Shown piece by piece: positions 1 to 64,000 of a stretch of DNA of 64,000 nucleotides. The DNA comes from Marivirga arenosa (GTDB taxonomy: Bacteria > Bacteroidota > Bacteroidia > Cytophagales > Cyclobacteriaceae), in contig NZ_CP129968.2 of the NCBI RefSeq assembly GCF_030503875.2, forward strand, positions 3,684,001 to 3,748,000, read 5' to 3'. The stretch's first letter is position 1. Every line of letters begins with the position of its first letter. The position numbers and the translations under genes were made by a program. The notes below the pieces were generated by a model. The model did not search any database. It saw only the letters and a list, made by a program, of their open reading frames with translations, and was not told the origin of the DNA.

Positions 1-1569
1 TATTACCAACAGAAAACTTTTGATCACCTTCGATTCGATAGAGACATTAAATCATTCTTTCCTCTTTCAGTAAGTAGAATAAAAGGAAGGTTAGAAGAAC
101 AAGTGTTATTAAATAATATTCTTCCATCTGATATTTTAAAAATCAGAAACGAAGAAATTATTCCAGCAGATAGCTTATTAATTTCAGATTCTGCATCAAT
201 AGACTACAGTTTTGTAACTGGCGAATCTTTACCGGAAATCAAGCAAAAAGAAGAGCTAATTTATGCAGGTGGCCGTTTAAAAGGATCTGCAATCTTAGTT
301 CAGGTAAAAAAGAGACCTTCTCAAAGCTACTTAAATCAGTTATGGGATGATGAATCCATTCAAAGTGGTGCGAAAGCAGCCGTACAAAGTACTGCAGATA
401 AAATTAGTAAATATTTCACTGGAGTTGTTTTATCAATTGCTTTTATCGCCTTCTTAAGCTGGTTATTCATAGGGTCGTTTGAAAATGCCATCACCGCATT
501 TACTACTGTCCTGATAGTGGCTTGTCCGTGTGCCTTAGCACTAGCTACACCTGTTACACTTGGTTTTGCAATGAGAATACTGGCTAAAACTGGATTCTTT
601 GTAAAAAACACCCAAGCCGTAGAAAACTTATCAAAAATTGACACAATAGTATTTGATAAAACGGGCACATTAACTTATTCAGATAAAGCAGAAGTAGTAT
701 TTGAAGGAAATATGCCAGAGCATAAAGTTTTAGCAGCTGTAAAAACCTTATTTAACCAATCAAAGCATCCATTAAGCAGAATTATTTACAATTGGCTTCC
801 ATCCTATCCCGTTCAAAATATTGAGGATTATAAAGAAATCAGTGGCCAAGGCATTTCTGCAAAAGTTAATGGCCAAATCATTAAATTAGGTAAAAAGGAA
901 TTTGTTGATCACCAATTAAAAAGTGATAATAATACTGTAAATAGAACGCAAGTCTATATTAATGTAGATGGTTTAACTTATGGCTGCTTTAATGTTAAGC
1001 ACGTTTTTAGAGAAAACATAGGTGATTTATTCAATAGTCTCACTCCTGAATACGAATTAAGTCTGCTTTCTGGTGACATTTCTACCGAAAAAGACTACTT
1101 AAAGAAGTGGATAAAGGAGGAAAACCTTTATTTTGAACAGCTTCCTGGTGATAAAAAGGAATTCATACTAAAATCTCAAGCTGCAAATCAAAAGGTATTA
1201 ATGGCAGGAGATGGATTAAATGATTCTGCTGCATTAAAGAGCAGTGATTTTGGATTAGCCATTACTGAATCAACCAGTCAATTTAGTCCTGCTTGTGATG
1301 GAATTTTATTAGGAAATAAAATTCAACAGTTGCCAAAAATCATGAAATTCTCAAAATCTGCTTTCAAATTAGTGATTGCTGGTTTTATAGTATCATTCCT
1401 TTACAACATTATCGGTTTAAGCTTGGCAGTTCAAGCCTTATTATCCCCTGTTATTGCTGCTGTCTTAATGCCTATTAGCTCCTTTTCTGTAGTGCTTTTA
1501 GCTACTGTAGGCACAAGGTATTATGCTAAAAAATACTTCTTCAACCCTCAAAATAAGAATGAGATATGA
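1..1569 (+). CDS. ccoI: cbb3 oxidase-associated heavy-metal (copper) P-type ATPase, 5' end outside window
   Basis: Membrane copper-transporting P1B ATPase that supplies or clears copper during cbb3 oxidase assembly. The frame is open from base 1, so the GTG at 103 is not the true start; the metal-binding N-terminus and first membrane helices lie outside the window. Visible landmarks in order are the actuator TGES motif (near 217), the transmembrane CPC copper motif in ACPCALALATP (near 520-552), the phosphorylation motif DKTGTLT (near 655-675), the hinge GDGLND (near 1207-1224) and two C-terminal membrane segments. The stop overlaps the ccoS start (ATGA), so translation is probably coupled. 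The location directly before ccoS and ccoNO identifies it as the CcoI/FixI type and not a general CopA. Confidence 0.92.
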   Translation, partial: YYQQKTFDHLRFDRDIKSFFPLSVSRIKGRLEEQVLLNNILPSDILKIRNEEIIPADSLLISDSASIDYSFVTGESLPEIKQKEELIYAGGRLKGSAILVQVKKRPSQSYLNQLWDDESIQSGAKAAVQSTADKISKYFTGVVLSIAFIAFLSWLFIGSFENAITAFTTVLIVACPCALALATPVTLGFAMRILAKTGFFVKNTQAVENLSKIDTIVFDKTGTLTYSDKAEVVFEGNMPEHKVLAAVKTLFNQSKHPLSRIIYNWLPSYPVQNIEDYKEISGQGISAKVNGQIIKLGKKEFVDHQLKSDNNTVNRTQVYINVDGLTYGCFNVKHVFRENIGDLFNSLTPEYELSLLSGDISTEKDYLKKWIKEENLYFEQLPGDKKEFILKSQAANQKVLMAGDGLNDSAALKSSDFGLAITESTSQFSPACDGILLGNKIQQLPKIMKFSKSAFKLVIAGFIVSFLYNIIGLSLAVQALLSPVIAAVLMPISSFSVVLLATVGTRYYAKKYFFNPQNKNEI

Positions 1570-1766
1570 GTGTAATGATCATCCTAATTATAGTGAGTTT
1601 GTTCGTTGCCAGTGGATTTCTGGCGGCATTCATCTGGGCTGTAAAATCAGGCCAGTTCGATGATGCCTCCACTCCATCTTATCGCATGCTGTGGGATGAT
1701 GCAACCACTCAAAAGAAAATAAATAAACAATCGTCTAATCATAAACAAAAATCAAATGGGAATTGA
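1566..1766 (+). CDS. ccoS: cbb3-type cytochrome oxidase assembly protein CcoS
   Basis: Small (66 aa) single-pass membrane protein needed for cofactor insertion into cbb3 oxidase in other bacteria. One N-terminal hydrophobic helix (about residues 3-26) is followed by the family-typical AVKSGQFDD motif and a polar tail ending in Lys/Asn/Gln-rich sequence. It overlaps ccoI by four bases and the oxidase gene by eleven, so the three genes form a tightly coupled operon. Identification rests on size, the SGQFDD motif and position. Confidence 0.9.
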   Translation: MSVMIILIIVSLFVASGFLAAFIWAVKSGQFDDASTPSYRMLWDDATTQKKINKQSSNHKQKSNGN

Positions 1767-3879
1767 AAAATTTCACTATGACAACAAAGTCGTCAAATAC
1801 TTTGCAATAGCAACAGTAATTTGGGGCGCTATAGGAATGCTGGTTGGCTTATTGGCCGCCACGCAATTATTTGCACCTGAAGCCAATATGGGTAATGAAT
1901 ATACCACCTTTGGCCGAATAAGACCTCTCCATACAAATGCCGTAATTTTTGCATTTGTAGGGAACGCAATTTTTGCTGGGGTTTATTATTCGATGCAAAG
2001 ACTCCTAAAAACAAGAATGTTTAGTGATGCTCTATCATGGATAAACTTCTGGGGATGGCAAATCATCATTCTTTCAGCTGTTTTAACCTTACCATTAGGC
2101 ATCACCACTTCTAAAGAATATGCTGAATTAGAATGGCCAATTGATATTGCCATTGCTCTAATTTGGGTAGTATTCGGTATCAATATGATTGGTACTATCA
2201 TTAGAAGAAGAGAAAAACATATGTATGTTGCTATTTGGTTTTACATCGCTTCTTTTGTAACAGTTGCAGTACTTCATGTAGTAAATTCATTTGCACTTCC
2301 AGTTAACTTTTTAAAGAGTTACTCTGCTTTTGCAGGTGTACAGGATGCTTTGGTACAATGGTGGTATGGGCATAATGCGGTTGCATTTTTCTTAACAACA
2401 CCTTATTTAGGTTTGATGTACTACTTCTTACCTAAAGCTGCAAACAGACCCATTTATTCTTATAAACTATCGATCGTTCACTTTTGGGCTTTGATATTTT
2501 TATACATCTGGGCAGGTCCACACCACTTATTATATACTTCTTTACCAGAATGGGCACAAGCTCTAGGTACAGCTTTCTCTATTATGTTGATTGCGCCATC
2601 TTGGGGTGGTATGGTGAATGGGTTATTAACCTTAAGAGGTGCTTGGGATCGCGTTAAAGAAGATCCTATCTTGAAATTTATGGTAGTGGCGATTACTGCT
2701 TATGGTATGGCAGTATTTGAAGGTCCTATGCTTTCATTAAAAAATGTAAATGCTATTGCTCACTATACAGATTGGATTGTAGCACATGTGCACATTGGTG
2801 GTTTAGGCTGGAATGGATTCTTAACCTTCGGTATTTTGTACTGGATGATTCCACAAATGTGGAAAACACAGCTATTCTCTAAAAAATTAGCAAATACACA
2901 CTTCTGGTTAGGTACTCTAGGAATTGTATTCTATGCATTGCCAATGTATGTATCAGCCATTACACAAGGCTTAATGTGGAAAGAATTTACAGCAGAAGGT
3001 ATCTTACAATACCCTAACTTCTTATCTACCACCTTACAGATCATCCCTATGTATATGCTAAGAGCATTTGGAGGATTATTATACTTATCAGGTGTTTTTG
3101 TTATGGTTTATAACCTTATCAAAACAGCTAAGCAAGGAACATTTGTGCCTAACGAAGCTGCTGAAGCTCCTGCTTTAGAAAAAGCAGTAAGCACAGGAAA
3201 AGAATACTGGCACAGAGTATGGGAAAGAAAACCTGTTTTCTTCACTATTTTAACTACAGTTGCTATTTTGTTAGGAGGTATTTTTGAGTTGATACCATCT
3301 TTCATGATGAAAACGAAAGATGTTACAACCATTGCATCCGTTCAGCCTTACACGCCACTTGAGCTTGAAGGTAGAGATATTTATATCAGTGAAGGTTGTG
3401 TAGGGTGTCACTCTCAAATGATTCGACCATTCAGATCTGAAACTGAAAGATATGGAGAATACTCTAAAGCGGGTGAATTCGTTTATGACCGCCCATTCCT
3501 ATGGGGTTCAAAAAGAACGGGACCCGATTTACACAGGGTAGGAGCAAAATACCCGGATTCGTGGCACTACAACCATATGTATGATCCAAGATCCATGTCT
3601 CCAGGTTCTACCATGCCTCCATATCCTTGGTTATTGAGCCAAGCTTATGATTTAGAAGGACTTCCTGATAAGATCACTACAATGAGAAAATTGGGAGTTC
3701 CTTACGAAGATGGATTTGAAGAGGATGTACAAACAAATGCATTAACACAAGCTGATAAAATTGTTAAAAGCTTGAAAGCAGATGGAATTGAAACAGTACC
3801 TGAAGCCAAAATTGTAGCCTTAATTGCATACCTACAAAGACTGGGTACTGATATTAAAACTGAAGTAGCAGAAAATTAA
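1756..3879 (+). CDS. ccoN: cbb3-type cytochrome c oxidase, fused subunits I and II (CcoN-CcoO)
   Basis: Catalytic core of the high-affinity terminal oxidase in the inner membrane, 707 aa, with CcoN (about residues 1-470) fused to CcoO (about 490-707). The heme-copper ligands are all present: H59 in RPLHTN, H206 in WYGHNAV, H256/H257 in GPHHLL, and H344 and H346 in AHVHIGG. The CcoO part has one membrane anchor (about 497-520) and one heme c site, C548-V-G-C551-H552, with a likely axial Met in PGSTMPPYPW. Fusion of the two subunits is common in Bacteroidota; many Proteobacteria encode them separately. The start overlaps ccoS. Confidence 0.95.
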   Translation: MGIEKFHYDNKVVKYFAIATVIWGAIGMLVGLLAATQLFAPEANMGNEYTTFGRIRPLHTNAVIFAFVGNAIFAGVYYSMQRLLKTRMFSDALSWINFWGWQIIILSAVLTLPLGITTSKEYAELEWPIDIAIALIWVVFGINMIGTIIRRREKHMYVAIWFYIASFVTVAVLHVVNSFALPVNFLKSYSAFAGVQDALVQWWYGHNAVAFFLTTPYLGLMYYFLPKAANRPIYSYKLSIVHFWALIFLYIWAGPHHLLYTSLPEWAQALGTAFSIMLIAPSWGGMVNGLLTLRGAWDRVKEDPILKFMVVAITAYGMAVFEGPMLSLKNVNAIAHYTDWIVAHVHIGGLGWNGFLTFGILYWMIPQMWKTQLFSKKLANTHFWLGTLGIVFYALPMYVSAITQGLMWKEFTAEGILQYPNFLSTTLQIIPMYMLRAFGGLLYLSGVFVMVYNLIKTAKQGTFVPNEAAEAPALEKAVSTGKEYWHRVWERKPVFFTILTTVAILLGGIFELIPSFMMKTKDVTTIASVQPYTPLELEGRDIYISEGCVGCHSQMIRPFRSETERYGEYSKAGEFVYDRPFLWGSKRTGPDLHRVGAKYPDSWHYNHMYDPRSMSPGSTMPPYPWLLSQAYDLEGLPDKITTMRKLGVPYEDGFEEDVQTNALTQADKIVKSLKADGIETVPEAKIVALIAYLQRLGTDIKTEVAEN

Positions 3880-3890
3880 AATAAGAAGAC

Positions 3891-4079
3891 ATGTTTAAAC
3901 ACTATTTTGAAAAAATCGATAATGTGGAAATTTTTCCAATCATCTCTTTAAGCATATTCTTCATATTCTTTATTGGGTTGATTTGGTGGGTAATCAAAGC
4001 AGATAAAAATTATATCAGCAAAATGAAATCCTTACCGGTGGAAGAGGAAACTAAAACACTTAAAACGGACCAACAATGA
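3891..4079 (+). CDS. ccoQ: cbb3 oxidase small subunit CcoQ-like
   Basis: A 62-aa protein with a single transmembrane helix (about residues 17-36, FPIISLSIFFIFFIG region) and a charged C-terminal tail. It lies between the fused ccoNO gene and ccoP, the usual place of ccoQ, and overlaps ccoP by four bases. CcoQ proteins are poorly conserved in sequence and are thought to stabilise the complex, so the call rests mainly on size, topology and position. Confidence 0.75.
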   Translation: MFKHYFEKIDNVEIFPIISLSIFFIFFIGLIWWVIKADKNYISKMKSLPVEEETKTLKTDQQ

Positions 4080-5038
4080 AAATTTTTAATAAAAAGTTAT
4101 GGACTGGCCTTTTCCTATTTGGGATAGGCCTTCAGCCAATTTTTGCTCAAACTGAAGAGGTTTTGGAAGATATCACAATTGAAAAAGTTTCTATCTGGGA
4201 TCAGTTAATGCAAACTGAACAGGGTAGAATGTTACTGTTGATTGGTGGATTGCTAGCGACTTTAATAGTACTACTAATTGTACTAACTATCCTTATGGTT
4301 AAAACTGCTGATATAATTCTCAATAAAAGAGCAGCAGAAAAAGGAGAAGTTAGATTATCCTTCTATCAGCAGTTTAAACAAAGATGGATTACAGGTAAAT
4401 TAAGACCGGTTGATCAACAAGGTGACATGATGCTGGATCACGATTATGATGGCATTAAGGAAATGGACTATGGAATGCCTCCATGGTTGAGTTATGTTTT
4501 CTTAGGCACTTTCCTATTCGCTGTATTCTATATCCCTGCTTTTTTAATTTTTGATATTGTACCAGATCAGCAAACTGAATATCAACAACAAATTGAAGAA
4601 GCAGCTTTATTAGCAGAAGCCAGAGCTAAAGCTGGAATGGTAGCTATTTCGGCAGAAACTGCAGAGTTTTCAGATGAGCAATCTGTAATTGAAGCAGGTA
4701 GTGCTATATATCAGAAAAACTGTGCTGTATGCCATGCAAATGATGGCGGGGGTGGTGTTGGTCCCAATTTAACAGATGAATACTGGTTGCATGGTAATGA
4801 CATTTCAGGAGTTTTTACTACGGTTTCTGAAGGTGTACCGGCTAAAGGTATGATTCCTTGGAAAGGGAATTTAAGTCCTAAAGAAATTCAAGATGTATCA
4901 AATTACGTCTTGAGTTTAGTGGGAACAACTCCTGCTAGTCCGAAGGAACCTCAAGGTGAGATTAGAAAACAAGAAATGGCAGAAGAGAGAATAGAAGAAA
5001 AGGTTGAGGAATTACCTGAAGTAAAGGAAGTAGAATAA
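4076..5038 (+). CDS. ccoP: cbb3 oxidase cytochrome c subunit CcoP (mono-heme)
   Basis: Membrane-anchored cytochrome c subunit that passes electrons to the CcoN/O core. Order: hydrophobic segments near residues 10-24 and 53-75, a FixP-type N-terminal domain with DHDYDGIKEMDYGMPPW (about 121-137), a second anchor (about 140-163), and one periplasmic cytochrome c domain with C216-A-V-C219-H220. Only one CxxCH motif is present, whereas proteobacterial CcoP usually has two; the mono-heme form is often seen in Bacteroidota. The C-terminal 30 residues are Glu/Lys-rich. It is the last gene before a hairpin that may end or attenuate the oxidase transcript. Confidence 0.92.
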   Translation: MKIFNKKLWTGLFLFGIGLQPIFAQTEEVLEDITIEKVSIWDQLMQTEQGRMLLLIGGLLATLIVLLIVLTILMVKTADIILNKRAAEKGEVRLSFYQQFKQRWITGKLRPVDQQGDMMLDHDYDGIKEMDYGMPPWLSYVFLGTFLFAVFYIPAFLIFDIVPDQQTEYQQQIEEAALLAEARAKAGMVAISAETAEFSDEQSVIEAGSAIYQKNCAVCHANDGGGGVGPNLTDEYWLHGNDISGVFTTVSEGVPAKGMIPWKGNLSPKEIQDVSNYVLSLVGTTPASPKEPQGEIRKQEMAEERIEEKVEELPEVKEVE

Positions 5039-5049
5039 ATATATTTTAA

Positions 5050-5083
5050 AAACCTGTCAAGCATATCAATGCCTGACAGGTTT
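5050..5083 (+). terminator. Hairpin between ccoP and ccoG
   Basis: AAACCTGTCA at 5050-5059 pairs perfectly with TGACAGGTTT at 5074-5083, and a further GC/GC pair lies in the loop side. There is no T-run, so it is either a weak terminator or attenuator, an mRNA processing or stability element, or a dispersed intergenic palindrome. It fills most of the gap between ccoP and ccoG. Confidence 0.55.
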
Positions 5084-5096
5084 AAATTACAGTAAA

Positions 5097-6509
5097 ATGG
5101 ATAGTTTAAATCAAGAGCAGTTTAGAGGTCAATTAGCCACCGTTGGCGAAAAAGGAAAAAGAAATTGGATTTTTCCCAAGAAGCCTAAAGGCTTTTACCA
5201 CAATTATAGAAGGATATTGGCGTGGCTTTTATTGATTTTGTTTTTTGCTGGTCCATTTATCACCATAGGTGGTCACCCTTTACTATTATTCAATATTTTT
5301 GATCGAGAATTCGTAATTCTTGGTAGTGTTTTCTGGCCTCAGGATACTCACCTACTCATTTTTCTTTTACTGATCTTTGTAATCTTTGTATTATTATTTA
5401 CAGTAGTTTTTGGAAGAGTTTGGTGCGGATGGGCCTGCCCTCAAACTGTGTTCATGGAAATGGTATTCCGTAAAATTGAATATTGGATCGAAGGTGATGC
5501 CAATCAACAAAGAAAACTTGCGGCTGCTCCATGGAGCTTTAATAAAATCTGGAAAAAGAGTTTAAAACAAGCAATATTCCTAGCCATTGCATTTTGGGTA
5601 TCGCATACTTTCATGGCCTATTTATTAGGAATAGATGAAATGACTACCGTCATAAAAGCGGGGCCTAACGCTAATTGGAGTGGCTTTACAGGGCTCCTAG
5701 TTTTTACAGGTATCTTTTATTTTGTATTTTCTTATTTCAGAGAACAGGCTTGTACCGTAGTTTGTCCATATGGTAGACTTCAAGGTGTTTTCCTTGATAA
5801 AAAATCAATAGTTGTGATTTATGATTGGCTTAGAGGTGAACCAAGAGGGAAAATGAAAAAGAGAGAACCTCAAGCGGATAAAGGTGATTGTATAGATTGT
5901 AATTTATGCGTTCAGGTTTGCCCTACAGGCATAGATATTCGAAATGGTACGCAAATGGAATGCGTAAACTGTACGGCTTGCATTGATGCTTGTGATGAGG
6001 TAATGACTAAAATTGATAAACCAAAAGGTTTGATCCGATTTGACTCTGAAGAAGGGGTTGAAAAGAAAAAGAAAAAATTGATTACGCCTAGAGTCATGGC
6101 TTATTCAGCAGTACTTGCTATTTTAGTAGTAGCCATGGGCTTTTTATTAGTGCAAAGAGCTCCCATTGAGGTGACCGTTACCAGAACGCCTGGTTCAATT
6201 TATCAAATAAAAAATGATTCTATTATTAGCAATATGTACCAGATGGAAATGATTAATAAATCATTTGATGATATGAATCTAAGCTATAAAGTGATCCCAA
6301 AAAGTGCAACACTATTTTTCCCAGCAGGTCCTATAAAAGTTTTAGAAGGTCAAGCAAAAGAGGATACTTACGTATTTATAGAAATGACAAAAGATTCCTT
6401 CTCAAAAATTGATGAGGAAATAGTAGTTGAAATATACCGCGATGGAAAGTTAATTCAAAAGGTAGATTCTCGCTTTCCGGGACCAAAAACATTTAATAAC
6501 GCATTATAA
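5097..6509 (+). CDS. ccoG: cbb3 oxidase accessory iron-sulfur membrane protein CcoG (FixG/RdxA)
   Basis: Polytopic membrane ferredoxin-like protein of 470 aa; CcoG is reported to act as a copper reductase in cbb3 maturation. About five membrane segments are visible, the first near residues 38-58. The NapH-like CGWACPQTVF motif and the REQACTVVCPYGR motif precede two 4Fe-4S clusters in CIDCNLCVQVCP and CVNCTACIDAC (about residues 265-302). The C-terminal third after the last helix is a periplasmic Ig-like FixG domain. Spacing to the next gene is one base, so it begins an accessory operon segment. Confidence 0.93.
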   Translation: MDSLNQEQFRGQLATVGEKGKRNWIFPKKPKGFYHNYRRILAWLLLILFFAGPFITIGGHPLLLFNIFDREFVILGSVFWPQDTHLLIFLLLIFVIFVLLFTVVFGRVWCGWACPQTVFMEMVFRKIEYWIEGDANQQRKLAAAPWSFNKIWKKSLKQAIFLAIAFWVSHTFMAYLLGIDEMTTVIKAGPNANWSGFTGLLVFTGIFYFVFSYFREQACTVVCPYGRLQGVFLDKKSIVVIYDWLRGEPRGKMKKREPQADKGDCIDCNLCVQVCPTGIDIRNGTQMECVNCTACIDACDEVMTKIDKPKGLIRFDSEEGVEKKKKKLITPRVMAYSAVLAILVVAMGFLLVQRAPIEVTVTRTPGSIYQIKNDSIISNMYQMEMINKSFDDMNLSYKVIPKSATLFFPAGPIKVLEGQAKEDTYVFIEMTKDSFSKIDEEIVVEIYRDGKLIQKVDSRFPGPKTFNNAL

Positions 6510-6510
6510 T

Positions 6511-6930
6511 ATGAATTGGGGAAATAAAATAACCATTGTTTTTATCAGTTTTGTGATTTTAGTGATCACTATGGTAACGATAAGCATGAAGCAGGACTTT
6601 TATTTAGTAGAAGAAAACTATTATGAGGAAGAGATTGCCTATCAATCGAAAATGGAAGAAATAAAAAATGGGCAAAATTGGCAGGGGAAAATTCGCACCA
6701 TTCAAAATGGAAATATAGTATCCTTAAGTTTTGAAGATGCTGATAAGGTGTCTGGAAAAATAAGCTTTATAAGACCTGCCGATGCTAATCTAGACTTTTT
6801 CATTCCACTAACCGAAGAAGCCAATATTCCAGTAGAAAAATTTGAGGTAGGAAATTGGAAAGTTGCCTATGAATGGGAACAGGGTGGAGTGAAATATTTC
6901 AAAGAAGATAAAATCTTTATTCAAAAGTAA
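6511..6930 (+). CDS. FixH family protein
   Basis: A 139-aa membrane-anchored protein with an N-terminal helix (about residues 6-24) followed by an extracytoplasmic domain. The EENYYEEEIAYQ stretch after the helix and the position between ccoG and a TauE/SafE-like gene are typical of the FixH/CcoH proteins in Bacteroidota cbb3 clusters, which bind assembly intermediates. It starts one base after ccoG and ends one base before the next gene. Confidence 0.85.
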   Translation: MNWGNKITIVFISFVILVITMVTISMKQDFYLVEENYYEEEIAYQSKMEEIKNGQNWQGKIRTIQNGNIVSLSFEDADKVSGKISFIRPADANLDFFIPLTEEANIPVEKFEVGNWKVAYEWEQGGVKYFKEDKIFIQK

Positions 6931-6931
6931 T

Positions 6932-7633
6932 ATGATTTGGGCAGCACTTAGCATCGGACTTTTAGGAGGAATGCATTGCACCTTAATGTGCTCTCCATTA
7001 ATGCTAGGTGTTTTCCGAAATCAGCAATTAGCACTTGGTTTTGCAGCCTATCAATTCGGCAGAATAATAACCTATATCATCCTTGGTCTTGTCCTTGCTT
7101 TTGTAGGTGAAAGTTTATCCATATTAGGCTGGCAAAATGGTCTGTCTTTATTGATGGCAGTTTTCATAGTTTATTTTTATGTTATACCTAGCCGTTATAG
7201 GTTTCTAAACTTTATCAATAAAATAGAATCAATTCCTTATCAGAAAGTAAAGAATGGCTTTAAAAAATTCATTGGAAAGCCAGATCTTATTTCAAGATTT
7301 TCTATTGGTCTTTTGAATGGCCTATTACCTTGCGGTTTGGTTTACCTGGCATTATTAAGCTCCTTTACGACTGAAACCATAATGGATTCCATCGTATTTA
7401 TGGCAGTATTTGGTTTGGGTACTTTACCGTGGATCATAGCAAGCGTTTGGGCTGGAAAAATGACCTTTAAAAAACTAAATGGCTTCACTCAAAAACTTAA
7501 ACCAGTATTAGCCCTCACCTTAGCTCTGTTTCTATTTTTACGAGGCATGGAAGTGCAGTTTATTCATATCCCCCTTCCTGATTTAGGACAAAATCAAACC
7601 GAAATGCAAATTCCTATTTGTGGCGAAAGGTGA
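6932..7633 (+). CDS. TauE/SafE-like membrane protein of the cbb3 cluster
   Basis: A 233-aa protein with about six membrane segments, of the family usually annotated as sulfite exporter TauE/SafE (DsbD-like transmembrane fold). The first helix carries GGMHCTLMCSP, whose two cysteines could bind copper or act in redox chemistry, and a second half-repeat has LLNGLLPCGLVYLAL. Family members sit next to ccoI/ccoG in many Bacteroidota, so a role in copper delivery or oxidase maturation is more likely here than sulfite export; that is inference from context. It is the last gene of the cluster and ends 57 bases before the first CRISPR repeat. Confidence 0.85.
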   Translation: MIWAALSIGLLGGMHCTLMCSPLMLGVFRNQQLALGFAAYQFGRIITYIILGLVLAFVGESLSILGWQNGLSLLMAVFIVYFYVIPSRYRFLNFINKIESIPYQKVKNGFKKFIGKPDLISRFSIGLLNGLLPCGLVYLALLSSFTTETIMDSIVFMAVFGLGTLPWIIASVWAGKMTFKKLNGFTQKLKPVLALTLALFLFLRGMEVQFIHIPLPDLGQNQTEMQIPICGER

Positions 7634-7644
7634 GAGAATGAAAA

Positions 7645-7677
7645 AACTTTTCCAAAGTGCTAAATTTTGGAAAAGTT
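7645..7677 (+). repeat. REP-like hairpin, family B copy 1 (left edge of the CRISPR-Cas block)
   Basis: AACTTTTCCAAA at 7645-7656 pairs with TTTGGAAAAGTT at 7666-7677 around a short loop. It is 31 of 33 bases identical to the hairpin at 15565-15598 on the far side of the CRISPR-Cas block, in the same orientation. It also lies just after the cbb3 cluster and could act as a transcription terminator, although no long T-run follows. Confidence 0.75.
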
Positions 7678-7690
7678 ATTAAGTAAGCTG

Positions 7691-9100
7691 GTTGTGAATT
7701 GCTTTCGAAATTGTATCTTATGAGATGATTCACAGGGCTGGTTACTTATTAGGCTATGGTGATGTTGTTGTGAATTGCTTTCGAAATTGTATCTTATGAG
7801 ATGATTCACAGGTATCAACTTTAGGACCACCAATCATTTTTCGTTGTGAATTGCTTTCGAAATTGTATCTTATGAGATGATTCACAGGGGAGGAACAAAC
7901 GCAACGCCTTTTGGTATTGTTGTGAATTGCTTTCGAAATTGTATCTTATGAGATGATTCACAGGTTATTATATCTTGATATAACTTCCTCTTGGTTGTGA
8001 ATTGCTTTCGAAATTGTATCTTATGAGATGATTCACAGGGAAGCTACAGAGTTAGTAGAATCTACCTGGTTGTGAATTGCTTTCGAAATTGTATCTTATG
8101 AGATGATTCACAGGTAATTCAACTTCGCTTAATCTTCTTGTTGTGTTGTGAATTGCTTTCGAAATTGTATCTTATGAGATGATTCACAGGCCCATGGAAA
8201 TGGTTGTATAGAACTCTATAGTTGTGAATTGCTTTCGAAATTGTATCTTATGAGATGATTCACAGGGAATCATCAATGGTAAAAAAGCACCTTATGGTTG
8301 TGAATTGCTTTCGAAATTGTATCTTATGAGATGATTCACAGGAAACTGATAGAGCATTCCCCAAGGGCTATGGTTGTGAATTGCTTTCGAAATTGTATCT
8401 TATGAGATGATTCACAGGTTAAAGCGCACCGCCCACTTGCTTCCCACTGTTGTGAATTGCTTTCGAAATTGTATCTTATGAGATGATTCACAGGGCTTTG
8501 AGCAGCTTTTCTTTAGTGAACTGGTTGTGAATTGCTTTCGAAATTGTATCTTATGAGATGATTCACAGGTAGCTTGTTCATTTTATCGAGCTTCTCGCAG
8601 TTGTGAATTGCTTTCGAAATTGTATCTTATGAGATGATTCACAGGGAAGAGGTGCAGGTTGATTTGGAAGCCGAAGTTGTGAATTGCTTTCGAAATTGTA
8701 TCTTATGAGATGATTCACAGGTCTTCGAAAACGAAAGAATTACAACATCGTGTTGTGAATTGCTTTCGAAATTGTATCTTATGAGATGATTCACAGGGGA
8801 TTTTTATACTTCCAAACTGATTGAAGGTTGTGAATTGCTTTCGAAATTGTATCTTATGAGATGATTCACAGGAGGCCTCCATGATCTTTGAAGCCAATTA
8901 CCGTTGTGAATTGCTTTCGAAATTGTATCTTATGAGATGATTCACAGGGTTGGTCAAAGCACATTACCCACAGGTGTTGTTGTGAATTGCTTTCGAAATT
9001 GTATCTTATGAGATGATTCACAGGGCTATGTAGGTCGATAGCTGCTTGCTTATGGTTGTGAATTGCTTTCGAAATTGTATCTTATGAGATGATTCACAGG
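7691..9100 (+). CRISPR. Type II-C CRISPR array, 19 repeats of 46 bp and 18 spacers of 29-30 bp
   Basis: Repeats begin GTTGTGAATTGC and end GATTCACAGG. Starts read by eye: 7691, 7767, 7843, 7919, 7994, 8069, 8145, 8221, 8297, 8373, 8449, 8524, 8600, 8676, 8752, 8827, 8903, 8979 and 9055. All copies look identical, including both terminal ones, and all spacers differ. Each repeat contains a terminal inverted repeat (TGTGAAT/ATTCACA) and a central TTTCGAAA palindrome. The first half of the repeat is complementary to the anti-repeat near cas9, which sets crRNA sense as the + strand. Only 57 bp separate the first repeat from the upstream gene, so there is little room for a classical leader on that side. 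Confidence 0.98.
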
Positions 9101-9130
9101 TTACCATGCTCTAAAAAGCTGGTAACCTGT
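9096..9130 (+). terminator. Hairpin built from the end of the last CRISPR repeat
   Basis: ACAGGTTACCA at 9096-9106 pairs perfectly with TGGTAACCTGT at 9120-9130. The first five bases belong to the final repeat, so the hairpin would terminate or trim + strand array transcripts exactly at the last repeat. A short T-rich stretch (ttgtta) follows but no long T-run. Confidence 0.6.
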
Positions 9131-9335
9131 TTGTTATGTCCAAAATTAGAATTTTAAAAAATACCTCCAATCCTCCCAAGTTTTTAAAATCTTGAAGGTT
9201 ATTTTTATCCTGCTTTAGAAACAGAAAGGAGCAATTAACTTTTTCAAAGTTGACTTCGAAGAGCAATTTTAATATTAATCAATCTACTCACCTTATATAA
9301 ATGAACTTTGGAAAAGTTTTATAAAAGTAAGCAGT
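9101..9335. other. AT-rich 235-bp spacer between array and cas2
   Basis: No gene is seen. After the terminal hairpin the sequence is AT-rich. A split inverted repeat is present: AACTTTTTCAAAGTT at 9237-9251 and AACTTTGGAAAAGTT at 9304-9318, which match the two arms of the family B hairpin with one mismatch but are separated by 52 bases. It could be a degenerate REP copy opened by an insertion. This stretch is also a candidate leader if new spacers are added at the cas-proximal end. Confidence 0.5.
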
Positions 9336-10584
<1,249 letters not shown>

Positions 10585-10597
10585 TTATAAAATTTCT

Positions 10598-10630
10598 AAA
10601 GTTTCCAACTTTAAGAAAGTTGGAAACTTT
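10598..10630 (-). repeat. REP-like hairpin, family A copy 1 (3' side of RAYT)
   Basis: A perfect 15-bp stem: AAAGTTTCCAACTTT at 10598-10612 and AAAGTTGGAAACTTT at 10616-10630, with a 3-base loop. It lies between the transposase stop and the cas1 start. The inner eight pairs (CCAACTTT/AAAGTTGG) are shared with the copies at 11004-11036 and 11247-11279; the outer seven differ but stay paired. Confidence 0.85.
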
Positions 10631-10639
10631 CTTATACCC

Positions 10640-11257
10640 TTATTCTAAATTCATATTTAAAATCCTTCTCCTTTTCTCTTCTGAGCAATACAATAAGTTA
10701 TCTATATTATCAAAATAGCCTATAGCTTTTGGTCTAGCTAATAGACTTCTAGACTCCATATTGTTATATGCGTGCCAACTACTCCAGTTCCAATCCTCAA
10801 TTTTATTAGAGAATTTATGTTTTATAGGATTAATATGGATGTATAAAAAGGCCTCCTGCCATTGTTCAATCGATTCTATTGGTTTTCTTTTAAAATTCTT
10901 CATGAATAGGCTTCCTTTTCTGTTATATTTTTTGTTGAAAGCCATCGTGTAACTAATAAAAAGATTTGCAAATTGCTTTGAGGCTTTTGCTTCGATTTCA
11001 TCCAAAGAATCCAACTTTTCGAAAGTTGGATTCTTTTTGAGCACATCAGCTTCTTTAACTTTTACTAAAAAATGAAAATGGTTGGGCATCAAGCAATAGG
11101 CATAAGTATCCACTACATCTGCCAAATGCTTTTTATATTGCTTTAAAAAGAAACGATAATTCTCTTCCTCTCGAAAGATATTTTCGCTTCCGTTTGCGTG
11201 GTTGTAGATATGGTAGGTTTGTCCTGTTTCCATTCTATTGCTATTTAAGGTTTCCAA
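10640..11257 (-). CDS. REP-associated tyrosine transposase (RAYT, Y1/HUH family)
   Basis: Single-strand DNA transposase of the IS200/IS605 TnpA-like group, 205 aa. The N-terminus has TYHIYNHANGSENIF. The HUH metal motif is H60-F-H62 in CLMPNHFHFLVKV, and the likely catalytic tyrosine is Y139 in AFLYIHINPIKH; the tail is WNWSSWHAYNN. RAYT proteins are associated with REP palindromes, and here hairpins of one family lie on both sides (10598-10630 and 11247-11279) and one lies inside the gene (11004-11036, about residues 74-85). It is co-oriented with cas9, cas1 and cas2, so it would be carried on the cas transcript. An internal ATG at codon 9 is an alternative start. Confidence 0.93.
   Translation of the reverse strand: METLNSNRMETGQTYHIYNHANGSENIFREEENYRFFLKQYKKHLADVVDTYAYCLMPNHFHFLVKVKEADVLKKNPTFEKLDSLDEIEAKASKQFANLFISYTMAFNKKYNRKGSLFMKNFKRKPIESIEQWQEAFLYIHINPIKHKFSNKIEDWNWSSWHAYNNMESRSLLARPKAIGYFDNIDNLLYCSEEKRRRILNMNLE
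11004..11036 (-). repeat. REP-like hairpin, family A copy 2, inside the RAYT coding sequence
   Basis: A perfect 15-bp stem: AAAGAATCCAACTTT at 11004-11018 and AAAGTTGGATTCTTT at 11022-11036, loop TCG. Its length of 33 bp is eleven codons, so the reading frame is kept; it encodes NPTFEKLDS and flanking residues between the HUH motif and the rest of the enzyme. Confidence 0.85.
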
Positions 11258-11279
11258 CTTTTGGAAAGTTGGAAACCTT
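11247..11279 (-). repeat. REP-like hairpin, family A copy 3 (5' side of RAYT, after cas9)
   Basis: A perfect 15-bp stem: AAGGTTTCCAACTTT at 11247-11261 and AAAGTTGGAAACCTT at 11265-11279, loop TGG. It fills the 33-bp gap between the cas9 stop and the transposase start. It could also reduce transcription or protect mRNA 3' ends between cas9 and the adaptation genes. Confidence 0.85.
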
Positions 11280-11290
11280 CCTATTATCAG

Positions 11291-14200
11291 TTAATATTCT
11301 CCTACTTGTACTATTTTACCTAAATGATTAATTCTCACTTTGATAATACCATTTAATGGAGAGGTACTTCTAATATTTCTAAAAGCTTTATTTTTTAGTT
11401 TTTCATTTTCTTCAACATTTGTCTCTAAATGATGTCTAAACATATAATTTTTTGTTGCAATTTTCTGAACTCTATATAAATTGGGACTTATAAGATCATA
11501 ATTATTTGGATCTAATAAATCAATTTCAGCAGGATTAAATTCATCGTTCGCAAAAACAAAAAACTCATTCTGCTTCATACTAAATAAAAACTCCCATCCT
11601 AAAGGGTGTTGCTTATTGATTATTGGTAGATTTTCATTTTTTCGAATAACTGCTTCAAAAAATGAAACCACTTCTTCTTGTAATTTACCTTTATCATCCT
11701 TGTAAATCGCTACATGATGATTATTACCTGTACTCACATAATCAGCAGGAATTTCATTACCATTTTGATCAAGTATTGGATTACCAAAATGGTCTCGTTT
11801 TATATGAAGGACTTCGGCATTATTAACTCCACTTATCTTCACTCGATTAATAGCGATTCCTTTATCTTTGTTTTGCCAGATAGGATTCTCTTCCAAATTG
11901 CCAAATGCCTCTTTTGCATTCCCATTGAACTCATCTAATCGGCTTTGCAAAATTCGTTTCAATCCAATATCCATTACTTTATCCACCTTAAGATCAGGTG
12001 AAACATCTTTTCTTATTGTATAGCCTGGTACCAGCTGAACCGTTTTTACTTTTTCATCCAATTTAATGTTCTGAGATAAATTAAGATAAATAGGATTTTT
12101 ACTCAATGCATTTTTTCCTGTAAAGGCCTTTTTTGCATTGCCAGTATATTCAGCTAGCCGCTTCTTCAATGCTTCCCTTTCTGCTTTCCTAGCTACTGTT
12201 TTGATTTTTTCATAATCAAAGGCAGCCCCCACTTTTTCTAGTTTAGTTTCGTAAATATGTGATTTACCATAAATTGTTTCTTTATGGAGTTGTGCTCGTG
12301 GAGTATTTACTTTTTGTTCGTTAAATCCTCCTCGCTTTTTAGTTTTGTTGGTGTTTATTGTAACTACCTTGTTTTTTGCTTTATATGAAACTAGAATATT
12401 TGAAAGGTGCTTTTTTGCTTCTTCCCGGATATTATCAATTGGACTTTTAAAAAGAAACTTACCATTTACTTTTTCTAAATATTTCTGTTCAATTCCATAA
12501 ATTTCTTTCCCCTTTTTATCCTCTCTACCCCTTGCATTTAATCTGTTTAAATATTGGATGAAAGCAGGCTTGGTAAAGGCAACGGCCAAGGCATCCATAG
12601 CATGATGACGGTGGTCATTGCGTTTAGTCCAATCCTTAATTTTTCGAAGCTTCTCACCATTTTTACCTTCAATAATTGTGGTTAAGCCTAGTGCATCATA
12701 TTTGTCCCAATTCAGTTCTTTCATCACTTCTATCAGCCCCCAGTCTTCTCTTAACTTATCTGTAACCTTTCCAGTGGTAACGGTTACATTTCTTACAGCA
12801 TCAAAAAGCACCTCAACTGCTTTTCTACTGATATATCTGGTTTCTTGTATCTGGCGTTCAATAAAATCCTCAGGGATTTTATCATTTGGCATTAGTAGTT
12901 TTTGGACTTTTGTTTTGCTGATTTTTCCATAAAAACTTTTTACACGCTCTTGATATTGCTCAAATTCTTCTTTAGTGAAAGTATCTTCTAAGAAACTATA
13001 AGCCGTGCTATTACTCTTATCTATATTAAGCTGTCTTTCACATAATGTTTTATTGGAAAAGGAATCATCAAATAACCTTGATTTAGGTATGATATGCTCA
13101 ATGTCATACTCCTTAGAAAACAATTTACTTGCTTCAATAGGTTTTCCAGTGTATAAAGATATTCCGTCTGTTTCTAGCCAAAGCTTGTACCGTACTAAAT
13201 CATTTCGAGTAACTCGTGACAGTCCAAATTCCTCTCTCAGGACTTTCCTATACTTTTCATGATCTCTGGTAGCTGCAGCAATATTACTTGTCATATTTTT
13301 ACGCTGCTCAGCATTTGCCTTAAGTTCTCTAGCCATTTCTACCCTGATTTCATCTGGTTTACCTAGTTTAGGATCATCAATAATAGCATTTACAACATTA
13401 ATCATTTGGTTGAGAATTTTCTCAACCACTGGGTTTCTTAATGAATTCTTTTTAAGTAAATCTATTTTATCAACCAGTTCTCTTTTTTCATTATCTTCTC
13501 TTGTTAATGAAGATGAATGATTATAGCCTGCAATTTTACAAGCTTCAGTATAATCCAAACCTTCTTTTAAATGCGGTAGAATTTTTTTAATAGCTTTACT
13601 ACTCAACTCAGCATGTTCATCTTGCAAACTGATGTTAAGTAAAAACTTACAATGGCTATCCTTGAAGCCAAACTTTTTGATAAGGTTCTTTTTAAGACTA
13701 TCATTTTCTTCAGCTGAATAAATTAGATGCCAAAACTGAATATAAGGCTGTTTTTCGTATTCCTCTCCCTCAAATTCTTCAATCAATTTAAGTAGATCAG
13801 TATTAATATTAAATCTTAAAAACGCTTCGGAAAATTGATCTAAAATATCGTCTGAGGTCATCTTGGAAAGATCAATTTGTTCACCGTCCTCTAATTCAAT
13901 TATTTTTGCAAAAGCCTCAAAAAATACTGAATTTGTCCTATTACCTTCTACTTTAGGGAAATTTAATTCAAACTGCTTACTATTAAGTGGCATATGTTTA
14001 AACAAATCATTTTCAGTCATTTGATTTTTAAAAGCCAACTCTTTTGCTATTTCTTTTTTTAACTCTAGTTCAAGTACTCTCTTGTCATTAGGATTACCTT
14101 TTTTTGTTACCAGGAGGTTATTAAGGTTCTGCCAAATTCTAAATTCTTGAAATAATGGATGTGATTTTGGAACTACCTTATGGTTGGGCTCAAACTCACA

Positions 14201-15328
14201 CTTACTAATTAAATGTTTTTGTGATTTGAGCTTTCTTTGGTAAAAAATTGTTACATCCCTTACTTCCTTCTTTAATTTTTCCGTTAGCTCTGGATGAAAT
14301 TTGATCTGAGTTTCCCAAATTCTTTCAAATTCATCCAAATAATCTTGTCTGTAAAACACTTGCCCCTTTAAACGGGTATGTGGTTTTTTTAGAATTTGCT
14401 TGTATAGGTTCTGACCTACTGTTTCATTGTTGAAATAAAGTTCTTTGCTTCTATCACTAATGGCTCCCAAATAGCCACTAGAAGCGTTTATTTGGCTGTT
14501 AATTTGAGATAAAATAAATGCTATTTCTGACAATTCAAGTCTTTCATATACTGACTTATTCCTCAATTCAAATTCAAATAACTTCTTTTCATCTCTCTTA
14601 CCCTTTACTTCTACCAACTGGATATTGACATGATTAAATGCTTTTTTGGTATCGTTAGCATTTTTCCCCCTTATTTTTTCTAGAAAATCATCTGTAAAAG
14701 TTTCAGGATGATGTATTTTTTGACTTTGTACAATTTCATCGAACTCTTCCTGTAAATCCGAGCGATAAAAATCCGGTACTTTTACTGTCCCCTTTTGAAG
14801 TCGTTCATAAGTATATTGTCCTGGGGTAAGTTCTCTTTCGTATAGTTCTTTGGCAATACCCATGCTATCAATTGCCTGACCTTCATCATCAGCTTGAGCT
14901 TTCCTACTACTTTTATATCCTCTTTTTTTATTGATTTGAAGCAGGACTTTCACTAACTCTTGCTTTGATATTTGTTCGCTTGCTGCTTTAGCTCTTAATT
15001 TTAAGGTTGAAAAAGTAGATGAAGGACCATCTTCTGCATATCGAAAATTAGTAGGTATGAAATCATTCTTTTTAAATATTTCTATTAATGCATTTCTACG
15101 TTGCTTGTAGCGTTGAAGGTTTCTTCTTGCTCCTCTTTTCAAAGTCCTATCAGCATTTACAGAAATCGTATTTCCTTTAGCAAAATCATTTTCCTCATCA
15201 GAAGTAAGCGGTACAATTCGCACACCCAAATCTATAATTTCGTTTACTTCATTTTCATTTTCTGCTTCATGAACATAAGCCCAACCAATCGATGTTGTCC
15301 CTAAATCAAGTCCTAAAATCTTTTTCAT
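11291..15328 (-). CDS. cas9: CRISPR-associated endonuclease Cas9, subtype II-C
   Basis: RNA-guided double-strand DNA nuclease of 1345 aa, normal for large Bacteroidota II-C Cas9. All nuclease residues are present. RuvC-I has D8 in ILGLDLGTTSIGW, and an Arg-rich bridge helix (about residues 61-80) follows. RuvC-II has E664 in IRVEMAREL. The HNH domain has H745 in DIEHIIPKSRLFDDSFSNK, with N759 and N768. RuvC-III has H909 and D912 in DHRHHAMDALAVAF. The C-terminal third is the PAM-interacting and wedge region; the PAM cannot be read from the sequence. The start lies just after the divergent tracrRNA promoter. The gene looks intact, with no stops or frameshifts, so the effector is probably functional. 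Confidence 0.98.
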   Translation of the reverse strand: MKKILGLDLGTTSIGWAYVHEAENENEVNEIIDLGVRIVPLTSDEENDFAKGNTISVNADRTLKRGARRNLQRYKQRRNALIEIFKKNDFIPTNFRYAEDGPSSTFSTLKLRAKAASEQISKQELVKVLLQINKKRGYKSSRKAQADDEGQAIDSMGIAKELYERELTPGQYTYERLQKGTVKVPDFYRSDLQEEFDEIVQSQKIHHPETFTDDFLEKIRGKNANDTKKAFNHVNIQLVEVKGKRDEKKLFEFELRNKSVYERLELSEIAFILSQINSQINASSGYLGAISDRSKELYFNNETVGQNLYKQILKKPHTRLKGQVFYRQDYLDEFERIWETQIKFHPELTEKLKKEVRDVTIFYQRKLKSQKHLISKCEFEPNHKVVPKSHPLFQEFRIWQNLNNLLVTKKGNPNDKRVLELELKKEIAKELAFKNQMTENDLFKHMPLNSKQFELNFPKVEGNRTNSVFFEAFAKIIELEDGEQIDLSKMTSDDILDQFSEAFLRFNINTDLLKLIEEFEGEEYEKQPYIQFWHLIYSAEENDSLKKNLIKKFGFKDSHCKFLLNISLQDEHAELSSKAIKKILPHLKEGLDYTEACKIAGYNHSSSLTREDNEKRELVDKIDLLKKNSLRNPVVEKILNQMINVVNAIIDDPKLGKPDEIRVEMARELKANAEQRKNMTSNIAAATRDHEKYRKVLREEFGLSRVTRNDLVRYKLWLETDGISLYTGKPIEASKLFSKEYDIEHIIPKSRLFDDSFSNKTLCERQLNIDKSNSTAYSFLEDTFTKEEFEQYQERVKSFYGKISKTKVQKLLMPNDKIPEDFIERQIQETRYISRKAVEVLFDAVRNVTVTTGKVTDKLREDWGLIEVMKELNWDKYDALGLTTIIEGKNGEKLRKIKDWTKRNDHRHHAMDALAVAFTKPAFIQYLNRLNARGREDKKGKEIYGIEQKYLEKVNGKFLFKSPIDNIREEAKKHLSNILVSYKAKNKVVTINTNKTKKRGGFNEQKVNTPRAQLHKETIYGKSHIYETKLEKVGAAFDYEKIKTVARKAEREALKKRLAEYTGNAKKAFTGKNALSKNPIYLNLSQNIKLDEKVKTVQLVPGYTIRKDVSPDLKVDKVMDIGLKRILQSRLDEFNGNAKEAFGNLEENPIWQNKDKGIAINRVKISGVNNAEVLHIKRDHFGNPILDQNGNEIPADYVSTGNNHHVAIYKDDKGKLQEEVVSFFEAVIRKNENLPIINKQHPLGWEFLFSMKQNEFFVFANDEFNPAEIDLLDPNNYDLISPNLYRVQKIATKNYMFRHHLETNVEENEKLKNKAFRNIRSTSPLNGIIKVRINHLGKIVQVGEY

Positions 15329-15360
15329 TTGTTTTTATCTAAAAGTTTTGGTTATATTTG
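15328..15360 (+). promoter_or_regulatory. Bacteroidota-type promoter for tracrRNA
   Basis: A perfect -7 box TATATTTG (TAnnTTTG consensus) at 15353-15360 is preceded by TTTG at 15328-15331, 21 bases upstream. This predicts transcription starting near 15366, within the anti-repeat. The -33 element overlaps the cas9 start codon on the other strand. Confidence 0.75.
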
Positions 15361-15362
15361 AG

Positions 15363-15457
15363 TACAATTTCGAAGCAATTCACAATAAGGATTATTCCGT
15401 TGTGAAAACACTTAAAGGAGTCCCAATTTTCTATTGAAGGTTGGGATTGCTTTTTTA
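15363..15457 (+). ncRNA. tracrRNA
   Basis: The anti-repeat at 15363-15385 is the reverse complement of the first half of the CRISPR repeat (repeat positions 2-25) with a single-base deletion (TTTCGAAA becomes TTCGAAA). It is followed by a nexus-like stretch (GGATTATTCC, then GTGAAAACAC) and a terminator stem, TCCCAA at 15421-15426 with TTGGGA at 15441-15446, ending in a T6 run at 15451-15456. Total length is roughly 90 nt. It runs opposite to cas9, the usual placement in Bacteroidota II-C loci. Confidence 0.92.
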
Positions 15458-15564
15458 TACACCTCATAATACAAATATTCTCCTTAAAAATTATACTTTT
15501 TCGATAAATACTATTCTATTACCGTTCAATATGTAATCTATTTTTAGCTTCCTTGCACTAATAC

Positions 15565-15598
15565 AACTTTTCCAAAGTTCTAAACTTTGGAAAAGCTT
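15565..15598 (+). repeat. REP-like hairpin, family B copy 2 (right edge of the CRISPR-Cas block)
   Basis: CTTTTCCAAAGTT at 15567-15579 pairs with AACTTTGGAAAAG at 15583-15595 around the loop CTA. It is nearly identical to 7645-7677 in the same orientation. Together the two bracket the array, cas genes, RAYT and tracrRNA. Confidence 0.75.
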
Positions 15599-15631
15599 AC
15601 TGCAAACCCCACCAAAATCCTTTATTTTCCA

Positions 15632-15639
15632 TACTTTTG
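15632..15639 (+). promoter_or_regulatory. Possible -7 box of the gcvT promoter
   Basis: TACTTTTG matches TAnnTTTG and lies 37 bases before the gcvT ATG at 15676. No clear -33 TTG is found at the right distance, so this is only a half-supported promoter. It argues against the longer reading frame starting at 15637, which would overlap it. Confidence 0.4.
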
Positions 15640-15675
15640 CTGTGCAAAGAAACATTAGACTATAACTCAACTACT

Positions 15676-16764
15676 ATGGAATTGAAAAAAGTAGCAATAA
15701 ATGACATCCACGAGCAATTAGGGGCGAAAATGGTACCTTTTGCAGGCTACAATATGCCTGTTTCCTACTCAGGTTTAATTGAAGAGCATAATACCGTTCG
15801 TAATGCTGTTGGAATTTTTGATGTTTCCCATATGGGGGAATTTTTAATTTCTGGGCCAAAAGCTTTAGATCTAATTCAAAAAGTAAGCAGTAATGACGCT
15901 TCTACTTTAACAGTAGGGAAAGCTCAATATACTTATTTACCCAATGATGAAGGAGGAATAGTAGATGATCTATTGGTTTACAAAATAGGTGAAGAAGAAT
16001 ATATGTTGGTGGTTAATGCCTCCAACATTGAAAAAGATTGGAACTGGATTTCTAAGCATAATGAGGCATTTGGAGCCAAAATGGTAAACATATCTGATGA
16101 CTTTTCATTATTTGCAGTACAGGGTCCTAAAGCAGAAGCTACGCTTCAAAAGCTCACTACGGATATGGACCTATCCGCTATTAAATTTTATAATTTTCAG
16201 GTAGCTCCTTTTGCTGACGCTAAATATGTCATCATGTCGAATACTGGCTATACAGGTGCTGGTGGTTTTGAAGTCTATATGCACAATAAGGATGCTGAAA
16301 GCATCTGGCATAAAATCATGAATGCGGGTGAAGAATTCGGTATTAAACCAATTGGCTTAGGCGCCAGAGACACCCTGAGAATGGAAATGGGATATTGTTT
16401 GTATGGTAATGATATTGACGATACTACTTCTCCTATTGAAGCTAAGTTAGGATGGGTAACAAAGTTCACTAAAGACTTTGTTAATTCTGAAGAAATAAAG
16501 AAACAAAAAGAAGAAGGCGTGGAGCGCAAACTAGTAGGTTTCTATATGAAAGACAGAGGTATTCCAAGAAAAGGATACGAAATATTGGATATGGAAGGAA
16601 ATACTATTGGATTGGTGACCTCTGGAACACAATCCCCTACTTTGGGTCATGGAATAGGTTTAGGGTATGTCAAAACTGAATTTGCTAAACCTGAAACTGA
16701 AATCCAGATTGCAGTGAGGAAAAATAAATTGAAAGCAGAAGTAAAAAAATTACCTCTTATTTAA
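15676..16764 (+). CDS. gcvT: Aminomethyltransferase, glycine cleavage system T protein
   Basis: Transfers the methylene group from the aminomethyl-lipoyl H protein to tetrahydrofolate. 362 aa from the ATG at 15676, the typical family length. The sequence runs from the family-typical [13 protein letters not shown] near the N-terminus through [26 protein letters not shown] (folate-binding region) and [18 protein letters not shown] to a C-terminal barrel domain with [19 protein letters not shown]. An upstream in-frame TTG at 15637 would add 13 residues but falls in a probable promoter, so it is not used. The other glycine cleavage genes are not in the window. Confidence 0.96.
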
Positions 16765-16779
16765 ATATATCATACTTTT

Positions 16780-16817
16780 AAAAAATCCTTATCAATTCAT
16801 TTTGGTAAGGATTTTTT
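16780..16817 (+). terminator. Terminator after gcvT
   Basis: AAAAAATCCTTA at 16780-16791 pairs with TAAGGATTTTTT at 16806-16817, giving a stem with a T6 tail on the + strand and an equivalent T-run on the - strand. Confidence 0.8.
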
Positions 16818-16929
16818 CATTAAGGGCCCATTGAATTTCAATTATCCAACAGAATCTAAATTGTTATAAGATCTACTTTTTTCAAGCTAAAAAATACCCT
16901 ATCTTAAATCAAATTAAAATAATCACACA

Positions 16930-17658
16930 TTGGAAGTATTAGGCATTGACATTGGTGGCACTGGAATGAAAGCCGCTATTGTAGATTTAAAAACTGGCGA
17001 ATTTATTACAAAAAGAAAGCGATTTAAAACACCTCAGCCCGCTACTCCTGAAGCTATGATGAAGACGGTGGTAAAACTCCAGAAACATTTTGAATGGAAT
17101 GGCCCAATTGGTTGCGGATTTCCCGCAGCTATAATCAACGGAACTGTAAAAACTGCCTCTAATATCGACAAAAGTTGGATTGATAAGCCACTGGCCAATA
17201 TGATCCGTAAAGCAACAGGCTGTGCCACCCGTGTAATGAATGATGTGGATGTAGCCGGTTTAGCTGAAATGAGATTTGGGGCAGGTAAAGGACATGAGGG
17301 TACCGTACTAGTACTTGCTTTAGGCACGGGTATAGGATCAGCCTTGTTCCACAATCAACAATTAATGCCAAATACAGAATTAGGTCATATCCAATTTAAA
17401 GGTGATATAGCAGAAAAATATGCCGCTAATTCCATAAGAGAGAATGAAGATTTAAGTTGGGAAGTATGGGGAAAACGCCTGAATCAATATCTTGTTGAGG
17501 TCAACAAACTTTTTTGGCCAGATTTAATCATCATTGGAGGGGGAGTAAGCAAAAAATTCAAAAAGTATGAAAAGTACATTGATGACAAATTGAATGTCAT
17601 TCCTGCCGAGCTTAAAAATCATGCGGGTATTGTAGGAGCAGCCAGTCAGTTTTTATAA
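16930..17658 (+). CDS. ppgK: Polyphosphate glucokinase (ROK family)
   Basis: Cytoplasmic kinase that phosphorylates glucose with polyphosphate (and possibly ATP). The protein is 242 aa, the short length typical of PpgK. Motifs: phosphate-binding LGIDIGGTGMKAAIVDL at the N-terminus, TPQPATPEAM, NIDKSW, catalytic region VMNDVDVAGLAEMRFGAGKG, LALGTGIGSALF, and PNTELGH; IIIGGGVSKK lies near the C-terminus. These match actinobacterial PpgK closely by eye. The start is a TTG at 16930; no ATG is available nearby. The stop lies one base from the stop of the convergent downstream gene, with no separate terminator. Confidence 0.88.
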   Translation: MEVLGIDIGGTGMKAAIVDLKTGEFITKRKRFKTPQPATPEAMMKTVVKLQKHFEWNGPIGCGFPAAIINGTVKTASNIDKSWIDKPLANMIRKATGCATRVMNDVDVAGLAEMRFGAGKGHEGTVLVLALGTGIGSALFHNQQLMPNTELGHIQFKGDIAEKYAANSIRENEDLSWEVWGKRLNQYLVEVNKLFWPDLIIIGGGVSKKFKKYEKYIDDKLNVIPAELKNHAGIVGAASQFL

Positions 17659-17659
17659 A

Positions 17660-18709
17660 TTAATCAATTGAAGTTAGTTTATATTCATATACCCTATAAT
17701 CTTTCCAATCCTCTTCCCCTGTCATTAAGTATTGTTGAAAAAGTAATAGACTCATCAGGTGATTGGCTTTCCCAAATGATGAGATAAACATTTTTGCTCT
17801 TTCTATCGCTTTAATTTTATCTGTTTCTTCAGCTTCTATTTTAGCATATAATACTGCTTCATATGCTTTACCGTATTTTTGAAAGTATACTTTATCAGAA
17901 CTCAATAATTTGTTTATCATAAGCTTTAGTTCTGGAGAAAAATCATCTAGTGCTAAATGAGTTTCAATGTATAATTCATAAAACTTCAAATTATTTGGAT
18001 ATTGAGCATTCAGCCATTCAACATATTGCCGTGCCTTTTCAGGTTCATCTTCAATTCTTAAATAAATATGAGCCAAATAAATATTGGCTTCTGTCTGAAC
18101 AAAGCTTTCTTCTTGAGCTACTTCTTCTAACCATTTTAAGCCTGTATCTTTATCTCCCTCTTTGAAAATCCAACTGAAAGCGAAAAATGCAGGTTTTTGT
18201 TCCTTATAATAATGGTAATAAAAATGGTAAAGCCCCGATAAAAATTTTATCTCACTAAGCTCCGGTTCTTGCTCCAAATGGTCCGATACTATTTCGTAAA
18301 TATCGTTTCCATATTTAAAAGCCCTGTAATAATTCCCCTTGTTATAATGGTATTCAGCCTTTAATAAAGTAGAGTTAATTTCACTGTAGTTTAAATCTTT
18401 CAATAAATCCTCATGCTTTATGTCTTCAACTCCAGACAAATAGTCTTGATAGCGCTCAATTATTTGATCAGATTGCTCATGAATAGGCATCATATACCAG
18501 CGATAATAATGGGATTTTAAAAAATTGAAAAGACTTGGGTTTGCAATAGAATCTATTGCTTCAATTTGATGATTGGCACCTTCAAAATCAAATCTGTAAA
18601 GTGATTTCAAAACTGAATCCACTTTTGATAAGGATACTTGAGCACTTAGCGATGAGGAAATGCACAGCAAAATCAAGCTTAAAATGATAGTTTTAAATTT
18701 CACCTTCAC
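17660..18709 (-). CDS. Exported tetratricopeptide-like protein of unknown function
   Basis: 349 aa with an N-terminal signal peptide (residues 1-23, ending SLSAQ). The rest is alpha-helical and rich in Tyr, Leu and Glu with loosely repeating TPR-like helices (for example residues 110-135 and 195-235). No catalytic motif is recognised. It is the last gene of a five-gene operon on this strand, five bases after the preceding gene, with an LolA-like protein, a YidD-like protein and two other TPR proteins, so a role in the cell envelope is likely. Confidence 0.75.
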   Translation of the reverse strand: MKVKFKTIILSLILLCISSSLSAQVSLSKVDSVLKSLYRFDFEGANHQIEAIDSIANPSLFNFLKSHYYRWYMMPIHEQSDQIIERYQDYLSGVEDIKHEDLLKDLNYSEINSTLLKAEYHYNKGNYYRAFKYGNDIYEIVSDHLEQEPELSEIKFLSGLYHFYYHYYKEQKPAFFAFSWIFKEGDKDTGLKWLEEVAQEESFVQTEANIYLAHIYLRIEDEPEKARQYVEWLNAQYPNNLKFYELYIETHLALDDFSPELKLMINKLLSSDKVYFQKYGKAYEAVLYAKIEAEETDKIKAIERAKMFISSFGKANHLMSLLLFQQYLMTGEEDWKDYRVYEYKLTSID

Positions 18710-18714
18710 TGTTC

Positions 18715-19569
18715 TTATTTTAGCATTGCGGGATGCAGTTTCAGTAAAGACTGATAAGCTTTACTTCTATATAAATCAATTTTTTCTTCAGCATTCTCCT
18801 TTGCTCTAAGATATCCACCTTTATGATAGCGCTCAAACCATGGAAAAACAACGAGATAAGCTTCAATTAAAGAAAACTGATCAATATAATTAATATACAA
18901 GGCGATGAGCCCTGTAGTTAAGGCTAAGGAATTGAGTCCATTCTGCCAATCCCCATATAAAATCTGGCCAGATCCTGGTAAAACAACACTCATCCACATG
19001 GCTAAATTAGGCTTTATTTTAGCCGCCTTCTTTTCCCACTTATTATGCAAAAGCAATTCATCTTTACCTTCAATATTTTGATCAGCAGTATATTGACTCA
19101 ATTGCTCATGGTAGGAAGCAAAATCACCTTTCAGATAATAGGTTAATGTTTTATAAAATGTCTTTTTTTGGGCTACTGTCTTATTTTGAAAACTATTAAT
19201 AGAGGTTAAAGAGATCAAAGCCTGATCATAATTCTCCAATTGAAGATAGGCTAGACTCTTTTTGAAAATAATCACATTTTTCAAATCTGGATCATTCTCA
19301 GAAAAATAAGCAATATCATAAAACCTTATCGCTCGCTCTTGATTGCCAGCTGCGAAGTAGACATCTGCTAATTTTGTATAAGTATCAGCAGAAGTATGGT
19401 CCTCAAAAAATATAGCACGCTCAAAAGCCAGTAAACTATTATTATAATTCCCTAACTTTAATTGCTCCTCGGCAAATTGATAGGTTTCTTCAACATTCTG
19501 GCTAAATACTGACCATGAAGAAAATAAACTAATAGCTAGAACGAATAATATCTTTTGCATCCTTTTCAA
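18715..19569 (-). CDS. Exported TPR protein with C-terminal membrane segments
   Basis: 284 aa. A signal peptide (about 1-23, ending VFSQ) is followed by TPR units (residues 26-130, for example LKLGNYNNSLLAFERAI) and then a membrane domain beginning MWMSVVLPGSGQILYGDWQNG. That glycine-rich LPGSGQxxYGxWxxG pattern also occurs in the upstream neighbour as IPGGGKFYTGNWKDG, so the two proteins look paralogous in architecture. The start may be the ATG four codons in (19560). The gene overlaps its upstream neighbour by about 40 bases. Confidence 0.75.
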   Translation of the reverse strand: MKRMQKILFVLAISLFSSWSVFSQNVEETYQFAEEQLKLGNYNNSLLAFERAIFFEDHTSADTYTKLADVYFAAGNQERAIRFYDIAYFSENDPDLKNVIIFKKSLAYLQLENYDQALISLTSINSFQNKTVAQKKTFYKTLTYYLKGDFASYHEQLSQYTADQNIEGKDELLLHNKWEKKAAKIKPNLAMWMSVVLPGSGQILYGDWQNGLNSLALTTGLIALYINYIDQFSLIEAYLVVFPWFERYHKGGYLRAKENAEEKIDLYRSKAYQSLLKLHPAMLK

Positions 19570-20353
19570 TTTCTAACCAAAATTCAGTATTTCTAACTTG
19601 AGCTGATTTAGCTGAACCATAAATATTTCCGGCATAAAAACCAGTTGCCACTGCCCCAAAAATCCATCCGGAGGCTGAAGAAACTCCATTTTTAGAAAAC
19701 CCTCTATAGGATTGAAAAGCAAGCCCACCTATTGCAATGAAACTAAAAGCACCATCTTTCCAATTCCCTGTATAAAATTTCCCGCCTCCTGGAATTACAG
19801 CTGATAGTAATCCTGCAACCCATGGCTTTTTAGGCTTATAACTTTCATGCTTATTGTATAGCATTAATAAATTACCCATTGACGGATGATCATCTTCAGA
19901 CAATTGTATGGTTCCTTGCTTTACTTGTTCCCAATTCTGGGATAAAAAGTCCTTATGAAACTGATAAATTCTCTTATCATTTTCTTTAAGAGGCAATTCT
20001 TTGAATTCATTATCAAAAGTAGAAAACCGACCACCCAGTATTAAAATCTGAGTATATAACTCAGCCATTCGAATGCTCAAATCCGCTAAAGATGGATATA
20101 AATATTGTGTTCTATCCAAAGCTTTATCAATTTGTTCATTTTGGAAATAACTGTTTATTAAGTTGTATTTAAGGGTGTCATTATCCTCATCCAGAAATAA
20201 TAGACGTTCGTATTCCATAGCAGACAGATCATATTGACCACTCTTGAATAAATAACTTGCAAATTTTTTACTTTTCTCAAGCCCATAAATATCTTGCGAA
20301 TAGCTTCTGAAAACTGCTAGCAGTAGTAGAAGGAAAAGAAAGTTATATCTCAT
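19529..20353 (-). CDS. Exported TPR-like protein with GG-rich membrane domain
   Basis: 274 aa. A signal peptide (1-20, ending RSYSQ), a TPR-like region (about 22-150, LFKSGQYDLSAMEYERLLFLDEDN) and a C-terminal domain of hydrophobic glycine-rich segments (VAGLLSAVIPGGGKFYTGNWKDG, residues about 180-245). Its architecture matches the next gene in the operon. The start codon touches the stop of the YidD-like gene. Function is unknown; partner proteins suggest envelope biogenesis. Confidence 0.75.
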   Translation of the reverse strand: MRYNFLFLLLLLAVFRSYSQDIYGLEKSKKFASYLFKSGQYDLSAMEYERLLFLDEDNDTLKYNLINSYFQNEQIDKALDRTQYLYPSLADLSIRMAELYTQILILGGRFSTFDNEFKELPLKENDKRIYQFHKDFLSQNWEQVKQGTIQLSEDDHPSMGNLLMLYNKHESYKPKKPWVAGLLSAVIPGGGKFYTGNWKDGAFSFIAIGGLAFQSYRGFSKNGVSSASGWIFGAVATGFYAGNIYGSAKSAQVRNTEFWLEIEKDAKDIIRSSY

Positions 20354-20766
20354 TATAATGTTAAAGGATCTTTTAATAATTGTGTCTCAGGATCTAATTC
20401 ATACTTTTCAGGTGAGAGTGAATTACATCTTGTTAATCGATCAAATCCGTTGAGCATCCCCCTTAAAACTCCCTGCTGTTTTACAGCTTGTAGTGCATAT
20501 TCTGAACAAGAAGGAGTGAAAGAGCAGTTTTGTGCATCCTGTGAGGAAATAAATTTTTTATAGCCTATAAATAGACCAGAGAATAGCATTTGAAGCTCAT
20601 TTGTATTCTGATTTACCGCTTCATACTTATCCTTGATTTTTGAGGGCTCCTTTTTTTCTTTTACCTCTCTCAATTCACTTAATAATTCCAACTCATTAGG
20701 TATTTGAGAATAAGCATTTAAACTAATTAGATTAATTAGACAAATCAACATTATACATCTCATCAC
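20353..20766 (-). CDS. yidD: YidD-like membrane insertion efficiency factor with a signal peptide extension
   Basis: 137 aa. The C-terminal 75 residues carry the YidD signature: GYKKFIS, then CSFTPSCSEYALQAV and a final RLTRCNS. Normal YidD is about 70-85 aa and begins almost directly with this domain, acting at the inner membrane with YidC. Here a signal peptide (1-20, ending NAYSQ) and a 40-residue charged linker precede it, so the cysteine domain may lie in the periplasm. It overlaps the LolA-like gene upstream by 35 bases and abuts a TPR gene downstream. The extension makes it a diverged family member, and the function may differ. Confidence 0.8.
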   Translation of the reverse strand: MMRCIMLICLINLISLNAYSQIPNELELLSELREVKEKKEPSKIKDKYEAVNQNTNELQMLFSGLFIGYKKFISSQDAQNCSFTPSCSEYALQAVKQQGVLRGMLNGFDRLTRCNSLSPEKYELDPETQLLKDPLTL

Positions 20767-21409
20767 TTTCTAATTCATCAATTTTAACATTACTAAAAGT
20801 AGTCATTTTATAATATTCAGCCCCATCTATATAGCTGATTTGAATAACTTTTGAAGGGAAAGGTAAACCTTTTATACTTTTATATTCTTGATAAAACTTT
20901 TTTGCGGTTAACTCGCCTTCAGGATTAAAAAGTGCGATCCCAAAAAGTTGCCCTTCTTTAAGTGATAAAACCACTTTCCCCATTTTATCTTCTAAATAAG
21001 ATGGAGGTAGCCATTCTATTATGGTTTGATCGCCATTCTCTTCGATGGTGTTAATGGCATAACCCGTTTTTTGTAAACCGAAATTTCTTAGATCACCACT
21101 TAAGGCTAAGTTAAATACCGTAAACTTATTGGTAGAGGGAACAAACTGTTGACTTACTACTTTTTTATTGACCAACTGATACATTTGGGTATCAGCCATA
21201 ACCAACATCTTTTTATCAGGAAAACTTATATTGTAAACTACTTTATTTACCTCTTTATCAAAGAATACTTTGCCTTTATAAAATTCTGATCCTTTTGGAT
21301 TTTTGTCCTTAATAGAAAAGTCAGCACTGATTCTAAAATAAGCTTGTGAAAAAAGTGTGAATGAAGAAAACGTTAAAAACAGGAATAGATAAAAGAAATG
21401 TACTCTCAT
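20732..21409 (-). CDS. LolA-like outer membrane lipoprotein carrier-type protein
   Basis: 225 aa exported protein with a signal peptide (1-21, ending LFSQ). The remainder is beta-rich with the LolA-fold pattern: SADFSIKDKNPKGSEFYKGKVFFDKE, PDKKMLVMADTQMYQLV, VPSTNKFTVFNLAL and VVLSLKEGQLFGIALFNPEG. LolA proteins chaperone lipoproteins across the periplasm; this is a diverged paralog and its cargo is unknown. It is the first gene of the operon containing the YidD-like and TPR proteins. Confidence 0.7.
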   Translation of the reverse strand: MRVHFFYLFLFLTFSSFTLFSQAYFRISADFSIKDKNPKGSEFYKGKVFFDKEVNKVVYNISFPDKKMLVMADTQMYQLVNKKVVSQQFVPSTNKFTVFNLALSGDLRNFGLQKTGYAINTIEENGDQTIIEWLPPSYLEDKMGKVVLSLKEGQLFGIALFNPEGELTAKKFYQEYKSIKGLPFPSKVIQISYIDGAEYYKMTTFSNVKIDELESDEMYNVDLSN

Positions 21410-21421
21410 AAAAACTAAAAA

Positions 21422-21445
21422 GGCTGATTAAAGGATTAATCAGCC
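21422..21445 (-). terminator. Rho-independent terminator after the small glycine-rich protein gene
   Basis: GGCTGATTAA at 21422-21431 pairs perfectly with TTAATCAGCC at 21436-21445 with a 4-base loop; on the - strand it is followed by TTTTTAGTTTTT. It separates the 21469-21912 gene from the operon that starts at 21409. Confidence 0.85.
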
Positions 21446-21468
21446 GTTTAAATGTTATTAATTCTTAA

Positions 21469-21912
21469 TTATAGACCTATATAATAGGTTCCTAATCCTC
21501 CACTGAATAAGAACCCAAGGCCTGCTCCTATAAAGTAAGATATTTTGTGATCACTTCCTTTATTATCATTCAATAATACAGTAAAGACACCAATCGCAGC
21601 ACCAATAGGAAAACAACAGAATCCCCATGCAAAAGAACCCCACTCAAAGCTGTCCATTGAAAAGCCATTGTGGCCCATCATACCCTCAGCACCATAGGAT
21701 AAATTCATCCCTGCTACTAAATTGGAATTCTCTGAATAAACAGTATTCAGGGTAACGTCTTCATTCATTGCAACGAATTCTTCTAATTCATTCAATTCTT
21801 TGAACTCTGTATTTATCTTTTCTTCATTTAATGTGAAAAGATCAGTATTAGAAGCATAAGAAGTAGAGGATACTACAAATACAGCTATTAAGGCTAAAAA
21901 TACTTTTTTCAT
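21469..21912 (-). CDS. Small exported glycine-rich hydrophobic protein
   Basis: 147 aa with a signal peptide (1-20, ending TSYAS), an acidic linker (about 22-60) and a hydrophobic glycine-rich C-terminal half (WGFCCFPIGAAIGVFTVLL and SYFIGAGLGFLFSGGLG), probably two membrane hairpins. No known family is recognised. It has its own terminator and appears to be monocistronic. Confidence 0.7.
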   Translation of the reverse strand: MKKVFLALIAVFVVSSTSYASNTDLFTLNEEKINTEFKELNELEEFVAMNEDVTLNTVYSENSNLVAGMNLSYGAEGMMGHNGFSMDSFEWGSFAWGFCCFPIGAAIGVFTVLLNDNKGSDHKISYFIGAGLGFLFSGGLGTYYIGL

Positions 21913-22159
21913 GTGTCAATAGTTTTTAGTTTTTCAAATATCAGGCACAATTAACAGTTTTAATATGTTATTTCATAACCTTTATATAACTTTTTTTACT
22001 TTAAACTTAAATTTTATCATCCTATTCTGGCAAGTTTTTTGTGTAGAACAAGTATTCAAATATTTTCTTTATTTAAGAATTATCAATCAAAAGAAAACAC
22101 ATTTATTAAACACCAACGTAATAGTTAAATATTTATAAGTTTACATTAAAAAAAGAACC

Positions 22160-22627
22160 ATGAACAAAATAATTATCTCGTTAATTATCGCCACAATTTT
22201 AAGTACTTCTTGTACAAGTCTTCAAAGATCTATGCAGCAGCCAAATACTTTGGTAAATCTTGAAAAAGATGACTTTGAATTTTCAGATCAAGTGGCAGGA
22301 AGTGCAAAAAGCACTAGAGTTTTCGGTATAGATTTTCAAAGACTCTTCAAGCAGGAGGGTGCAAGGGTGGAAAAAGAGTCAATTGTAGAGGATCCGTTTA
22401 CCAGAGAAGTTTCTAATCTATTTGCAAGCATTCCGGTTTACGGGAATCTGCTTAGTGACCCCACCGCTAATTATGCATTATATGATATGATGCAAAAAAA
22501 TGAAGGTTACGATGTTGTTTTCTATCCTCAATATGAGGTTAAAGTGAAAAGACCCGTACTAGGTTTAGGCTTTATTTTTAAAACCACTGAGGTTGAAGTA
22601 AAAGCAAAATTGGCTAAAATAAAATAA
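22160..22627 (+). CDS. Lipoprotein of unknown function
   Basis: 155 aa with a lipoprotein signal (STSC, lipid-modified Cys about residue 18). The mature part contains an MMQKNEGYDVVFYPQYEV stretch and ends EVEVKAKLAKIK, a pattern seen in small Bacteroidota lipoproteins of unknown role. It is monocistronic, with a strong hairpin directly after the stop. Confidence 0.75.
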   Translation: MNKIIISLIIATILSTSCTSLQRSMQQPNTLVNLEKDDFEFSDQVAGSAKSTRVFGIDFQRLFKQEGARVEKESIVEDPFTREVSNLFASIPVYGNLLSDPTANYALYDMMQKNEGYDVVFYPQYEVKVKRPVLGLGFIFKTTEVEVKAKLAKIK

Positions 22628-22632
22628 TGGTA

Positions 22633-22668
22633 AATGAAGGGGTGGTTTTCAAAAAACACCCCTTCATT
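22633..22668. terminator. Bidirectional terminator between the lipoprotein and alr
   Basis: AATGAAGGGGTG at 22633-22644 pairs perfectly with CACCCCTTCATT at 22657-22668; the loop side is T-rich then A-rich. It serves the convergent genes ending at 22627 (+) and 22676 (-). Confidence 0.8.
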
Positions 22669-22675
22669 CTTATCT

Positions 22676-23863
22676 CTATTCTACTACTTTTCTCGGAATA
22701 TCTTGAGGTAATCGACTTAGCAACTCATAATTCAACTGGTTACTTAATTCTCCAAAACTGGCTACAGAAACCGTCTGCTTGCCATTGCTCCCAATAATGA
22801 TCACTTCGTCTCCTTTTCCGATGTTTTTGCATTCGGAAACATTTATAATCATGAGATTCATATTTACAGTGCCGATAACGGCTACTCTTTTTCCGTTTAC
22901 AATCACCCGACCTTGATTGCTAAGCGATCTTGCAAAACCGTAAGCATACCCAACAGGAACAGTGGCTATCTTCATTTTTTTTGTAGCCTGGTAACTGGTG
23001 CCATAGCCAATGAACTCTCCCACTGGCACTTCCTTTACAGACATTACCTTACTTTTCCAGCTGATTATTCGTTTCAGAGGATGTCTAACTTTCCTTTTTA
23101 CATCATCTTGCCCGTAGCCATTACTTCTTTGATAGGCGATAAAAGTCTCCTGACTAGGCCAAAAACCATAAAGTAAGATTCCAACTCTTACCATATCCAT
23201 TTGCGTTTCAGGATAGGACATGGCCGCTGCTGAACATGCTGTATGCTTATTTTTAGGCATGAATCCGTTTTCTTCAAAAACATCGGAAATCTTATGATAT
23301 TTTTTGATCTGGTCCATTACTCTTAAGTAATTCGTGATGCTTTCAGCACCTGCATAGTGTGTACACAAGCCCTCAAAAATAAAATGGTCTTTATTATCCT
23401 GCATCAAGTCAATTACTTCTTGAAGATGCTCCTCTTCAAAGCCTGTTCGGTTCATACCGGTTTCAACTTCGATATGTAGTTTTGCTTTTTTACCTAATTT
23501 CTTAGCATAATGAATTGCAGCCTGTAGTCTCCCTATTTCAAATACATAAAATTCAATATCATTGGCTATGGCCCACTCAACGGCTTCATCTTCCATCCAA
23601 CCCATAACCATCACTCCAGTAGATTTACTTTTGAATTCACAGACTTGTGCAGCTTCATGAGTTGAGAATACTGAGAAATGCTTAACGCCAGCAGCTTCAA
23701 ATAAAGGTACCATTTGTTCAATACCATGGCCGTATGCATTTCCTTTTACCACAGCAGAAAGTTTAACACCTTTATGCAATTTTCGCTTTACAAAACGGAC
23801 ATTTTGCTTTACCGCCTTTTTACTTAAACTGATATTAGAAGTGCTAAACATATTTTGATGCAT
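22676..23863 (-). CDS. alr: Alanine racemase (diverged)
   Basis: PLP-dependent fold type III racemase making D-Ala for peptidoglycan, 395 aa. The PLP lysine lies in AVVKGNAYGHG, the His/Thr region in GLCTHYAGA, and the second catalytic Tyr in FIGYGTSYQA. Several positions usually conserved are changed: GYADG is GYAYGFAR, and the C-terminal MDxxMVD motif reads MNLMIIN, with both Asp replaced by Asn. It may therefore be a broader-specificity amino-acid racemase. A second, unrelated-subfamily racemase is encoded two genes upstream on the same strand. An alternative ATG at codon 5 exists. Confidence 0.85.
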   Translation of the reverse strand: MHQNMFSTSNISLSKKAVKQNVRFVKRKLHKGVKLSAVVKGNAYGHGIEQMVPLFEAAGVKHFSVFSTHEAAQVCEFKSKSTGVMVMGWMEDEAVEWAIANDIEFYVFEIGRLQAAIHYAKKLGKKAKLHIEVETGMNRTGFEEEHLQEVIDLMQDNKDHFIFEGLCTHYAGAESITNYLRVMDQIKKYHKISDVFEENGFMPKNKHTACSAAAMSYPETQMDMVRVGILLYGFWPSQETFIAYQRSNGYGQDDVKRKVRHPLKRIISWKSKVMSVKEVPVGEFIGYGTSYQATKKMKIATVPVGYAYGFARSLSNQGRVIVNGKRVAVIGTVNMNLMIINVSECKNIGKGDEVIIIGSNGKQTVSVASFGELSNQLNYELLSRLPQDIPRKVVE

Positions 23864-23941
23864 TTATAAAGTATATCTTAAATTATAAGCTTAATCAATC
23901 TTGATGACCTACAGTAACTAATAGAGTAAAAATTGGAAAGA

Positions 23942-25087
23942 TTAAATAACTTTAAAATATTTCATTAAACCAATATACATTTTTACTCCCATTGGAATAA
24001 TGTCATCGGGAAAGTCATAAAATTCATCATGCAAATGAGCGCATTCCACCCCAGATCCTAAGCCAAAGAATCCGGTTTGTGACTGTAATTTATAATGCCC
24101 AAAATCTTCACTCCATTTAAATGGCTTTTCTAATGGAACATAATCAAGGCCCATGGATGAAGCTGATTGTTTCAGAATATTAACCGTTTCTTCAGAATTT
24201 TCGGTTGAAGGGAATATTTCAGTATAGGATATTTCACAACCCAAGCCTTCATCTTCACAATGCTTTCTAGCTAGATTTTCAGCCTCCTCTATCAGGATTT
24301 CCATATCCTCATCCTTCATTGCTCGTAAGGTAACCCTGATTTCAGCATAACCAGGGGTGGTACCAAATGCAATCTCACCTAATTCCGCATGAATTACAGT
24401 TGCTAATGCTAAAGATGAAAAGTCTAATTCTTTATGAAGATTCGTCATCTGAGTGGTGATTTTTGCCATGGCCAATACTGGACTGATCCCAAATTCAGGT
24501 TCTGCAGCATGGCTGGTTTTCCCAAATAGCTTGATCACCATACCTCTTGAAGCAGCTGCAAAAGTTCCGCTTTTGCTTAGTATTTTCCCTTTAGGGAAAT
24601 CAGGTAGGTTGTGCAATCCAAAAATATAATCCAGATGGATATCTAAATCTTTCAAGGCTTTATTAATTCTCTCCGCTCCTTCTCCCGTTTCTTCTGCAGG
24701 TTGGAATAAGAGATATACATTCCCTTTCTGTACTGGATTGTTTTTTAAATAAGCCGCAATTCCTGCCACCATGGTCATATGTCCATCATGACCACACTTG
24801 TGAGCCGTATGAGGTGTTTTAGAAGCATATTCTAAGTGGATGGTTTCTGCAATATGTAGTGCATCGGTATCGGCTCTGAAACCTATATTTTCACCAGGCT
24901 CCTTGCCTTTGAACACAGCAATAACACCATGGCCACCCTGATTACTCCAAATTTCATCAGGCTTTAAATCTTCTAAAAATTCAACAATGATTTTTGCTGT
25001 TTTCTCCTCATTATTAGAAGTCTCAGCATTTTCGTGTAAGAGATGTCGTAACTGAATAAGTTCCTCTACATCTAAATTCAAATCCAT
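23942..25087 (-). CDS. M20-family amidohydrolase (N-acyl-amino acid amidohydrolase type)
   Basis: 381 aa zinc-dependent amidohydrolase that cleaves N-acyl or peptide bonds of amino-acid conjugates. Metal ligands are visible in HKCGHDGHMTM (about residues 94-104) and FQPAEETGEG (about 128-138), with GLHNLPDFPKG and KTSHAAEPEFG downstream and the C-terminal His in ECAHLHDEF. The preceding gene encodes an alanine/ornithine-type racemase, eight bases away, and a symporter and acetyltransferase lie further upstream, suggesting uptake and processing of an N-acylated or D-amino acid. Cytoplasmic, with no signal peptide. Confidence 0.88.
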   Translation of the reverse strand: MDLNLDVEELIQLRHLLHENAETSNNEEKTAKIIVEFLEDLKPDEIWSNQGGHGVIAVFKGKEPGENIGFRADTDALHIAETIHLEYASKTPHTAHKCGHDGHMTMVAGIAAYLKNNPVQKGNVYLLFQPAEETGEGAERINKALKDLDIHLDYIFGLHNLPDFPKGKILSKSGTFAAASRGMVIKLFGKTSHAAEPEFGISPVLAMAKITTQMTNLHKELDFSSLALATVIHAELGEIAFGTTPGYAEIRVTLRAMKDEDMEILIEEAENLARKHCEDEGLGCEISYTEIFPSTENSEETVNILKQSASSMGLDYVPLEKPFKWSEDFGHYKLQSQTGFFGLGSGVECAHLHDEFYDFPDDIIPMGVKMYIGLMKYFKVI

Positions 25088-25095
25088 AGGTTTAC

Positions 25096-26166
25096 CTATT
25101 CTACAGTTTTTTCAATATAATTTGAATTGAGGATCCCTAAAGCTCCCATATACTTTAGCTTGAAATTTATTAAATCTCCCACTTTTCTTTTTTCCTTATT
25201 ATCCCCTAGATCAATAACAATCATATCAGAACTTGAGCCAACAATTTCAAAGTCGTAATCATCAAGTATTAAGTATTTTGGATCAATATCCAATACCCCA
25301 ATATCCAATATGGCTCTGTAACTGGTTTCACCATATAAGGACTCATCAATTTCCGTTACTTCTCCTTGAGGATTAGCGGCCATTTCACCCATTGGCACTT
25401 TCGGTTTTTCAGTTATTTCGATTATTTCAGTGAAAAGCTCTAAACAATCATCATGCATACCCTCAATAGTAGTTTCTTCAAATAAGTTTGCTCCGAAATA
25501 TAGGGTTTCACCTATTCTAAAATGATTGATACCAGCGGGTATTTGCTTATTCATTATTAGTGGAATGGTAACCGATGTACCACCAGAAACTAAAGGCAAT
25601 TTTCTATTGAATTTTAATTCAATTATCTGTTTATACAGACTAAGTTGAATTAATTTATCTTGTGAAGGCATAACTCCGTGTAGGCAGTTCAAATTGGTGC
25701 CTATCCCCTCAATCTGAATATTGGGCAATTCAAAAACCTTAGCATAAAAATCAATCAAATGATCCCCCATAACCCCTTCTCTGAGGTCACCGGTTTCCAC
25801 CATAATGATTACCTTATGTGTTTTATTTTGCCTAACTGCTTCATCTGACAATAATTTGAGTGTGTAATACTCGGTATTCATACTCATATCAGCATATTTT
25901 ACAATATCCGATATACTTCTTTTTGCAGGAGGCTTTATGTAGCAAGTCTTAACGTTTGAATTTATTTCCTTTACCTTTTTAAGATTCGCAATTCTGGAAT
26001 CATGTATTTCTTTAAATCCAAGGTTGATTACTTCTTTTAAATAAAGCTCGTTACCGCAAAAAAGCTTAGTTACCGCTCCCCAGTCTAGATTATTGTCAGT
26101 AAATAGCTTATGTAGGAATTCAAAATTATGTTTTAGTTTATTTCTGTATAGTTTTAAAAATGCCAT
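25096..26166 (-). CDS. Alanine/ornithine racemase-family PLP enzyme
   Basis: 356 aa fold type III PLP protein of the YhfX/Orr group. The lysine that would bind PLP lies in WGAVTKLFCGN (about residues 29-39), and MVETGDLREGVM, INHFRIGETLYFG and VSGGTSVTIP are typical of the family. Known members racemise ornithine, alanine or related amino acids. It starts two bases after the GNAT gene and is followed closely by the amidohydrolase, forming one operon. Confidence 0.85.
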   Translation of the reverse strand: MAFLKLYRNKLKHNFEFLHKLFTDNNLDWGAVTKLFCGNELYLKEVINLGFKEIHDSRIANLKKVKEINSNVKTCYIKPPAKRSISDIVKYADMSMNTEYYTLKLLSDEAVRQNKTHKVIIMVETGDLREGVMGDHLIDFYAKVFELPNIQIEGIGTNLNCLHGVMPSQDKLIQLSLYKQIIELKFNRKLPLVSGGTSVTIPLIMNKQIPAGINHFRIGETLYFGANLFEETTIEGMHDDCLELFTEIIEITEKPKVPMGEMAANPQGEVTEIDESLYGETSYRAILDIGVLDIDPKYLILDDYDFEIVGSSSDMIVIDLGDNKEKRKVGDLINFKLKYMGALGILNSNYIEKTVE

Positions 26167-26168
26167 TT

Positions 26169-26606
26169 TTAGTTCTTTAACCTCATCTCCAAATATTTAT
26201 TGGTGAAGCCTAATTTTTCATAAAGGAATTTTGCAGGATTATTGGGTTCAACATGAAGGGCGATATCTCCTTTAGCTGTATTAATTGCTTTTTTCATTAA
26301 TTCCTTTCCAACACCTTTACCCCTCTGATCAGAATGAACGGCTATATATACTAATATGTTTTCAGGAATATAACCCGACATACCGGTTTGATTCACCACA
26401 ACGGCACCTTTTATACTTCCATTTTCTCTGGCTAAAACTACAAATCCACCTTGATGACCAAATGAACTAAGCGCGTAATCCAAGCATTTCATGATGTCGT
26501 CTTTGGGATCACCGAATTCATCTAGATGAGTATAGAGAAAATCTGCTATCTCATTTTTTTGTAAAGTAGTTGCTGAGTCTATCGAAGTTAAAGTTTGATA
26601 TTCCAT
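26169..26606 (-). CDS. GNAT family N-acetyltransferase
   Basis: 145 aa acetyltransferase. The acetyl-CoA motif A is HSDQRGKGVGKELMKKAI (about residues 92-109) and the C-terminal part has LHVEPNNPAKFLYEKLGF, typical of GNATs. The substrate is unknown; the position between a sodium symporter and amino-acid racemase and amidohydrolase genes suggests acetylation of an amino acid or derivative taken up by this operon. Four bases separate it from the symporter. Confidence 0.85.
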   Translation of the reverse strand: MEYQTLTSIDSATTLQKNEIADFLYTHLDEFGDPKDDIMKCLDYALSSFGHQGGFVVLARENGSIKGAVVVNQTGMSGYIPENILVYIAVHSDQRGKGVGKELMKKAINTAKGDIALHVEPNNPAKFLYEKLGFTNKYLEMRLKN

Positions 26607-26610
26607 GTAT

Positions 26611-28212
26611 TTATTTAGTTTTTGGGTATATTAAAGAGAAAGATACAAAAATTATTGCTGAAAAAAAGATACCAAATACGTTAGGGTCTAAACCGAGCGG
26701 CAATTTGAATAGAAAATCACTAAATGGCAGCTCAATTATTTGCATTTTATTCACCACATTCACCATTTGGCCTGGAGTCATCTCCGCTAAGTTCAAATCA
26801 GCAAAACCAACATAATTAGAGGCTCTCTCTATAAATGTTCGTATTTCATCCATTTTAGTTGCAGTTCCAAAGGTGATTTTATTGGCTTGAAGAACAGCAG
26901 TTATAAACCCACCGGTAAGCATAGAAGCAAAGGCAGCATTATTATTACTTTTTTTCCAAAATAATCCTCCCAAAATAGGAACGAATAAGCCCGATACCAT
27001 AAAAGCATAGCTATAGAGCATTAAACTCAAAACATTTTCCATAGCACTGGCGAGCAATAAAGCTAAGGCACCCACTATCAAGGTAACCACTTGTGATAAT
27101 CTTAACTCCTTTTTATCAGTGTTAAATTTATTGGTAAACTGCTTAATGAAATCAGAAACAAAGTTTCCTGAGGAAGCCATTAAACAACTATCCGCAGTAG
27201 AAAGAATAGCTGAAAAATAAGCTGACATCATAATTCCTAGTAAACCTACCGGCAATACGGTGGCCAGCATCATAGGCAAACCTTTTTCAGGATCGGCCTG
27301 AGCAATATTATCAGGACCTAAAGCTGCGAACATCCCTTGATCAGCTGCCACTCGAGCCAATAATCCTAAGGCAACGCCCATAAAAGCCATCACTGGCCAT
27401 TCAAATAAGCCTGCAATAAACCATGCTTTTTTAGCTGTTTTCACATCCTTACTCGCATAAATTCTTTGATAGAGGGTCATGCCCACAAACCAAATGGGGA
27501 TGATGGTAACTACCCAATATACTATATCCTGCCAATTTAAATTAGTTAAGGAAAGCATTTCAGGATCGAGCGTTTTTTTAATGGCTGACCATCCGCCTAC
27601 TGAATAATAGGATAAGGGTATCCCGATTAGAATTAAGCCCCCCAGTAAAATAATCCATTGAATAGTGTCAGTATAGATCACCGCTTTTATTCCTCCCATT
27701 ACGGTATAAACCACTGCGATAACACCCATAATGATCAAAGCCTGGTTCAAGCCGATTTCAGGAAATGTACCTGAAGCCAATTTTGCCCCTGCCAATATTT
27801 GAGAACTAGTAAAGCCTAAATACCCAACTGCAGAAATTAATGCGGCAGCAATGGCCGTCTTCTTATCAAAGAAATAAGCAAATAACTGTGGCATGGTATG
27901 AAACTTTTCAAAAGCTTTATTGCCTCTTACTTTCGGGATTAGAAAAACAGCCGCTAACCATGCTCCTATTAAACCGGTGAACAACATCCATGAACCGGAT
28001 ATTCCAATCGTAAATCCTAAACCACCCAATCCTATAGAAAAGCCTCCACCAACATCGGTTGCCACTACACTTAATCCAATATGCCAACTGCTCATTTTTC
28101 TTCCGCCCACATAATAGTCATCCATACCCGTATTTGATCGCAAAAAATAATAGCCTACCGCCAGCATAGCCAGCATATATATGACGAATATTGAAATATC
28201 TATAATGTGCAT
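26611..28212 (-). CDS. Sodium:solute symporter (SSS family)
   Basis: 533 aa polytopic membrane transporter with about 13 helices. The SSS signature is visible in VGGRKMSSWHIGLSVVATDV near residues 36-55 and the GSGMA-like Na site in GGFSIGLGGLGFTIG. Helix VIII to X carries SAYFSAILSTADSCLMASSG, the serine-rich sodium site. The substrate is unknown, but the downstream genes (GNAT, racemase, amidohydrolase) point to an amino acid or N-acyl amino acid. It is the promoter-proximal gene of the operon. Confidence 0.9.
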   Translation of the reverse strand: MHIIDISIFVIYMLAMLAVGYYFLRSNTGMDDYYVGGRKMSSWHIGLSVVATDVGGGFSIGLGGLGFTIGISGSWMLFTGLIGAWLAAVFLIPKVRGNKAFEKFHTMPQLFAYFFDKKTAIAAALISAVGYLGFTSSQILAGAKLASGTFPEIGLNQALIIMGVIAVVYTVMGGIKAVIYTDTIQWIILLGGLILIGIPLSYYSVGGWSAIKKTLDPEMLSLTNLNWQDIVYWVVTIIPIWFVGMTLYQRIYASKDVKTAKKAWFIAGLFEWPVMAFMGVALGLLARVAADQGMFAALGPDNIAQADPEKGLPMMLATVLPVGLLGIMMSAYFSAILSTADSCLMASSGNFVSDFIKQFTNKFNTDKKELRLSQVVTLIVGALALLLASAMENVLSLMLYSYAFMVSGLFVPILGGLFWKKSNNNAAFASMLTGGFITAVLQANKITFGTATKMDEIRTFIERASNYVGFADLNLAEMTPGQMVNVVNKMQIIELPFSDFLFKLPLGLDPNVFGIFFSAIIFVSFSLIYPKTK

Positions 28213-28496
28213 ATCTTAAGCTTATTGATTGATTTAAAGAATAGTTAATCTTTAAACTACAAAAAATAAGTTGGCTAGTAAAATGAACTTATTTTAATGA
28301 GGTTTTTATAGGGATGAGTGAACTTTCTTAAAAGCTAACTGATAATTTTACTTAGCCTAAAAGAATGATATTTGTCATGTTTAGCAACATTTATTATTAT
28401 TTTATTTACATAATAATCAAGTTGTTATGATTTTTTAATTAATTATTTCATATATTTACTTGTGTACAGAAATTACAAACTATATACATTAAAGTT
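28213..28496. other. Divergent intergenic region, symporter and rhodanese genes
   Basis: 284 bp of AT-rich sequence with no gene. It must hold the promoters of the - strand symporter operon and the + strand rhodanese gene. The nearest -7-like box for the latter is TATATTTA at 28451-28458, one base off the consensus, without a well-placed -33 element. Confidence 0.5.
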
Positions 28497-28820
28497 ATGC
28501 CTAATTATAAAAATTTAACTATTCAGGAATTTGATCAAGGAATCAAAGAAAATCCTGAAGCAATAATTTTAGATGTTAGAACTCCATCAGAATTTGCAAG
28601 CGGTCACTTAGAACATGCAGTTAATGCACCTAACATAAGTGAAGCCATCTCTTCACTGGATCCTGAGAAAGAGTATTTTGTTCACTGCCGAGTAGGAGGC
28701 AGAAGTGCAGTTACTGCACAATACTTATCCATGAAAGGCTTTAAAAATATCAATAATTTGAATGATTCAATTGACAATACCAGTTTGAAACTTCATAAAT
28801 CGAGCGTAAAAGTAGCTTAA
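28497..28820 (+). CDS. Rhodanese-like domain protein
   Basis: 107 aa single-domain sulfurtransferase-type protein. The N-terminal LDVRTPSEFASGHLEHAVNAPN is the classic rhodanese start (about residues 25-46) and the active Cys is C64 in FVHCRVGGRS. It is likely cytoplasmic and monocistronic. Such stand-alone rhodaneses move sulfane sulfur, but the partner here is not known. Confidence 0.9.
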   Translation: MPNYKNLTIQEFDQGIKENPEAIILDVRTPSEFASGHLEHAVNAPNISEAISSLDPEKEYFVHCRVGGRSAVTAQYLSMKGFKNINNLNDSIDNTSLKLHKSSVKVA

Positions 28821-28915
28821 AATAATTTCTAATTCTTCTATGATACAATAAGGGTCTTATCGCATACTAAGGCCTTTGTTGCATGCATTAGTTTTCAACA
28901 CACAGAAGATGAAAA

Positions 28916-31900
28916 CTATACCCCAAGATATTCTTTTACTACTTTCACCGACATATATTCCATCTGTTGCTCGCTAAATGCTTTCTGGAAATTACCGTAA
29001 TAGTTTTTAAACGCTATACCCTGAAGCATATTTAAAAAGTAATCACTACCGTACATAATTCTACTTCTGATTTTTTGATTATCAGCAGTATCTGTTTTAA
29101 AATAGCGTTCTGCTATAGTTTGAAGCATCTCAGGCTTAGTTTGACAGGATAAATCAGTATATACATTATCAAAATCCAGGATCAGGCGTTTGATTTCTTC
29201 TTGCCATTCGTGACTTCCTCCACCAAAATGAGCTAAGCATATTTTCAGATCAGGATACTTTTCTAAAACCTTACGCCATAAAGTTGGATGGTTTAAGCGA
29301 TGCGCTCTTTCTTTAATCGACTTATCAAAACCACCCTGCAGTAGGTTGTATTCGAAATCATGATAGGCTTTATCTTTAAAAACTAATTTATAGGTATAGT
29401 CATTGTCGCTAGTGTCCTCCTCTTGGGTGCACAGGTCACCATAAATTTGAATGCGATCCGTAAAAGTAGCAAAGCCAGAATCAGAGCAGTGTGCCATAAT
29501 GGGAATCTGGTTTTCCTCGCACCATTTGTACAAACTTGTACCATGCACAAAGGCATTATCAGGATCAAATAGATTTAAATCGGTGGGCGAATATCCGTTT
29601 GGCGTGTAGAGCTTTACCCCATGGAAAACTTTGTCCTTCCCGATATTCTCTTCCACTTCCTGAGCCATGCCTTCTCTACGAGGATCAACAGCTAGGAATG
29701 GAAAGATATCATTTCCGTAAAGCGTCTTTAATTGCTCTAATTCCTGCTTCTGGGTTTTATAGGAATTCTTTGCATCCTCTAAAACCGCAGCGTTCACAAG
29801 GTTCAAGCCTTTTATAATCTTTTTGGCATATTTAAGAATTCTCACTGAATCTTCATTTGGCACCTTTTCATCGCTAAAGATAAACTCACCATTCTCCTCA
29901 AAGCGCTGAACCAGACTATCCATTTGATCTAAAAATTCAGCATGTTTCACTTTAAACTCTTGCATTTTTTCAGCAATTACGGAAGCTGCATTATCCGCAT
30001 CATAATCATTTCTGAAAGTCATTTCTAAATCGAACATAAGGGGAATGTAGCGAAAGGTTTTAGGCTGATGCGCTCTAGTTTCCCAATAATCTTCTTCCAA
30101 ATCATCTAGCATTTGGCGAGCGCCTTTATTGAATAAGAAATAATTAAATACATTACGAATTACCCTGCCAATTCCATGTTCACTTCCCTCTCCCTCTCGT
30201 GTGTTGATCGGTTCAAGCTGCTCATCAGGATTGTCCTGATCAAGATAATCTATTATATCGCCCAATAACATTAAGATAAGCCTACCCGTGATCACATTTC
30301 GACCAAACAGATGACAATGCGCATCAAAATGATCGATAGATTTTAGTTTGTTATAATCTACTTTTTCAGCTTCTTCGGTAAAGAAAAAGCTTTCAATTTT
30401 ATCCTGACAATCCTGCTTTTCAATCAATCTGCCATGTAGGGCATCATTAATCATATGCTTTTTGTATTTAGCTGGATTATAGCCGGCTATGGCCACATAT
30501 TGACTCGGCAAACTGAATTGATTTTTGGTGCTGATCACCCAATCATTATGTTCCGATAAGATCTTATCAATTCCTAACTCTAGCTTTCTAGCGCCCCACC
30601 CATTATTTTCATAATTTCCAGCTATAGGCAGATAGCGCGTAGTCTCTTGAATAGGCGTATTATAAATAATTTTATTTAAGGCTTCACTTCCCGGCTTCAT
30701 CACCTCCACACCCGGTTGCTTAATCACCCATTCGAATGAATGTTGCAATAAAGCTGAGATAAACACAACAGGCGCTCCAATCCCAATCTTTCGCATTACC
30801 TTTTTCAACATTTTAAAGCCAAAAGCCATGCCTTCTGCAAAAGTGAGATAGCCTACCCCATTTCCAGAAGCTACCAAAGCTACTTTGCCGACTCGAAGAC
30901 TGTCCTGCCCGTAATTGGCTAGAAATTGTGCCAACAATCCTCCCTGACTGGTTCCTATTACATCCACTTCCTGATCAAAGGCCTGAATATCTAACTCATT
31001 GAGCATGCTAAACATCTTCTTGATATTGCCTTCAGCATCCCAGAAAAAGGTAGGATGATCAAAGGCAATCACTTGCTCATAATTCCCCTCCTTTAAGAAA
31101 TCATGAAGCCAATCATAAACTTCACCAAAGGAGCCTTTTGTACTGGCGAAGGTTCCATGTAGCAGCAATAAGGTTTTCTTACTTTCCTTTATAGAACCAA
31201 AGTTTGCATTTCTAAATTTACCCTTATCATTCATTACCAATAGCTGATGATCCTTCACAAAAAGGCCCGTTTTATAGCTGGCCAATTCATCTTCAATCAA
31301 TTCTACTATTTCCTGACTATTAGAGGGTAAATCCTTTTCCTTATTCTTTCTGTAGGCTCTTTTGAATACCAACACTTTCACAATGAATTCCTCCTGCTTG
31401 TATTGGGTGGATAAGCGATAGCGATTCGGAATACCCGGAACGGCTTCTATGGCTTTATGGGGTAGCGCATTAAATATATAGGTGAGGCGATCGCGCTCAT
31501 TGGTATTATGAGCTGGAGTAGCTATCGGTAAAATGTAGTCTAATTCTGCCGCTTCATTATTTTCTCTTTGGTGCTGATAAAAGGCCAAAGCGCCCTGTTC
31601 AGGACCAAGAAAAGCATCTAATCTTAGCTTAGGAATTTCTTCTAAAGCAAAAATATCAGGATAGGGAATGTCTAACTCACTAAGGTTGATTACCTTTTCT
31701 TTGATGTCATTTTGAAGATCCAGCTCAGGATACATCTCCTTAATCAGCTTTACCTCCTCCCCAATGGTAGATTTATCCTCAAATTGATCATTTCCCTCAT
31801 TCGAACAATACAGCTGCCCTTCCCAATCGACAGGAGTATTATCGGCATAGCCCAGAGTACCCCAAACGCCCGGCATTTTATCCGCGTCCTTCCGGTTCAG

Positions 31901-32029
31901 GATTTTAGGGATGGCAAAATTTTGAAGGTAGTTAAGGTCCTTATCCGCTTTTTCAGAACGTAATAAAATAAATTTCTTTTCGATGGGTGATGCCATAAAA
32001 GAACGGGCATCAAGTGCTATAGGTCTCAT
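28916..32029 (-). CDS. Fusion of an alpha/beta hydrolase (DUF7379-like) and a TIM-barrel amidohydrolase
   Basis: 1037 aa from the ATG at 32029; the frame extends 44 codons further upstream (to 32161), but that part is low in coding character. The first half holds an alpha/beta hydrolase with TLLLLHGTFASTKGSFG and a nucleophile elbow GTSQGG (S361). The second half starts at SIDHFDAHCHLFG (metal ligands H571 and H573), then continues with VDPRREG, IMAHCSDSG, ICLAHFGGG and MYGSDYF, typical of amidohydrolase_2/TatD-like barrels. The hydrolase resembles the lipase-like domains found beside CHAT proteins. The joined architecture is unusual; the substrate is unknown. It stands alone at the edge of the accessory region. 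Confidence 0.8.
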   Translation of the reverse strand: MRPIALDARSFMASPIEKKFILLRSEKADKDLNYLQNFAIPKILNRKDADKMPGVWGTLGYADNTPVDWEGQLYCSNEGNDQFEDKSTIGEEVKLIKEMYPELDLQNDIKEKVINLSELDIPYPDIFALEEIPKLRLDAFLGPEQGALAFYQHQRENNEAAELDYILPIATPAHNTNERDRLTYIFNALPHKAIEAVPGIPNRYRLSTQYKQEEFIVKVLVFKRAYRKNKEKDLPSNSQEIVELIEDELASYKTGLFVKDHQLLVMNDKGKFRNANFGSIKESKKTLLLLHGTFASTKGSFGEVYDWLHDFLKEGNYEQVIAFDHPTFFWDAEGNIKKMFSMLNELDIQAFDQEVDVIGTSQGGLLAQFLANYGQDSLRVGKVALVASGNGVGYLTFAEGMAFGFKMLKKVMRKIGIGAPVVFISALLQHSFEWVIKQPGVEVMKPGSEALNKIIYNTPIQETTRYLPIAGNYENNGWGARKLELGIDKILSEHNDWVISTKNQFSLPSQYVAIAGYNPAKYKKHMINDALHGRLIEKQDCQDKIESFFFTEEAEKVDYNKLKSIDHFDAHCHLFGRNVITGRLILMLLGDIIDYLDQDNPDEQLEPINTREGEGSEHGIGRVIRNVFNYFLFNKGARQMLDDLEEDYWETRAHQPKTFRYIPLMFDLEMTFRNDYDADNAASVIAEKMQEFKVKHAEFLDQMDSLVQRFEENGEFIFSDEKVPNEDSVRILKYAKKIIKGLNLVNAAVLEDAKNSYKTQKQELEQLKTLYGNDIFPFLAVDPRREGMAQEVEENIGKDKVFHGVKLYTPNGYSPTDLNLFDPDNAFVHGTSLYKWCEENQIPIMAHCSDSGFATFTDRIQIYGDLCTQEEDTSDNDYTYKLVFKDKAYHDFEYNLLQGGFDKSIKERAHRLNHPTLWRKVLEKYPDLKICLAHFGGGSHEWQEEIKRLILDFDNVYTDLSCQTKPEMLQTIAERYFKTDTADNQKIRSRIMYGSDYFLNMLQGIAFKNYYGNFQKAFSEQQMEYMSVKVVKEYLGV

Positions 32030-32167
32030 ATTGGAAGGTTTTAGTTGAACTTGAATCCTTATACAAATTCGCACTTTTAAAGCAGGAATGCAATACCTAT
32101 TTATGGGTAAGTTCGCTTTGAGTGGAGAATTTGAAATCTGTAAAATTTCAAAAAACTCCATTTTTTC

Positions 32168-32265
32168 ATTACATTTAGCGCATCAGTTCATTTACAACCA
32201 AAACCTAATGCTCAGCTTTATTTTTTGAATTGTGAGGACTGACAAAATAGATATATCATCACCTA
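32168..32265. repeat. 98-bp direct repeat, copy A
   Basis: This stretch matches 35891-35988 with 6 mismatches in 98 bases and the same orientation. Copy A lies 5' of the HEPN-motif gene, copy B 5' of the serine hydrolase gene. In both cases a hairpin region and then a GTTAGC motif follow before the next start codon. Confidence 0.85.
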
Positions 32266-32309
32266 GGGGTGACGATATATAAATATAGTCACCAGGGGGT
32301 AACTATATT
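32251..32309. repeat. Two tandem imperfect hairpins
   Basis: ATATATCATCACC and GGTGACGATATAT (32251-32280) and AATATAGTCACC and GGTAACTATATT (32282-32309) each form a 12-13 bp stem with one mismatch. The two share the arrangement ATAT-TCACC-loop-GGTGA-ATAT and stand between repeat copy A and the next gene. Confidence 0.65.
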
Positions 32310-32353
32310 CAGTTGTTAGCCACAAGGTGAAAACCAATCTACAAGAATAAAAA

Positions 32354-33931
32354 ATGGAGAAAGATTATTTTCTTTTAGAGGACAAAAAAAAGGAAATTGA
32401 ATCCAAGTTCTTAATCAAAAATGGTTGGCTGAAAATTTATGAAGATGATTCTAAAGACTTTGACGATTCTGCTGGATTATATTGTTGTCTAATATCAAAC
32501 GACAAAGTTGAGAAATACAGTCAAGATTATAATTGGCCACTTTCAATGGGAAGTGAAGGAAAGCCATCTGTTTACGGAGACAACACGTATAAATCAAATG
32601 ACGAAGAAGGTTTAGAACCTTTTTTATTCTACAAAAGCTTTTCATTACAAGAAACTTCAATAAAATATATAGATGTTGCAGAAGAATTTATTCTCTACTT
32701 TCGACTTTACGAAAAAGGGAATGACAAACAAAACCGCACATTTTATTATGTAAGCGATTATGGAGAATTAGATGAAGTTCTAATCATTGAACCAAAATTG
32801 ATTAAGGTAAAAATCAAGTATTTGAGGGAATATATCACAATGAGAGATATGAACTTCGTAGTATGCTATGATTTTATGAGATTGCTAAAAGAAATCCCTT
32901 CAGATTGGAACATCAAACACAAGGATAAATTAATCAAAGAAAACGACTTTATTTATAGTCATTTAATTCGCAATGTATCCGACAAAACTCAAAGTTGGAT
33001 TATGGGAAAAGTATTTATTAAACCAAATGAATTAAAGAAATCACATTTTGACTTTGGAGAAGCAAAAAATGAAAGATTTATAATCGGAATTGATGACGAA
33101 GGAGAATTAATTTATGAAGATTGCGGAAAAACAGACGGCAATCATTTTAAAGTTACTTATTTCAAAAAAGAGGTTTTAAACAAATACTACAATGAACCAA
33201 ACAAATATCAAGTTGATGGATTTAGTGTTGGCTCAAAGTTTTTTAGATTAAAAATAGACAATAATGTAGATGAATACATTCCTGTCTTTCTTACCAATTT
33301 GAGAATGCTTCCAGAAAAGGAACAACTTCATTGGAAACAATATAATATTCCACCAAAAGAGGGAATGAATATTAGTAGAACTTATTACAGAACAATGATA
33401 GAAGGTCAATGGGCAGAACAACCTGAAACTGTTGACTTGTTCTTTAAATCAAAGTATAAAAGCTTCAATAAAAAATGGCAAGAAAAGTTTGGTTGGCAAT
33501 TGTACAAACCATTATCAAAAAAAGATGAGCATCTATTTACTGCATTACATAAAATAACAACAAATAACGTTAAAGCTTTCTGTGAGCAAACTCTAACAAT
33601 AGTAAAACTGACTATTGATAGACTTAATGAAAAGGAATTGGCAAAAGGGTTAGATTTAGAGTCAAAAATTCGAGGAATTGGAAAGTTTGAAAAGTTTTTA
33701 GAGTCAAAAGGAATGAATATTCCCGATATGTTTGTGTTTTTAAGAAATCTTCAAAATTTAAGGTCTGGACTAATTGCCCATACATTTAGTGAGTCTAATA
33801 AAGACTGTAAAAAAGCTATTGAATATTTTGGAATTACAGATAGCAATTACATTGAAGTTTTGGAAGAAATATTTGTAAAATCAATATTTACATTTAATAC
33901 TCTGGAAAAATTTTTTGAGTTGAAAGAATAA
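32354..33931 (+). CDS. Uncharacterised protein with a C-terminal HEPN-like Rx5H motif
   Basis: 525 aa, cytoplasmic, no known family recognised. The N-terminal 350 residues are mixed alpha/beta with many aromatic and charged residues. The C-terminal 150 residues are helical and contain R470-S-G-L-I-A-H476 in LRNLQNLRSGLIAHTFSES, the Rx4-6H spacing of HEPN ribonucleases. HEPN proteins act in abortive infection and toxin-antitoxin systems, but this remains a motif-level inference. It lies between a GTTAGCC core (32315-32321) and an attC-like element (33941-34071), so it looks like a gene cassette. Confidence 0.6.
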   Translation: MEKDYFLLEDKKKEIESKFLIKNGWLKIYEDDSKDFDDSAGLYCCLISNDKVEKYSQDYNWPLSMGSEGKPSVYGDNTYKSNDEEGLEPFLFYKSFSLQETSIKYIDVAEEFILYFRLYEKGNDKQNRTFYYVSDYGELDEVLIIEPKLIKVKIKYLREYITMRDMNFVVCYDFMRLLKEIPSDWNIKHKDKLIKENDFIYSHLIRNVSDKTQSWIMGKVFIKPNELKKSHFDFGEAKNERFIIGIDDEGELIYEDCGKTDGNHFKVTYFKKEVLNKYYNEPNKYQVDGFSVGSKFFRLKIDNNVDEYIPVFLTNLRMLPEKEQLHWKQYNIPPKEGMNISRTYYRTMIEGQWAEQPETVDLFFKSKYKSFNKKWQEKFGWQLYKPLSKKDEHLFTALHKITTNNVKAFCEQTLTIVKLTIDRLNEKELAKGLDLESKIRGIGKFEKFLESKGMNIPDMFVFLRNLQNLRSGLIAHTFSESNKDCKKAIEYFGITDSNYIEVLEEIFVKSIFTFNTLEKFFELKE

Positions 33932-33940
33932 AAGCCCCAT

Positions 33941-34071
33941 GGCTAACAATGTATATAAAAAATAGCGGTTTTATCGCTTTAAGGAAACAAAATGAATAAA
34001 TTAAAGGTCAGTAATAAACCAAAAAGTCAGTGAGGAAAACTCGCTACTTTTCATATACGAGACCGTTAGGC
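33941..34071. repeat. attC-like intergenic element, copy 1
   Basis: 131 bp starting 10 bases after a stop codon. GGCTAAC (33941-33947) and GTTAGGC (34065-34071) are the outer cores, the second matching GTTRRRY. Inside, GTATATAAAAAATAGCG (33951-33967) pairs with CGCTACTTTTCATATAC (34042-34058) at 15 of 17 positions; the centre is unpaired. The layout matches an integron attC site but no integrase is present in the window. Confidence 0.6.
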
Positions 34072-34094
34072 TAAATTGATATGTCATCAAAAAA

Positions 34095-34649
34095 ATGATT
34101 TATATATTCCTAAGTATCTGTTTTCAGTTAATCAGCATAAATTCAACTTCAACCTTTGATCAATTCTTCAAAGCTTCATTGGATAACTATTTAAGCAAAC
34201 CTTTAGATTTTCCGGCAAATCTGGAAAATGAAATTTTATATCGCTGTATTTATGACTTTAATAATGACGGTTTAAATGATGTGGCTCTAAGTGGTCAAAA
34301 ATCAGGAGTCTTCGGAAAAGGCGGAGGAGAATGGTATATATATTTTCAAGGAGACTCATTTAAAAGTAATGAGAGCCAAAAGACTATGCTTCTAGGTTGC
34401 GACTTTAGTGGTATTATTGATCAAAATAAAATACTATTTTTCAATTCTTATGGTTGTTGTGCTGGTGAATTAATTGAGTACACCTTTTATGGGAATTCTT
34501 TCGAAATGATATCTAAAACATTAGAAAACAGTGAAAAATACGACCTGTGGAGCGAAATAAATAAAAGCTTCGAGAAGCTGGATAAATTACCATTTCAAGA
34601 AATTAAATATTCTGATTTAATTGAAGGTAAAGCATGGAACGATAAATAA
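34095..34649 (+). CDS. Small exported protein with a calcium-loop-like motif
   Basis: 184 aa with a hydrophobic N-terminus (about 1-15), followed by CIYDFNNDGLNDVALSG (about residues 51-67), an Asp/Asn-rich loop like the FG-GAP or EF-hand-like motif that binds calcium, and a GKGGGEWYIYFQG stretch. Four cysteines include GCC at about 119-121. Function unknown. It starts 23 bases after the GTTAGGC core, consistent with a cassette-borne gene. Confidence 0.6.
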   Translation: MIYIFLSICFQLISINSTSTFDQFFKASLDNYLSKPLDFPANLENEILYRCIYDFNNDGLNDVALSGQKSGVFGKGGGEWYIYFQGDSFKSNESQKTMLLGCDFSGIIDQNKILFFNSYGCCAGELIEYTFYGNSFEMISKTLENSEKYDLWSEINKSFEKLDKLPFQEIKYSDLIEGKAWNDK

Positions 34650-34741
34650 AACGTAGCCTTCATTCCCGCATGCTTTGCATGCTTAGAAATTATTATCAAT
34701 ACCTTAAGACTTAAACACCAAGCCTGCTTATGAAATAGGCT
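34650..34741. other. Non-coding stretch before the tandem repeat
   Basis: Contains two small palindromes: GCATGC-TTT-GCATGC at 34668-34682 and AAGCCT/AGGCTT near 34720-34742. No gene is seen. Confidence 0.5.
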
Positions 34742-34971
34742 TCCTGCGTCATTTTACCCTCTCCTGCGTGAATATGACCCTTTCCTGCGAGACTATTGAG
34801 GCTTCCTGCGGCACTAATACCCTTTCCTGCGCCATTTTTACCCCTTCCTGCGGTACTTTAATGGCTTCCTGCGTGACTTATACCCCTTCCTGCGCCAAGT
34901 TGGGGGCTTCCTGCGAGACTTTTGACCTCTCATGCGCCAAATTATCAATTTCCTGCGCACTTATCAGCATG
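34742..34971 (+). repeat. 21-bp tandem repeat, 11 units
   Basis: Units begin TCCTGCG at 34742, 34762, 34783, 34804, 34825, 34846, 34867, 34888, 34909, 34930 and 34951; spacing is exactly 21 from the second on. The first eight bases are nearly constant and the rest varies. One frame (GTG at 34768 to 34980) is open and would give a 70-aa peptide of heptads with an invariant Ser-Cys pair; in the unit at 34930 a base change leaves the Ser unchanged. Expression is not established. Confidence 0.85.
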
Positions 34972-34982
34972 GCTGTATGAAA

Positions 34983-35011
34983 AAAGCCCTCCTGAATTCA
35001 GGAAGGCTTTG
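34983..35011 (-). terminator. Terminator downstream of the 236-aa protein gene
   Basis: AAAGCC and GGCTTT flank the palindrome TCCTGAATTCAGGA, giving a long stem. On the - strand it is followed by a T6 run. Confidence 0.8.
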
Positions 35012-35013
35012 TA

Positions 35014-35724
35014 TTATGAGGCTTGTCTCATCCTAAAATATCGGCTCGAATAGCCTTTTCGTCTCGCTTCATCTTTCCAGAAGACGTATTTACCAGCTTC
35101 ATAGATTTCATCTACTGCTTGTTTTAAATAGCTGTAGGCTTTATCACGGGTAATTTTGGGGCTGCTATTTTCTTTACGCTCACCATTCGCCTTGGCTAAT
35201 AAAATGCTCATTTCAGAAGCCTGACTAGCCGCAAGGTGTAGTTTATCTTCCTCAAAATTAATAGCTTTTAAGAGCGGTAAATTGGCTAAACCCAAGGCTG
35301 CTAAGTCACTTAAATCCTGCACTAAGTCGGCATTGGAAGTGCCTTGCTCCACTCCTTGCACTTTGGATAGTAAATCCTGTCTTTTTCGGAAAGCAAAACG
35401 GAAGGCGTGTTCAATTTCATTTTTCAAGTCTACCGCTTTCGGGCTCATTTCGTCCCACTCCTGCTGGGCTTCTTCTTTGGTGTATTGATCTTTATTCCAG
35501 ATGGATTGAGCATAGCGTAAAGCTCCAATTCGAGCCTCAAATTCATCGAAATAATTTTTGGGCACTCCTACCTCAATTAATTGCTTTTGATCGGCTTTAC
35601 TCCATTCGAATAAATCGGAGGCTTCCTGCAAGTAAACGTCAACAGGCATGTTAGGAATTTTCGTTTCTGCCGCTTCCATAGCCGCAATGCTCCCCTTTAG
35701 GGTTTCAAAGTTCTCTTTGGACAT
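35014..35724 (-). CDS. Helical protein of unknown function
   Basis: 236 aa, soluble, strongly alpha-helical, rich in Glu, Lys and Ala with no signal peptide. Possible coiled-coil stretches at about residues 60-120, and a basic C-terminus (RRKGYSSRYFRMRQAS). No family is recognised. It is the only - strand gene in this part of the accessory region, is followed by its own terminator, and directly borders the 21-bp tandem repeat on its 3' side and the 98-bp repeat copy B on its 5' side. Confidence 0.65.
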   Translation of the reverse strand: MSKENFETLKGSIAAMEAAETKIPNMPVDVYLQEASDLFEWSKADQKQLIEVGVPKNYFDEFEARIGALRYAQSIWNKDQYTKEEAQQEWDEMSPKAVDLKNEIEHAFRFAFRKRQDLLSKVQGVEQGTSNADLVQDLSDLAALGLANLPLLKAINFEEDKLHLAASQASEMSILLAKANGERKENSSPKITRDKAYSYLKQAVDEIYEAGKYVFWKDEARRKGYSSRYFRMRQAS

Positions 35725-35890
35725 AATCTTATGTTTTGGTTGATACTTATTAAAGCCTCAATATATAGCGTACGAAAGTATATGTCAAGAACTTTTAGTG
35801 TAAATATTTTAGGAGTATTAGATTTATCATATAAGCTTATCCTATTATCTAGCCGTTATCAACTACTATTTTCTTTCTTTAAGGATTTTA

Positions 35891-35988
35891 ATTACATTTA
35901 TTGCATCAGTTCATATACAAGCAAAACCTAATGCTCAGCTTTATTTTTTGAATTGTGATGACTGACATAATAGATATATCATCACCTA
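35891..35988. repeat. 98-bp direct repeat, copy B
   Basis: Second copy of the repeat at 32168-32265 (6 mismatches). A short palindrome, ATAGTTGT and ACAACTAT (35988-36009), follows. About 100 bases later GTTAGCG (36094-36100) precedes the serine hydrolase gene. Confidence 0.85.
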
Positions 35989-36127
35989 TAGTTGTATATA
36001 AACAACTATTGTAAGCACCGATATGAATACAATAAAAAATCCGTTAGATTAGTGCTAAAAATATATAAACGCAATAATAGCGTTTGCACAATTGTTAGCG
36101 GTGATTTAAAATACTAATCACAACTGA

Positions 36128-37531
36128 ATGAAGCAACATTTGAAATATATAGGGATACTGATAATAACACTTTCAATATCCAATTTGAAAGCTCAGGAAT
36201 CTATTGACTCACTGGTGGGCACTTATATGTCGACAAATAAAATACCAGGACTTTCTCTTGCCATTATTGAAAATGACAGTGTTAAAACAATAAAAGCTTA
36301 CGGTCTATCAAGTATTCAAAATGATGTGAAAGTTGACGTCAACACTACTTTCGAACTTGCATCTTTAACGAAACAATTTACTGCGGCTGCCATTCTAAAA
36401 CTTCAACAAGATGGCAAATTAAACGTAGATGAATATTTGCATCAGTATTTCCCTGAATGTCCAGAGCGTTGGAAAGCGATAACTATAAAACAATTGCTAT
36501 GGCATACTTCAGGATTACCGGGTATGTTTCCACATGACAATTTCACACAAAAATCATTTACGGGCTATTCTAAAATGACAGCTGCGCAATTAGACATCAT
36601 GATGCAAACAAATACTGTCAGTAAAGATTTAGCAATAAAGTCCATTATTACGGATTCACTCGATTTTAAACCAGGTTCTGCCTACAACTATAGTGATGTT
36701 GGATATTTATTGTTAGGGATTGTCATTGACAATATAACAGGTAGTTATAAAGACTATTTGACGGATATTTTTGACCAAAATGGTTTGCTGAATACTTATT
36801 TCGTTAATCAGGAAAAAGTTGTTAAAAATCAAGCAAGGGGTTACTCTCTAAAAGATGGAGAATGGATAAACATAATGAGAACATGGGACTATGAAATACC
36901 TTCCCATTTCGGTGTCTTTTCGAATTTATCGGATTTAATGAAATGGTATAAAGTAATCTCGGGAAATGACTTTCTTAATGAGACTAACCAAAATTTTCTG
37001 TTCTCGAAAGGTACACTAAATGACAAATCAAAAATTGCTTATGGTGGTGGTTGGGAGATTAATGATATCAATGGATTAAAATTCATTAGTCACACAGGAG
37101 TAACAGGAACTATTTTGGTCAACATTCCGCAAAAAAGCACCACAGTTATCATACTTTCAAATTTAGGATATAATGGAAACGACATGGTAAATCCTTGGAA
37201 TTTAGCTTATGAAATAATTAATAAGATAGGAATAGAAACCAAAATTAATCGCAGTCATGTTACCTCAAGTGGACTTAAACAAATAGAGCCGAATAAAGCA
37301 GCTTTTAGAAATCTGACGGGTACATATTTTACAGCGGACAGCCTAGAAGCTAAAATATATATAGAAAGTGGGAAGGCTTATTTTGAAAGTCAAGGAAGTA
37401 AGAATGAATTATCTCTATTAGAAAATGGAAGTTGGCTTGTGCTATGGTTCGATTATGAGTATATACTAACGTTAGATGAAAATGGACAAATATTGGAATC
37501 GAATTACGGAAGAATATTTAAGAAAGAATAA
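36128..37531 (+). CDS. Serine hydrolase of the beta-lactamase/penicillin-binding family
   Basis: 467 aa with a signal peptide (1-22, ending LKAQ). The active-site SxxK is S79-L-T-K82 in ELASLTKQFTAA. The second motif, normally YxN, reads YSD in PGSAYNYSDVGYLLLG (about 188-203), and HTGVTGT (about 317-323) takes the KTG place. A beta-rich C-terminal domain fills residues 390-467. These class C-like hydrolases are mostly esterases or peptidases of unknown substrate, not resistance enzymes. It starts 27 bases after a GTTAGCG core and ends 7 bases before the second attC-like element. Confidence 0.88.
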   Translation: MKQHLKYIGILIITLSISNLKAQESIDSLVGTYMSTNKIPGLSLAIIENDSVKTIKAYGLSSIQNDVKVDVNTTFELASLTKQFTAAAILKLQQDGKLNVDEYLHQYFPECPERWKAITIKQLLWHTSGLPGMFPHDNFTQKSFTGYSKMTAAQLDIMMQTNTVSKDLAIKSIITDSLDFKPGSAYNYSDVGYLLLGIVIDNITGSYKDYLTDIFDQNGLLNTYFVNQEKVVKNQARGYSLKDGEWINIMRTWDYEIPSHFGVFSNLSDLMKWYKVISGNDFLNETNQNFLFSKGTLNDKSKIAYGGGWEINDINGLKFISHTGVTGTILVNIPQKSTTVIILSNLGYNGNDMVNPWNLAYEIINKIGIETKINRSHVTSSGLKQIEPNKAAFRNLTGTYFTADSLEAKIYIESGKAYFESQGSKNELSLLENGSWLVLWFDYEYILTLDENGQILESNYGRIFKKE

Positions 37532-37538
37532 AAACCAC

Positions 37539-37669
37539 AGCTAACAAGGTATATAAAAAATAGGCGAAACAGTAGTAAAATCAAGGGTTTTAGCTCGTGT
37601 CAAACTTTATGCTTAACCTAAAGTAAAGCGCTTCGAAATCGCCTACTTTTCATATACTAATCGTTACAG
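37539..37669. repeat. attC-like intergenic element, copy 2
   Basis: 131 bp, the same length as copy 1, starting 7 bases after a stop codon. AGCTAAC (37539-37545) and GTTACAG (37663-37669) are the outer cores. GTATATAAAAAATAGGCGA (37549-37567) pairs with TCGCCTACTTTTCATATAC (37639-37657) at 17 of 19 positions. The AAAATAG/CTACTTTT part is the same as in copy 1, but the inner stem differs and remains paired, as expected for a selected structure. Confidence 0.65.
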
Positions 37670-37679
37670 TAAATCCTCC

Positions 37680-38183
37680 ATGAATCACTCATTAATGACG
37701 ACAATATTTTTGCTTTTCACAATAACTGTTTTCGGTCAAACTGATGGAATAACAGAGATTAAGAAACTATACAATGAGACTCAAGACAATAAATCAACCT
37801 ATAAGACGCTGACAGCAGATGATTTTGAAAATTCATCCGAGGGCGGAGAATTAAAAGCATTTAAGGATTCACAAGAAGTTCGTTTAATCGAGGCAAGGTA
37901 CTATGGGCACATGGGTAAGACCGTGGCGGAATTCTATTACCTGAACGGACAAATTTACTTTATTTTCCTCAAGGAATTTAGATATAACATGCCACCTACA
38001 GAATCGGGGTACGATCAGGACAAAACCACAATTGAAGAATCTCGATACTATTTTTGGGACAACAGAATGATCCGCTGGATCAGCCCAGATGGTGAGTATG
38101 TGGATACGAAATCACCTGAATTCCTAAAGACATCAAAAGAGAATTATGACTGGGCTGATGAACTTTTGGAAACAGTTAAATAA
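37680..38183 (+). CDS. Small exported protein of unknown function
   Basis: 167 aa with a signal peptide (1-19, ending VFGQ). The mature part is acidic, with YYGHMGKTVAEFYYLNGQIYFIF (beta-hairpin-like) and SRYYFWDNRMIRWISPDG towards the C-terminus, reminiscent of small Bacteroidota secreted proteins of unknown role. It starts 10 bases after the GTTACAG core of an attC-like element and a TAAC motif lies 8 bases after its stop. Confidence 0.65.
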   Translation: MNHSLMTTIFLLFTITVFGQTDGITEIKKLYNETQDNKSTYKTLTADDFENSSEGGELKAFKDSQEVRLIEARYYGHMGKTVAEFYYLNGQIYFIFLKEFRYNMPPTESGYDQDKTTIEESRYYFWDNRMIRWISPDGEYVDTKSPEFLKTSKENYDWADELLETVK

Positions 38184-38409
38184 AGTCTGTAACACTAAGT
38201 ATAAACCATACGCTTCAGCAGTTTCTTGCAAGCAAAACAGTTGATTACCGCAATTTTTGGCTGGCAGGATCATAGTCTCATTGGAACTTTAGTAAGCAAA
38301 GCAACCGAGCCATTGGTAACAAAGTAAAAATTGCTATCTTCATTACCTTAATTAATAGTGGCACACGGTATTTACACGCGCCCGATACTTGCAATTAAGA
38401 AGATGAAGT

Positions 38410-39693
38410 ATGAAAGCTGTTTTTATAGTAATTAGTCTACTTGTCTCAATAAAATTATATGCTCAGTCAGATAGTGTATATACTCAATCCTATTTAGACA
38501 AGAGTACTCGATTTGCTTGGCTGACATATGGTGGTGATTTGAACTATTTGAGTGGTGGCACAACACAGCAATTTATTAATGGTGTTAAGCAAGATACCGA
38601 TTTTGGAAGTACCTTAATGCCCAGGTTGACTATTGGTGGTATTCACTTTTGGGGTCATGCGGACTTCTATGTAACTTTCCCATTATCCTTTTTAAGGCTG
38701 CAAGATAAACCAAGTGGACTAAATCAATTAGATATTTATCAAGGAGTTGAAACAGGTATGCGACTCTACCCCTTAAAACTTCAACCCCAAAGATTAAGCC
38801 CCTTTTTAGGTATTAGTTTCAGGAGGTTTCGTTTTTCTCAGGAATCAGAACAGAGTAATAGTAGCAAGGGTGTTCCATCCTATGGTCGCTTTATTCATCC
38901 CTTACAGTTTGGATTAACTTACACATCTGATAAGTGGCATATTTCGGCATCAGGATATAATAACTATCAAAATGAATTTGACTATTATATTTCCCCAACC
39001 GAAACAGCTAATGTCAGATTGAATCCCGTATCGGTTAATTTAAGTTTGCTGAGATATATTGACACAGACCGGCACTTTAGAACACCTAGTGCAGCGAGGC
39101 AATTAAATGATTATTATAAAAAACTTAAAAGTGAAAACTTATTGAGTGCCTGGTTTTTTGGAATAGGACCTTCAGCTGCCTTACAAATGAATAAATCTAC
39201 TTATTTGAAGGAAAACCATCCATTTTTATATGATAATTATTCTGCTGCTATTCTACCTGACCTCACTTTTGGTAGATATTTCAATAATATCGATGCAAAT
39301 TTAAATTTGGCTTACCGAACTTATGGTGACCGGTTTGAAGGTTTTGGCACTGAAATTAGAACTAGAAGACATTCAGTTGGATTTGAGTCCGTTAAATTCC
39401 TTTTCAACTACCTCGGTTTTGTCCCTTTTGTAGGGCCAATCCTTTCCTACGAAAACCTGAATACCACAGTAAATGGTATCAATTACTCTGAAAATAAATT
39501 GGCTTTAGGCGTTACATTTGGTTGGGATATCAGGGTAACAAAGACAGGCATAAGTCTTTTGAGGACAAATCTACGTTATAATCCTAACTTACACATGAGT
39601 GTTGAAGGGGAAAAGATGATGTTCGACCATCTCGAATTCAATTTTATTCAATGGGTACAATTTATTGGCAGAAAAAAGGCCCTAAGGAAATAA
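38410..39693 (+). CDS. Exported protein, probable outer-membrane beta-barrel
   Basis: 427 aa with a signal peptide (1-18, ending LYAQ). The remainder shows alternating aromatic strands (LTIGGIHFWGHADFYVTFPLSF, FLGISFRRFRFSQES, ANLNLAYRTYGDRFEGFGTE) and ends with a short helix and basic tail, FNFIQWVQFIGRKKALRK. It is probably a surface or outer-membrane protein of unknown function. 226 non-coding bases precede it. Confidence 0.65.
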   Translation: MKAVFIVISLLVSIKLYAQSDSVYTQSYLDKSTRFAWLTYGGDLNYLSGGTTQQFINGVKQDTDFGSTLMPRLTIGGIHFWGHADFYVTFPLSFLRLQDKPSGLNQLDIYQGVETGMRLYPLKLQPQRLSPFLGISFRRFRFSQESEQSNSSKGVPSYGRFIHPLQFGLTYTSDKWHISASGYNNYQNEFDYYISPTETANVRLNPVSVNLSLLRYIDTDRHFRTPSAARQLNDYYKKLKSENLLSAWFFGIGPSAALQMNKSTYLKENHPFLYDNYSAAILPDLTFGRYFNNIDANLNLAYRTYGDRFEGFGTEIRTRRHSVGFESVKFLFNYLGFVPFVGPILSYENLNTTVNGINYSENKLALGVTFGWDIRVTKTGISLLRTNLRYNPNLHMSVEGEKMMFDHLEFNFIQWVQFIGRKKALRK

Positions 39694-39901
39694 GTTCTGA
39701 TTCGTATGAAACTAGGTAATTATCAGAAATCTTGACTCTTACTAATCACTTAATTATGATATACTTAGTATTATTTTCAATAAGAACGCACGACCATAAA
39801 ATATAAACTTCCTTAATTTCATTTAGTCTTTCCGAGAAATCATTAAGTTCCCTCATTTTGATTCATAGAAATTTGTGAAACAAATAAAAAAATGAGGAAC
39901 C

Positions 39902-40771
39902 ATGATTAAAAAGATATTCGGAATTGCCCCTACAAAAGAAAAAAATGGCTCAGCTTACATCCCATCTCCCATGGGAAGAATGCTTGGAGTAGATAAGGTA
40001 AGTGGATTTAAAGCAAGCACATTTGAAGGAAAAAAATATAGAGGCGATAAAAAGATCTTAGTGCTTTGCACTGAAGAACGCTATTTTGAAATGGCCAATG
40101 GTAAACAGTTTTCTACAGGTAATAATGTACAGGAAACCATGGTCCCGATAATGCACTTAGTGAATGGCGGCTTTGATTTTGAAGTAGTGACGCCTACAGG
40201 TAAAAAAGCTATTTTAGAAGAATGGTCAGTACCTCTCAAAGATGAGGCAGTAATCAAATTTAGAACTGAAAATCAATTAAAATTTAATAATCCATTATCA
40301 CTCAAAAAGCTTATTGAAAATGATGAGCTGAATGATACCTCAAAATACATTGCACTTTTTCTACCAGGCGGCCATGGTGCTATGGTAGGCTTACCTGAAG
40401 ATGAAAATGTAGGAAAATTGCTTCGTTGGATAAAAACATCTGATCGATACTTGGTCGCTGTATGTCATGGCCCCGCTGCTATGATAGCAAAAGATAAAAA
40501 GGATGAGCCGAACCCTTACAAGGGATATAAAATGGTTGCTTTTCCCGACAAGTTTGATAAACAGTCCCCTTCCTTGGGTTATTTACCCGGACAACTTCCA
40601 TGGTTTCAATGTGAAGCACTAGAGAAAGAAGGGATTGAAGTGATCAATGACAAAATCACAGGCGCTACTCATATCGATCGAAAGCTTATTTCAGGGGACA
40701 GTCCGAAGGCTTGTGACGAGCTAGGGAAAATAACCGTGGATACCTTATTTAAGGAATTAGAGGTTAACTAA
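39902..40771 (+). CDS. hchA: HchA/Hsp31-type glyoxalase III (DJ-1/PfpI family)
   Basis: 289 aa cytoplasmic DJ-1-superfamily protein of the Hsp31 subgroup. The active Cys is C188 in LVAVCHGPAAMIA, with the preceding Glu in LCTEERYFEMANG and the glycine-rich FLPGGHGAMVGLPE. Hsp31 proteins convert methylglyoxal to lactate and can act as chaperones. It is the first of four + strand genes (membrane protein, SDR, AraC regulator) that probably form a stress or carbonyl-detoxification cluster. Confidence 0.88.
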   Translation: MIKKIFGIAPTKEKNGSAYIPSPMGRMLGVDKVSGFKASTFEGKKYRGDKKILVLCTEERYFEMANGKQFSTGNNVQETMVPIMHLVNGGFDFEVVTPTGKKAILEEWSVPLKDEAVIKFRTENQLKFNNPLSLKKLIENDELNDTSKYIALFLPGGHGAMVGLPEDENVGKLLRWIKTSDRYLVAVCHGPAAMIAKDKKDEPNPYKGYKMVAFPDKFDKQSPSLGYLPGQLPWFQCEALEKEGIEVINDKITGATHIDRKLISGDSPKACDELGKITVDTLFKELEVN

Positions 40772-40782
40772 TAGCTTTTATA

Positions 40783-41286
40783 ATGACGGAAAACATGGAA
40801 ATTATGAAGCAGTTCGAAATATATATCGCTGCCCAGAGAGCCACTGGAATGCAAATCACCATTTTTGGTATAGCCCTTCTCCTAGTCGCTGTCCTACTGC
40901 ATTTTAGCCAGCTTAACCCTATCACTCAGGGTTTAAGAAATAGCTTTTTAGTGATCAGCATATTACTGCTAGTGAGCGGAATTGGGTTTATAGTCAATCA
41001 AAAAAGTCTTTTGAAGAGCAAAACGGAAACCTATCAAGCAGATCCTTCTGAATTCAAAAAGCAGGAAGTAGAGCGAATGGAAGGTGTGAACAAAAGTGTG
41101 CCTAAAATCATCTTGGGGCTAAGCATTATCCTGATAATCATACTCTTGGCCTTAATTTTATTGATCAAGCAACCTTTATGGAGAGGCGTATCCTACGGTA
41201 TATCGATCTATTTCCTGGGTCTTTTGATCGTAGAATCTATCTCTTACCTCTCAGTAAAGACTTACCTAAACGCTTTATTAAACTAA
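40783..41286 (+). CDS. Four-helix membrane protein of unknown function
   Basis: 167 aa with four predicted membrane segments (about residues 24-40, 51-68, 106-128 and 133-152) and a charged loop (KSKTETYQADPSEFKKQEVERMEG) between the second and third. No family is recognised. It sits between hchA and the SDR gene, 11 bases after the former. Confidence 0.7.
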   Translation: MTENMEIMKQFEIYIAAQRATGMQITIFGIALLLVAVLLHFSQLNPITQGLRNSFLVISILLLVSGIGFIVNQKSLLKSKTETYQADPSEFKKQEVERMEGVNKSVPKIILGLSIILIIILLALILLIKQPLWRGVSYGISIYFLGLLIVESISYLSVKTYLNALLN

Positions 41287-41306
41287 ACACATAAAAATAA
41301 AAAAAC

Positions 41307-42128
41307 ATGAACAAGACCATTTTAATAACAGGAGCCAGCTCAGGAATAGGAAGAGCAACTGCCTTATTATTTCAAGAAAAAGGATGGAATGTAATCGCTA
41401 CCATGCGAACACCCGAAAAGGAGTCTGAGCTTAAAGCCTTAGATAAGGTATTGGTGAATAAGCTTGATGTATTAGAAATCGATACTATCAAAAGTTCAAT
41501 AAAAGAAGGAATAGAGAAATTTGTTAAAATTGATGTGGTACTCAATAATGCCGGATACGCTTTGATGGGAACCTTTGAATCCGCCAAACGCGAAAGCATC
41601 ATCCGTCAATTTGGAGTGAATGTACAGGGGCTATTTGATGTTACGCAAGAAGTATTGCCCCACTTCAGAGCCAATAAAGACGGAATGTTTATTAACATAT
41701 CTTCTATCGGAGGAAAAATGACTTTTCCTTTAATGCCTCTTTATCATTCCACAAAGTGGGCGGTGGAAGGATTTTCAGAATCATTACGTTGGGAAATGGC
41801 GCAAATCGGAGTTGCTGTTAAATTAGTTGAACCGGGTGGTGTAGCCACTGATTTTGGTGGTCGTTCTTTAGACATGCAACATAATCCAGAACTGACAGAA
41901 TACAATGAGTTTGTAGGCGCATTTACGAAAGCTATGCAAGCTTCCATGGATCCTTCCAATATGAGCAAAGCAGAACAAATTGCAGAGGTAATTTACACAG
42001 CTGCTACCGATGGAAAAGATACTTTACGATACAGAGCAGGGGCAGATGCAGAGCAATTATTAGCAGCTCGTTCAAAAATGTCCGATGAAGAATTTTTTGC
42101 CATGCAAAAACAGCAGTTCAGCTTATAA
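41307..42128 (+). CDS. Short-chain dehydrogenase/reductase
   Basis: 273 aa NAD(P)-dependent oxidoreductase. The cofactor motif is TGASSGIGRATA (residues 8-19), NNAGYAL marks the NAG site, NISSIGG the catalytic Ser, and Y146-H-S-T-K150 the active site. The C-terminal region (after VEPGGVATDFGG) fits classical SDRs of carbonyl reduction. It follows hchA and a membrane protein and precedes an AraC regulator, so it may act on reactive aldehydes or ketones. Confidence 0.92.
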   Translation: MNKTILITGASSGIGRATALLFQEKGWNVIATMRTPEKESELKALDKVLVNKLDVLEIDTIKSSIKEGIEKFVKIDVVLNNAGYALMGTFESAKRESIIRQFGVNVQGLFDVTQEVLPHFRANKDGMFINISSIGGKMTFPLMPLYHSTKWAVEGFSESLRWEMAQIGVAVKLVEPGGVATDFGGRSLDMQHNPELTEYNEFVGAFTKAMQASMDPSNMSKAEQIAEVIYTAATDGKDTLRYRAGADAEQLLAARSKMSDEEFFAMQKQQFSL

Positions 42129-42145
42129 TGAGTTAAATTAGAGAC

Positions 42146-42170
42146 AGAGATAGGGAACAATCCTATCTCT
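42146..42170 (+). terminator. Hairpin between the SDR and AraC genes
   Basis: AGAGATAGG at 42146-42154 pairs perfectly with CCTATCTCT at 42162-42170, followed by TTTATA. It is a weak terminator or attenuator before the regulator gene. Confidence 0.6.
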
Positions 42171-42187
42171 TTATATACAAAAACAAG

Positions 42188-43099
42188 ATGGAATCTTATC
42201 AAATCAATTCAATCAGTCAGGCGCATCAAGCCATGGGGCTCCCTGCTCCCAAGCATCCTTTGGTCACGGTAGTCCAAACAAAAGATTTTGATACTAAGCT
42301 TGACTTTAATGGCGTAAAAGTCATTAATAATCTGTACCAAATTACGCTCAAACAATTAGGCTGCGGGAATTTATTTTATGGTAAAAACTCCTACGATTAT
42401 GAGGAAGGCACCTTGGTATTTACCTCCCCTGGGCAAGTAACTAGGTTTGAGGGTGAAATGCCCGCACAAGAAAGTGCTGCTGAAGGTTGGACTCTGGCTT
42501 TTCATCCTGATTTAATTAGAAAATCCACTTTATCGGATAAAATCGATAGTTATTCTTTTTTCAATTATGATGTGAATGAAGCCTTGCACCTTTCGGAGGA
42601 AGAGTTGGCTACTATAGAAGGGCTTTTAGAAAAAATAGTAAAAGAGTATAGTCAGAATTTAGACAAACATAGTCAGAACCTGATTATAACTAACATTGAA
42701 CTCCTGCTGGATTATTGCACACGATTCTATGATCGCCAATTTTATACAAGAACCAATTTAAACACCGACATCGTCTCAAAATTTGAAAGGCTCATCAAAG
42801 CCTTTTATCAAACAGAGATGGTGCATGAGATCGGTATCCCCAATGTGCAATATTTTGCAAATGAATTAAACTTCTCTGCTAACTACTTAAGTGATTTACT
42901 GAAAAAAGAAACCGGTAAATCAGCGCAAGAACACATCCATCTTTTCTTGATTGAACGTGCGAAAAACACCTTACTGAATTCTAAGCAATCCATTAGCGAG
43001 ATTGGCTATGCGCTGGGTTTTGAGTATCCGCAACACTTTAGCAATCTGTTCAAGGCCAAAACAGGTATGAGCCCGAGTGAATTTAGGAGTTTGAATTAA
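42188..43099 (+). CDS. AraC family transcriptional regulator
   Basis: 303 aa. A N-terminal sensor domain (about 1-190) is followed by a C-terminal double helix-turn-helix with FANELNFSANYLSDLLKKETG, then SISEIGYALGFEYPQHFSNLFKAKTGMSPSEFR, the standard AraC signature. It lies directly downstream of the hchA-SDR group and is likely its regulator, activated by a carbonyl or other signal. Confidence 0.92.
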   Translation: MESYQINSISQAHQAMGLPAPKHPLVTVVQTKDFDTKLDFNGVKVINNLYQITLKQLGCGNLFYGKNSYDYEEGTLVFTSPGQVTRFEGEMPAQESAAEGWTLAFHPDLIRKSTLSDKIDSYSFFNYDVNEALHLSEEELATIEGLLEKIVKEYSQNLDKHSQNLIITNIELLLDYCTRFYDRQFYTRTNLNTDIVSKFERLIKAFYQTEMVHEIGIPNVQYFANELNFSANYLSDLLKKETGKSAQEHIHLFLIERAKNTLLNSKQSISEIGYALGFEYPQHFSNLFKAKTGMSPSEFRSLN

Positions 43100-43257
43100 A
43101 ATATTGTACCAAACGGGGTATAAAAGCAATAGCGATTCAAGTATAAACTTGAGCCGTTTTTTTGCTTAATTAGGTATATTGCTATGTGAAATGAAATTTA
43201 AGAGCGCTAATTCGATAATGTTCTTAAACAGAACGTTAGCCTCAATTAAAATAAACA

Positions 43258-43674
43258 ATGTACCAAAGAATAGCACATATCGCTTTAGTAGTTGAGGATT
43301 ATGATGAGGCGATTGAATTTTATACGGAAAAGTTGGATTTTACACTTCTTGAGGACACGAGAATAGATGAAAAGAAAAGATGGGTGATGGTCGCTCCACC
43401 AGGAGCAAAAGAATGTTGCTTATTACTAGCTAAAGCTGCTAATCAAAGACAAAAGGAAAGTATAGGAAATCAATCTGGAGGACGAGTTGGATTTTTTCTA
43501 TTCACAGATGATCTGTGGCGAGATTATAACAATATGATAAATAGAAAAATAGATTTTATAAGACCTCCTTCTAAATTTGAATATGGGACTGTTGCTGTGT
43601 TTACGGATTTATATGGCAATCTTTGGGACTTGATTGAACCCAATGAAAACAATAAAGGATTAATTAAAGAATAA
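43258..43674 (+). CDS. VOC family protein (glyoxalase/bleomycin-resistance fold)
   Basis: 138 aa metal-binding VOC-fold protein. MYQRIAHIALVVEDYDEAIEFYTEKLDF is the typical first strand-helix, the metal site His is in RIAHIAL, and the second half has TVAVFTDLYGNLWDLIEPNE with the metal Glu. Substrate unknown; VOC proteins range from lactoylglutathione lyases to drug-binding proteins. It starts 16 bases after a GTTAGCC core (43235-43241), like other accessory genes here. Confidence 0.88.
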   Translation: MYQRIAHIALVVEDYDEAIEFYTEKLDFTLLEDTRIDEKKRWVMVAPPGAKECCLLLAKAANQRQKESIGNQSGGRVGFFLFTDDLWRDYNNMINRKIDFIRPPSKFEYGTVAVFTDLYGNLWDLIEPNENNKGLIKE

Positions 43675-43864
43675 AAAAGGTAGGTAACATTTTTAAATGA
43701 AACCATTGCATCCTATGAAATGCTATGATTTCAACGACTTAGCGTTTTGTGTCAACATATAATCATCCCAAAATTTAACATTTGAATAAATTTTAAATTT
43801 TTAGAAAAAAATGTCCAAAATTGAATACACCAAATGTTTTTAGAGTGAACTAAAACATTTTACA

Positions 43865-44212
43865 ATGAAAAAATATTTATTGCTTCTTCATGAAGACATA
43901 GAAAAAATGCAAAAACTTTCCCCTAAGGAAATGGAAGAATTAACAAATTCCCATATGGCTTGGGCGGAAAAGTTAGGCAAATCGGGTCATTTTATTTCTG
44001 GCGAGGGCCTTGAAGAAAATAGTGTTAAAATTTCTGGAAAGGATAGTATCGTTAAAGATGGGACATTCTTGGAATCAAAAGAAATGATTGGTGGCTACTA
44101 TTTACTACAAGCCAAAGATTTAGATACGATTATAGAATTGGCAAAAGGTTGTCCTTGCCATTTATGGGGTGGAACTACCGAAATCAGACCGATAATGGAA
44201 TATGAAGAATAA
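43865..44212 (+). CDS. YCII/DGPF-domain protein
   Basis: 115 aa ferredoxin-like fold protein with MKKYLLLLHEDIEKM at the start, HMAWAEKLGKSGHFISGEGL in the middle and a C-terminal GCPCHLWGGTTEIRPIMEYEE. The GCP and EIRP tails are typical of YCII-related (DGPF) proteins. These genes are regularly paired with ECF sigma factors of the ECF42 group. It overlaps the sigma gene by eleven bases, so the two are co-translated. Its biochemical role is not known. Confidence 0.9.
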   Translation: MKKYLLLLHEDIEKMQKLSPKEMEELTNSHMAWAEKLGKSGHFISGEGLEENSVKISGKDSIVKDGTFLESKEMIGGYYLLQAKDLDTIIELAKGCPCHLWGGTTEIRPIMEYEE

Positions 44213-45413
44213 AATTTCTTCGGTTGTCGAATCGAGTTACAGAGCTTTTTACGGAAAATTATTTTCGGCTCTTTTCAGTCAATTCGGTGCGAATTATGTA
44301 AGTGAAATCGAAGATGCAATTCAAAATTCATTTTACAAATCTTTAAAAAGTTGGAAACCTAATCAAGTTCCTACCAACAAAGAAAATTGGCTTTTTATTG
44401 TTGCCCGAAATGAAGTTTTGAACCAAATAAAAAAAGACAGCCGACAGCAATCGCAATCTGATTTTAAAAGCAAGGTAGAAACAGAAAATCCAAAAGAAGA
44501 TTTAAGGCTAAAAACTATCCTATTTTTATCTAAGTCTAAAAAGGCATCTTCAAAAGTAAAAGTGATTTTTGTTTTAAAAAATATCTTTGGACTGCACATC
44601 AAAGAGATTAGCGAATGTACTTTACTATCTCAAGATGCTATTTACAAAAGCATAAACAGAGCTAAAAAAGACTTTCAACAATCTACAAAAGATGAAAATT
44701 TTGATTTGACTTTTGAGCAAATAGCCGATCAAGAAATTAAAATTGTAGAGGAAATTCTATATGCAGTTTTCAACATTGGTTTTGACTCTTTCAACGAAAA
44801 AACCAATTCAATAATCAATGAAGATTTGTGTTTAGAGGCTTTATCACTTTCAAAAATTTTGTCCGATACGTTTCAGCGAGTAAGCACAAAAAATCTTCTT
44901 GCATTATTTTGCTTCCATCTTGCAAGAATTCCGGCAAAGATTAAAAATGACAAAATCGTTTCATTCTTTGAGCAGGATAAAACCAATTGGGATTACGACT
45001 TTATAAAATTAGGTTTCCACTATATGGAAAAACCTGAAAAGCTTAATAAATACTATTTAGAGGCTGTAATTGCAAGTAAACATATAACAGCAAGTAAGAA
45101 TGACATTGAGCATTGGAACGAAATAATAAAACTATACCAATTATTGATTTCGGTTTCTAATTCGCCAATTACGAAATTGAATCTTTGTTATTGTTTAAGT
45201 AAGGCACATAGGATCGAGGAGGCAAAAGAATTATTGGAAATTGTCGAAAATGAATTACCTGACGAACACATCTATCTTTCTTTGGTAAAGGCTAACATGC
45301 TCTCAAATAAAGAAAGCTATGAATCCGAAAAAATAATTAAGCAAGTATTAAAAAACATTAAGCAAAAAATCAGACGGGAATACATATTAGAAAATATGTC
45401 AACTAGCTTCTGA
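44202..45413 (+). CDS. ECF-type RNA polymerase sigma factor with C-terminal helical extension (ECF42-like)
   Basis: 403 aa; the sigma2 (about residues 1-75) and sigma4 (about 105-155, FGLHIKEISECTLLSQDAIYKSINRAKKDF) regions are followed by a long helical, TPR-like domain (about 165-400) that is typical of the ECF42 group and absent in standard ECF sigma factors. No membrane anti-sigma gene is adjacent; in ECF42 systems the extension itself is proposed to regulate activity, and the co-transcribed YCII gene is the usual partner. The target promoters are not identified. Confidence 0.82.
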   Translation: MKNKISSVVESSYRAFYGKLFSALFSQFGANYVSEIEDAIQNSFYKSLKSWKPNQVPTNKENWLFIVARNEVLNQIKKDSRQQSQSDFKSKVETENPKEDLRLKTILFLSKSKKASSKVKVIFVLKNIFGLHIKEISECTLLSQDAIYKSINRAKKDFQQSTKDENFDLTFEQIADQEIKIVEEILYAVFNIGFDSFNEKTNSIINEDLCLEALSLSKILSDTFQRVSTKNLLALFCFHLARIPAKIKNDKIVSFFEQDKTNWDYDFIKLGFHYMEKPEKLNKYYLEAVIASKHITASKNDIEHWNEIIKLYQLLISVSNSPITKLNLCYCLSKAHRIEEAKELLEIVENELPDEHIYLSLVKANMLSNKESYESEKIIKQVLKNIKQKIRREYILENMSTSF

Positions 45414-45525
45414 ATAGAACATTAGAATTATGTAAACACTATATAATCCTCATCATAACTTAAACAAAGTCTAGTACAGAAAAGAGCGACTTTTCTACAC
45501 AAAAAGACAAAAAATAAAAAGTAGT

Positions 45526-45920
45526 TGAGCAGTATTTTGAACATTTCTCCAAAATCTGACAAGTCTGTTTTAGCAGGCACAAGTTAGGGAGGTTTTGCAT
45601 CAAGCTATATTACCTTTAGGCACTCGGATGGTATTGGGAATGTCCTCTCGCAATCAGATTCCTATTGGATATATCCAGAAGAAAATGGGAAACTAATCAA
45701 TCTGTATAAACAGAGTGAACGATTGCCTATCAAATTCTATATGGATACCGGATTATACGATGCGGGTGCATCAATGCTCAGAGTGAACCGACAATTTCGA
45801 GATATCCTTGAAATAAAAGGCTATAAAGTAGATTATCGTGATTTTAAAGGCGGCCACAATTACATAAATTGGAGGGGAACACTTTCAGACGAATTAATAT
45901 CCTTGATTGGAACTGAATAA
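45526..45920 (+). pseudogene. Remnant of an alpha/beta-hydrolase esterase
   Basis: The reading frame ending at 45920 holds a serine-esterase fragment whose motif AGTSLGGFAS is broken by an in-frame TAG at 45585-45587 (AGTS-stop-GGFAS). Downstream it continues to the His region KGGHNYINWR, which would carry the catalytic His. The 5' part is missing or frameshifted. The tail from 45723 could still be translated (65 aa) but would lack the nucleophile. It resembles enterochelin esterase-like enzymes. Confidence 0.7.
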
Positions 45921-46006
45921 AGGAAGAAAACCTATATTACATTACAAATGAAATTTTGGCTGTTCTTCGCTATCATTTGTAATTTAATCTTGAATATTGT
46001 TTTTGA

Positions 46007-46432
46007 ATGAAAAGATATTTTCCAATAAACAGGAGGCAACTTCAACCGAACAAACGAACTGGTTTATTCGGTATCATAACTCTTGTGGCTATACTTTCAG
46101 GACTTTTACTTTTTTTCACAAATGAAAAACAGAATGCAGAAATTCTATCCTCTTATTGTGGGGGCTTCGGTTTATATGGGAAATCGTTGGTGTTAATGAA
46201 AGACAGCACCTTTAGGTTCAGTTATTATGGATGTAGTCAAACAAATGGATATGTCTCGGGTCAATGGAATTCTAATGGCCAAATTTTAACTTTAATACCG
46301 GCTCAAATAGATGACGTTCTAAATTTAAAGTATCAAAAATATAAATCTAAACTAATTCCATTGAAAGATTCTTCAGAAGCTGAATTTGTATTGTGCAAAA
46401 ACTACGAGCATCCTACCAAAAAAGAATATTAA
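46007..46432 (+). CDS. Small membrane-anchored protein of unknown function
   Basis: 141 aa with one membrane helix (about residues 19-38) and an extracytoplasmic domain with GLYGKSLVLMKDSTFRF and GYVSGQWNSNGQILTLIP, a beta-rich pattern seen in small Bacteroidota proteins that carry a lipocalin-like or META-like fold. Function unknown. It ends the accessory region; the sdh terminator lies about 75 bases beyond its stop. Confidence 0.6.
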   Translation: MKRYFPINRRQLQPNKRTGLFGIITLVAILSGLLLFFTNEKQNAEILSSYCGGFGLYGKSLVLMKDSTFRFSYYGCSQTNGYVSGQWNSNGQILTLIPAQIDDVLNLKYQKYKSKLIPLKDSSEAEFVLCKNYEHPTKKEY

Positions 46433-46509
46433 CCTCCAATTGCCATAATAATCAAAGGATTATCTTTTTATGCCTTTACTAAAATTCAGATGAAACATTA
46501 GCCAATAAA

Positions 46510-46529
46510 AAAAGGGCCGAAGCCCTTTT
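46510..46529 (-). terminator. Terminator of the sdhCAB operon
   Basis: AAAAGGGC at 46510-46517 and GCCCTTTT at 46522-46529 form a hairpin with a TTCG tetraloop on the - strand, followed by a T-run. Confidence 0.85.
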
Positions 46530-46549
46530 AAATATATTTTAATGAGGTT

Positions 46550-47299
46550 TTATTCTTGAGAGCCTACTTTAGCACTAAGAAATTCTCTATTCATTCTAGC
46601 AATATTTGAAAGATCGATACCTTTAGGGCATTCAGCTGAACATGCACCTGTGTTGGTACAAGCACCAAAGCCTTCAGCATCCATTTGCGCTACCATTTTC
46701 TGTGCTCTTTCTGCTCGCTCAACCTGTCCTTGTGGTAACATTGATAATTGAGAAATTTTAGCACTTACAAATAGCATGGCTGATGCATTTTTACATGCTG
46801 CAACACAAGCTCCACATCCAATGCAAGTAGCAGCATCAAAGGCCTCATCTGCAACTGACTTAGGAATTGGAATTTCGTTAGCATCAGGAGTACCCCCAGT
46901 ATTAACACTAACATAACCTCCAGCTTGTATAACTCTATCAAATGCGCTTCTGTCCACTGCTAAATCTTTCACTACTGGGAAGGCTTTTGCTCTCCATGGC
47001 TCAATAGTAATCGTTTCACCGTCTTGGAAACTTCTCATGTGAAGCTGACAAGTAGTAACTCCTTTTAATGGACCATGTGGCTCACCATTAATGTACATGC
47101 TGCACATCCCACAGATACCCTCTCTACAGTCGTGATCAAAATGAACAGGGTCTTCATCCTTTTCAATAAGTTGCTCATTTAAAACATCAATCATTTCTAG
47201 AAATGACATATCAGATGATACACCATCTAAATCGTATGTTTTAAAAGCTCCTTTATCTTGATTATTCTTCTGTCTCCAGATTTTTAATTTAAATTTCAT
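46550..47299 (-). CDS. sdhB: Succinate dehydrogenase/fumarate reductase iron-sulfur subunit
   Basis: 249 aa electron-transfer subunit linking the flavoprotein to the membrane quinone site. The [2Fe-2S] ligands are in [15 protein letters not shown] (about 59-73) and the two further clusters use [13 protein letters not shown] (about 158-170) and [14 protein letters not shown] (about 210-223). It is the last gene of the operon, 27 bases after sdhA, and is followed by a strong terminator. Confidence 0.95.
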
Positions 47300-47326
47300 A
47301 ATTAAAATATTTTGATGACCTCAGGA

Positions 47327-49261
47327 TTATTTATAGCTCCTTTGCGTCAGTTTTACATTTTCAAATATCAATTGTTCTTTATGAAGGGTTTCTGGTTTTT
47401 CAGGACCAGTGTATTCCCAAGCAGCAACATATGCGAAGTCTTCGTCATTACGTTTTGCTTCTCCTTCAGGAGTTTGATGTTCTTCTCTGAAGTGACCTCC
47501 ACATGATTCTTCTCTATGCAATGCATCATCAATCATCAACTCACCTAATTCTAAGAAATCAGAAACTCTTGATGCTTTCTCTAAAGAACTATTGAATTCT
47601 TCATTTGAACCTAAAACTTTCACATTCTTCCAGAAATCTGCTCTAAGCTCTTTGATCATTTCTTTAGCTTTTTTCAAGCCTTCACCAGTTCTAGACATAC
47701 CGCAGTAGTCCCACATAATTTTACCTAATTCTTTGTGGTACTGGTCTACTGATTTTGAACCTTTGATAGATAATAGCTTATCAATATTATCTTTCACAGC
47801 TTTTTCTGCTTCTTTGAAAGCTTCGTGATCAGTGCCTACTTTCTCGTATTTTTCGCCTGCTAGATAGTTACCGATAGTGTAAGGTATTACAAAATAACCA
47901 TCTGCTAAACCTTGCATTAATGCACTAGCACCTAATCTGTTTGCTCCGTGATCAGAGAAGTTAGATTCACCAGTCGCATATAAACCATCAATATTAGTTT
48001 TCAAATTGTAATCTACCCAAAGTCCACCCATAGTGTAGTGTACTGCAGGGAATATTGTCATTGGCTCTTTATATGGATTACTTCCTGTGATTTGCTTATA
48101 CATATCAAACAGGTTACCATATTTACCAGCAATCACATCCTCACCATCACGCTTAATAGCATCTCTGAAATCTAGGTAAACGGCTTTACCTGTTTCATTT
48201 ACCCCTCTACCTTCATCACAAACATATTTAGCATTTCTTGAAGCCACATCACGAGGCACAAGGTTACCGAATGCTGGGTATTTTCTTTCCAAATAATAAT
48301 CTCTTTCGTCTTCAGAAAGATCATTTGGATGGATTTCTTTTTTTCTAATTTTTTCTGCTAACTCTTTCGTAGCCGGCACCCATACTCTACCATCATTTCT
48401 TAATGACTCTGACATTAAGGTCAGTTTTGATTGATGATCTCCACTTACTGGAATACAAGTCGGATGAATTTGAGTATAACATGGGTTAGCCATTAAAGCT
48501 CCTTTTCTGTGAGCTCTCCAAGCTGCTGTCACATTCGATCCCATCGCATTAGTAGATAAATAGAAAACGTTTCCGTATCCACCTGTAGCTAAAACAACTG
48601 CGTGAGCTGAATGAGATTCAATTTTACCTGTAACTAAATTTCTGGTTACAATACCTCTTGCTTTTCCATCTACCATTACTAAATCAAGCATTTCTGTTCT
48701 TGGGAAAAGCTCAACTTTACCGTTGGCAATTTGACGGCTTAAAGCACTGTAAGCACCTAATAATAACTGCTGCCCAGTTTGACCTCTAGCGTAGAAAGTA
48801 CGTGATACTTGAGCACCACCAAATGATCTGTTTGCTAATAAACCACCATATTCTCTTGCAAAAGGAACCCCTTGCGCCACACATTGGTCAATGATATTAA
48901 CACTTACTTCAGCTAATCTGTAAACATTAGCCTCTCTTGAACGGTAATCACCCCCTTTGATAGTATCATAGAATAGACGGAAAACACTATCACCGTCATT
49001 TTGATAGTTTTTAGCGGCATTTATACCCCCTTGAGCGGCAATAGAGTGGGCTCTTCTGGGGCTATCCTGAAAACAGAAAGACTTTACATTATAACCTAAT
49101 TCTGCTAAAGAAGCTGCTGCAGAAGCACCAGCCAAACCAGTACCTACAACGATTACATCGTATTTACGCTTGTTCGCTGGGTTAACCAGCTTCACATTAA
49201 ATTTATGATTCGTCCATTTCTCTGCTAATGGACCTTCAGGTATTTTTGACTCTAAATTCAT
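47327..49261 (-). CDS. sdhA: Succinate dehydrogenase/fumarate reductase flavoprotein subunit
   Basis: 644 aa FAD-binding catalytic subunit. The dinucleotide motif is [15 protein letters not shown] (about 34-48) and [13 protein letters not shown] carries the histidyl-FAD region. The active site has HPTCIPVSG and the C-terminal portion [11 protein letters not shown] with [20 protein letters not shown], typical of SdhA/FrdA. It lies 16 bases after sdhC. Confidence 0.95.
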
Positions 49262-49277
49262 AGTACAGTAATTATCC

Positions 49278-49949
49278 TTAACTATTCAAAAACATGATTA
49301 TTGGAATTATTGCAAAAGCAGCCGGTATTAAGACTGCATATACAACACCTAATTTCTTAATAAATGGAGTGTATTTGCTATGATTTAATCCTAGTGTTTG
49401 GAAAGCACTTGAGAAACCATGAGATAAATGGAATGCAAGTCCTATCATACACACAACATAAATCGCAACATACCACCATTCACTGAATGCAGCACTAACA
49501 ACTTTATATAGGTCTTTGTTTCCAGCTTCATCCATTGGGATAGATCCCCAGTGCATTTCATACCAAAAGTTTCTTAAATGAATCACTAAGAAAACAAAAA
49601 TGATGAAACCGAGAATCCCCATGTTTCTAGATGAAAAAGAACTGTTTGCAGACCCTTTTACTTCTGCATATCCAACTGGTCTAGCCGCTTTGTTTTTCAT
49701 AGCCAATGCGATAGACATTGCAATATGGATTAATATGAATGCATATAATCCATAGGATGTTGTTTTAATTATGGGATTAGAAGTCATGAACTTTGCATAA
49801 GCATTGAATGCCAATCCACCATCATCAGCTAACAATTGAAAATTTCCTGCTAAATGGACAACTAAAAAAATGATTAAAAACAAACCGGTAAGCGACATTA
49901 CAAGTTTCCTACCAATTGTACTCGTTAACGTTTCAGAAAGCCAACTCAT
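49278..49949 (-). CDS. sdhC: Succinate dehydrogenase cytochrome b subunit (single membrane subunit)
   Basis: 223 aa membrane protein with five predicted helices, of the cytochrome b558 type that replaces the separate SdhC/SdhD subunits. Likely heme b His ligands are in the helices [11 protein letters not shown] (about residues 25-35), [24 protein letters not shown] and [11 protein letters not shown]. It is the first gene of sdhCAB and is preceded by a good Bacteroidota promoter. Confidence 0.92.
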
Positions 49950-49989
49950 ATATTGTATTAGTTATGGGTTTATAATAAAATATTTGTTT

Positions 49990-50020
49990 CAAAGTTACAT
50001 TTGGAACAATTAGAAAACAA
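49990..50020 (-). promoter_or_regulatory. Promoter of the sdhCAB operon
   Basis: On the - strand TAACTTTG (49997-49990) matches the Bacteroidota -7 consensus TAnnTTTG, and TTG at 50020-50018 lies 20 bases upstream. The predicted start site is about 35 bases before the sdhC start codon. Confidence 0.75.
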
Positions 50021-50160
50021 TTGTGTTTTCTATTTTAAACAATTCTAAATAATGGCATGATTTTAGAAAGTAATATTATTTAGGAATTCAAAAAGAATTG
50101 ATGTTTTAAGAACATATTTTTATAAATTAACGTTTTTTAATTTCGCTAAGTAAGCATATT

Positions 50161-52950
50161 GTGAAAAAAATACTCATATTTTCTATTTTAACCCTAAGCT
50201 TTTTAGGTGAGGCTCTAGCCACCCATATCAGGGCTGGAGAAATTACTGCCAAAAGAATTGGTTGTAATAGTAGAACTTATGAATTTACACTTACCGCCTA
50301 TCGTGATACAGGATCAGACATTTTATTTGGAAATGGAGAATTTAAATATGGAAATGGAGAATCCATAATCTTAAATCCTGACGGCTACAGTCGAAAAGAG
50401 ATTATTGATGATGAAGTTGAATTAGTTGAATTTAAATTTGAATATACTTACAGGTCGGATGGAAATTATATAGTTTCTTATGTCGAAGATTATAGAAATC
50501 GTGGCATTGTAAATATGAGTCAGTCAGGACAAACTGCTTTTTATGTAGAAACCTTGATCAGAATTGATACATTTTTCGGATGCAATGATACACCCGTTTT
50601 CTTAATCCCTCCTGTAGATAAGGCAGCAGTTGGCGCTTTGTTCTACCATAATCCTGGAGCTTTTGATGTAAATGGGGATAGTATAGCATTTAAAATGGTG
50701 ATTCCACAAAGTAGAGAAGATGTAAACGTGGGTAATTATCGATCACCAGAAGTGGCAGCTGGCGGGCAAAATAGTCAACAAACTGGGCCCGCAACCTTAA
50801 CCTTAGATGAAATCTTGGGTGATCTCATATGGGATGCTCCAGGTTTGAAAGGAGAATACAATATAGCTTTTATAGCAGAGGAATGGAGGAGTATAGAAGG
50901 TGAATGGATTCTTTTAGGAAGTGTTACTCGAGACATGCAAATCATTGTAGATGAAACCGATAATGATCCGCCAGAATTAGAAATTCCAATGGACACTTGT
51001 ATAGAAGCAGGAACACTTTTAGAAGCGGATATTATTGCTACTGATCCAAATCCCGAATCTTTAGTAAGAATTGAAGGCTTTGGTGGTCCTTTTGTTTTAA
51101 ATCCTCCTGCAACCCTTACTCCTAATACAAATGCATTTTTCGAATCCCCTACCACATCAAAATTCTCATGGCAAACTGACTGCTCTCACATCCGGGAGAA
51201 CCCATATTTAGTTAGGTTTAAAGCTACAGACAATGGGCCAGGTATTCGTTTAACAAGTTTTGAGACTTGGAGTGTTACCGTAGTGCCACCAGCACCTAAA
51301 AATGTAATAGCTGAAAGTAAACCTCAACGTTCAATTGAAGTATCATGGGATGAGTATAATTGTGGCGATGCAGAAGTAATTCAAGTTTACAGAAGAGTTG
51401 ATAGTTTTGATTTTACTCCTGAAAATTGTGAGATTGGAATTCCTGAAAATGGAGGTTATGAATTAATTGGAGCTGTTCCGGTAGATCAAACTTCTTTCCT
51501 TGATGATAATGCTGGTCAAGGTTTAGATTTTGGCGCAACTTATTGCTACAGATTAGTTGCTGTTTTCCAATTACCAAAAGGAGGCGTAAGTTATGCTTCA
51601 GAAGAAGTTTGTCAAAAAATTGAGGCAACTGGTCCAGTAGTTACCAATGTTAGCGTAGATCAAACCAGTGATGTAAATGGAGAGATAACCCTAAGCTGGC
51701 TTCCACCTTTAGACATAGACACGGATGTTTACCCAGCTCCGTACAAATACCAAATATTAAGAAGCAATGGCGGAGGATTCGAAGCTGTGGGAGTAATTGA
51801 GGATGACACAACATTTATCGATACAGGATTAAATACTTTATCGATACAGTATGAATATCAAGTTGAGCTTTATTTAGTAAATGATGAGATAAATGAAGAT
51901 AATTTGATAGAGGTTTCTGCTAACGCTTCTTCTGTAAGGCTATCATCAGTAGGTTTATTTGAATCAATTGAGCTAAACTGGGAGGCAAATGTTCCGTGGT
52001 CAAATACTAATCAAGATCACCCTTATCATTATATATACAGAAATAAAGCAGGATCGAACGCCAGCAGCTTAGTGCTTATCGATTCAGTTGATGTTACTTT
52101 AAATGGATTCCATTATTTAGATAGCGGTCAGTTTAATGGGGAAACTCTTATCAACTCTGAAGAGTATTGCTATTATGTTACCACAGCGGGCGGGTATGGA
52201 AATGATGAAATCTTTGAACCTTTATTGAATGATTCTCAAATAATCTGTGCAAGGCCAGATGATCAAATAGATCCATGTCCCCCATTTGAAGTTGCTTTCG
52301 AATTAGATTCTCCTGAAAAATGTCTTGATTTCTTGGCCGATAAAGATTGTGAATTCAATCAATTCCAAAATGAACTTTATTGGAATGCTAATCTAGCCGA
52401 TAGTTGTGACAGTGATATTAGCTATTATGAGATTTTCTTCCAGGAAGAACTCGATACTGAATTTGAATTAATAGGAACTACCAGAGACACTTTCTACATC
52501 CATGATAACTTACCTGAATTTGCAGGATGTTACATGATCAGAGCGGTTGATCAGTCAGAAAATAGAAGTAGTTTTTCAGAAGTTTTCTGTAAAGAAAATT
52601 GTCCTAATATTGCGTTCCCTAATATTTTCACACCAAATAATGATGGAAAGAATGATACCTTCACTCCTTTCTTCCAGAAAGAATTTGAAGCTGAGTCTAT
52701 TCCATTAAATAAATGCCCTAGATTTTTAGAGCAAATTGTATTTAATGTATATAATAGATATGGAAAACTAGTATATAGCTATAAAAGCGGAGGCGAAAAC
52801 GGACTATATATAAACTGGGACGGTACTAATTTTGGAGGAGAAGAGTTGCCTTCAGCTACCTATTTCTATGAGGCTATTGTAACCTTTGATATGTTAAGAC
52901 CAGAGAATAGAGAAAAAAGGTATAAAGGATTTGTTCAAATTATCAGATAG
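50161..52950 (+). CDS. Large exported protein with a gliding-motility/T9SS C-terminal domain (CHU_C-like)
   Basis: 929 aa from a GTG start. A signal peptide (1-20, ending ALAT) is followed by beta-sandwich and fibronectin type III-like repeats, and the C-terminal 120 residues contain IAFPNIFTPNNDGKNDTFTP and KLVYSYKSGGENGLYINWDG, ending YKGFVQIIR. This is the typical C-terminal signature (TIGR04131-like) of proteins exported by the type IX secretion system and anchored or released at the cell surface. Substrates or partners are unknown. The presence of the domain supports a gliding/T9SS-bearing lifestyle. Confidence 0.88.
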   Translation: MKKILIFSILTLSFLGEALATHIRAGEITAKRIGCNSRTYEFTLTAYRDTGSDILFGNGEFKYGNGESIILNPDGYSRKEIIDDEVELVEFKFEYTYRSDGNYIVSYVEDYRNRGIVNMSQSGQTAFYVETLIRIDTFFGCNDTPVFLIPPVDKAAVGALFYHNPGAFDVNGDSIAFKMVIPQSREDVNVGNYRSPEVAAGGQNSQQTGPATLTLDEILGDLIWDAPGLKGEYNIAFIAEEWRSIEGEWILLGSVTRDMQIIVDETDNDPPELEIPMDTCIEAGTLLEADIIATDPNPESLVRIEGFGGPFVLNPPATLTPNTNAFFESPTTSKFSWQTDCSHIRENPYLVRFKATDNGPGIRLTSFETWSVTVVPPAPKNVIAESKPQRSIEVSWDEYNCGDAEVIQVYRRVDSFDFTPENCEIGIPENGGYELIGAVPVDQTSFLDDNAGQGLDFGATYCYRLVAVFQLPKGGVSYASEEVCQKIEATGPVVTNVSVDQTSDVNGEITLSWLPPLDIDTDVYPAPYKYQILRSNGGGFEAVGVIEDDTTFIDTGLNTLSIQYEYQVELYLVNDEINEDNLIEVSANASSVRLSSVGLFESIELNWEANVPWSNTNQDHPYHYIYRNKAGSNASSLVLIDSVDVTLNGFHYLDSGQFNGETLINSEEYCYYVTTAGGYGNDEIFEPLLNDSQIICARPDDQIDPCPPFEVAFELDSPEKCLDFLADKDCEFNQFQNELYWNANLADSCDSDISYYEIFFQEELDTEFELIGTTRDTFYIHDNLPEFAGCYMIRAVDQSENRSSFSEVFCKENCPNIAFPNIFTPNNDGKNDTFTPFFQKEFEAESIPLNKCPRFLEQIVFNVYNRYGKLVYSYKSGGENGLYINWDGTNFGGEELPSATYFYEAIVTFDMLRPENREKRYKGFVQIIR

Positions 52951-52951
52951 C

Positions 52952-53356
52952 TTGAAAAATTCTAATCCTATCATATATTTCGATGGTATTTGTAATTTAT
53001 GTAATGGCGCAGTAAATTACATCATTGACAGAGATTCTAAAGCCATATTTAAATTTGCTCCTCTGCAATCTAAACACGCTGAAAAAAACCTTCCTGTTGA
53101 ATTAATAAAAAATACCGACAGCATTATTTTACAAGTAGATGGTAATTTTTATCAAAAAAGTACTGCAGCTCTAAAAATTGCCTCTCAATTGGGTGGGTTT
53201 TGGAAATTATTCTATGTTTTTATTATTCTACCTCCCTTTCTAAGAGATTTTATTTATGACATAATTGCAAAAAACCGTTATAAATGGTTTGGGAAAAGAG
53301 ATGTATGCAGGCTACCAACTCCTGAGCTTAAAAATAGATTTTTAGAAATGGATTAA
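52952..53356 (+). CDS. Thiol-disulfide oxidoreductase DCC-family protein
   Basis: About 134 aa. The DCC signature lies in IIYFDGICNLCNGAVNYIIDRD, with a CxxC motif near the start, and KFAPLQSKHAE follows. A TTG at 52952, directly after the upstream stop, is the most likely start; another in-frame TTG at 52931 would overlap the previous gene. Proteins of this family are small oxidoreductases of unknown substrate. It overlaps or abuts the previous gene, so it may be co-transcribed with it. Confidence 0.8.
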   Translation: MKNSNPIIYFDGICNLCNGAVNYIIDRDSKAIFKFAPLQSKHAEKNLPVELIKNTDSIILQVDGNFYQKSTAALKIASQLGGFWKLFYVFIILPPFLRDFIYDIIAKNRYKWFGKRDVCRLPTPELKNRFLEMD

Positions 53357-53417
53357 CCCATAGTTTTATATAGATTTTATAACTTGCCATCATATTCAAG
53401 AAACAAAAAAAATCGAT

Positions 53418-54296
53418 ATGAAAGCTTATGTATTTCCGGGCCAAGGCGCTCAATATCCTGGAATGGGAAAAGAACTTTATGATAATAATGCAGAAGCAAA
53501 AAAATTATTTGATCAAGCAAATGAAATATTAGGCTTTGAGATCACAAAAATAATGTTTGAAGGCACAGCCGAAGAGTTAAAAGAAACTAAGGTAACTCAA
53601 CCCGCTGTTTTTTTACATTCTGTAATCAATGCCATAATTCATCCAGATTTTAAACCTGATATGGTAGCAGGTCATTCTTTAGGAGAATTTTCTGCCCTTG
53701 TTGCTAATGGCACCTTATCATTTGAAGATGGATTAAAGCTTGTTTACAAAAGAGCTTTAGCGATGCAAAAAGCATGTGAGATAAATCCTTCAACAATGGC
53801 TGCTGTTTTAGGCTTAGAAGATGAAGTGGTTGAAAAAGTTTGTAGTGAAATAACAGAAGAAGTAGTAGTTCCTGCAAACTATAATTGCCCTGGACAACTC
53901 GTTATTTCAGGTTCTAACAAAGGAATTGAAATTGCTTGTGAAAAAATGAAAGCGGCTGGCGCTAAAAGAGCTATGCCATTACCTGTAGGAGGCGCATTCC
54001 ATTCTCCATTAATGGAGCCTGCTAGAGAAGAATTAGCTAAAGCAATTGAAGAAACGCAATTTAACAAACCAAAATGTCCTGTTTATCAAAATGTAAATGC
54101 TCAGGGATCAATTGAAGTTGAAGATATTAAAAATAATTTAATTTCACAGTTGACAGCTCCAGTAAGATGGACGCAATCAGTTCAGCAAATGATTCAAGAT
54201 GGTGCTACCAGCTTTACAGAAAGTGGTCCGGGCAAAGTGCTTCAAGGATTAGTAAAAAAGATAAACCGGGAATCTGAAGTATCACAATTATCGTAA
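53418..54296 (+). CDS. fabD: Malonyl-CoA-acyl carrier protein transacylase
   Basis: 292 aa fatty acid synthesis enzyme that loads malonate onto ACP. The N-terminal PGQGAQYPGMGKELYD and nucleophile motif GHSLGEFSAL (S87) are diagnostic, with the catalytic His in GGAFHSPLM and a final SGPGKVLQGLVKK. The length is normal. It is separated by about 60 bases from the preceding gene and has no fab neighbours here. Confidence 0.96.
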   Translation: MKAYVFPGQGAQYPGMGKELYDNNAEAKKLFDQANEILGFEITKIMFEGTAEELKETKVTQPAVFLHSVINAIIHPDFKPDMVAGHSLGEFSALVANGTLSFEDGLKLVYKRALAMQKACEINPSTMAAVLGLEDEVVEKVCSEITEEVVVPANYNCPGQLVISGSNKGIEIACEKMKAAGAKRAMPLPVGGAFHSPLMEPAREELAKAIEETQFNKPKCPVYQNVNAQGSIEVEDIKNNLISQLTAPVRWTQSVQQMIQDGATSFTESGPGKVLQGLVKKINRESEVSQLS

Positions 54297-54354
54297 ATTG
54301 TGAACAATCAGGATTGCAATTCATTCTAATTTATTGAATTGCAGAAATAATTTT

Positions 54355-55563
54355 ATGCAGAAGCCAAAAATACCACATAATGAAAAAGATAGGCTGGCCG
54401 ATCTTAAACGGTTACAAATTCTAGATTCTGAAAAAGAAAAAGATTTTGATGATCTTGTAGATTTGGCTTCTGCAATTTGTGATGTCCCTATCTCTTTAAT
54501 TACTTTAATTGATGAGAACCGACAATGGTTCAAAGCAAAGAAAGGCTTAAAAGTTGAATCAACAGACCGGGATATTTCATTTTGTGGTCATGCAATTAAT
54601 TATGATGATATTTTTATAGTTGAGAATGCAGTAGCGGATAAAAGGTTTTATGACAACCCCTTAGTAACTGATGATCCAAATATTAGGTTTTACGCTGGAA
54701 TGCCAATCAAATCGGAAAAGGGATTTAATTTAGGTACATTATGTGTTATTGACTCAAAACCAAAAAAGCTCAACGAAACTCAAATTGCTGCCTTAAAAAC
54801 CCTGAGTACTCAAGCCACTAAGCTAATTGAATTAAGAGATAAGAAGCATGAGCTTGAAAAGAAGAATCACGATTTAGAAAATCTAAATAACTTAAATAAT
54901 CAGATTACCAGTATAATTTCTCATGACATTAAAGGCCCAATCAGTAGTCTTAGATCCTATATGAATTCAGATTATGTGAATATTAATGATCTTAATGCTT
55001 TACAAGAATTATTTCCTGTTGTCAAAGAGAATTTGAACAATCTGGGAGTATTGGTAGAGAACCTTTTAGAATGGTCCAGCAATATAAATGATGTTCATAT
55101 CACCTCCTTTAACTTATTTGATCTAATCATAGAAATTTCAAGCCTATTTGAATCCGATATGAATCAGAAAAATATCAAAATGGAGTTTGATATTGACTTT
55201 GATTTAATAATATCAGGTGATGCCTCTATGATTAAATTTATTATGAGAAATTTAATCAACAATGCTGTAAAGTTTACTGAAGATGGCACAATTAGAATTG
55301 AAGCTCAAAAAACACAAGAGCATAGAATTGAGATCAAAGTGAAAGATACTGGAGTTGGAATGAGTCCAGAAATTATTGAACGAATTTTCATTAAGAAAAA
55401 GAAAGTATCAACTAAAGGAACTCGCAATGAAAGAGGAACCGGTCTAGGATTAAAACTTATTAGAGAATTCCTAACTATTCATAATTCTGAGTTGAATATC
55501 GATTCAAAAGAAAATGAAGGTAGTATATTTTCTTTTACACTACCTTTATCCTTTGAAAAATAA
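54355..55563 (+). CDS. GAF-domain sensor histidine kinase
   Basis: 402 aa from the ATG at 54355; an in-frame TTG at 54334 would add seven residues. A GAF domain occupies about residues 20-165 (FDDLVDLASAICDVPISLITLIDENRQWF, then FYAGMPI and GTLCVIDS), followed by a short coiled coil (KKHELEKKNHDLENLNN). The kinase core has the phosphoacceptor His in ISHDIKGPISSL, the N box NLINNAVKFTEDG, G1 DTGVGMS, and G2 ERGTGLGLKLI. No membrane segments and no receiver domain are present, so it is a cytoplasmic sensor. The partner regulator is not adjacent. Confidence 0.92.
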   Translation: MQKPKIPHNEKDRLADLKRLQILDSEKEKDFDDLVDLASAICDVPISLITLIDENRQWFKAKKGLKVESTDRDISFCGHAINYDDIFIVENAVADKRFYDNPLVTDDPNIRFYAGMPIKSEKGFNLGTLCVIDSKPKKLNETQIAALKTLSTQATKLIELRDKKHELEKKNHDLENLNNLNNQITSIISHDIKGPISSLRSYMNSDYVNINDLNALQELFPVVKENLNNLGVLVENLLEWSSNINDVHITSFNLFDLIIEISSLFESDMNQKNIKMEFDIDFDLIISGDASMIKFIMRNLINNAVKFTEDGTIRIEAQKTQEHRIEIKVKDTGVGMSPEIIERIFIKKKKVSTKGTRNERGTGLGLKLIREFLTIHNSELNIDSKENEGSIFSFTLPLSFEK

Positions 55564-55577
55564 ATAATTTTTAAATT

Positions 55578-56966
55578 CTAGTAACCTAAAATATTCAACA
55601 TACTTTCACTCGTTTGCTCCTCAGCAAATAATCTTGTAGAAATATTTCCTTGATCATCTTTATCAATCAAAACATGCTTTGGTGCTGGAATTAAACAATG
55701 TTGAATTCCTCCATATCCTCCTAATGATTCCTGATATGCACCAGTATGAAAAAATCCTATATACTGCTTTTCATTCCTTTCTACTTTTGGTAAAAACACT
55801 TCAAATGAATGTGCTTCTGAATTATAATAATCCATTGAGTCGCATGTTAAACCTCCCATTTTCACTTTATGAAATGGTTCACTCCAATTATTAATGGCCA
55901 TTAGGATAAACTTTTGATTCAATCCCCAAACATCTGGTAAGTGAGTAATGAAAGAACCATCAATCATGTACCATAGCTCCTTATCATTTTGTAACTTTTG
56001 ATCCAAGATGGAATAGATAGTTGCACCACTCTCCCCTACTGTATAACTACCAAATTCAGTGATTATATTTGGAGTATCTACATTATTCTTCTCGCAAATC
56101 CACTGAATATTTTCAATGATTTGGTCTACCATGTATTGATAATCATATTCAAATCCTAAAGAAGTTTTAATAGGAAAACCTCCTCCAATATCAATTGTAT
56201 CTAATTCAGGAGCAATTTTTTTAAGTTCACAATATTTATCCACAAATCTACCTAACTCACTCCAATAATATGCTGTATCCTTAATCCCTGTATTGATAAA
56301 GAAATGAAGCATTTTTAAGGTAGCTTTTTCACTTTTAGCTATTTTATTTTGATATAGATTCACTACATCGTTATAGCGTACGCCTAAACGACTAGTATAA
56401 AATTCAAAAGTTGGTTCTTCATCCGAAGCAATTCTGATCCCCACTTTATAAGGCTTTTTAGCATCCGCCTCATAACTATCTATTTCATTCAAATCATCTA
56501 AAACAGGAACTACATTTTCAAATCCATCATTGATCAATTCATTTATATATTGTCTATATAATGGACGTTTAAAGCCATTGCATACAATAAAATGCTGCTT
56601 AGACACCAAACCTTTCTCATGTAACTTCCTCACAATGGGAATATCAAATGAAGAAGAAGTTTCAATATGAACGCCTGCCTTTAAGGCCTCCTCCATGACG
56701 AATGAAAAGTGTGAAGATTTGGTACAATAGCAATAGGTATAATTTCCTTTGTAATTATATTTCTCAAATGCATTTTTAAAATATTCCCTCGCCTGATTAA
56801 TGTTCTGGCTAATCTTGGGAAGGTAAGTTAGTTTCAAAGGTGTGCCATACTTTTCTATTATATCCATTAAAGGAACACCATGAAACCTCAAGGCATCATC
56901 CTTTACATCGAACTCCTTTTGTGGCCAATAAAAAGTCTGTTCAATTAAATCAATGTAACTCTTCAT
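55578..56966 (-). CDS. speA: Arginine decarboxylase, biosynthetic (fold type III PLP)
   Basis: 462 aa enzyme of the Orn/DAP/Arg decarboxylase group that makes agmatine for polyamine synthesis. The PLP lysine is K83 in YCYCTKSSHFSFV, the phosphate-binding glycines are in TIDIGGGFPIKT, and a second-subunit Cys is in GGLTCDSMDYYN. The length matches the compact Bacteroidota form and not the 630-aa E. coli SpeA. It diverges from two amidinotransferase-fold hydrolase genes, consistent with a local arginine metabolism group. Alternative substrates such as ornithine or lysine cannot be excluded. Confidence 0.82.
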   Translation of the reverse strand: MKSYIDLIEQTFYWPQKEFDVKDDALRFHGVPLMDIIEKYGTPLKLTYLPKISQNINQAREYFKNAFEKYNYKGNYTYCYCTKSSHFSFVMEEALKAGVHIETSSSFDIPIVRKLHEKGLVSKQHFIVCNGFKRPLYRQYINELINDGFENVVPVLDDLNEIDSYEADAKKPYKVGIRIASDEEPTFEFYTSRLGVRYNDVVNLYQNKIAKSEKATLKMLHFFINTGIKDTAYYWSELGRFVDKYCELKKIAPELDTIDIGGGFPIKTSLGFEYDYQYMVDQIIENIQWICEKNNVDTPNIITEFGSYTVGESGATIYSILDQKLQNDKELWYMIDGSFITHLPDVWGLNQKFILMAINNWSEPFHKVKMGGLTCDSMDYYNSEAHSFEVFLPKVERNEKQYIGFFHTGAYQESLGGYGGIQHCLIPAPKHVLIDKDDQGNISTRLFAEEQTSESMLNILGY

Positions 56967-57086
56967 TCTCTAAAGTTTAGTATCATCATAAAATGCAATA
57001 TTGAAATATTATTGCAATCTTTGCAAAACTAAAATTTTAGCTCAGAATCTCTGATCTTTTTCAATTAAATAATTGAATAATTTTTT

Positions 57087-58004
57087 ATGATAAATGTATA
57101 TGTAAATGATGAAACTGCTCCTTTAAAGACAGTTATTTTAGGCACTGCTAAAGGTATTGGCGATACACCCGATTTAGATGATGCTTATGATCCAAAATCA
57201 AAAGAACATATAGCTGCTGGCACCTATCCGAAAGAAGTGGATATGGTTGCAGAAATGGAGGCATTTGCAAAGGTTCTAGAAAAACATAATGTAGAGGTTT
57301 ACCGACCTGAAATAATCGAGAACTATAATCAGATTTTTTCCAGAGATATTGGTTTTGTGATTGAAGATAAATTCATTAAACCTCGAATTCTTAAAGACAG
57401 AAAAGAAGAAATTAAAGGAATTCAATATATTTTAGATAAAATAAATCCAGCCCAAATCGTTTCCGTGCCTGAAGATGTTAGAGTTGAGGGCGGAGATGTA
57501 ATGCCATGGAATGATCACATTTTTGTAGGATATTCCGAAAAAGAAGATTTCGAGAAATATATAGTTGCACGCACTAACAAAGCGGGTTTAGATTTCTTAA
57601 CAAATGAATTCCCAAATAAAAAAGTAAAAGGATTTCAACTGAATAAATCGGATGAAGTAGCAAAAGACAATGCTTTGCATTTAGATTGCTGCTTTCAACC
57701 TATAGGTAATAATCAAGCCATAATTTATAAAGATGGGTTTAAGTTTGAAGAAGACTATAACTATCTAAAAGATTATTTTGGAGAAGAAAATTTAATTCAT
57801 ATTACAAGAGATGAAATGTATGAAATGAATTCAAATGTCTTCTCTATCAGTCCAAAAGTGGTAGTATTAGAAAAGAACTTCACTCGTTTAGCAAAGATTT
57901 TAGAAGAAAAAGGCTTTACCGTGGAATTAGTTCCTTATGCTGAAATTTCTAAAATGGAAGGTTTGTTAAGATGTTCCACTTTACCATTAGAAAGAGAAAA
58001 ATAA
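57087..58004 (+). CDS. Arginine deiminase/amidinotransferase-family hydrolase
   Basis: 305 aa pentein-fold enzyme. The core Cys is in LLRCSTLPLERE at the C-terminus, the catalytic His in NALHLDCCFQPIG, and DVRVEGGDVMPW carries the Glu/Asp of the guanidine site. It resembles dimethylarginine dimethylaminohydrolase and arginine-deiminase-like proteins by eye, converting guanidino compounds to ureido compounds. It lies between speA (divergent) and a CtlX-like gene, 25 bases before the latter; the true substrate is open. Confidence 0.8.
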   Translation: MINVYVNDETAPLKTVILGTAKGIGDTPDLDDAYDPKSKEHIAAGTYPKEVDMVAEMEAFAKVLEKHNVEVYRPEIIENYNQIFSRDIGFVIEDKFIKPRILKDRKEEIKGIQYILDKINPAQIVSVPEDVRVEGGDVMPWNDHIFVGYSEKEDFEKYIVARTNKAGLDFLTNEFPNKKVKGFQLNKSDEVAKDNALHLDCCFQPIGNNQAIIYKDGFKFEEDYNYLKDYFGEENLIHITRDEMYEMNSNVFSISPKVVVLEKNFTRLAKILEEKGFTVELVPYAEISKMEGLLRCSTLPLEREK

Positions 58005-58029
58005 GATCATATTTCTAAACAGATTAAAC

Positions 58030-58974
58030 ATGAATAGCCAACAAAGTACCGATACCCTAATGATGATAAGACCTGTTCAGTTTCGATTTAACGAGCAAAC
58101 TGCAGTTAATAATTATTATCAAAAAGCTATAGAAGGCTTATCTGCTACAGAAATACAAGCAAAAGCTGCCAAAGAGTTTGAAAGCTTTGTGAATAAGCTG
58201 AAAAGTAAAAACATCAATGTTATTGTAATTGATGATACTCCAGATCCAAGCACGCCTGACTCCATATTTCCTAATAACTGGGTATCATTCCACGAAGATG
58301 GAAAAGTAGGCTTATATCCAATGTATGCTGAAAACAGAAGGCTGGAAAGAAGAGAGGACATTCTAGATAAATTAAAAAATGATGAAGGTCTGAAAATCAG
58401 CGAAATTATTGATCTATCTTCTTTTGAAAATGACTCACTGTTTCTGGAAGGAACCGGAAGCATGATTTTGGATAGGCCGAATAAAATTGCTTATGCTGCT
58501 ATTTCAACAAGAACAAATGAGAAAGTATTAGATGCTTTTTGTGATAAATTTGGATATAAGGCTGTAAAATTCACTGCTAATCAAACGGTTGAAGGTAAAA
58601 GATTAGCAATATATCATACGAATGTGATGATGTGTGTCGCAAACGACTTTGCAATTTTATGTGCGGATTCTATAGATGATATGAGTGAGAAAAAAGCAGT
58701 AATTGACAGCCTGGAAAAGACGGATAAAGAAATCATTGAGATTACCGAAGATCAAAAACATCATTTTGCTGGAAATATGCTTCAAGTAAATGGTACTGAT
58801 GGTAAGCCGTATCTTATCATGTCAAATGCTGCACATCAATCTTTAACGGAGGATCAAATTAATAGAATTGAGAATTATTGTGAAATCATAAGTAGTTCGC
58901 TTGATACAATTGAAGCTTTAGGAGGTGGAAGTGCCCGCTGTATGATGGCTGAAGTATTCTTACCTAAATCTTAA
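58030..58974 (+). CDS. ctlX: CtlX-like citrulline/arginine hydrolase (amidinotransferase family)
   Basis: 314 aa pentein-fold protein. MMIRPVQFRFNEQTA at the N-terminus, DPSTPDSIFPNNWVSFHEDG with the family PNNW motif, IYHTNVMMCVA with the active His, and the C-terminal GGGSARCMMAEVFLP with the catalytic Cys agree with the CtlX group, which hydrolyses citrulline or related compounds in other bacteria. It follows another guanidino-acting enzyme and precedes argS, a run of arginine-related genes. Confidence 0.85.
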   Translation: MNSQQSTDTLMMIRPVQFRFNEQTAVNNYYQKAIEGLSATEIQAKAAKEFESFVNKLKSKNINVIVIDDTPDPSTPDSIFPNNWVSFHEDGKVGLYPMYAENRRLERREDILDKLKNDEGLKISEIIDLSSFENDSLFLEGTGSMILDRPNKIAYAAISTRTNEKVLDAFCDKFGYKAVKFTANQTVEGKRLAIYHTNVMMCVANDFAILCADSIDDMSEKKAVIDSLEKTDKEIIEITEDQKHHFAGNMLQVNGTDGKPYLIMSNAAHQSLTEDQINRIENYCEIISSSLDTIEALGGGSARCMMAEVFLPKS

Positions 58975-59009
58975 TTTATCAATTCTAAAATAGCACAAAC
59001 AGTAACAAT

Positions 59010-60800
59010 ATGTTGAATTTATCAGAAGAACTTAAATCCCTATCTATAAAAGCATTCAAATCTCTTTTCGATCACGATTTGGATGAGAAATCAGTACAAA
59101 TACAACCTACTCGAAAGGAATTTGATGGAAGCCACACTTTAGTTTGCTTTCCATTAGCTAGATTTTCAAAACTAAAACCTGAGCAAACTGCTGAAAAAAT
59201 AGGCGAATATTTAAAGTCAAATTCTGAATTAGTTAGTGATTTCAATGTTGTTAAAGGTTTTTTAAATATTGTTGTTGCGGACAAAGTATGGCTACAGATA
59301 GCTGATCATATTCTGAAAACGGAAAATTATGGCTTTACCGCTCCTACTGGAAGAGAAGTGATGGTTGAATATTCATCGCCAAACACGAACAAACCCTTGC
59401 ATTTAGGTCATTTAAGAAATAATTTCCTAGGGTATTCTGTCTCTCAAATCCTTAAGGCAAATGGTAATAAAGTCCATAAAGTACAAATCATAAACGACCG
59501 AGGCATCCACATCTGCAAGTCAATGGTTGCCTGGCAAAAATTTGGTGAAGGGGAAACACCAGAGTCGAGCGGGATGAAAGGTGATAAGTTGGTAGGTAAA
59601 TATTATGTCATATTTGATCAAAAATATAAAGAGCAGATCAAAGAACTAGTTGAAGCTGGCAAATCAAAAGAAGAAGCTGAAAAAGAAGCCCCAATCATGA
59701 AAGAGGCGCAAGAAATGCTTTTGAAATGGGAGCAAAAAGAGCCCGAAACTTATGCACTATGGGAAAAGATGAACTCATGGGTTTATAAAGGATTTGAAAA
59801 TACTTATAAAACCATGGGAGTTGATTTTGATAAACTATACTATGAATCAGAGACATTTTCTTTAGGTAAGGATGAAGTATTAAGAGCAGTTGAGGAAGGC
59901 ATTGCTTATAAAAAAGAAGATGGTTCAGTTTGGATTGATCTTACTGAGGATGAACTAGATGAAAAACTGCTATTAAGAAAAGACGGGACTTCTGTTTATA
60001 TGACTCAAGATATTGGAACTGCAATTCTTAGATACAGAGAATTCCCTAAAATTGAGCAGCAAATCTATACAGTAGGAAACGAGCAGGAATATCACTTCAA
60101 AGTACTCTTCATTATTCTAGATAAATTAGGATACGAGTGGGCGAAAAGCTGTTACCATTTATCATACGGTATGGTTGATTTACCAACCGGTAAAATGAAG
60201 TCAAGAGAAGGAACAGTGGTAGATGCTGATGATTTGATGGAAGATATGTTTGCTACTGCCAAAAGCAGAACTGATGAATTAGGTAAAATTGATGGCTTCA
60301 ATAAAGAAGAAGCTGAAGATTTATACAGACAATTAGGTTTGGGGGCATTGAAGTATTACTTATTGAAAGTAGACCCTGTAAAAAGAATGATGTTCAATCC
60401 TGAAGAATCAATTGATTTTCAGGGAAATACCGGGCCTTTTATTCAATACGTTCACGCAAGAATCTGTGCCATCTTAAGAAAAGCCAATCAGCTAGAAGTA
60501 ACGCCTGAGGTTAGCGAAAAAAGGGATTCATTAGAACCTACTGAAAGAAATGTATTACAACTTATAGTTGATTTTCCTGCAAAAGTTGATGAGGCCGCTA
60601 AAGAATATGCACCATCAATTATTGCAAACTATGTATATGAAGTAGCTAAAGCTTATAATAAATTCTATTCTGAAGTTTCAATTTTTAATGAATCAGATCA
60701 GGACGCTTTAGCTTTTAGAATTGCTTTCTCTAAAATTGTGGCTGAAACCATAGAAAAAGCAATGAATTTATTAGGAATAGAGGTTCCTCAAAAAATGTAG
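59010..60800 (+). CDS. argS: Arginyl-tRNA synthetase
   Basis: 596 aa class I aminoacyl-tRNA synthetase. The HIGH-type motif is NKPLHLGHLRNNFLG, preceded by VEYSSPNTN, and the KMSKS-type motif appears as GKMKSREGTVVDADDLM. The anticodon-binding domain fills the last 130 residues (LQLIVDFPAKVDEAAKEYAPSIIANYVYEVAKAYN). The N-terminal Arg-S_N domain occupies about residues 1-90. The length fits the family. It follows two arginine-acting hydrolases, 35 bases after ctlX. Confidence 0.97.
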   Translation: MLNLSEELKSLSIKAFKSLFDHDLDEKSVQIQPTRKEFDGSHTLVCFPLARFSKLKPEQTAEKIGEYLKSNSELVSDFNVVKGFLNIVVADKVWLQIADHILKTENYGFTAPTGREVMVEYSSPNTNKPLHLGHLRNNFLGYSVSQILKANGNKVHKVQIINDRGIHICKSMVAWQKFGEGETPESSGMKGDKLVGKYYVIFDQKYKEQIKELVEAGKSKEEAEKEAPIMKEAQEMLLKWEQKEPETYALWEKMNSWVYKGFENTYKTMGVDFDKLYYESETFSLGKDEVLRAVEEGIAYKKEDGSVWIDLTEDELDEKLLLRKDGTSVYMTQDIGTAILRYREFPKIEQQIYTVGNEQEYHFKVLFIILDKLGYEWAKSCYHLSYGMVDLPTGKMKSREGTVVDADDLMEDMFATAKSRTDELGKIDGFNKEEAEDLYRQLGLGALKYYLLKVDPVKRMMFNPEESIDFQGNTGPFIQYVHARICAILRKANQLEVTPEVSEKRDSLEPTERNVLQLIVDFPAKVDEAAKEYAPSIIANYVYEVAKAYNKFYSEVSIFNESDQDALAFRIAFSKIVAETIEKAMNLLGIEVPQKM

Positions 60801-60829
60801 ATTATTGATAAAAAGTTAATTTTAATGAC

Positions 60830-61348
60830 ATGAACAAAGCTTTCTATTTTCTGTTTCTTTTTGTGAGTCTGATTAGTTTAACATCATTAAAACAAAACAA
60901 TATGTCGATATACGATTTTCAAATAGAATCTTTAGAAGGTGAAAAAATAGATTTCTCAAAATATAAAGGTAAGAAGTTACTAATAGTAAATACAGCCAGT
61001 GAATGCGGGTATACTCCACAATATGCTGATTTACAAGAATTGCATGAAAACTTTGGAGATCAAATTGAAATTCTAGGCTTTCCGGCTAATAACTTCGGTG
61101 GTCAGGAACCAGGCTCAAATCAGGAAATAGCTCAATTTTGTGAAAAAAATTATGGAGTAAGCTTTCAAATGTTTGCAAAAATAAATGCAATTGGCCCTAA
61201 ACAGCATCCACTATATAAACTTTTAAAAGAGAAAACTGGGAAAGAACCAAACTGGAATTTCTGTAAATATTTAGTTTCGGAAGATGGAGAAGAAATCAGT
61301 TTTTACCCGTCTTCAGTTAATCCTGGTGAGATAGCTGAAAAATTATAA
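60830..61348 (+). CDS. Glutathione peroxidase (Cys type)
   Basis: 172 aa thiol peroxidase. The active Cys is in NTASECGYTPQYADLQEL, where many vertebrate enzymes have selenocysteine, and the later motifs ILGFPANNFGGQEPGSN and PNWNFCKYLVSEDG complete the family. A hydrophobic N-terminus (about 1-18) may be a signal peptide or a mis-assigned start; an internal ATG at 60902 (MSIYDF) would give a 148-aa cytoplasmic form. The stop is one base before menA. Confidence 0.92.
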   Translation: MNKAFYFLFLFVSLISLTSLKQNNMSIYDFQIESLEGEKIDFSKYKGKKLLIVNTASECGYTPQYADLQELHENFGDQIEILGFPANNFGGQEPGSNQEIAQFCEKNYGVSFQMFAKINAIGPKQHPLYKLLKEKTGKEPNWNFCKYLVSEDGEEISFYPSSVNPGEIAEKL

Positions 61349-61349
61349 A

Positions 61350-62246
61350 ATGATTAAAAATTGGATAGAAGCATTTAGGTTAAGAACTCTTCCCTTAGCC
61401 TTGTCTTGTATTGGAATGGGTAGTTTTTTAGCTGCTTACTTTGGTGAATTCAACCTAGCCGTGTGTATACTAAGTTTAACTACCACCCTATTTTTACAAA
61501 TCCTTTCAAATTTGGCTAATGATTATGGTGATAGTATTCATGGAGCCGATAGTGAGCATAGAGAAGGGCCTCAAAGAAGTGTGCAAAGAGGGAGTATTTC
61601 ATCAAAAGCAATGTTTAATTCTATCATTGTTTTTGTCATTCTATCTTTTACCAGTGGTATACTACTTTTACATTACGCTGTCGGCATCGGTAGCACTACT
61701 TTTTATGTATTCTTAGGTTTTGGATTAGCCGCTATAGCTGCTGCTATTGCCTACACTAATGGAAAAAGACCTTATGGTTACAGCGGTTTAGGTGATATAT
61801 CAGTATTAATATTTTTTGGGCTTTTAGGGGTTTGCGGAACTTATTTTTTACATGCTGAAAGTTTCGAACCTTTTATTCTTTTGCCAGCTATAAGTTGCGG
61901 ATTCTTTGCAACTGGTGTTCTGAATGTAAATAACATTAGAGATATAAAATCAGATAAACTAGCAGGAAAAAACAGTATACCAGTAAGAATCGGTAAGCAA
62001 AAGGCACTTCGATACCATATTGCACTTATTTCTTTAGGATGTTTAAGTACTATTATATTTCTAGTTTTTCAGGACAAAATAAGAAGTATTTTTTTACTAT
62101 CTCCTGCATTTTTCTTTTTTGGGAAACATCTTCAAGAAATGATGCAAGCTGACAGTTCATCAAAATTTGACCCGCAATTAAAGCAATTGTCACTCAGCAC
62201 CTTGTTATTCGTAGTTTTATTTGGATTATCGATATTAGGCTTATAA
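61350..62246 (+). CDS. menA: 1,4-dihydroxy-2-naphthoate octaprenyltransferase
   Basis: 298 aa polytopic membrane enzyme of menaquinone synthesis, transferring a prenyl chain to DHNA. The two Asp-rich motifs are visible as NLANDYGDSIHGADSEHREGP (about residues 53-73, split here as NLANDYGDS and GADSEH) and NNIRDIKSDKLAGK (about 192-205), with eight or so helices. It starts one base after the peroxidase stop, indicating an operon. Menaquinone is the expected electron carrier for the sdh and cbb3 respiratory chain in this organism. Confidence 0.93.
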   Translation: MIKNWIEAFRLRTLPLALSCIGMGSFLAAYFGEFNLAVCILSLTTTLFLQILSNLANDYGDSIHGADSEHREGPQRSVQRGSISSKAMFNSIIVFVILSFTSGILLLHYAVGIGSTTFYVFLGFGLAAIAAAIAYTNGKRPYGYSGLGDISVLIFFGLLGVCGTYFLHAESFEPFILLPAISCGFFATGVLNVNNIRDIKSDKLAGKNSIPVRIGKQKALRYHIALISLGCLSTIIFLVFQDKIRSIFLLSPAFFFFGKHLQEMMQADSSSKFDPQLKQLSLSTLLFVVLFGLSILGL

Positions 62247-62328
62247 TTCACATTTTATAGTGCTTTTCTCATCATTTTATAATAAGATTCGTATATTCAA
62301 ATGAACAATAATTGAAAACTATATCACT

Positions 62329-63174
62329 ATGAAAAAAATACTGGTACCAACCGACTTTTCAGATCAGGCTAAATATGCATTGAAGCTAGCTACTGAGATC
62401 GCAAAAAAGACAGATGCTGAACTTATTTTACTTCATGTAGTGGAAATACCAGGTCAACAATCATTCAATACAACTGGAGAAGCTAATCATGCTGATGGTA
62501 TGGAAGGGGTGTATATTATGAAAATGATTGAATTGGGCAAAAAGAAACTTCATGCGCTAAAGGATGATGAAATTCTTGAAGGGTTAAATGTTCATGCTAA
62601 ATTAGAAGCAGGTAATACATTCTATAATATTTCTTCAATCGTAAATGAACACAATCCAGACATAATTATTATGGGTACTAGTGGTAGCAGCGGTGTTGAT
62701 GAAATACTTATTGGTTCCAATGCTGAGAAAGTAGTAAGAAATGCGAAATGCCCAGTACTTACATTAAAAGAAGAAATCAGCTTAGCTAGTATTGATAATA
62801 TTGTATTTGCAAGCTCTTTGAAAAACGATGATAAAGAATTAGCGAATAAGCTCAAAGAAATTGCAAAGCTATCCTATGCTAAAATCCATTTATTAAAAGT
62901 AAATACTCCTAATAACTTTGAATCTAGTACTAATACTAACAAAAGAATGGATGAGTATATGAAGAATAATGGTTTAGAGGCAGAAAAACATATTCATAAT
63001 GGAATAAATGAAGAAGAAGGTATTCTTGAGTTTGCAAAAGAAAATAATATCGATTTAATAGCAATGGGAACACATGGTAGAAAAGGTTTAATGCATTTAT
63101 TAAGCGGCAGTATAGCTGAAGATGTGGTGAACCATTCAAAAAGACCTGTTCTTACTTTAAAACTAGGAGATTAA
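62329..63174 (+). CDS. Double-domain universal stress protein
   Basis: 281 aa with two UspA domains in tandem. Each starts with a strand-helix: KKILVPTDFSDQAKYALKLA (residues 2-21), and DNIVFASSLKNDDKELANK. The first domain ends with the ATP-binding-like IMGTSGSSGVDEILIGSNAEKVVRNAKCPVLTLK, and the second with AMGTHGRKGLMHLLSGSIAEDVVNHSKRPVLTLK, both with G(2x)G(9x)G(S/T)-type spacing. Likely a cytoplasmic stress-response protein. It is monocistronic, with a terminator after it. Confidence 0.93.
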   Translation: MKKILVPTDFSDQAKYALKLATEIAKKTDAELILLHVVEIPGQQSFNTTGEANHADGMEGVYIMKMIELGKKKLHALKDDEILEGLNVHAKLEAGNTFYNISSIVNEHNPDIIIMGTSGSSGVDEILIGSNAEKVVRNAKCPVLTLKEEISLASIDNIVFASSLKNDDKELANKLKEIAKLSYAKIHLLKVNTPNNFESSTNTNKRMDEYMKNNGLEAEKHIHNGINEEEGILEFAKENNIDLIAMGTHGRKGLMHLLSGSIAEDVVNHSKRPVLTLKLGD

Positions 63175-63202
63175 TATTACGGTTGATTTCAATAAAATTA
63201 AG

Positions 63203-63229
63203 CCTCTTGATTACTCAAGAGGTTTTTTT
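63203..63229 (+). terminator. Rho-independent terminator after the universal stress protein gene
   Basis: CCTCTTGA at 63203-63210 pairs with TCAAGAGG at 63215-63222 around TTAC, followed by a T7 run. Confidence 0.92.
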
Positions 63230-63290
63230 ATAACTAATTTTAAAAATTACTAATTCAACCTACTATCATTTATTCATTTTTAGAAAGATT

Positions 63291-64000
63291 ATGAGGTTTA
63301 CTCTACTCATTAGTTTTTATCTATTTTTTAGTATATCTACTTTTAGTCAGATAAATGAAAGATATGCAAATGAGCTTCATCAGAAAACAACTAATTACAT
63401 TTCAAAGTCATTAAACTACTTAAAAAGTCGTCAACTAAAAGAAAACGATTCAATCTTTAAGTTTAAAGGTGAATGGGAAACACAAATGAGTATGAACTTT
63501 TGGTTTCCGATGTTAGGAAATGAAACTAGTGCTTATGACTCAAATTGCTTCTCAACGGCTACTATTCACAATATTTTAGCTGAAATTTATTTGAATTATC
63601 CAGAATATGAGCAAATTCCCTTAATGCTAGATTTAGCTTTCCAGAGGATTTTAGCTTATAAAACAGGATATACTTTCAACTTCTGGAACGAACTACCTGA
63701 TTTAAAAAGCTATAGAAAGAATAAAGAAATTGAGTATGTAAGGAGACCAAACAATTTTTCATTACCCGTTAGGTACATTCAAAAAGCAGCAAATGTAGCA
63801 GATGATGCAGATGATACAGCTGCCGGACTAATGGCTATTTATTATCAGAATAAAATAAATGATCAAAATATACCAGACAGCTTAAATGATATACATAAAA
63901 TATTTGACCAATATATTGATTACAATAGGAATAACCGAAACTGGTATAACGTATGGCAAGGACAAGGAATAAACACTAAAGCCTATTTGACTTGGTTTGG
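63291..64000 (+). CDS. Exported protein with a DxDDTA motif, 3' end outside window
   Basis: At least 236 aa, starting at the ATG at 63291 and open to the window end. A signal peptide (1-20, ending STFSQ) is followed by a helical region. D172-A-D174-D175-T176-A177 lies in NVADDADDTAAGLMAIYY; DxDDTA is the acid motif of class II terpene cyclases, which have an alpha/alpha barrel. Those enzymes are usually cytoplasmic or membrane-bound, so here the motif might only mark a related alpha/alpha-barrel fold. No close family is recognised. Confidence 0.6.
   Translation, partial: MRFTLLISFYLFFSISTFSQINERYANELHQKTTNYISKSLNYLKSRQLKENDSIFKFKGEWETQMSMNFWFPMLGNETSAYDSNCFSTATIHNILAEIYLNYPEYEQIPLMLDLAFQRILAYKTGYTFNFWNELPDLKSYRKNKEIEYVRRPNNFSLPVRYIQKAANVADDADDTAAGLMAIYYQNKINDQNIPDSLNDIHKIFDQYIDYNRNNRNWYNVWQGQGINTKAYLTWF

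What the first reader, a model, noticed from the sequence alone, without database searches (positions are those of the whole stretch)
32315..43257. Integrase-less gene-cassette-like units with attC-like sites
Seen: two 131-bp elements (33941-34071, 37539-37669) begin 7-10 bases after a stop, start with (G/A)GCTAAC, end with GTTA(G/C)(G/A)(C/G), and enclose a conserved stem GTATATAAAAAATAG/CTACTTTTCATATAC whose inner part differs but stays paired. The two mismatches become G-T/G-U wobbles on the - strand, so the bottom strand folds better, as for attC. Five genes (32354, 34095, 36128, 37680, 43258) begin 10-32 nt after a GTTA(G/C)-type core (32315, 34065, 36094, 37663, 43235). Inference: an array of cassettes without a visible integrase (CALIN-like), or a new structured mobile element.
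Basis: partly seen in the sequence, partly recalled or inferred. Interest (0 to 1): 0.78.

Follow-up and report, generated by a model that had tools for sequence, protein, structure and literature searches.

The report
Hidden integron-like gene cassettes in Bacteroidota
The two folded DNA elements mark the ends of mobile gene cassettes, part of a widespread and apparently little-noticed gene-capture system of Bacteroidota that works like an integron but uses a different branch of integrase.

Summary
Confirmed and extended. Both 131-bp elements are real (2 hits, 0.00 expected). Decisive test: the bases left of a site match the start of its OWN cassette (the sequence after the previous site's GTT) at 0.84-0.90 per position over 6 positions (183 pairs); shuffled pairs 0.28-0.49. 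So gene plus 3' site is the moving unit and the crossover lies in GTT, as in integrons. Window cassette 32315-34067 recurs in Lacinutrix, homology starting exactly at that GTT. A tyrosine-recombinase clade lacking the IntI insertion sits beside arrays: 45 sites around 38 integrases, 0 around 20 XerC/D. The window is not a plain CALIN: 36011-36099 is a relic integrase 3' end plus attI, 82/89 identical to the genome's own platform. A published Riemerella transformation experiment moved a unit whose two ends both fall inside a GTT. Recombination by this integrase itself is inferred, not shown.

The parts
33941..34071 (+). attC-like site 1 (AAC 33945-33947 region, stem, GTT 34065-34067); folds on the - strand
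   Evidence: (E 4.9e-19)
37539..37669 (+). attC-like site 2 (GTT 37663-37665)
   Evidence: (E 4.9e-22)
32315..34067 (+). cassette A: GTT to GTT, one gene (32354-33931, 525 aa, no Pfam family) plus site 1
   Evidence: 84.2% identity over 1651 nt to a Lacinutrix himadriensis array cassette, starting exactly at GTT 32315; Pfam
34065..34649 (+). cassette B start and gene 34095-34649 (184 aa, no Pfam family); no complete 3' site found
   Evidence: right end of site 1; no R1 match after the gene; Pfam
36011..36052 (+). relic 3' end of a type-I integrase gene (..DMNTIKNPLD stop)
   Evidence: with the next part, 82/89 ungapped identity to L206:9933-10021; score 143 against a maximum of 36 in 300 shuffles
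36053..36096 (+). attI copy: ATATATAAACGCAATAATAGCGTTTGCACAATT then GTT, same as after the genome's own integrase
36094..37665 (+). cassette C: gene 36128-37531 (467 aa, PF00144 serine hydrolase/beta-lactamase fold) plus site 2
   Evidence: own-end complement 9 of 10 letters (L166); 96.4% over 1571 nt to same-genus genome G153, L202; Pfam
37663..38193 (+). cassette D start and gene 37680-38183 (167 aa, no Pfam family), then CTGTAAC that mirrors GTTACAG; rest of the 3' site not recognised
   Evidence: right end of site 2 and the mirrored heptamer read; 38191-38384 is 77% like L212 of the same genus
43109..43239 (+). weak, probably decayed site between the AraC-type gene and the glyoxalase-type gene at 43258
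   Evidence: R1 32.3 bits, E 0.003 genome-wide, 0.00027

Best explanation
The elements are attC-like recombination sites at the 3' ends of mobile gene cassettes. A cassette is GTT-R-N6-A...gene...N7-AAC-site-GTT. The bottom strand of the site folds into a hairpin; a Bacteroidota tyrosine recombinase of a clade beside IntI but without the IntI insertion recombines folded sites with each other (excision) or with an attI just beside its own gene (insertion), with the crossover in GTT. Because the crossover is there, each cassette keeps both halves of its own outer stem, which is why they match within a cassette and not across neighbours. In this window the cassettes sit at a decayed platform: the integrase gene is lost but for its last codons, attI remains at 36094, and a related intact platform stands elsewhere on the same chromosome. 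Shown here: sites, arrays, cassette units and boundaries, integrase linkage, attI copy. Inferred: that this integrase does the reaction, the single-strand substrate, and present activity in this genome.
For: Site family and covariation. Own-cassette complementarity in 183 pairs. One ORF per cassette, same orientation: longest ORF of 80 aa or more forward in 137, reverse in 6, of 183 cassettes. Homologous cassettes: alignment ends 3-6 nt after the G of GTT in 71 of 102 pairs. Lacinutrix cassette begins exactly at window 32315. Bottom-strand wobble bias 228 to 9. Integrase linkage 45 sites around 38 integrases against 0 around 20 XerC/D; co-occurrence 39 both, 24 sites only, 13 integrase only, 72 neither, odds ratio 9.0, p 4.5e-9. 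attI copy and integrase relic in the window. Published homology-independent transfer of a unit whose ends fall inside GTT on both sides.
Against: No biochemistry here. Energy of single folds does not favour the bottom strand at site 1. 24 of 63 genomes with sites lack the integrase, and 20 of 38 integrase regions show no site (9 of these have under 1 kb downstream; of regions with 3 kb or more downstream 17 of 25 have one). In 6 genomes the integrase is divergent, not co-oriented. The model R1 misses the published Riemerella site. The genome's own platform shows its first R1 site only 8.7 kb downstream, and repeated ends in between did not resolve into clear hairpins. The 24 'sites only' genomes would need action in trans or lost platforms.
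Confidence: 0.88

Rival explanations
1. Ordinary integron cassettes, carried in from proteobacteria-type integrons and moved by a classical IntI (a true CALIN).
For: Same overall plan: AAC/GTT cores, bottom-strand hairpin of about 125 nt, crossover in GTT. Classical IntI occurs in 46 of 148 genomes of the phylum sample.
Against: None in the own genome (not among the 46); only 1 of the 46 lies in the own class. Classical IntI does not co-occur with the sites (odds ratio 0.54, p 0.11), whereas the insertion-less integrase does (9.0). Cassette starts fit GTTRRRY (consensus recalled) in 20 of 248 cases only.
Confidence: 0.06
2. Sites used by the host XerC/XerD pair, like dif-based modules.
For: Array integrases are relatives of Xer and NCBI's nearest family (NF040815) is a XerA-type model.
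Against: 0 sites in 20 regions around XerC/D against 45 around 38 array integrases, though Xer could act in trans. Array integrases and XerC/D are separate groups in the tree. The sites are hairpin-type, not a short dif-like palindrome.
Confidence: 0.03
3. Palindromic repeat or MITE-like element that happens to insert behind genes.
For: High copy number, hairpin, wide spread.
Against: A self-inserting repeat would match its own right flank; instead the left flank matches the previous site's right flank (0.84-0.90 against 0.33-0.38 at positions 2-6). The unit that recurs between genomes is gene plus site, not the site alone.
Confidence: 0.02

Closest known systems
Integron (IntI, attI, attC cassette array)
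   Same: Integrase beside attI, cassettes of one gene plus a 3' hairpin site, same orientation, bottom-strand fold, crossover in GTT, each cassette keeping its own half-sites (canonical features from passages of PMC8946536).
   Different: Integrase lacks the IntI insertion in the catalytic domain (spacing 91-96 against 133 residues), is usually co-oriented with the array, often carries an N-terminal extension; cassette start is GTT-R-N6-A with about 10 pairable positions and one fixed wobble, not GTTRRRY.
CALIN (attC cluster without integrase)
   Same: The window has cassettes and no intact integrase.
   Different: It retains an integrase 3' end and attI.
attC-like 3' segment of aph(3')-IVb in Riemerella anatipestifer (PMC13148043, section 11 read)
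   Same: Same architecture and the experimentally moved unit (27 bp 5' UTR + CDS + 140 bp 3' UTR) ends inside GTT on both sides in the plasmid record of that strain.
   Different: The authors describe one gene and name no integrase or family; R1 does not score this site.
Integron-like subgroup of simple tyrosine recombinases (PMC8138268, passages seen)
   Same: The array integrases score against TIGR02249 at 185-213 bits.
   Different: Below its cut-off of 265, in two stretches with profile positions about 180-238 missing in the proteins listed that way; [quoted passage not shown]

Membership tests
Integron (classical) | IntI-type integrase with the insertion in the catalytic domain | tested here: not met
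   GLRxxE to HxLRH spacing 91-96 in 24 type-I and 91 in 9 type-II array integrases; 133 in 17 of 18 classical IntI (1 not found); 96-101 in 22 XerC/D. TIGR02249 under cut-off in 10 of 10
Integron (classical) | Integrase falls in the IntI clade | tested here: not met
   Tree of 73: IntI one group, support 100/100, array integrases outside it (99/95); whether the two are sisters depends on the root, which is only a midpoint
Integron (classical) | attI beside the integrase, where the first cassette starts | tested here: met
   8 of 16 integrase loci have, 27-107 bp after the integrase stop, a GTT whose following 10 scored letters match the first cassette's own end in 9-10; identical attI beside two different cassettes in this genome
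Integron (classical) | Cassette = gene plus 3' site, crossover in GTT, half-sites kept within the cassette | tested here: met
   (183 pairs)
Integron (classical) | attC folds as a hairpin with bottom-strand preference | tested here: met
   Covariation 102 double-change cells against 29.1 shuffled; 228 to 9 wobble bias. Energies of the two window copies are mixed
Integron (classical) | R' core GTTRRRY (recalled consensus) | tested here: not met
   20 of 248
Integron (classical) | Extrahelical bases in the L stem | tested here: inconclusive
   The 17-pair stem aligns without bulges with 94.0% of cells paired; a one-base shift appears in some outer stems but was not counted
Integron (classical) | Integrase-catalysed recombination of attC with attI | not testable with these tools
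   needs a bench assay; the published transfer in Riemerella names no enzyme
CALIN | attC sites with no integrase nearby | tested here: inconclusive
   No intact recombinase in the window, but integrase relic plus attI; not run through IntegronFinder
Known RNA family | Rfam match at gathering score | tested here: not met
   0 matches in the window

The most novel reading that the evidence does not exclude
Bacteroidota run their own lineage of integrons: an integrase clade without the IntI insertion, its own attI and site code (GTT-R-N6-A with an 11-position outer stem and fixed wobbles), arrays in a large share of genomes, and cassettes that cross classes and carry known resistance genes. If so, recombination of folded single-strand sites does not need the IntI insertion and may predate or parallel classical integrons.
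Probability: 0.6. Interest if true: 0.92.

Novelty: new variant of a known kind. Interest (0 to 1): 0.87.

Why it matters
Surveys seen here place few integrons in Bacteroidetes: IntegronFinder 2.0 reports only In0 elements before and then one complete Bacteroidetes integron, in Salinibacter (PMC9024848, passages). Here 63 of 148 sampled genomes carry these sites. A new substrate code would explain why standard searches miss them, though I could not run IntegronFinder. The integrase lacks a part that has been called essential for integron function (PMC8138268, passages), so the origin of single-strand site recombination becomes testable. It also gives a mechanism for the unexplained homology-independent gene uptake in Riemerella (PMC13148043) and shows how genes such as estT sit in exact cassettes in several Bacteroidota.

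Tried and rejected
Rfam: no match. Single-sequence folding energies as proof of strand preference: mixed, so not used. Third 'core' 43235: only a weak match, kept as probable relic. Searching for a complete 3' site of cassettes B and D: not found with R1. Cassette ends of the genome's own platform: three repeated ends at L206 10561, 12573 and 15088 did not give convincing hairpins. Plasmid search with site 1: 2 records only, Flammeovirga and Persicobacter. Viral contigs: 58 stretches, not analysed. Structure prediction was not used.

Rows dropped or limited before counts. One search used 267 aligned matches (63 of 63, the best 150 of 172, 54 of 54); 10 overlaps were dropped, leaving 257 sites, 243 with both cores; pairs over 4 kb apart were left out. 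Position 1 after GTT lies in the model, so its baseline is raised (shuffled 0.49); the others do not. L063 (a chance coding match) was dropped. In one search 16 loci with integrase matches were used; fragments in L184 and L135, both divergent to their site, were left out, and L184's integrase was later counted as the divergent case L249. Of 39 integrases over 290 bits, 38 regions were fetched (one lay inside another). The 20 XerC/D controls were picked by me from the lower-scoring matches; the XerD-like gene at G162:C1:2277878 was not used as a control because it lies beside an array. Orientation of the 45 sites (42 co-oriented downstream, 3 divergent at L249) was read by me.

Literature. Searches. 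Nothing seen in their listings describes attC-like arrays across Bacteroidota or insertion-less array integrases, but the library holds only openly licensed papers and no preprints. Passages only: PMC9024848, PMC8618304, PMC8946536, PMC8138268, PMC2727003, PMC10100655. PMC13148043: passages and section 11. The rest: listings only.
Full report
Observation. Both elements are present as described. The left-arm pattern with up to three mismatches occurs twice in the window, 0.00 expected. Each follows a stop by 7-9 bases. Folding energies alone are modest and mixed between strands, so the case does not rest on them. Rfam has no match.

Family. Of 122 matches, 113 are 125-128 nt long although the pattern allowed 99-135. 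In the own GTDB family 34 of 148 genomes have the arm with up to two mismatches; the reversed control pattern occurs in 4 of 148. On 47 sites, 22 pairs form in 93.1% of cells, with 102 double-change cells against 29.1 in shuffles and at most 42 when the partner is slid. The alignment was made without structure, but the seeds share the pattern's outer arms. A covariance model R1 finds 10 sites in the own genome at E 8.1e-5 or better, sites in 49 of 59 relatives and in 63 of 148 genomes of the phylum sample.

Cassettes. Sites lie in same-orientation arrays, for example 12 in 8 kb of Tenacibaculum piscium (L082). For 183 neighbouring pairs the bases left of a site, read as reverse complement, match the bases after the previous site's GTT at 0.90, 0.89, 0.86, 0.84, 0.90, 0.87 and 0.60 for the first seven positions; position 8 is a near-constant mismatch (0.03) and positions 9-11 match at 0.79, 0.78, 0.65. 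The same comparison with the site's own right flank gives 0.66 and then 0.33-0.38; shuffled pairs give 0.49 and then 0.28-0.35; summed over positions 2-10 the observed 6.55 exceeds every one of 1000 shuffles (maximum 3.19). Position 8 is A in 99% of starts and, in 109 of 138 pairs with six of six matches, faces C on the top strand, a wobble on the bottom strand. This is what an exchange inside GTT predicts: the outer stem is restored only in the excised cassette. The longest ORF is forward in 146, reverse in 24 and under 40 aa in 13 of 183 cassettes; for ORFs of 80 aa or more it is 137 to 6. In 102 pairs of homologous cassettes 71 alignments end 3-6 nt past the G of GTT.

Window. Cassette A (32315-34067) is 84.2% identical over 1651 nt to a cassette in a Lacinutrix himadriensis array; homology starts at GTT 32315, and to the left the two sequences are unrelated: a site there, other DNA here. 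At the right the homology runs through the stop to AAC, after which the two sites differ. Cassette C (36094-37665) recurs at 96.4% over 1571 nt in a same-genus genome; its start and end complement each other in 9 of 10 letters. Left of it, 36011-36099 matches the genome's own integrase end and downstream DNA in 82 of 89 positions without gaps; homology stops at GTT+3. So attI is the segment ATATATAAACGCAATAATAGCGTTTGCACAATT|GTT, present twice with different cassettes, and the window keeps an integrase relic ending ..DMNTIKNPLD. Cassettes A, B and D encode proteins without a Pfam family; cassette C a PF00144 protein.

Integrase. The own genome has 13 PF00589 matches, none in the window. One, at C1:248853-249977, has relatives at the start of arrays. 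In 16 loci with such a gene the site lies downstream in the same orientation and none on the other strand (two divergent fragments were left out, see Tried and rejected). In 8 of the 16 a GTT 27-107 bp after the integrase stop matches the end of the first cassette in 9-10 of 10 letters. With a profile from nine of them, 38 regions around matches over 290 bits hold 45 sites; 20 regions around XerC/D hold none. I read 42 of the 45 as downstream and co-oriented and 3, at L249, as divergent. Among regions with 3 kb or more downstream 17 of 25 have a site; 9 of the 20 without a site have under 1 kb of contig left. Over 148 genomes integrase and sites co-occur (39, 24, 13, 72; odds ratio 9.0, p 4.5e-9), classical IntI and sites do not (odds ratio 0.54, p 0.11). 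In five genomes of other classes (G213, G221, G228, G240, G298) a shorter integrase stands divergent to the array, as in classical integrons (read).

Kinship. The integrases reach 185-213 bits on TIGR02249 (cut-off 265) and 187-226 on NF040815 (cut-off 220, passed by 4 of 10). The best solved relative is an IntI (2a3v, 1.6e-41), aligned in two pieces around a missing segment. Spacing from GLRxxE to HxLRH is 91-96 residues in 33 array integrases, 96-101 in 22 XerC/D and 133 in 17 of 18 classical IntI. In a tree of 73, IntI (100/100), XerC/D (100/98) and the array integrases (99/95) are separate groups; the root is a midpoint and long branches are flagged, so a sister relation to IntI is not established.

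Experiment in print. PMC13148043 (section 11 read) reports that in Riemerella anatipestifer aph(3')-IVb enters the chromosome by natural transformation without homology, always with 27 bp before and 140 bp after the gene, and that the 140 bp fold like attC. In the plasmid of strain RCAD0416 named there, the APH(3') gene of 262 aa (L372:8053-8841; identified by strain, family and length) has exactly these lengths bounded by GT|T on both sides, with GTTGGTGGC at the start mirrored by GCCACCAAC at the end and a stem with two top-strand A.C mismatches. R1 does not score that site at E 1 or better, so R1 undercounts the family. The enzyme responsible is not identified there.

Verdict. The finding is right in substance and larger than thought: an integron-type cassette system, with a distinct integrase clade and site code. 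The mechanism is strongly supported by anatomy and boundaries; catalysis by the named integrase is inference.

Noticed in passing
L372 10009-10136, 11115-11244, 14370-14498, 19840-19969; L373 2619-2750, 7238-7365: In two Riemerella anatipestifer plasmids the model finds sites directly 3' of annotated resistance genes (estT, tet(X), lnu(I), blaOXA), so these clusters look like cassette arrays of this system.
   Followed up: partly
L072 627-1737, L086, L054, L041, L044, L009: One cassette with an EstT-type macrolide hydrolase (NF041759) is 99% or more identical in five other records, homology running from GTT to GTT in L086, L054 and L041. The Actinobacillus record could be contamination.
   Followed up: partly
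Acinetobacter plasmids H41-H57: A tyrosine recombinase annotated in one record as TnpF is 54.4% identical over 226 residues to an array integrase; its link to cassettes was not examined.
   Followed up: no
window 32163-32294 and 35886-36017: A 132-nt repeat (86%) stands upstream of both cassette starts; one copy abuts the integrase relic. Nature unknown.
   Followed up: partly
window 34741-34957: About ten tandem units of 21 bp with TTCCTGCG between cassette B and the gene at 35014.
   Followed up: no
G000:C1:2557931-2582615: Four copies, 7746 bp apart, of a pair of tyrosine recombinases with identical scores: a tandem amplification or an assembly effect.
   Followed up: no
L314-L371: 58 stretches of IMG/VR viral contigs match the two-armed site pattern; several are 113-117 nt long, unlike the main family.
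   Followed up: no
L206 10561, 12573, 15088: Three repeated segments after the genome's own attI mirror the first cassette start but do not fold clearly; possibly another site subfamily.
   Followed up: partly
G213, G221, G228, G240, G298, G002: Short integrases without the N-terminal extension, divergent to arrays of the same site family.
   Followed up: partly
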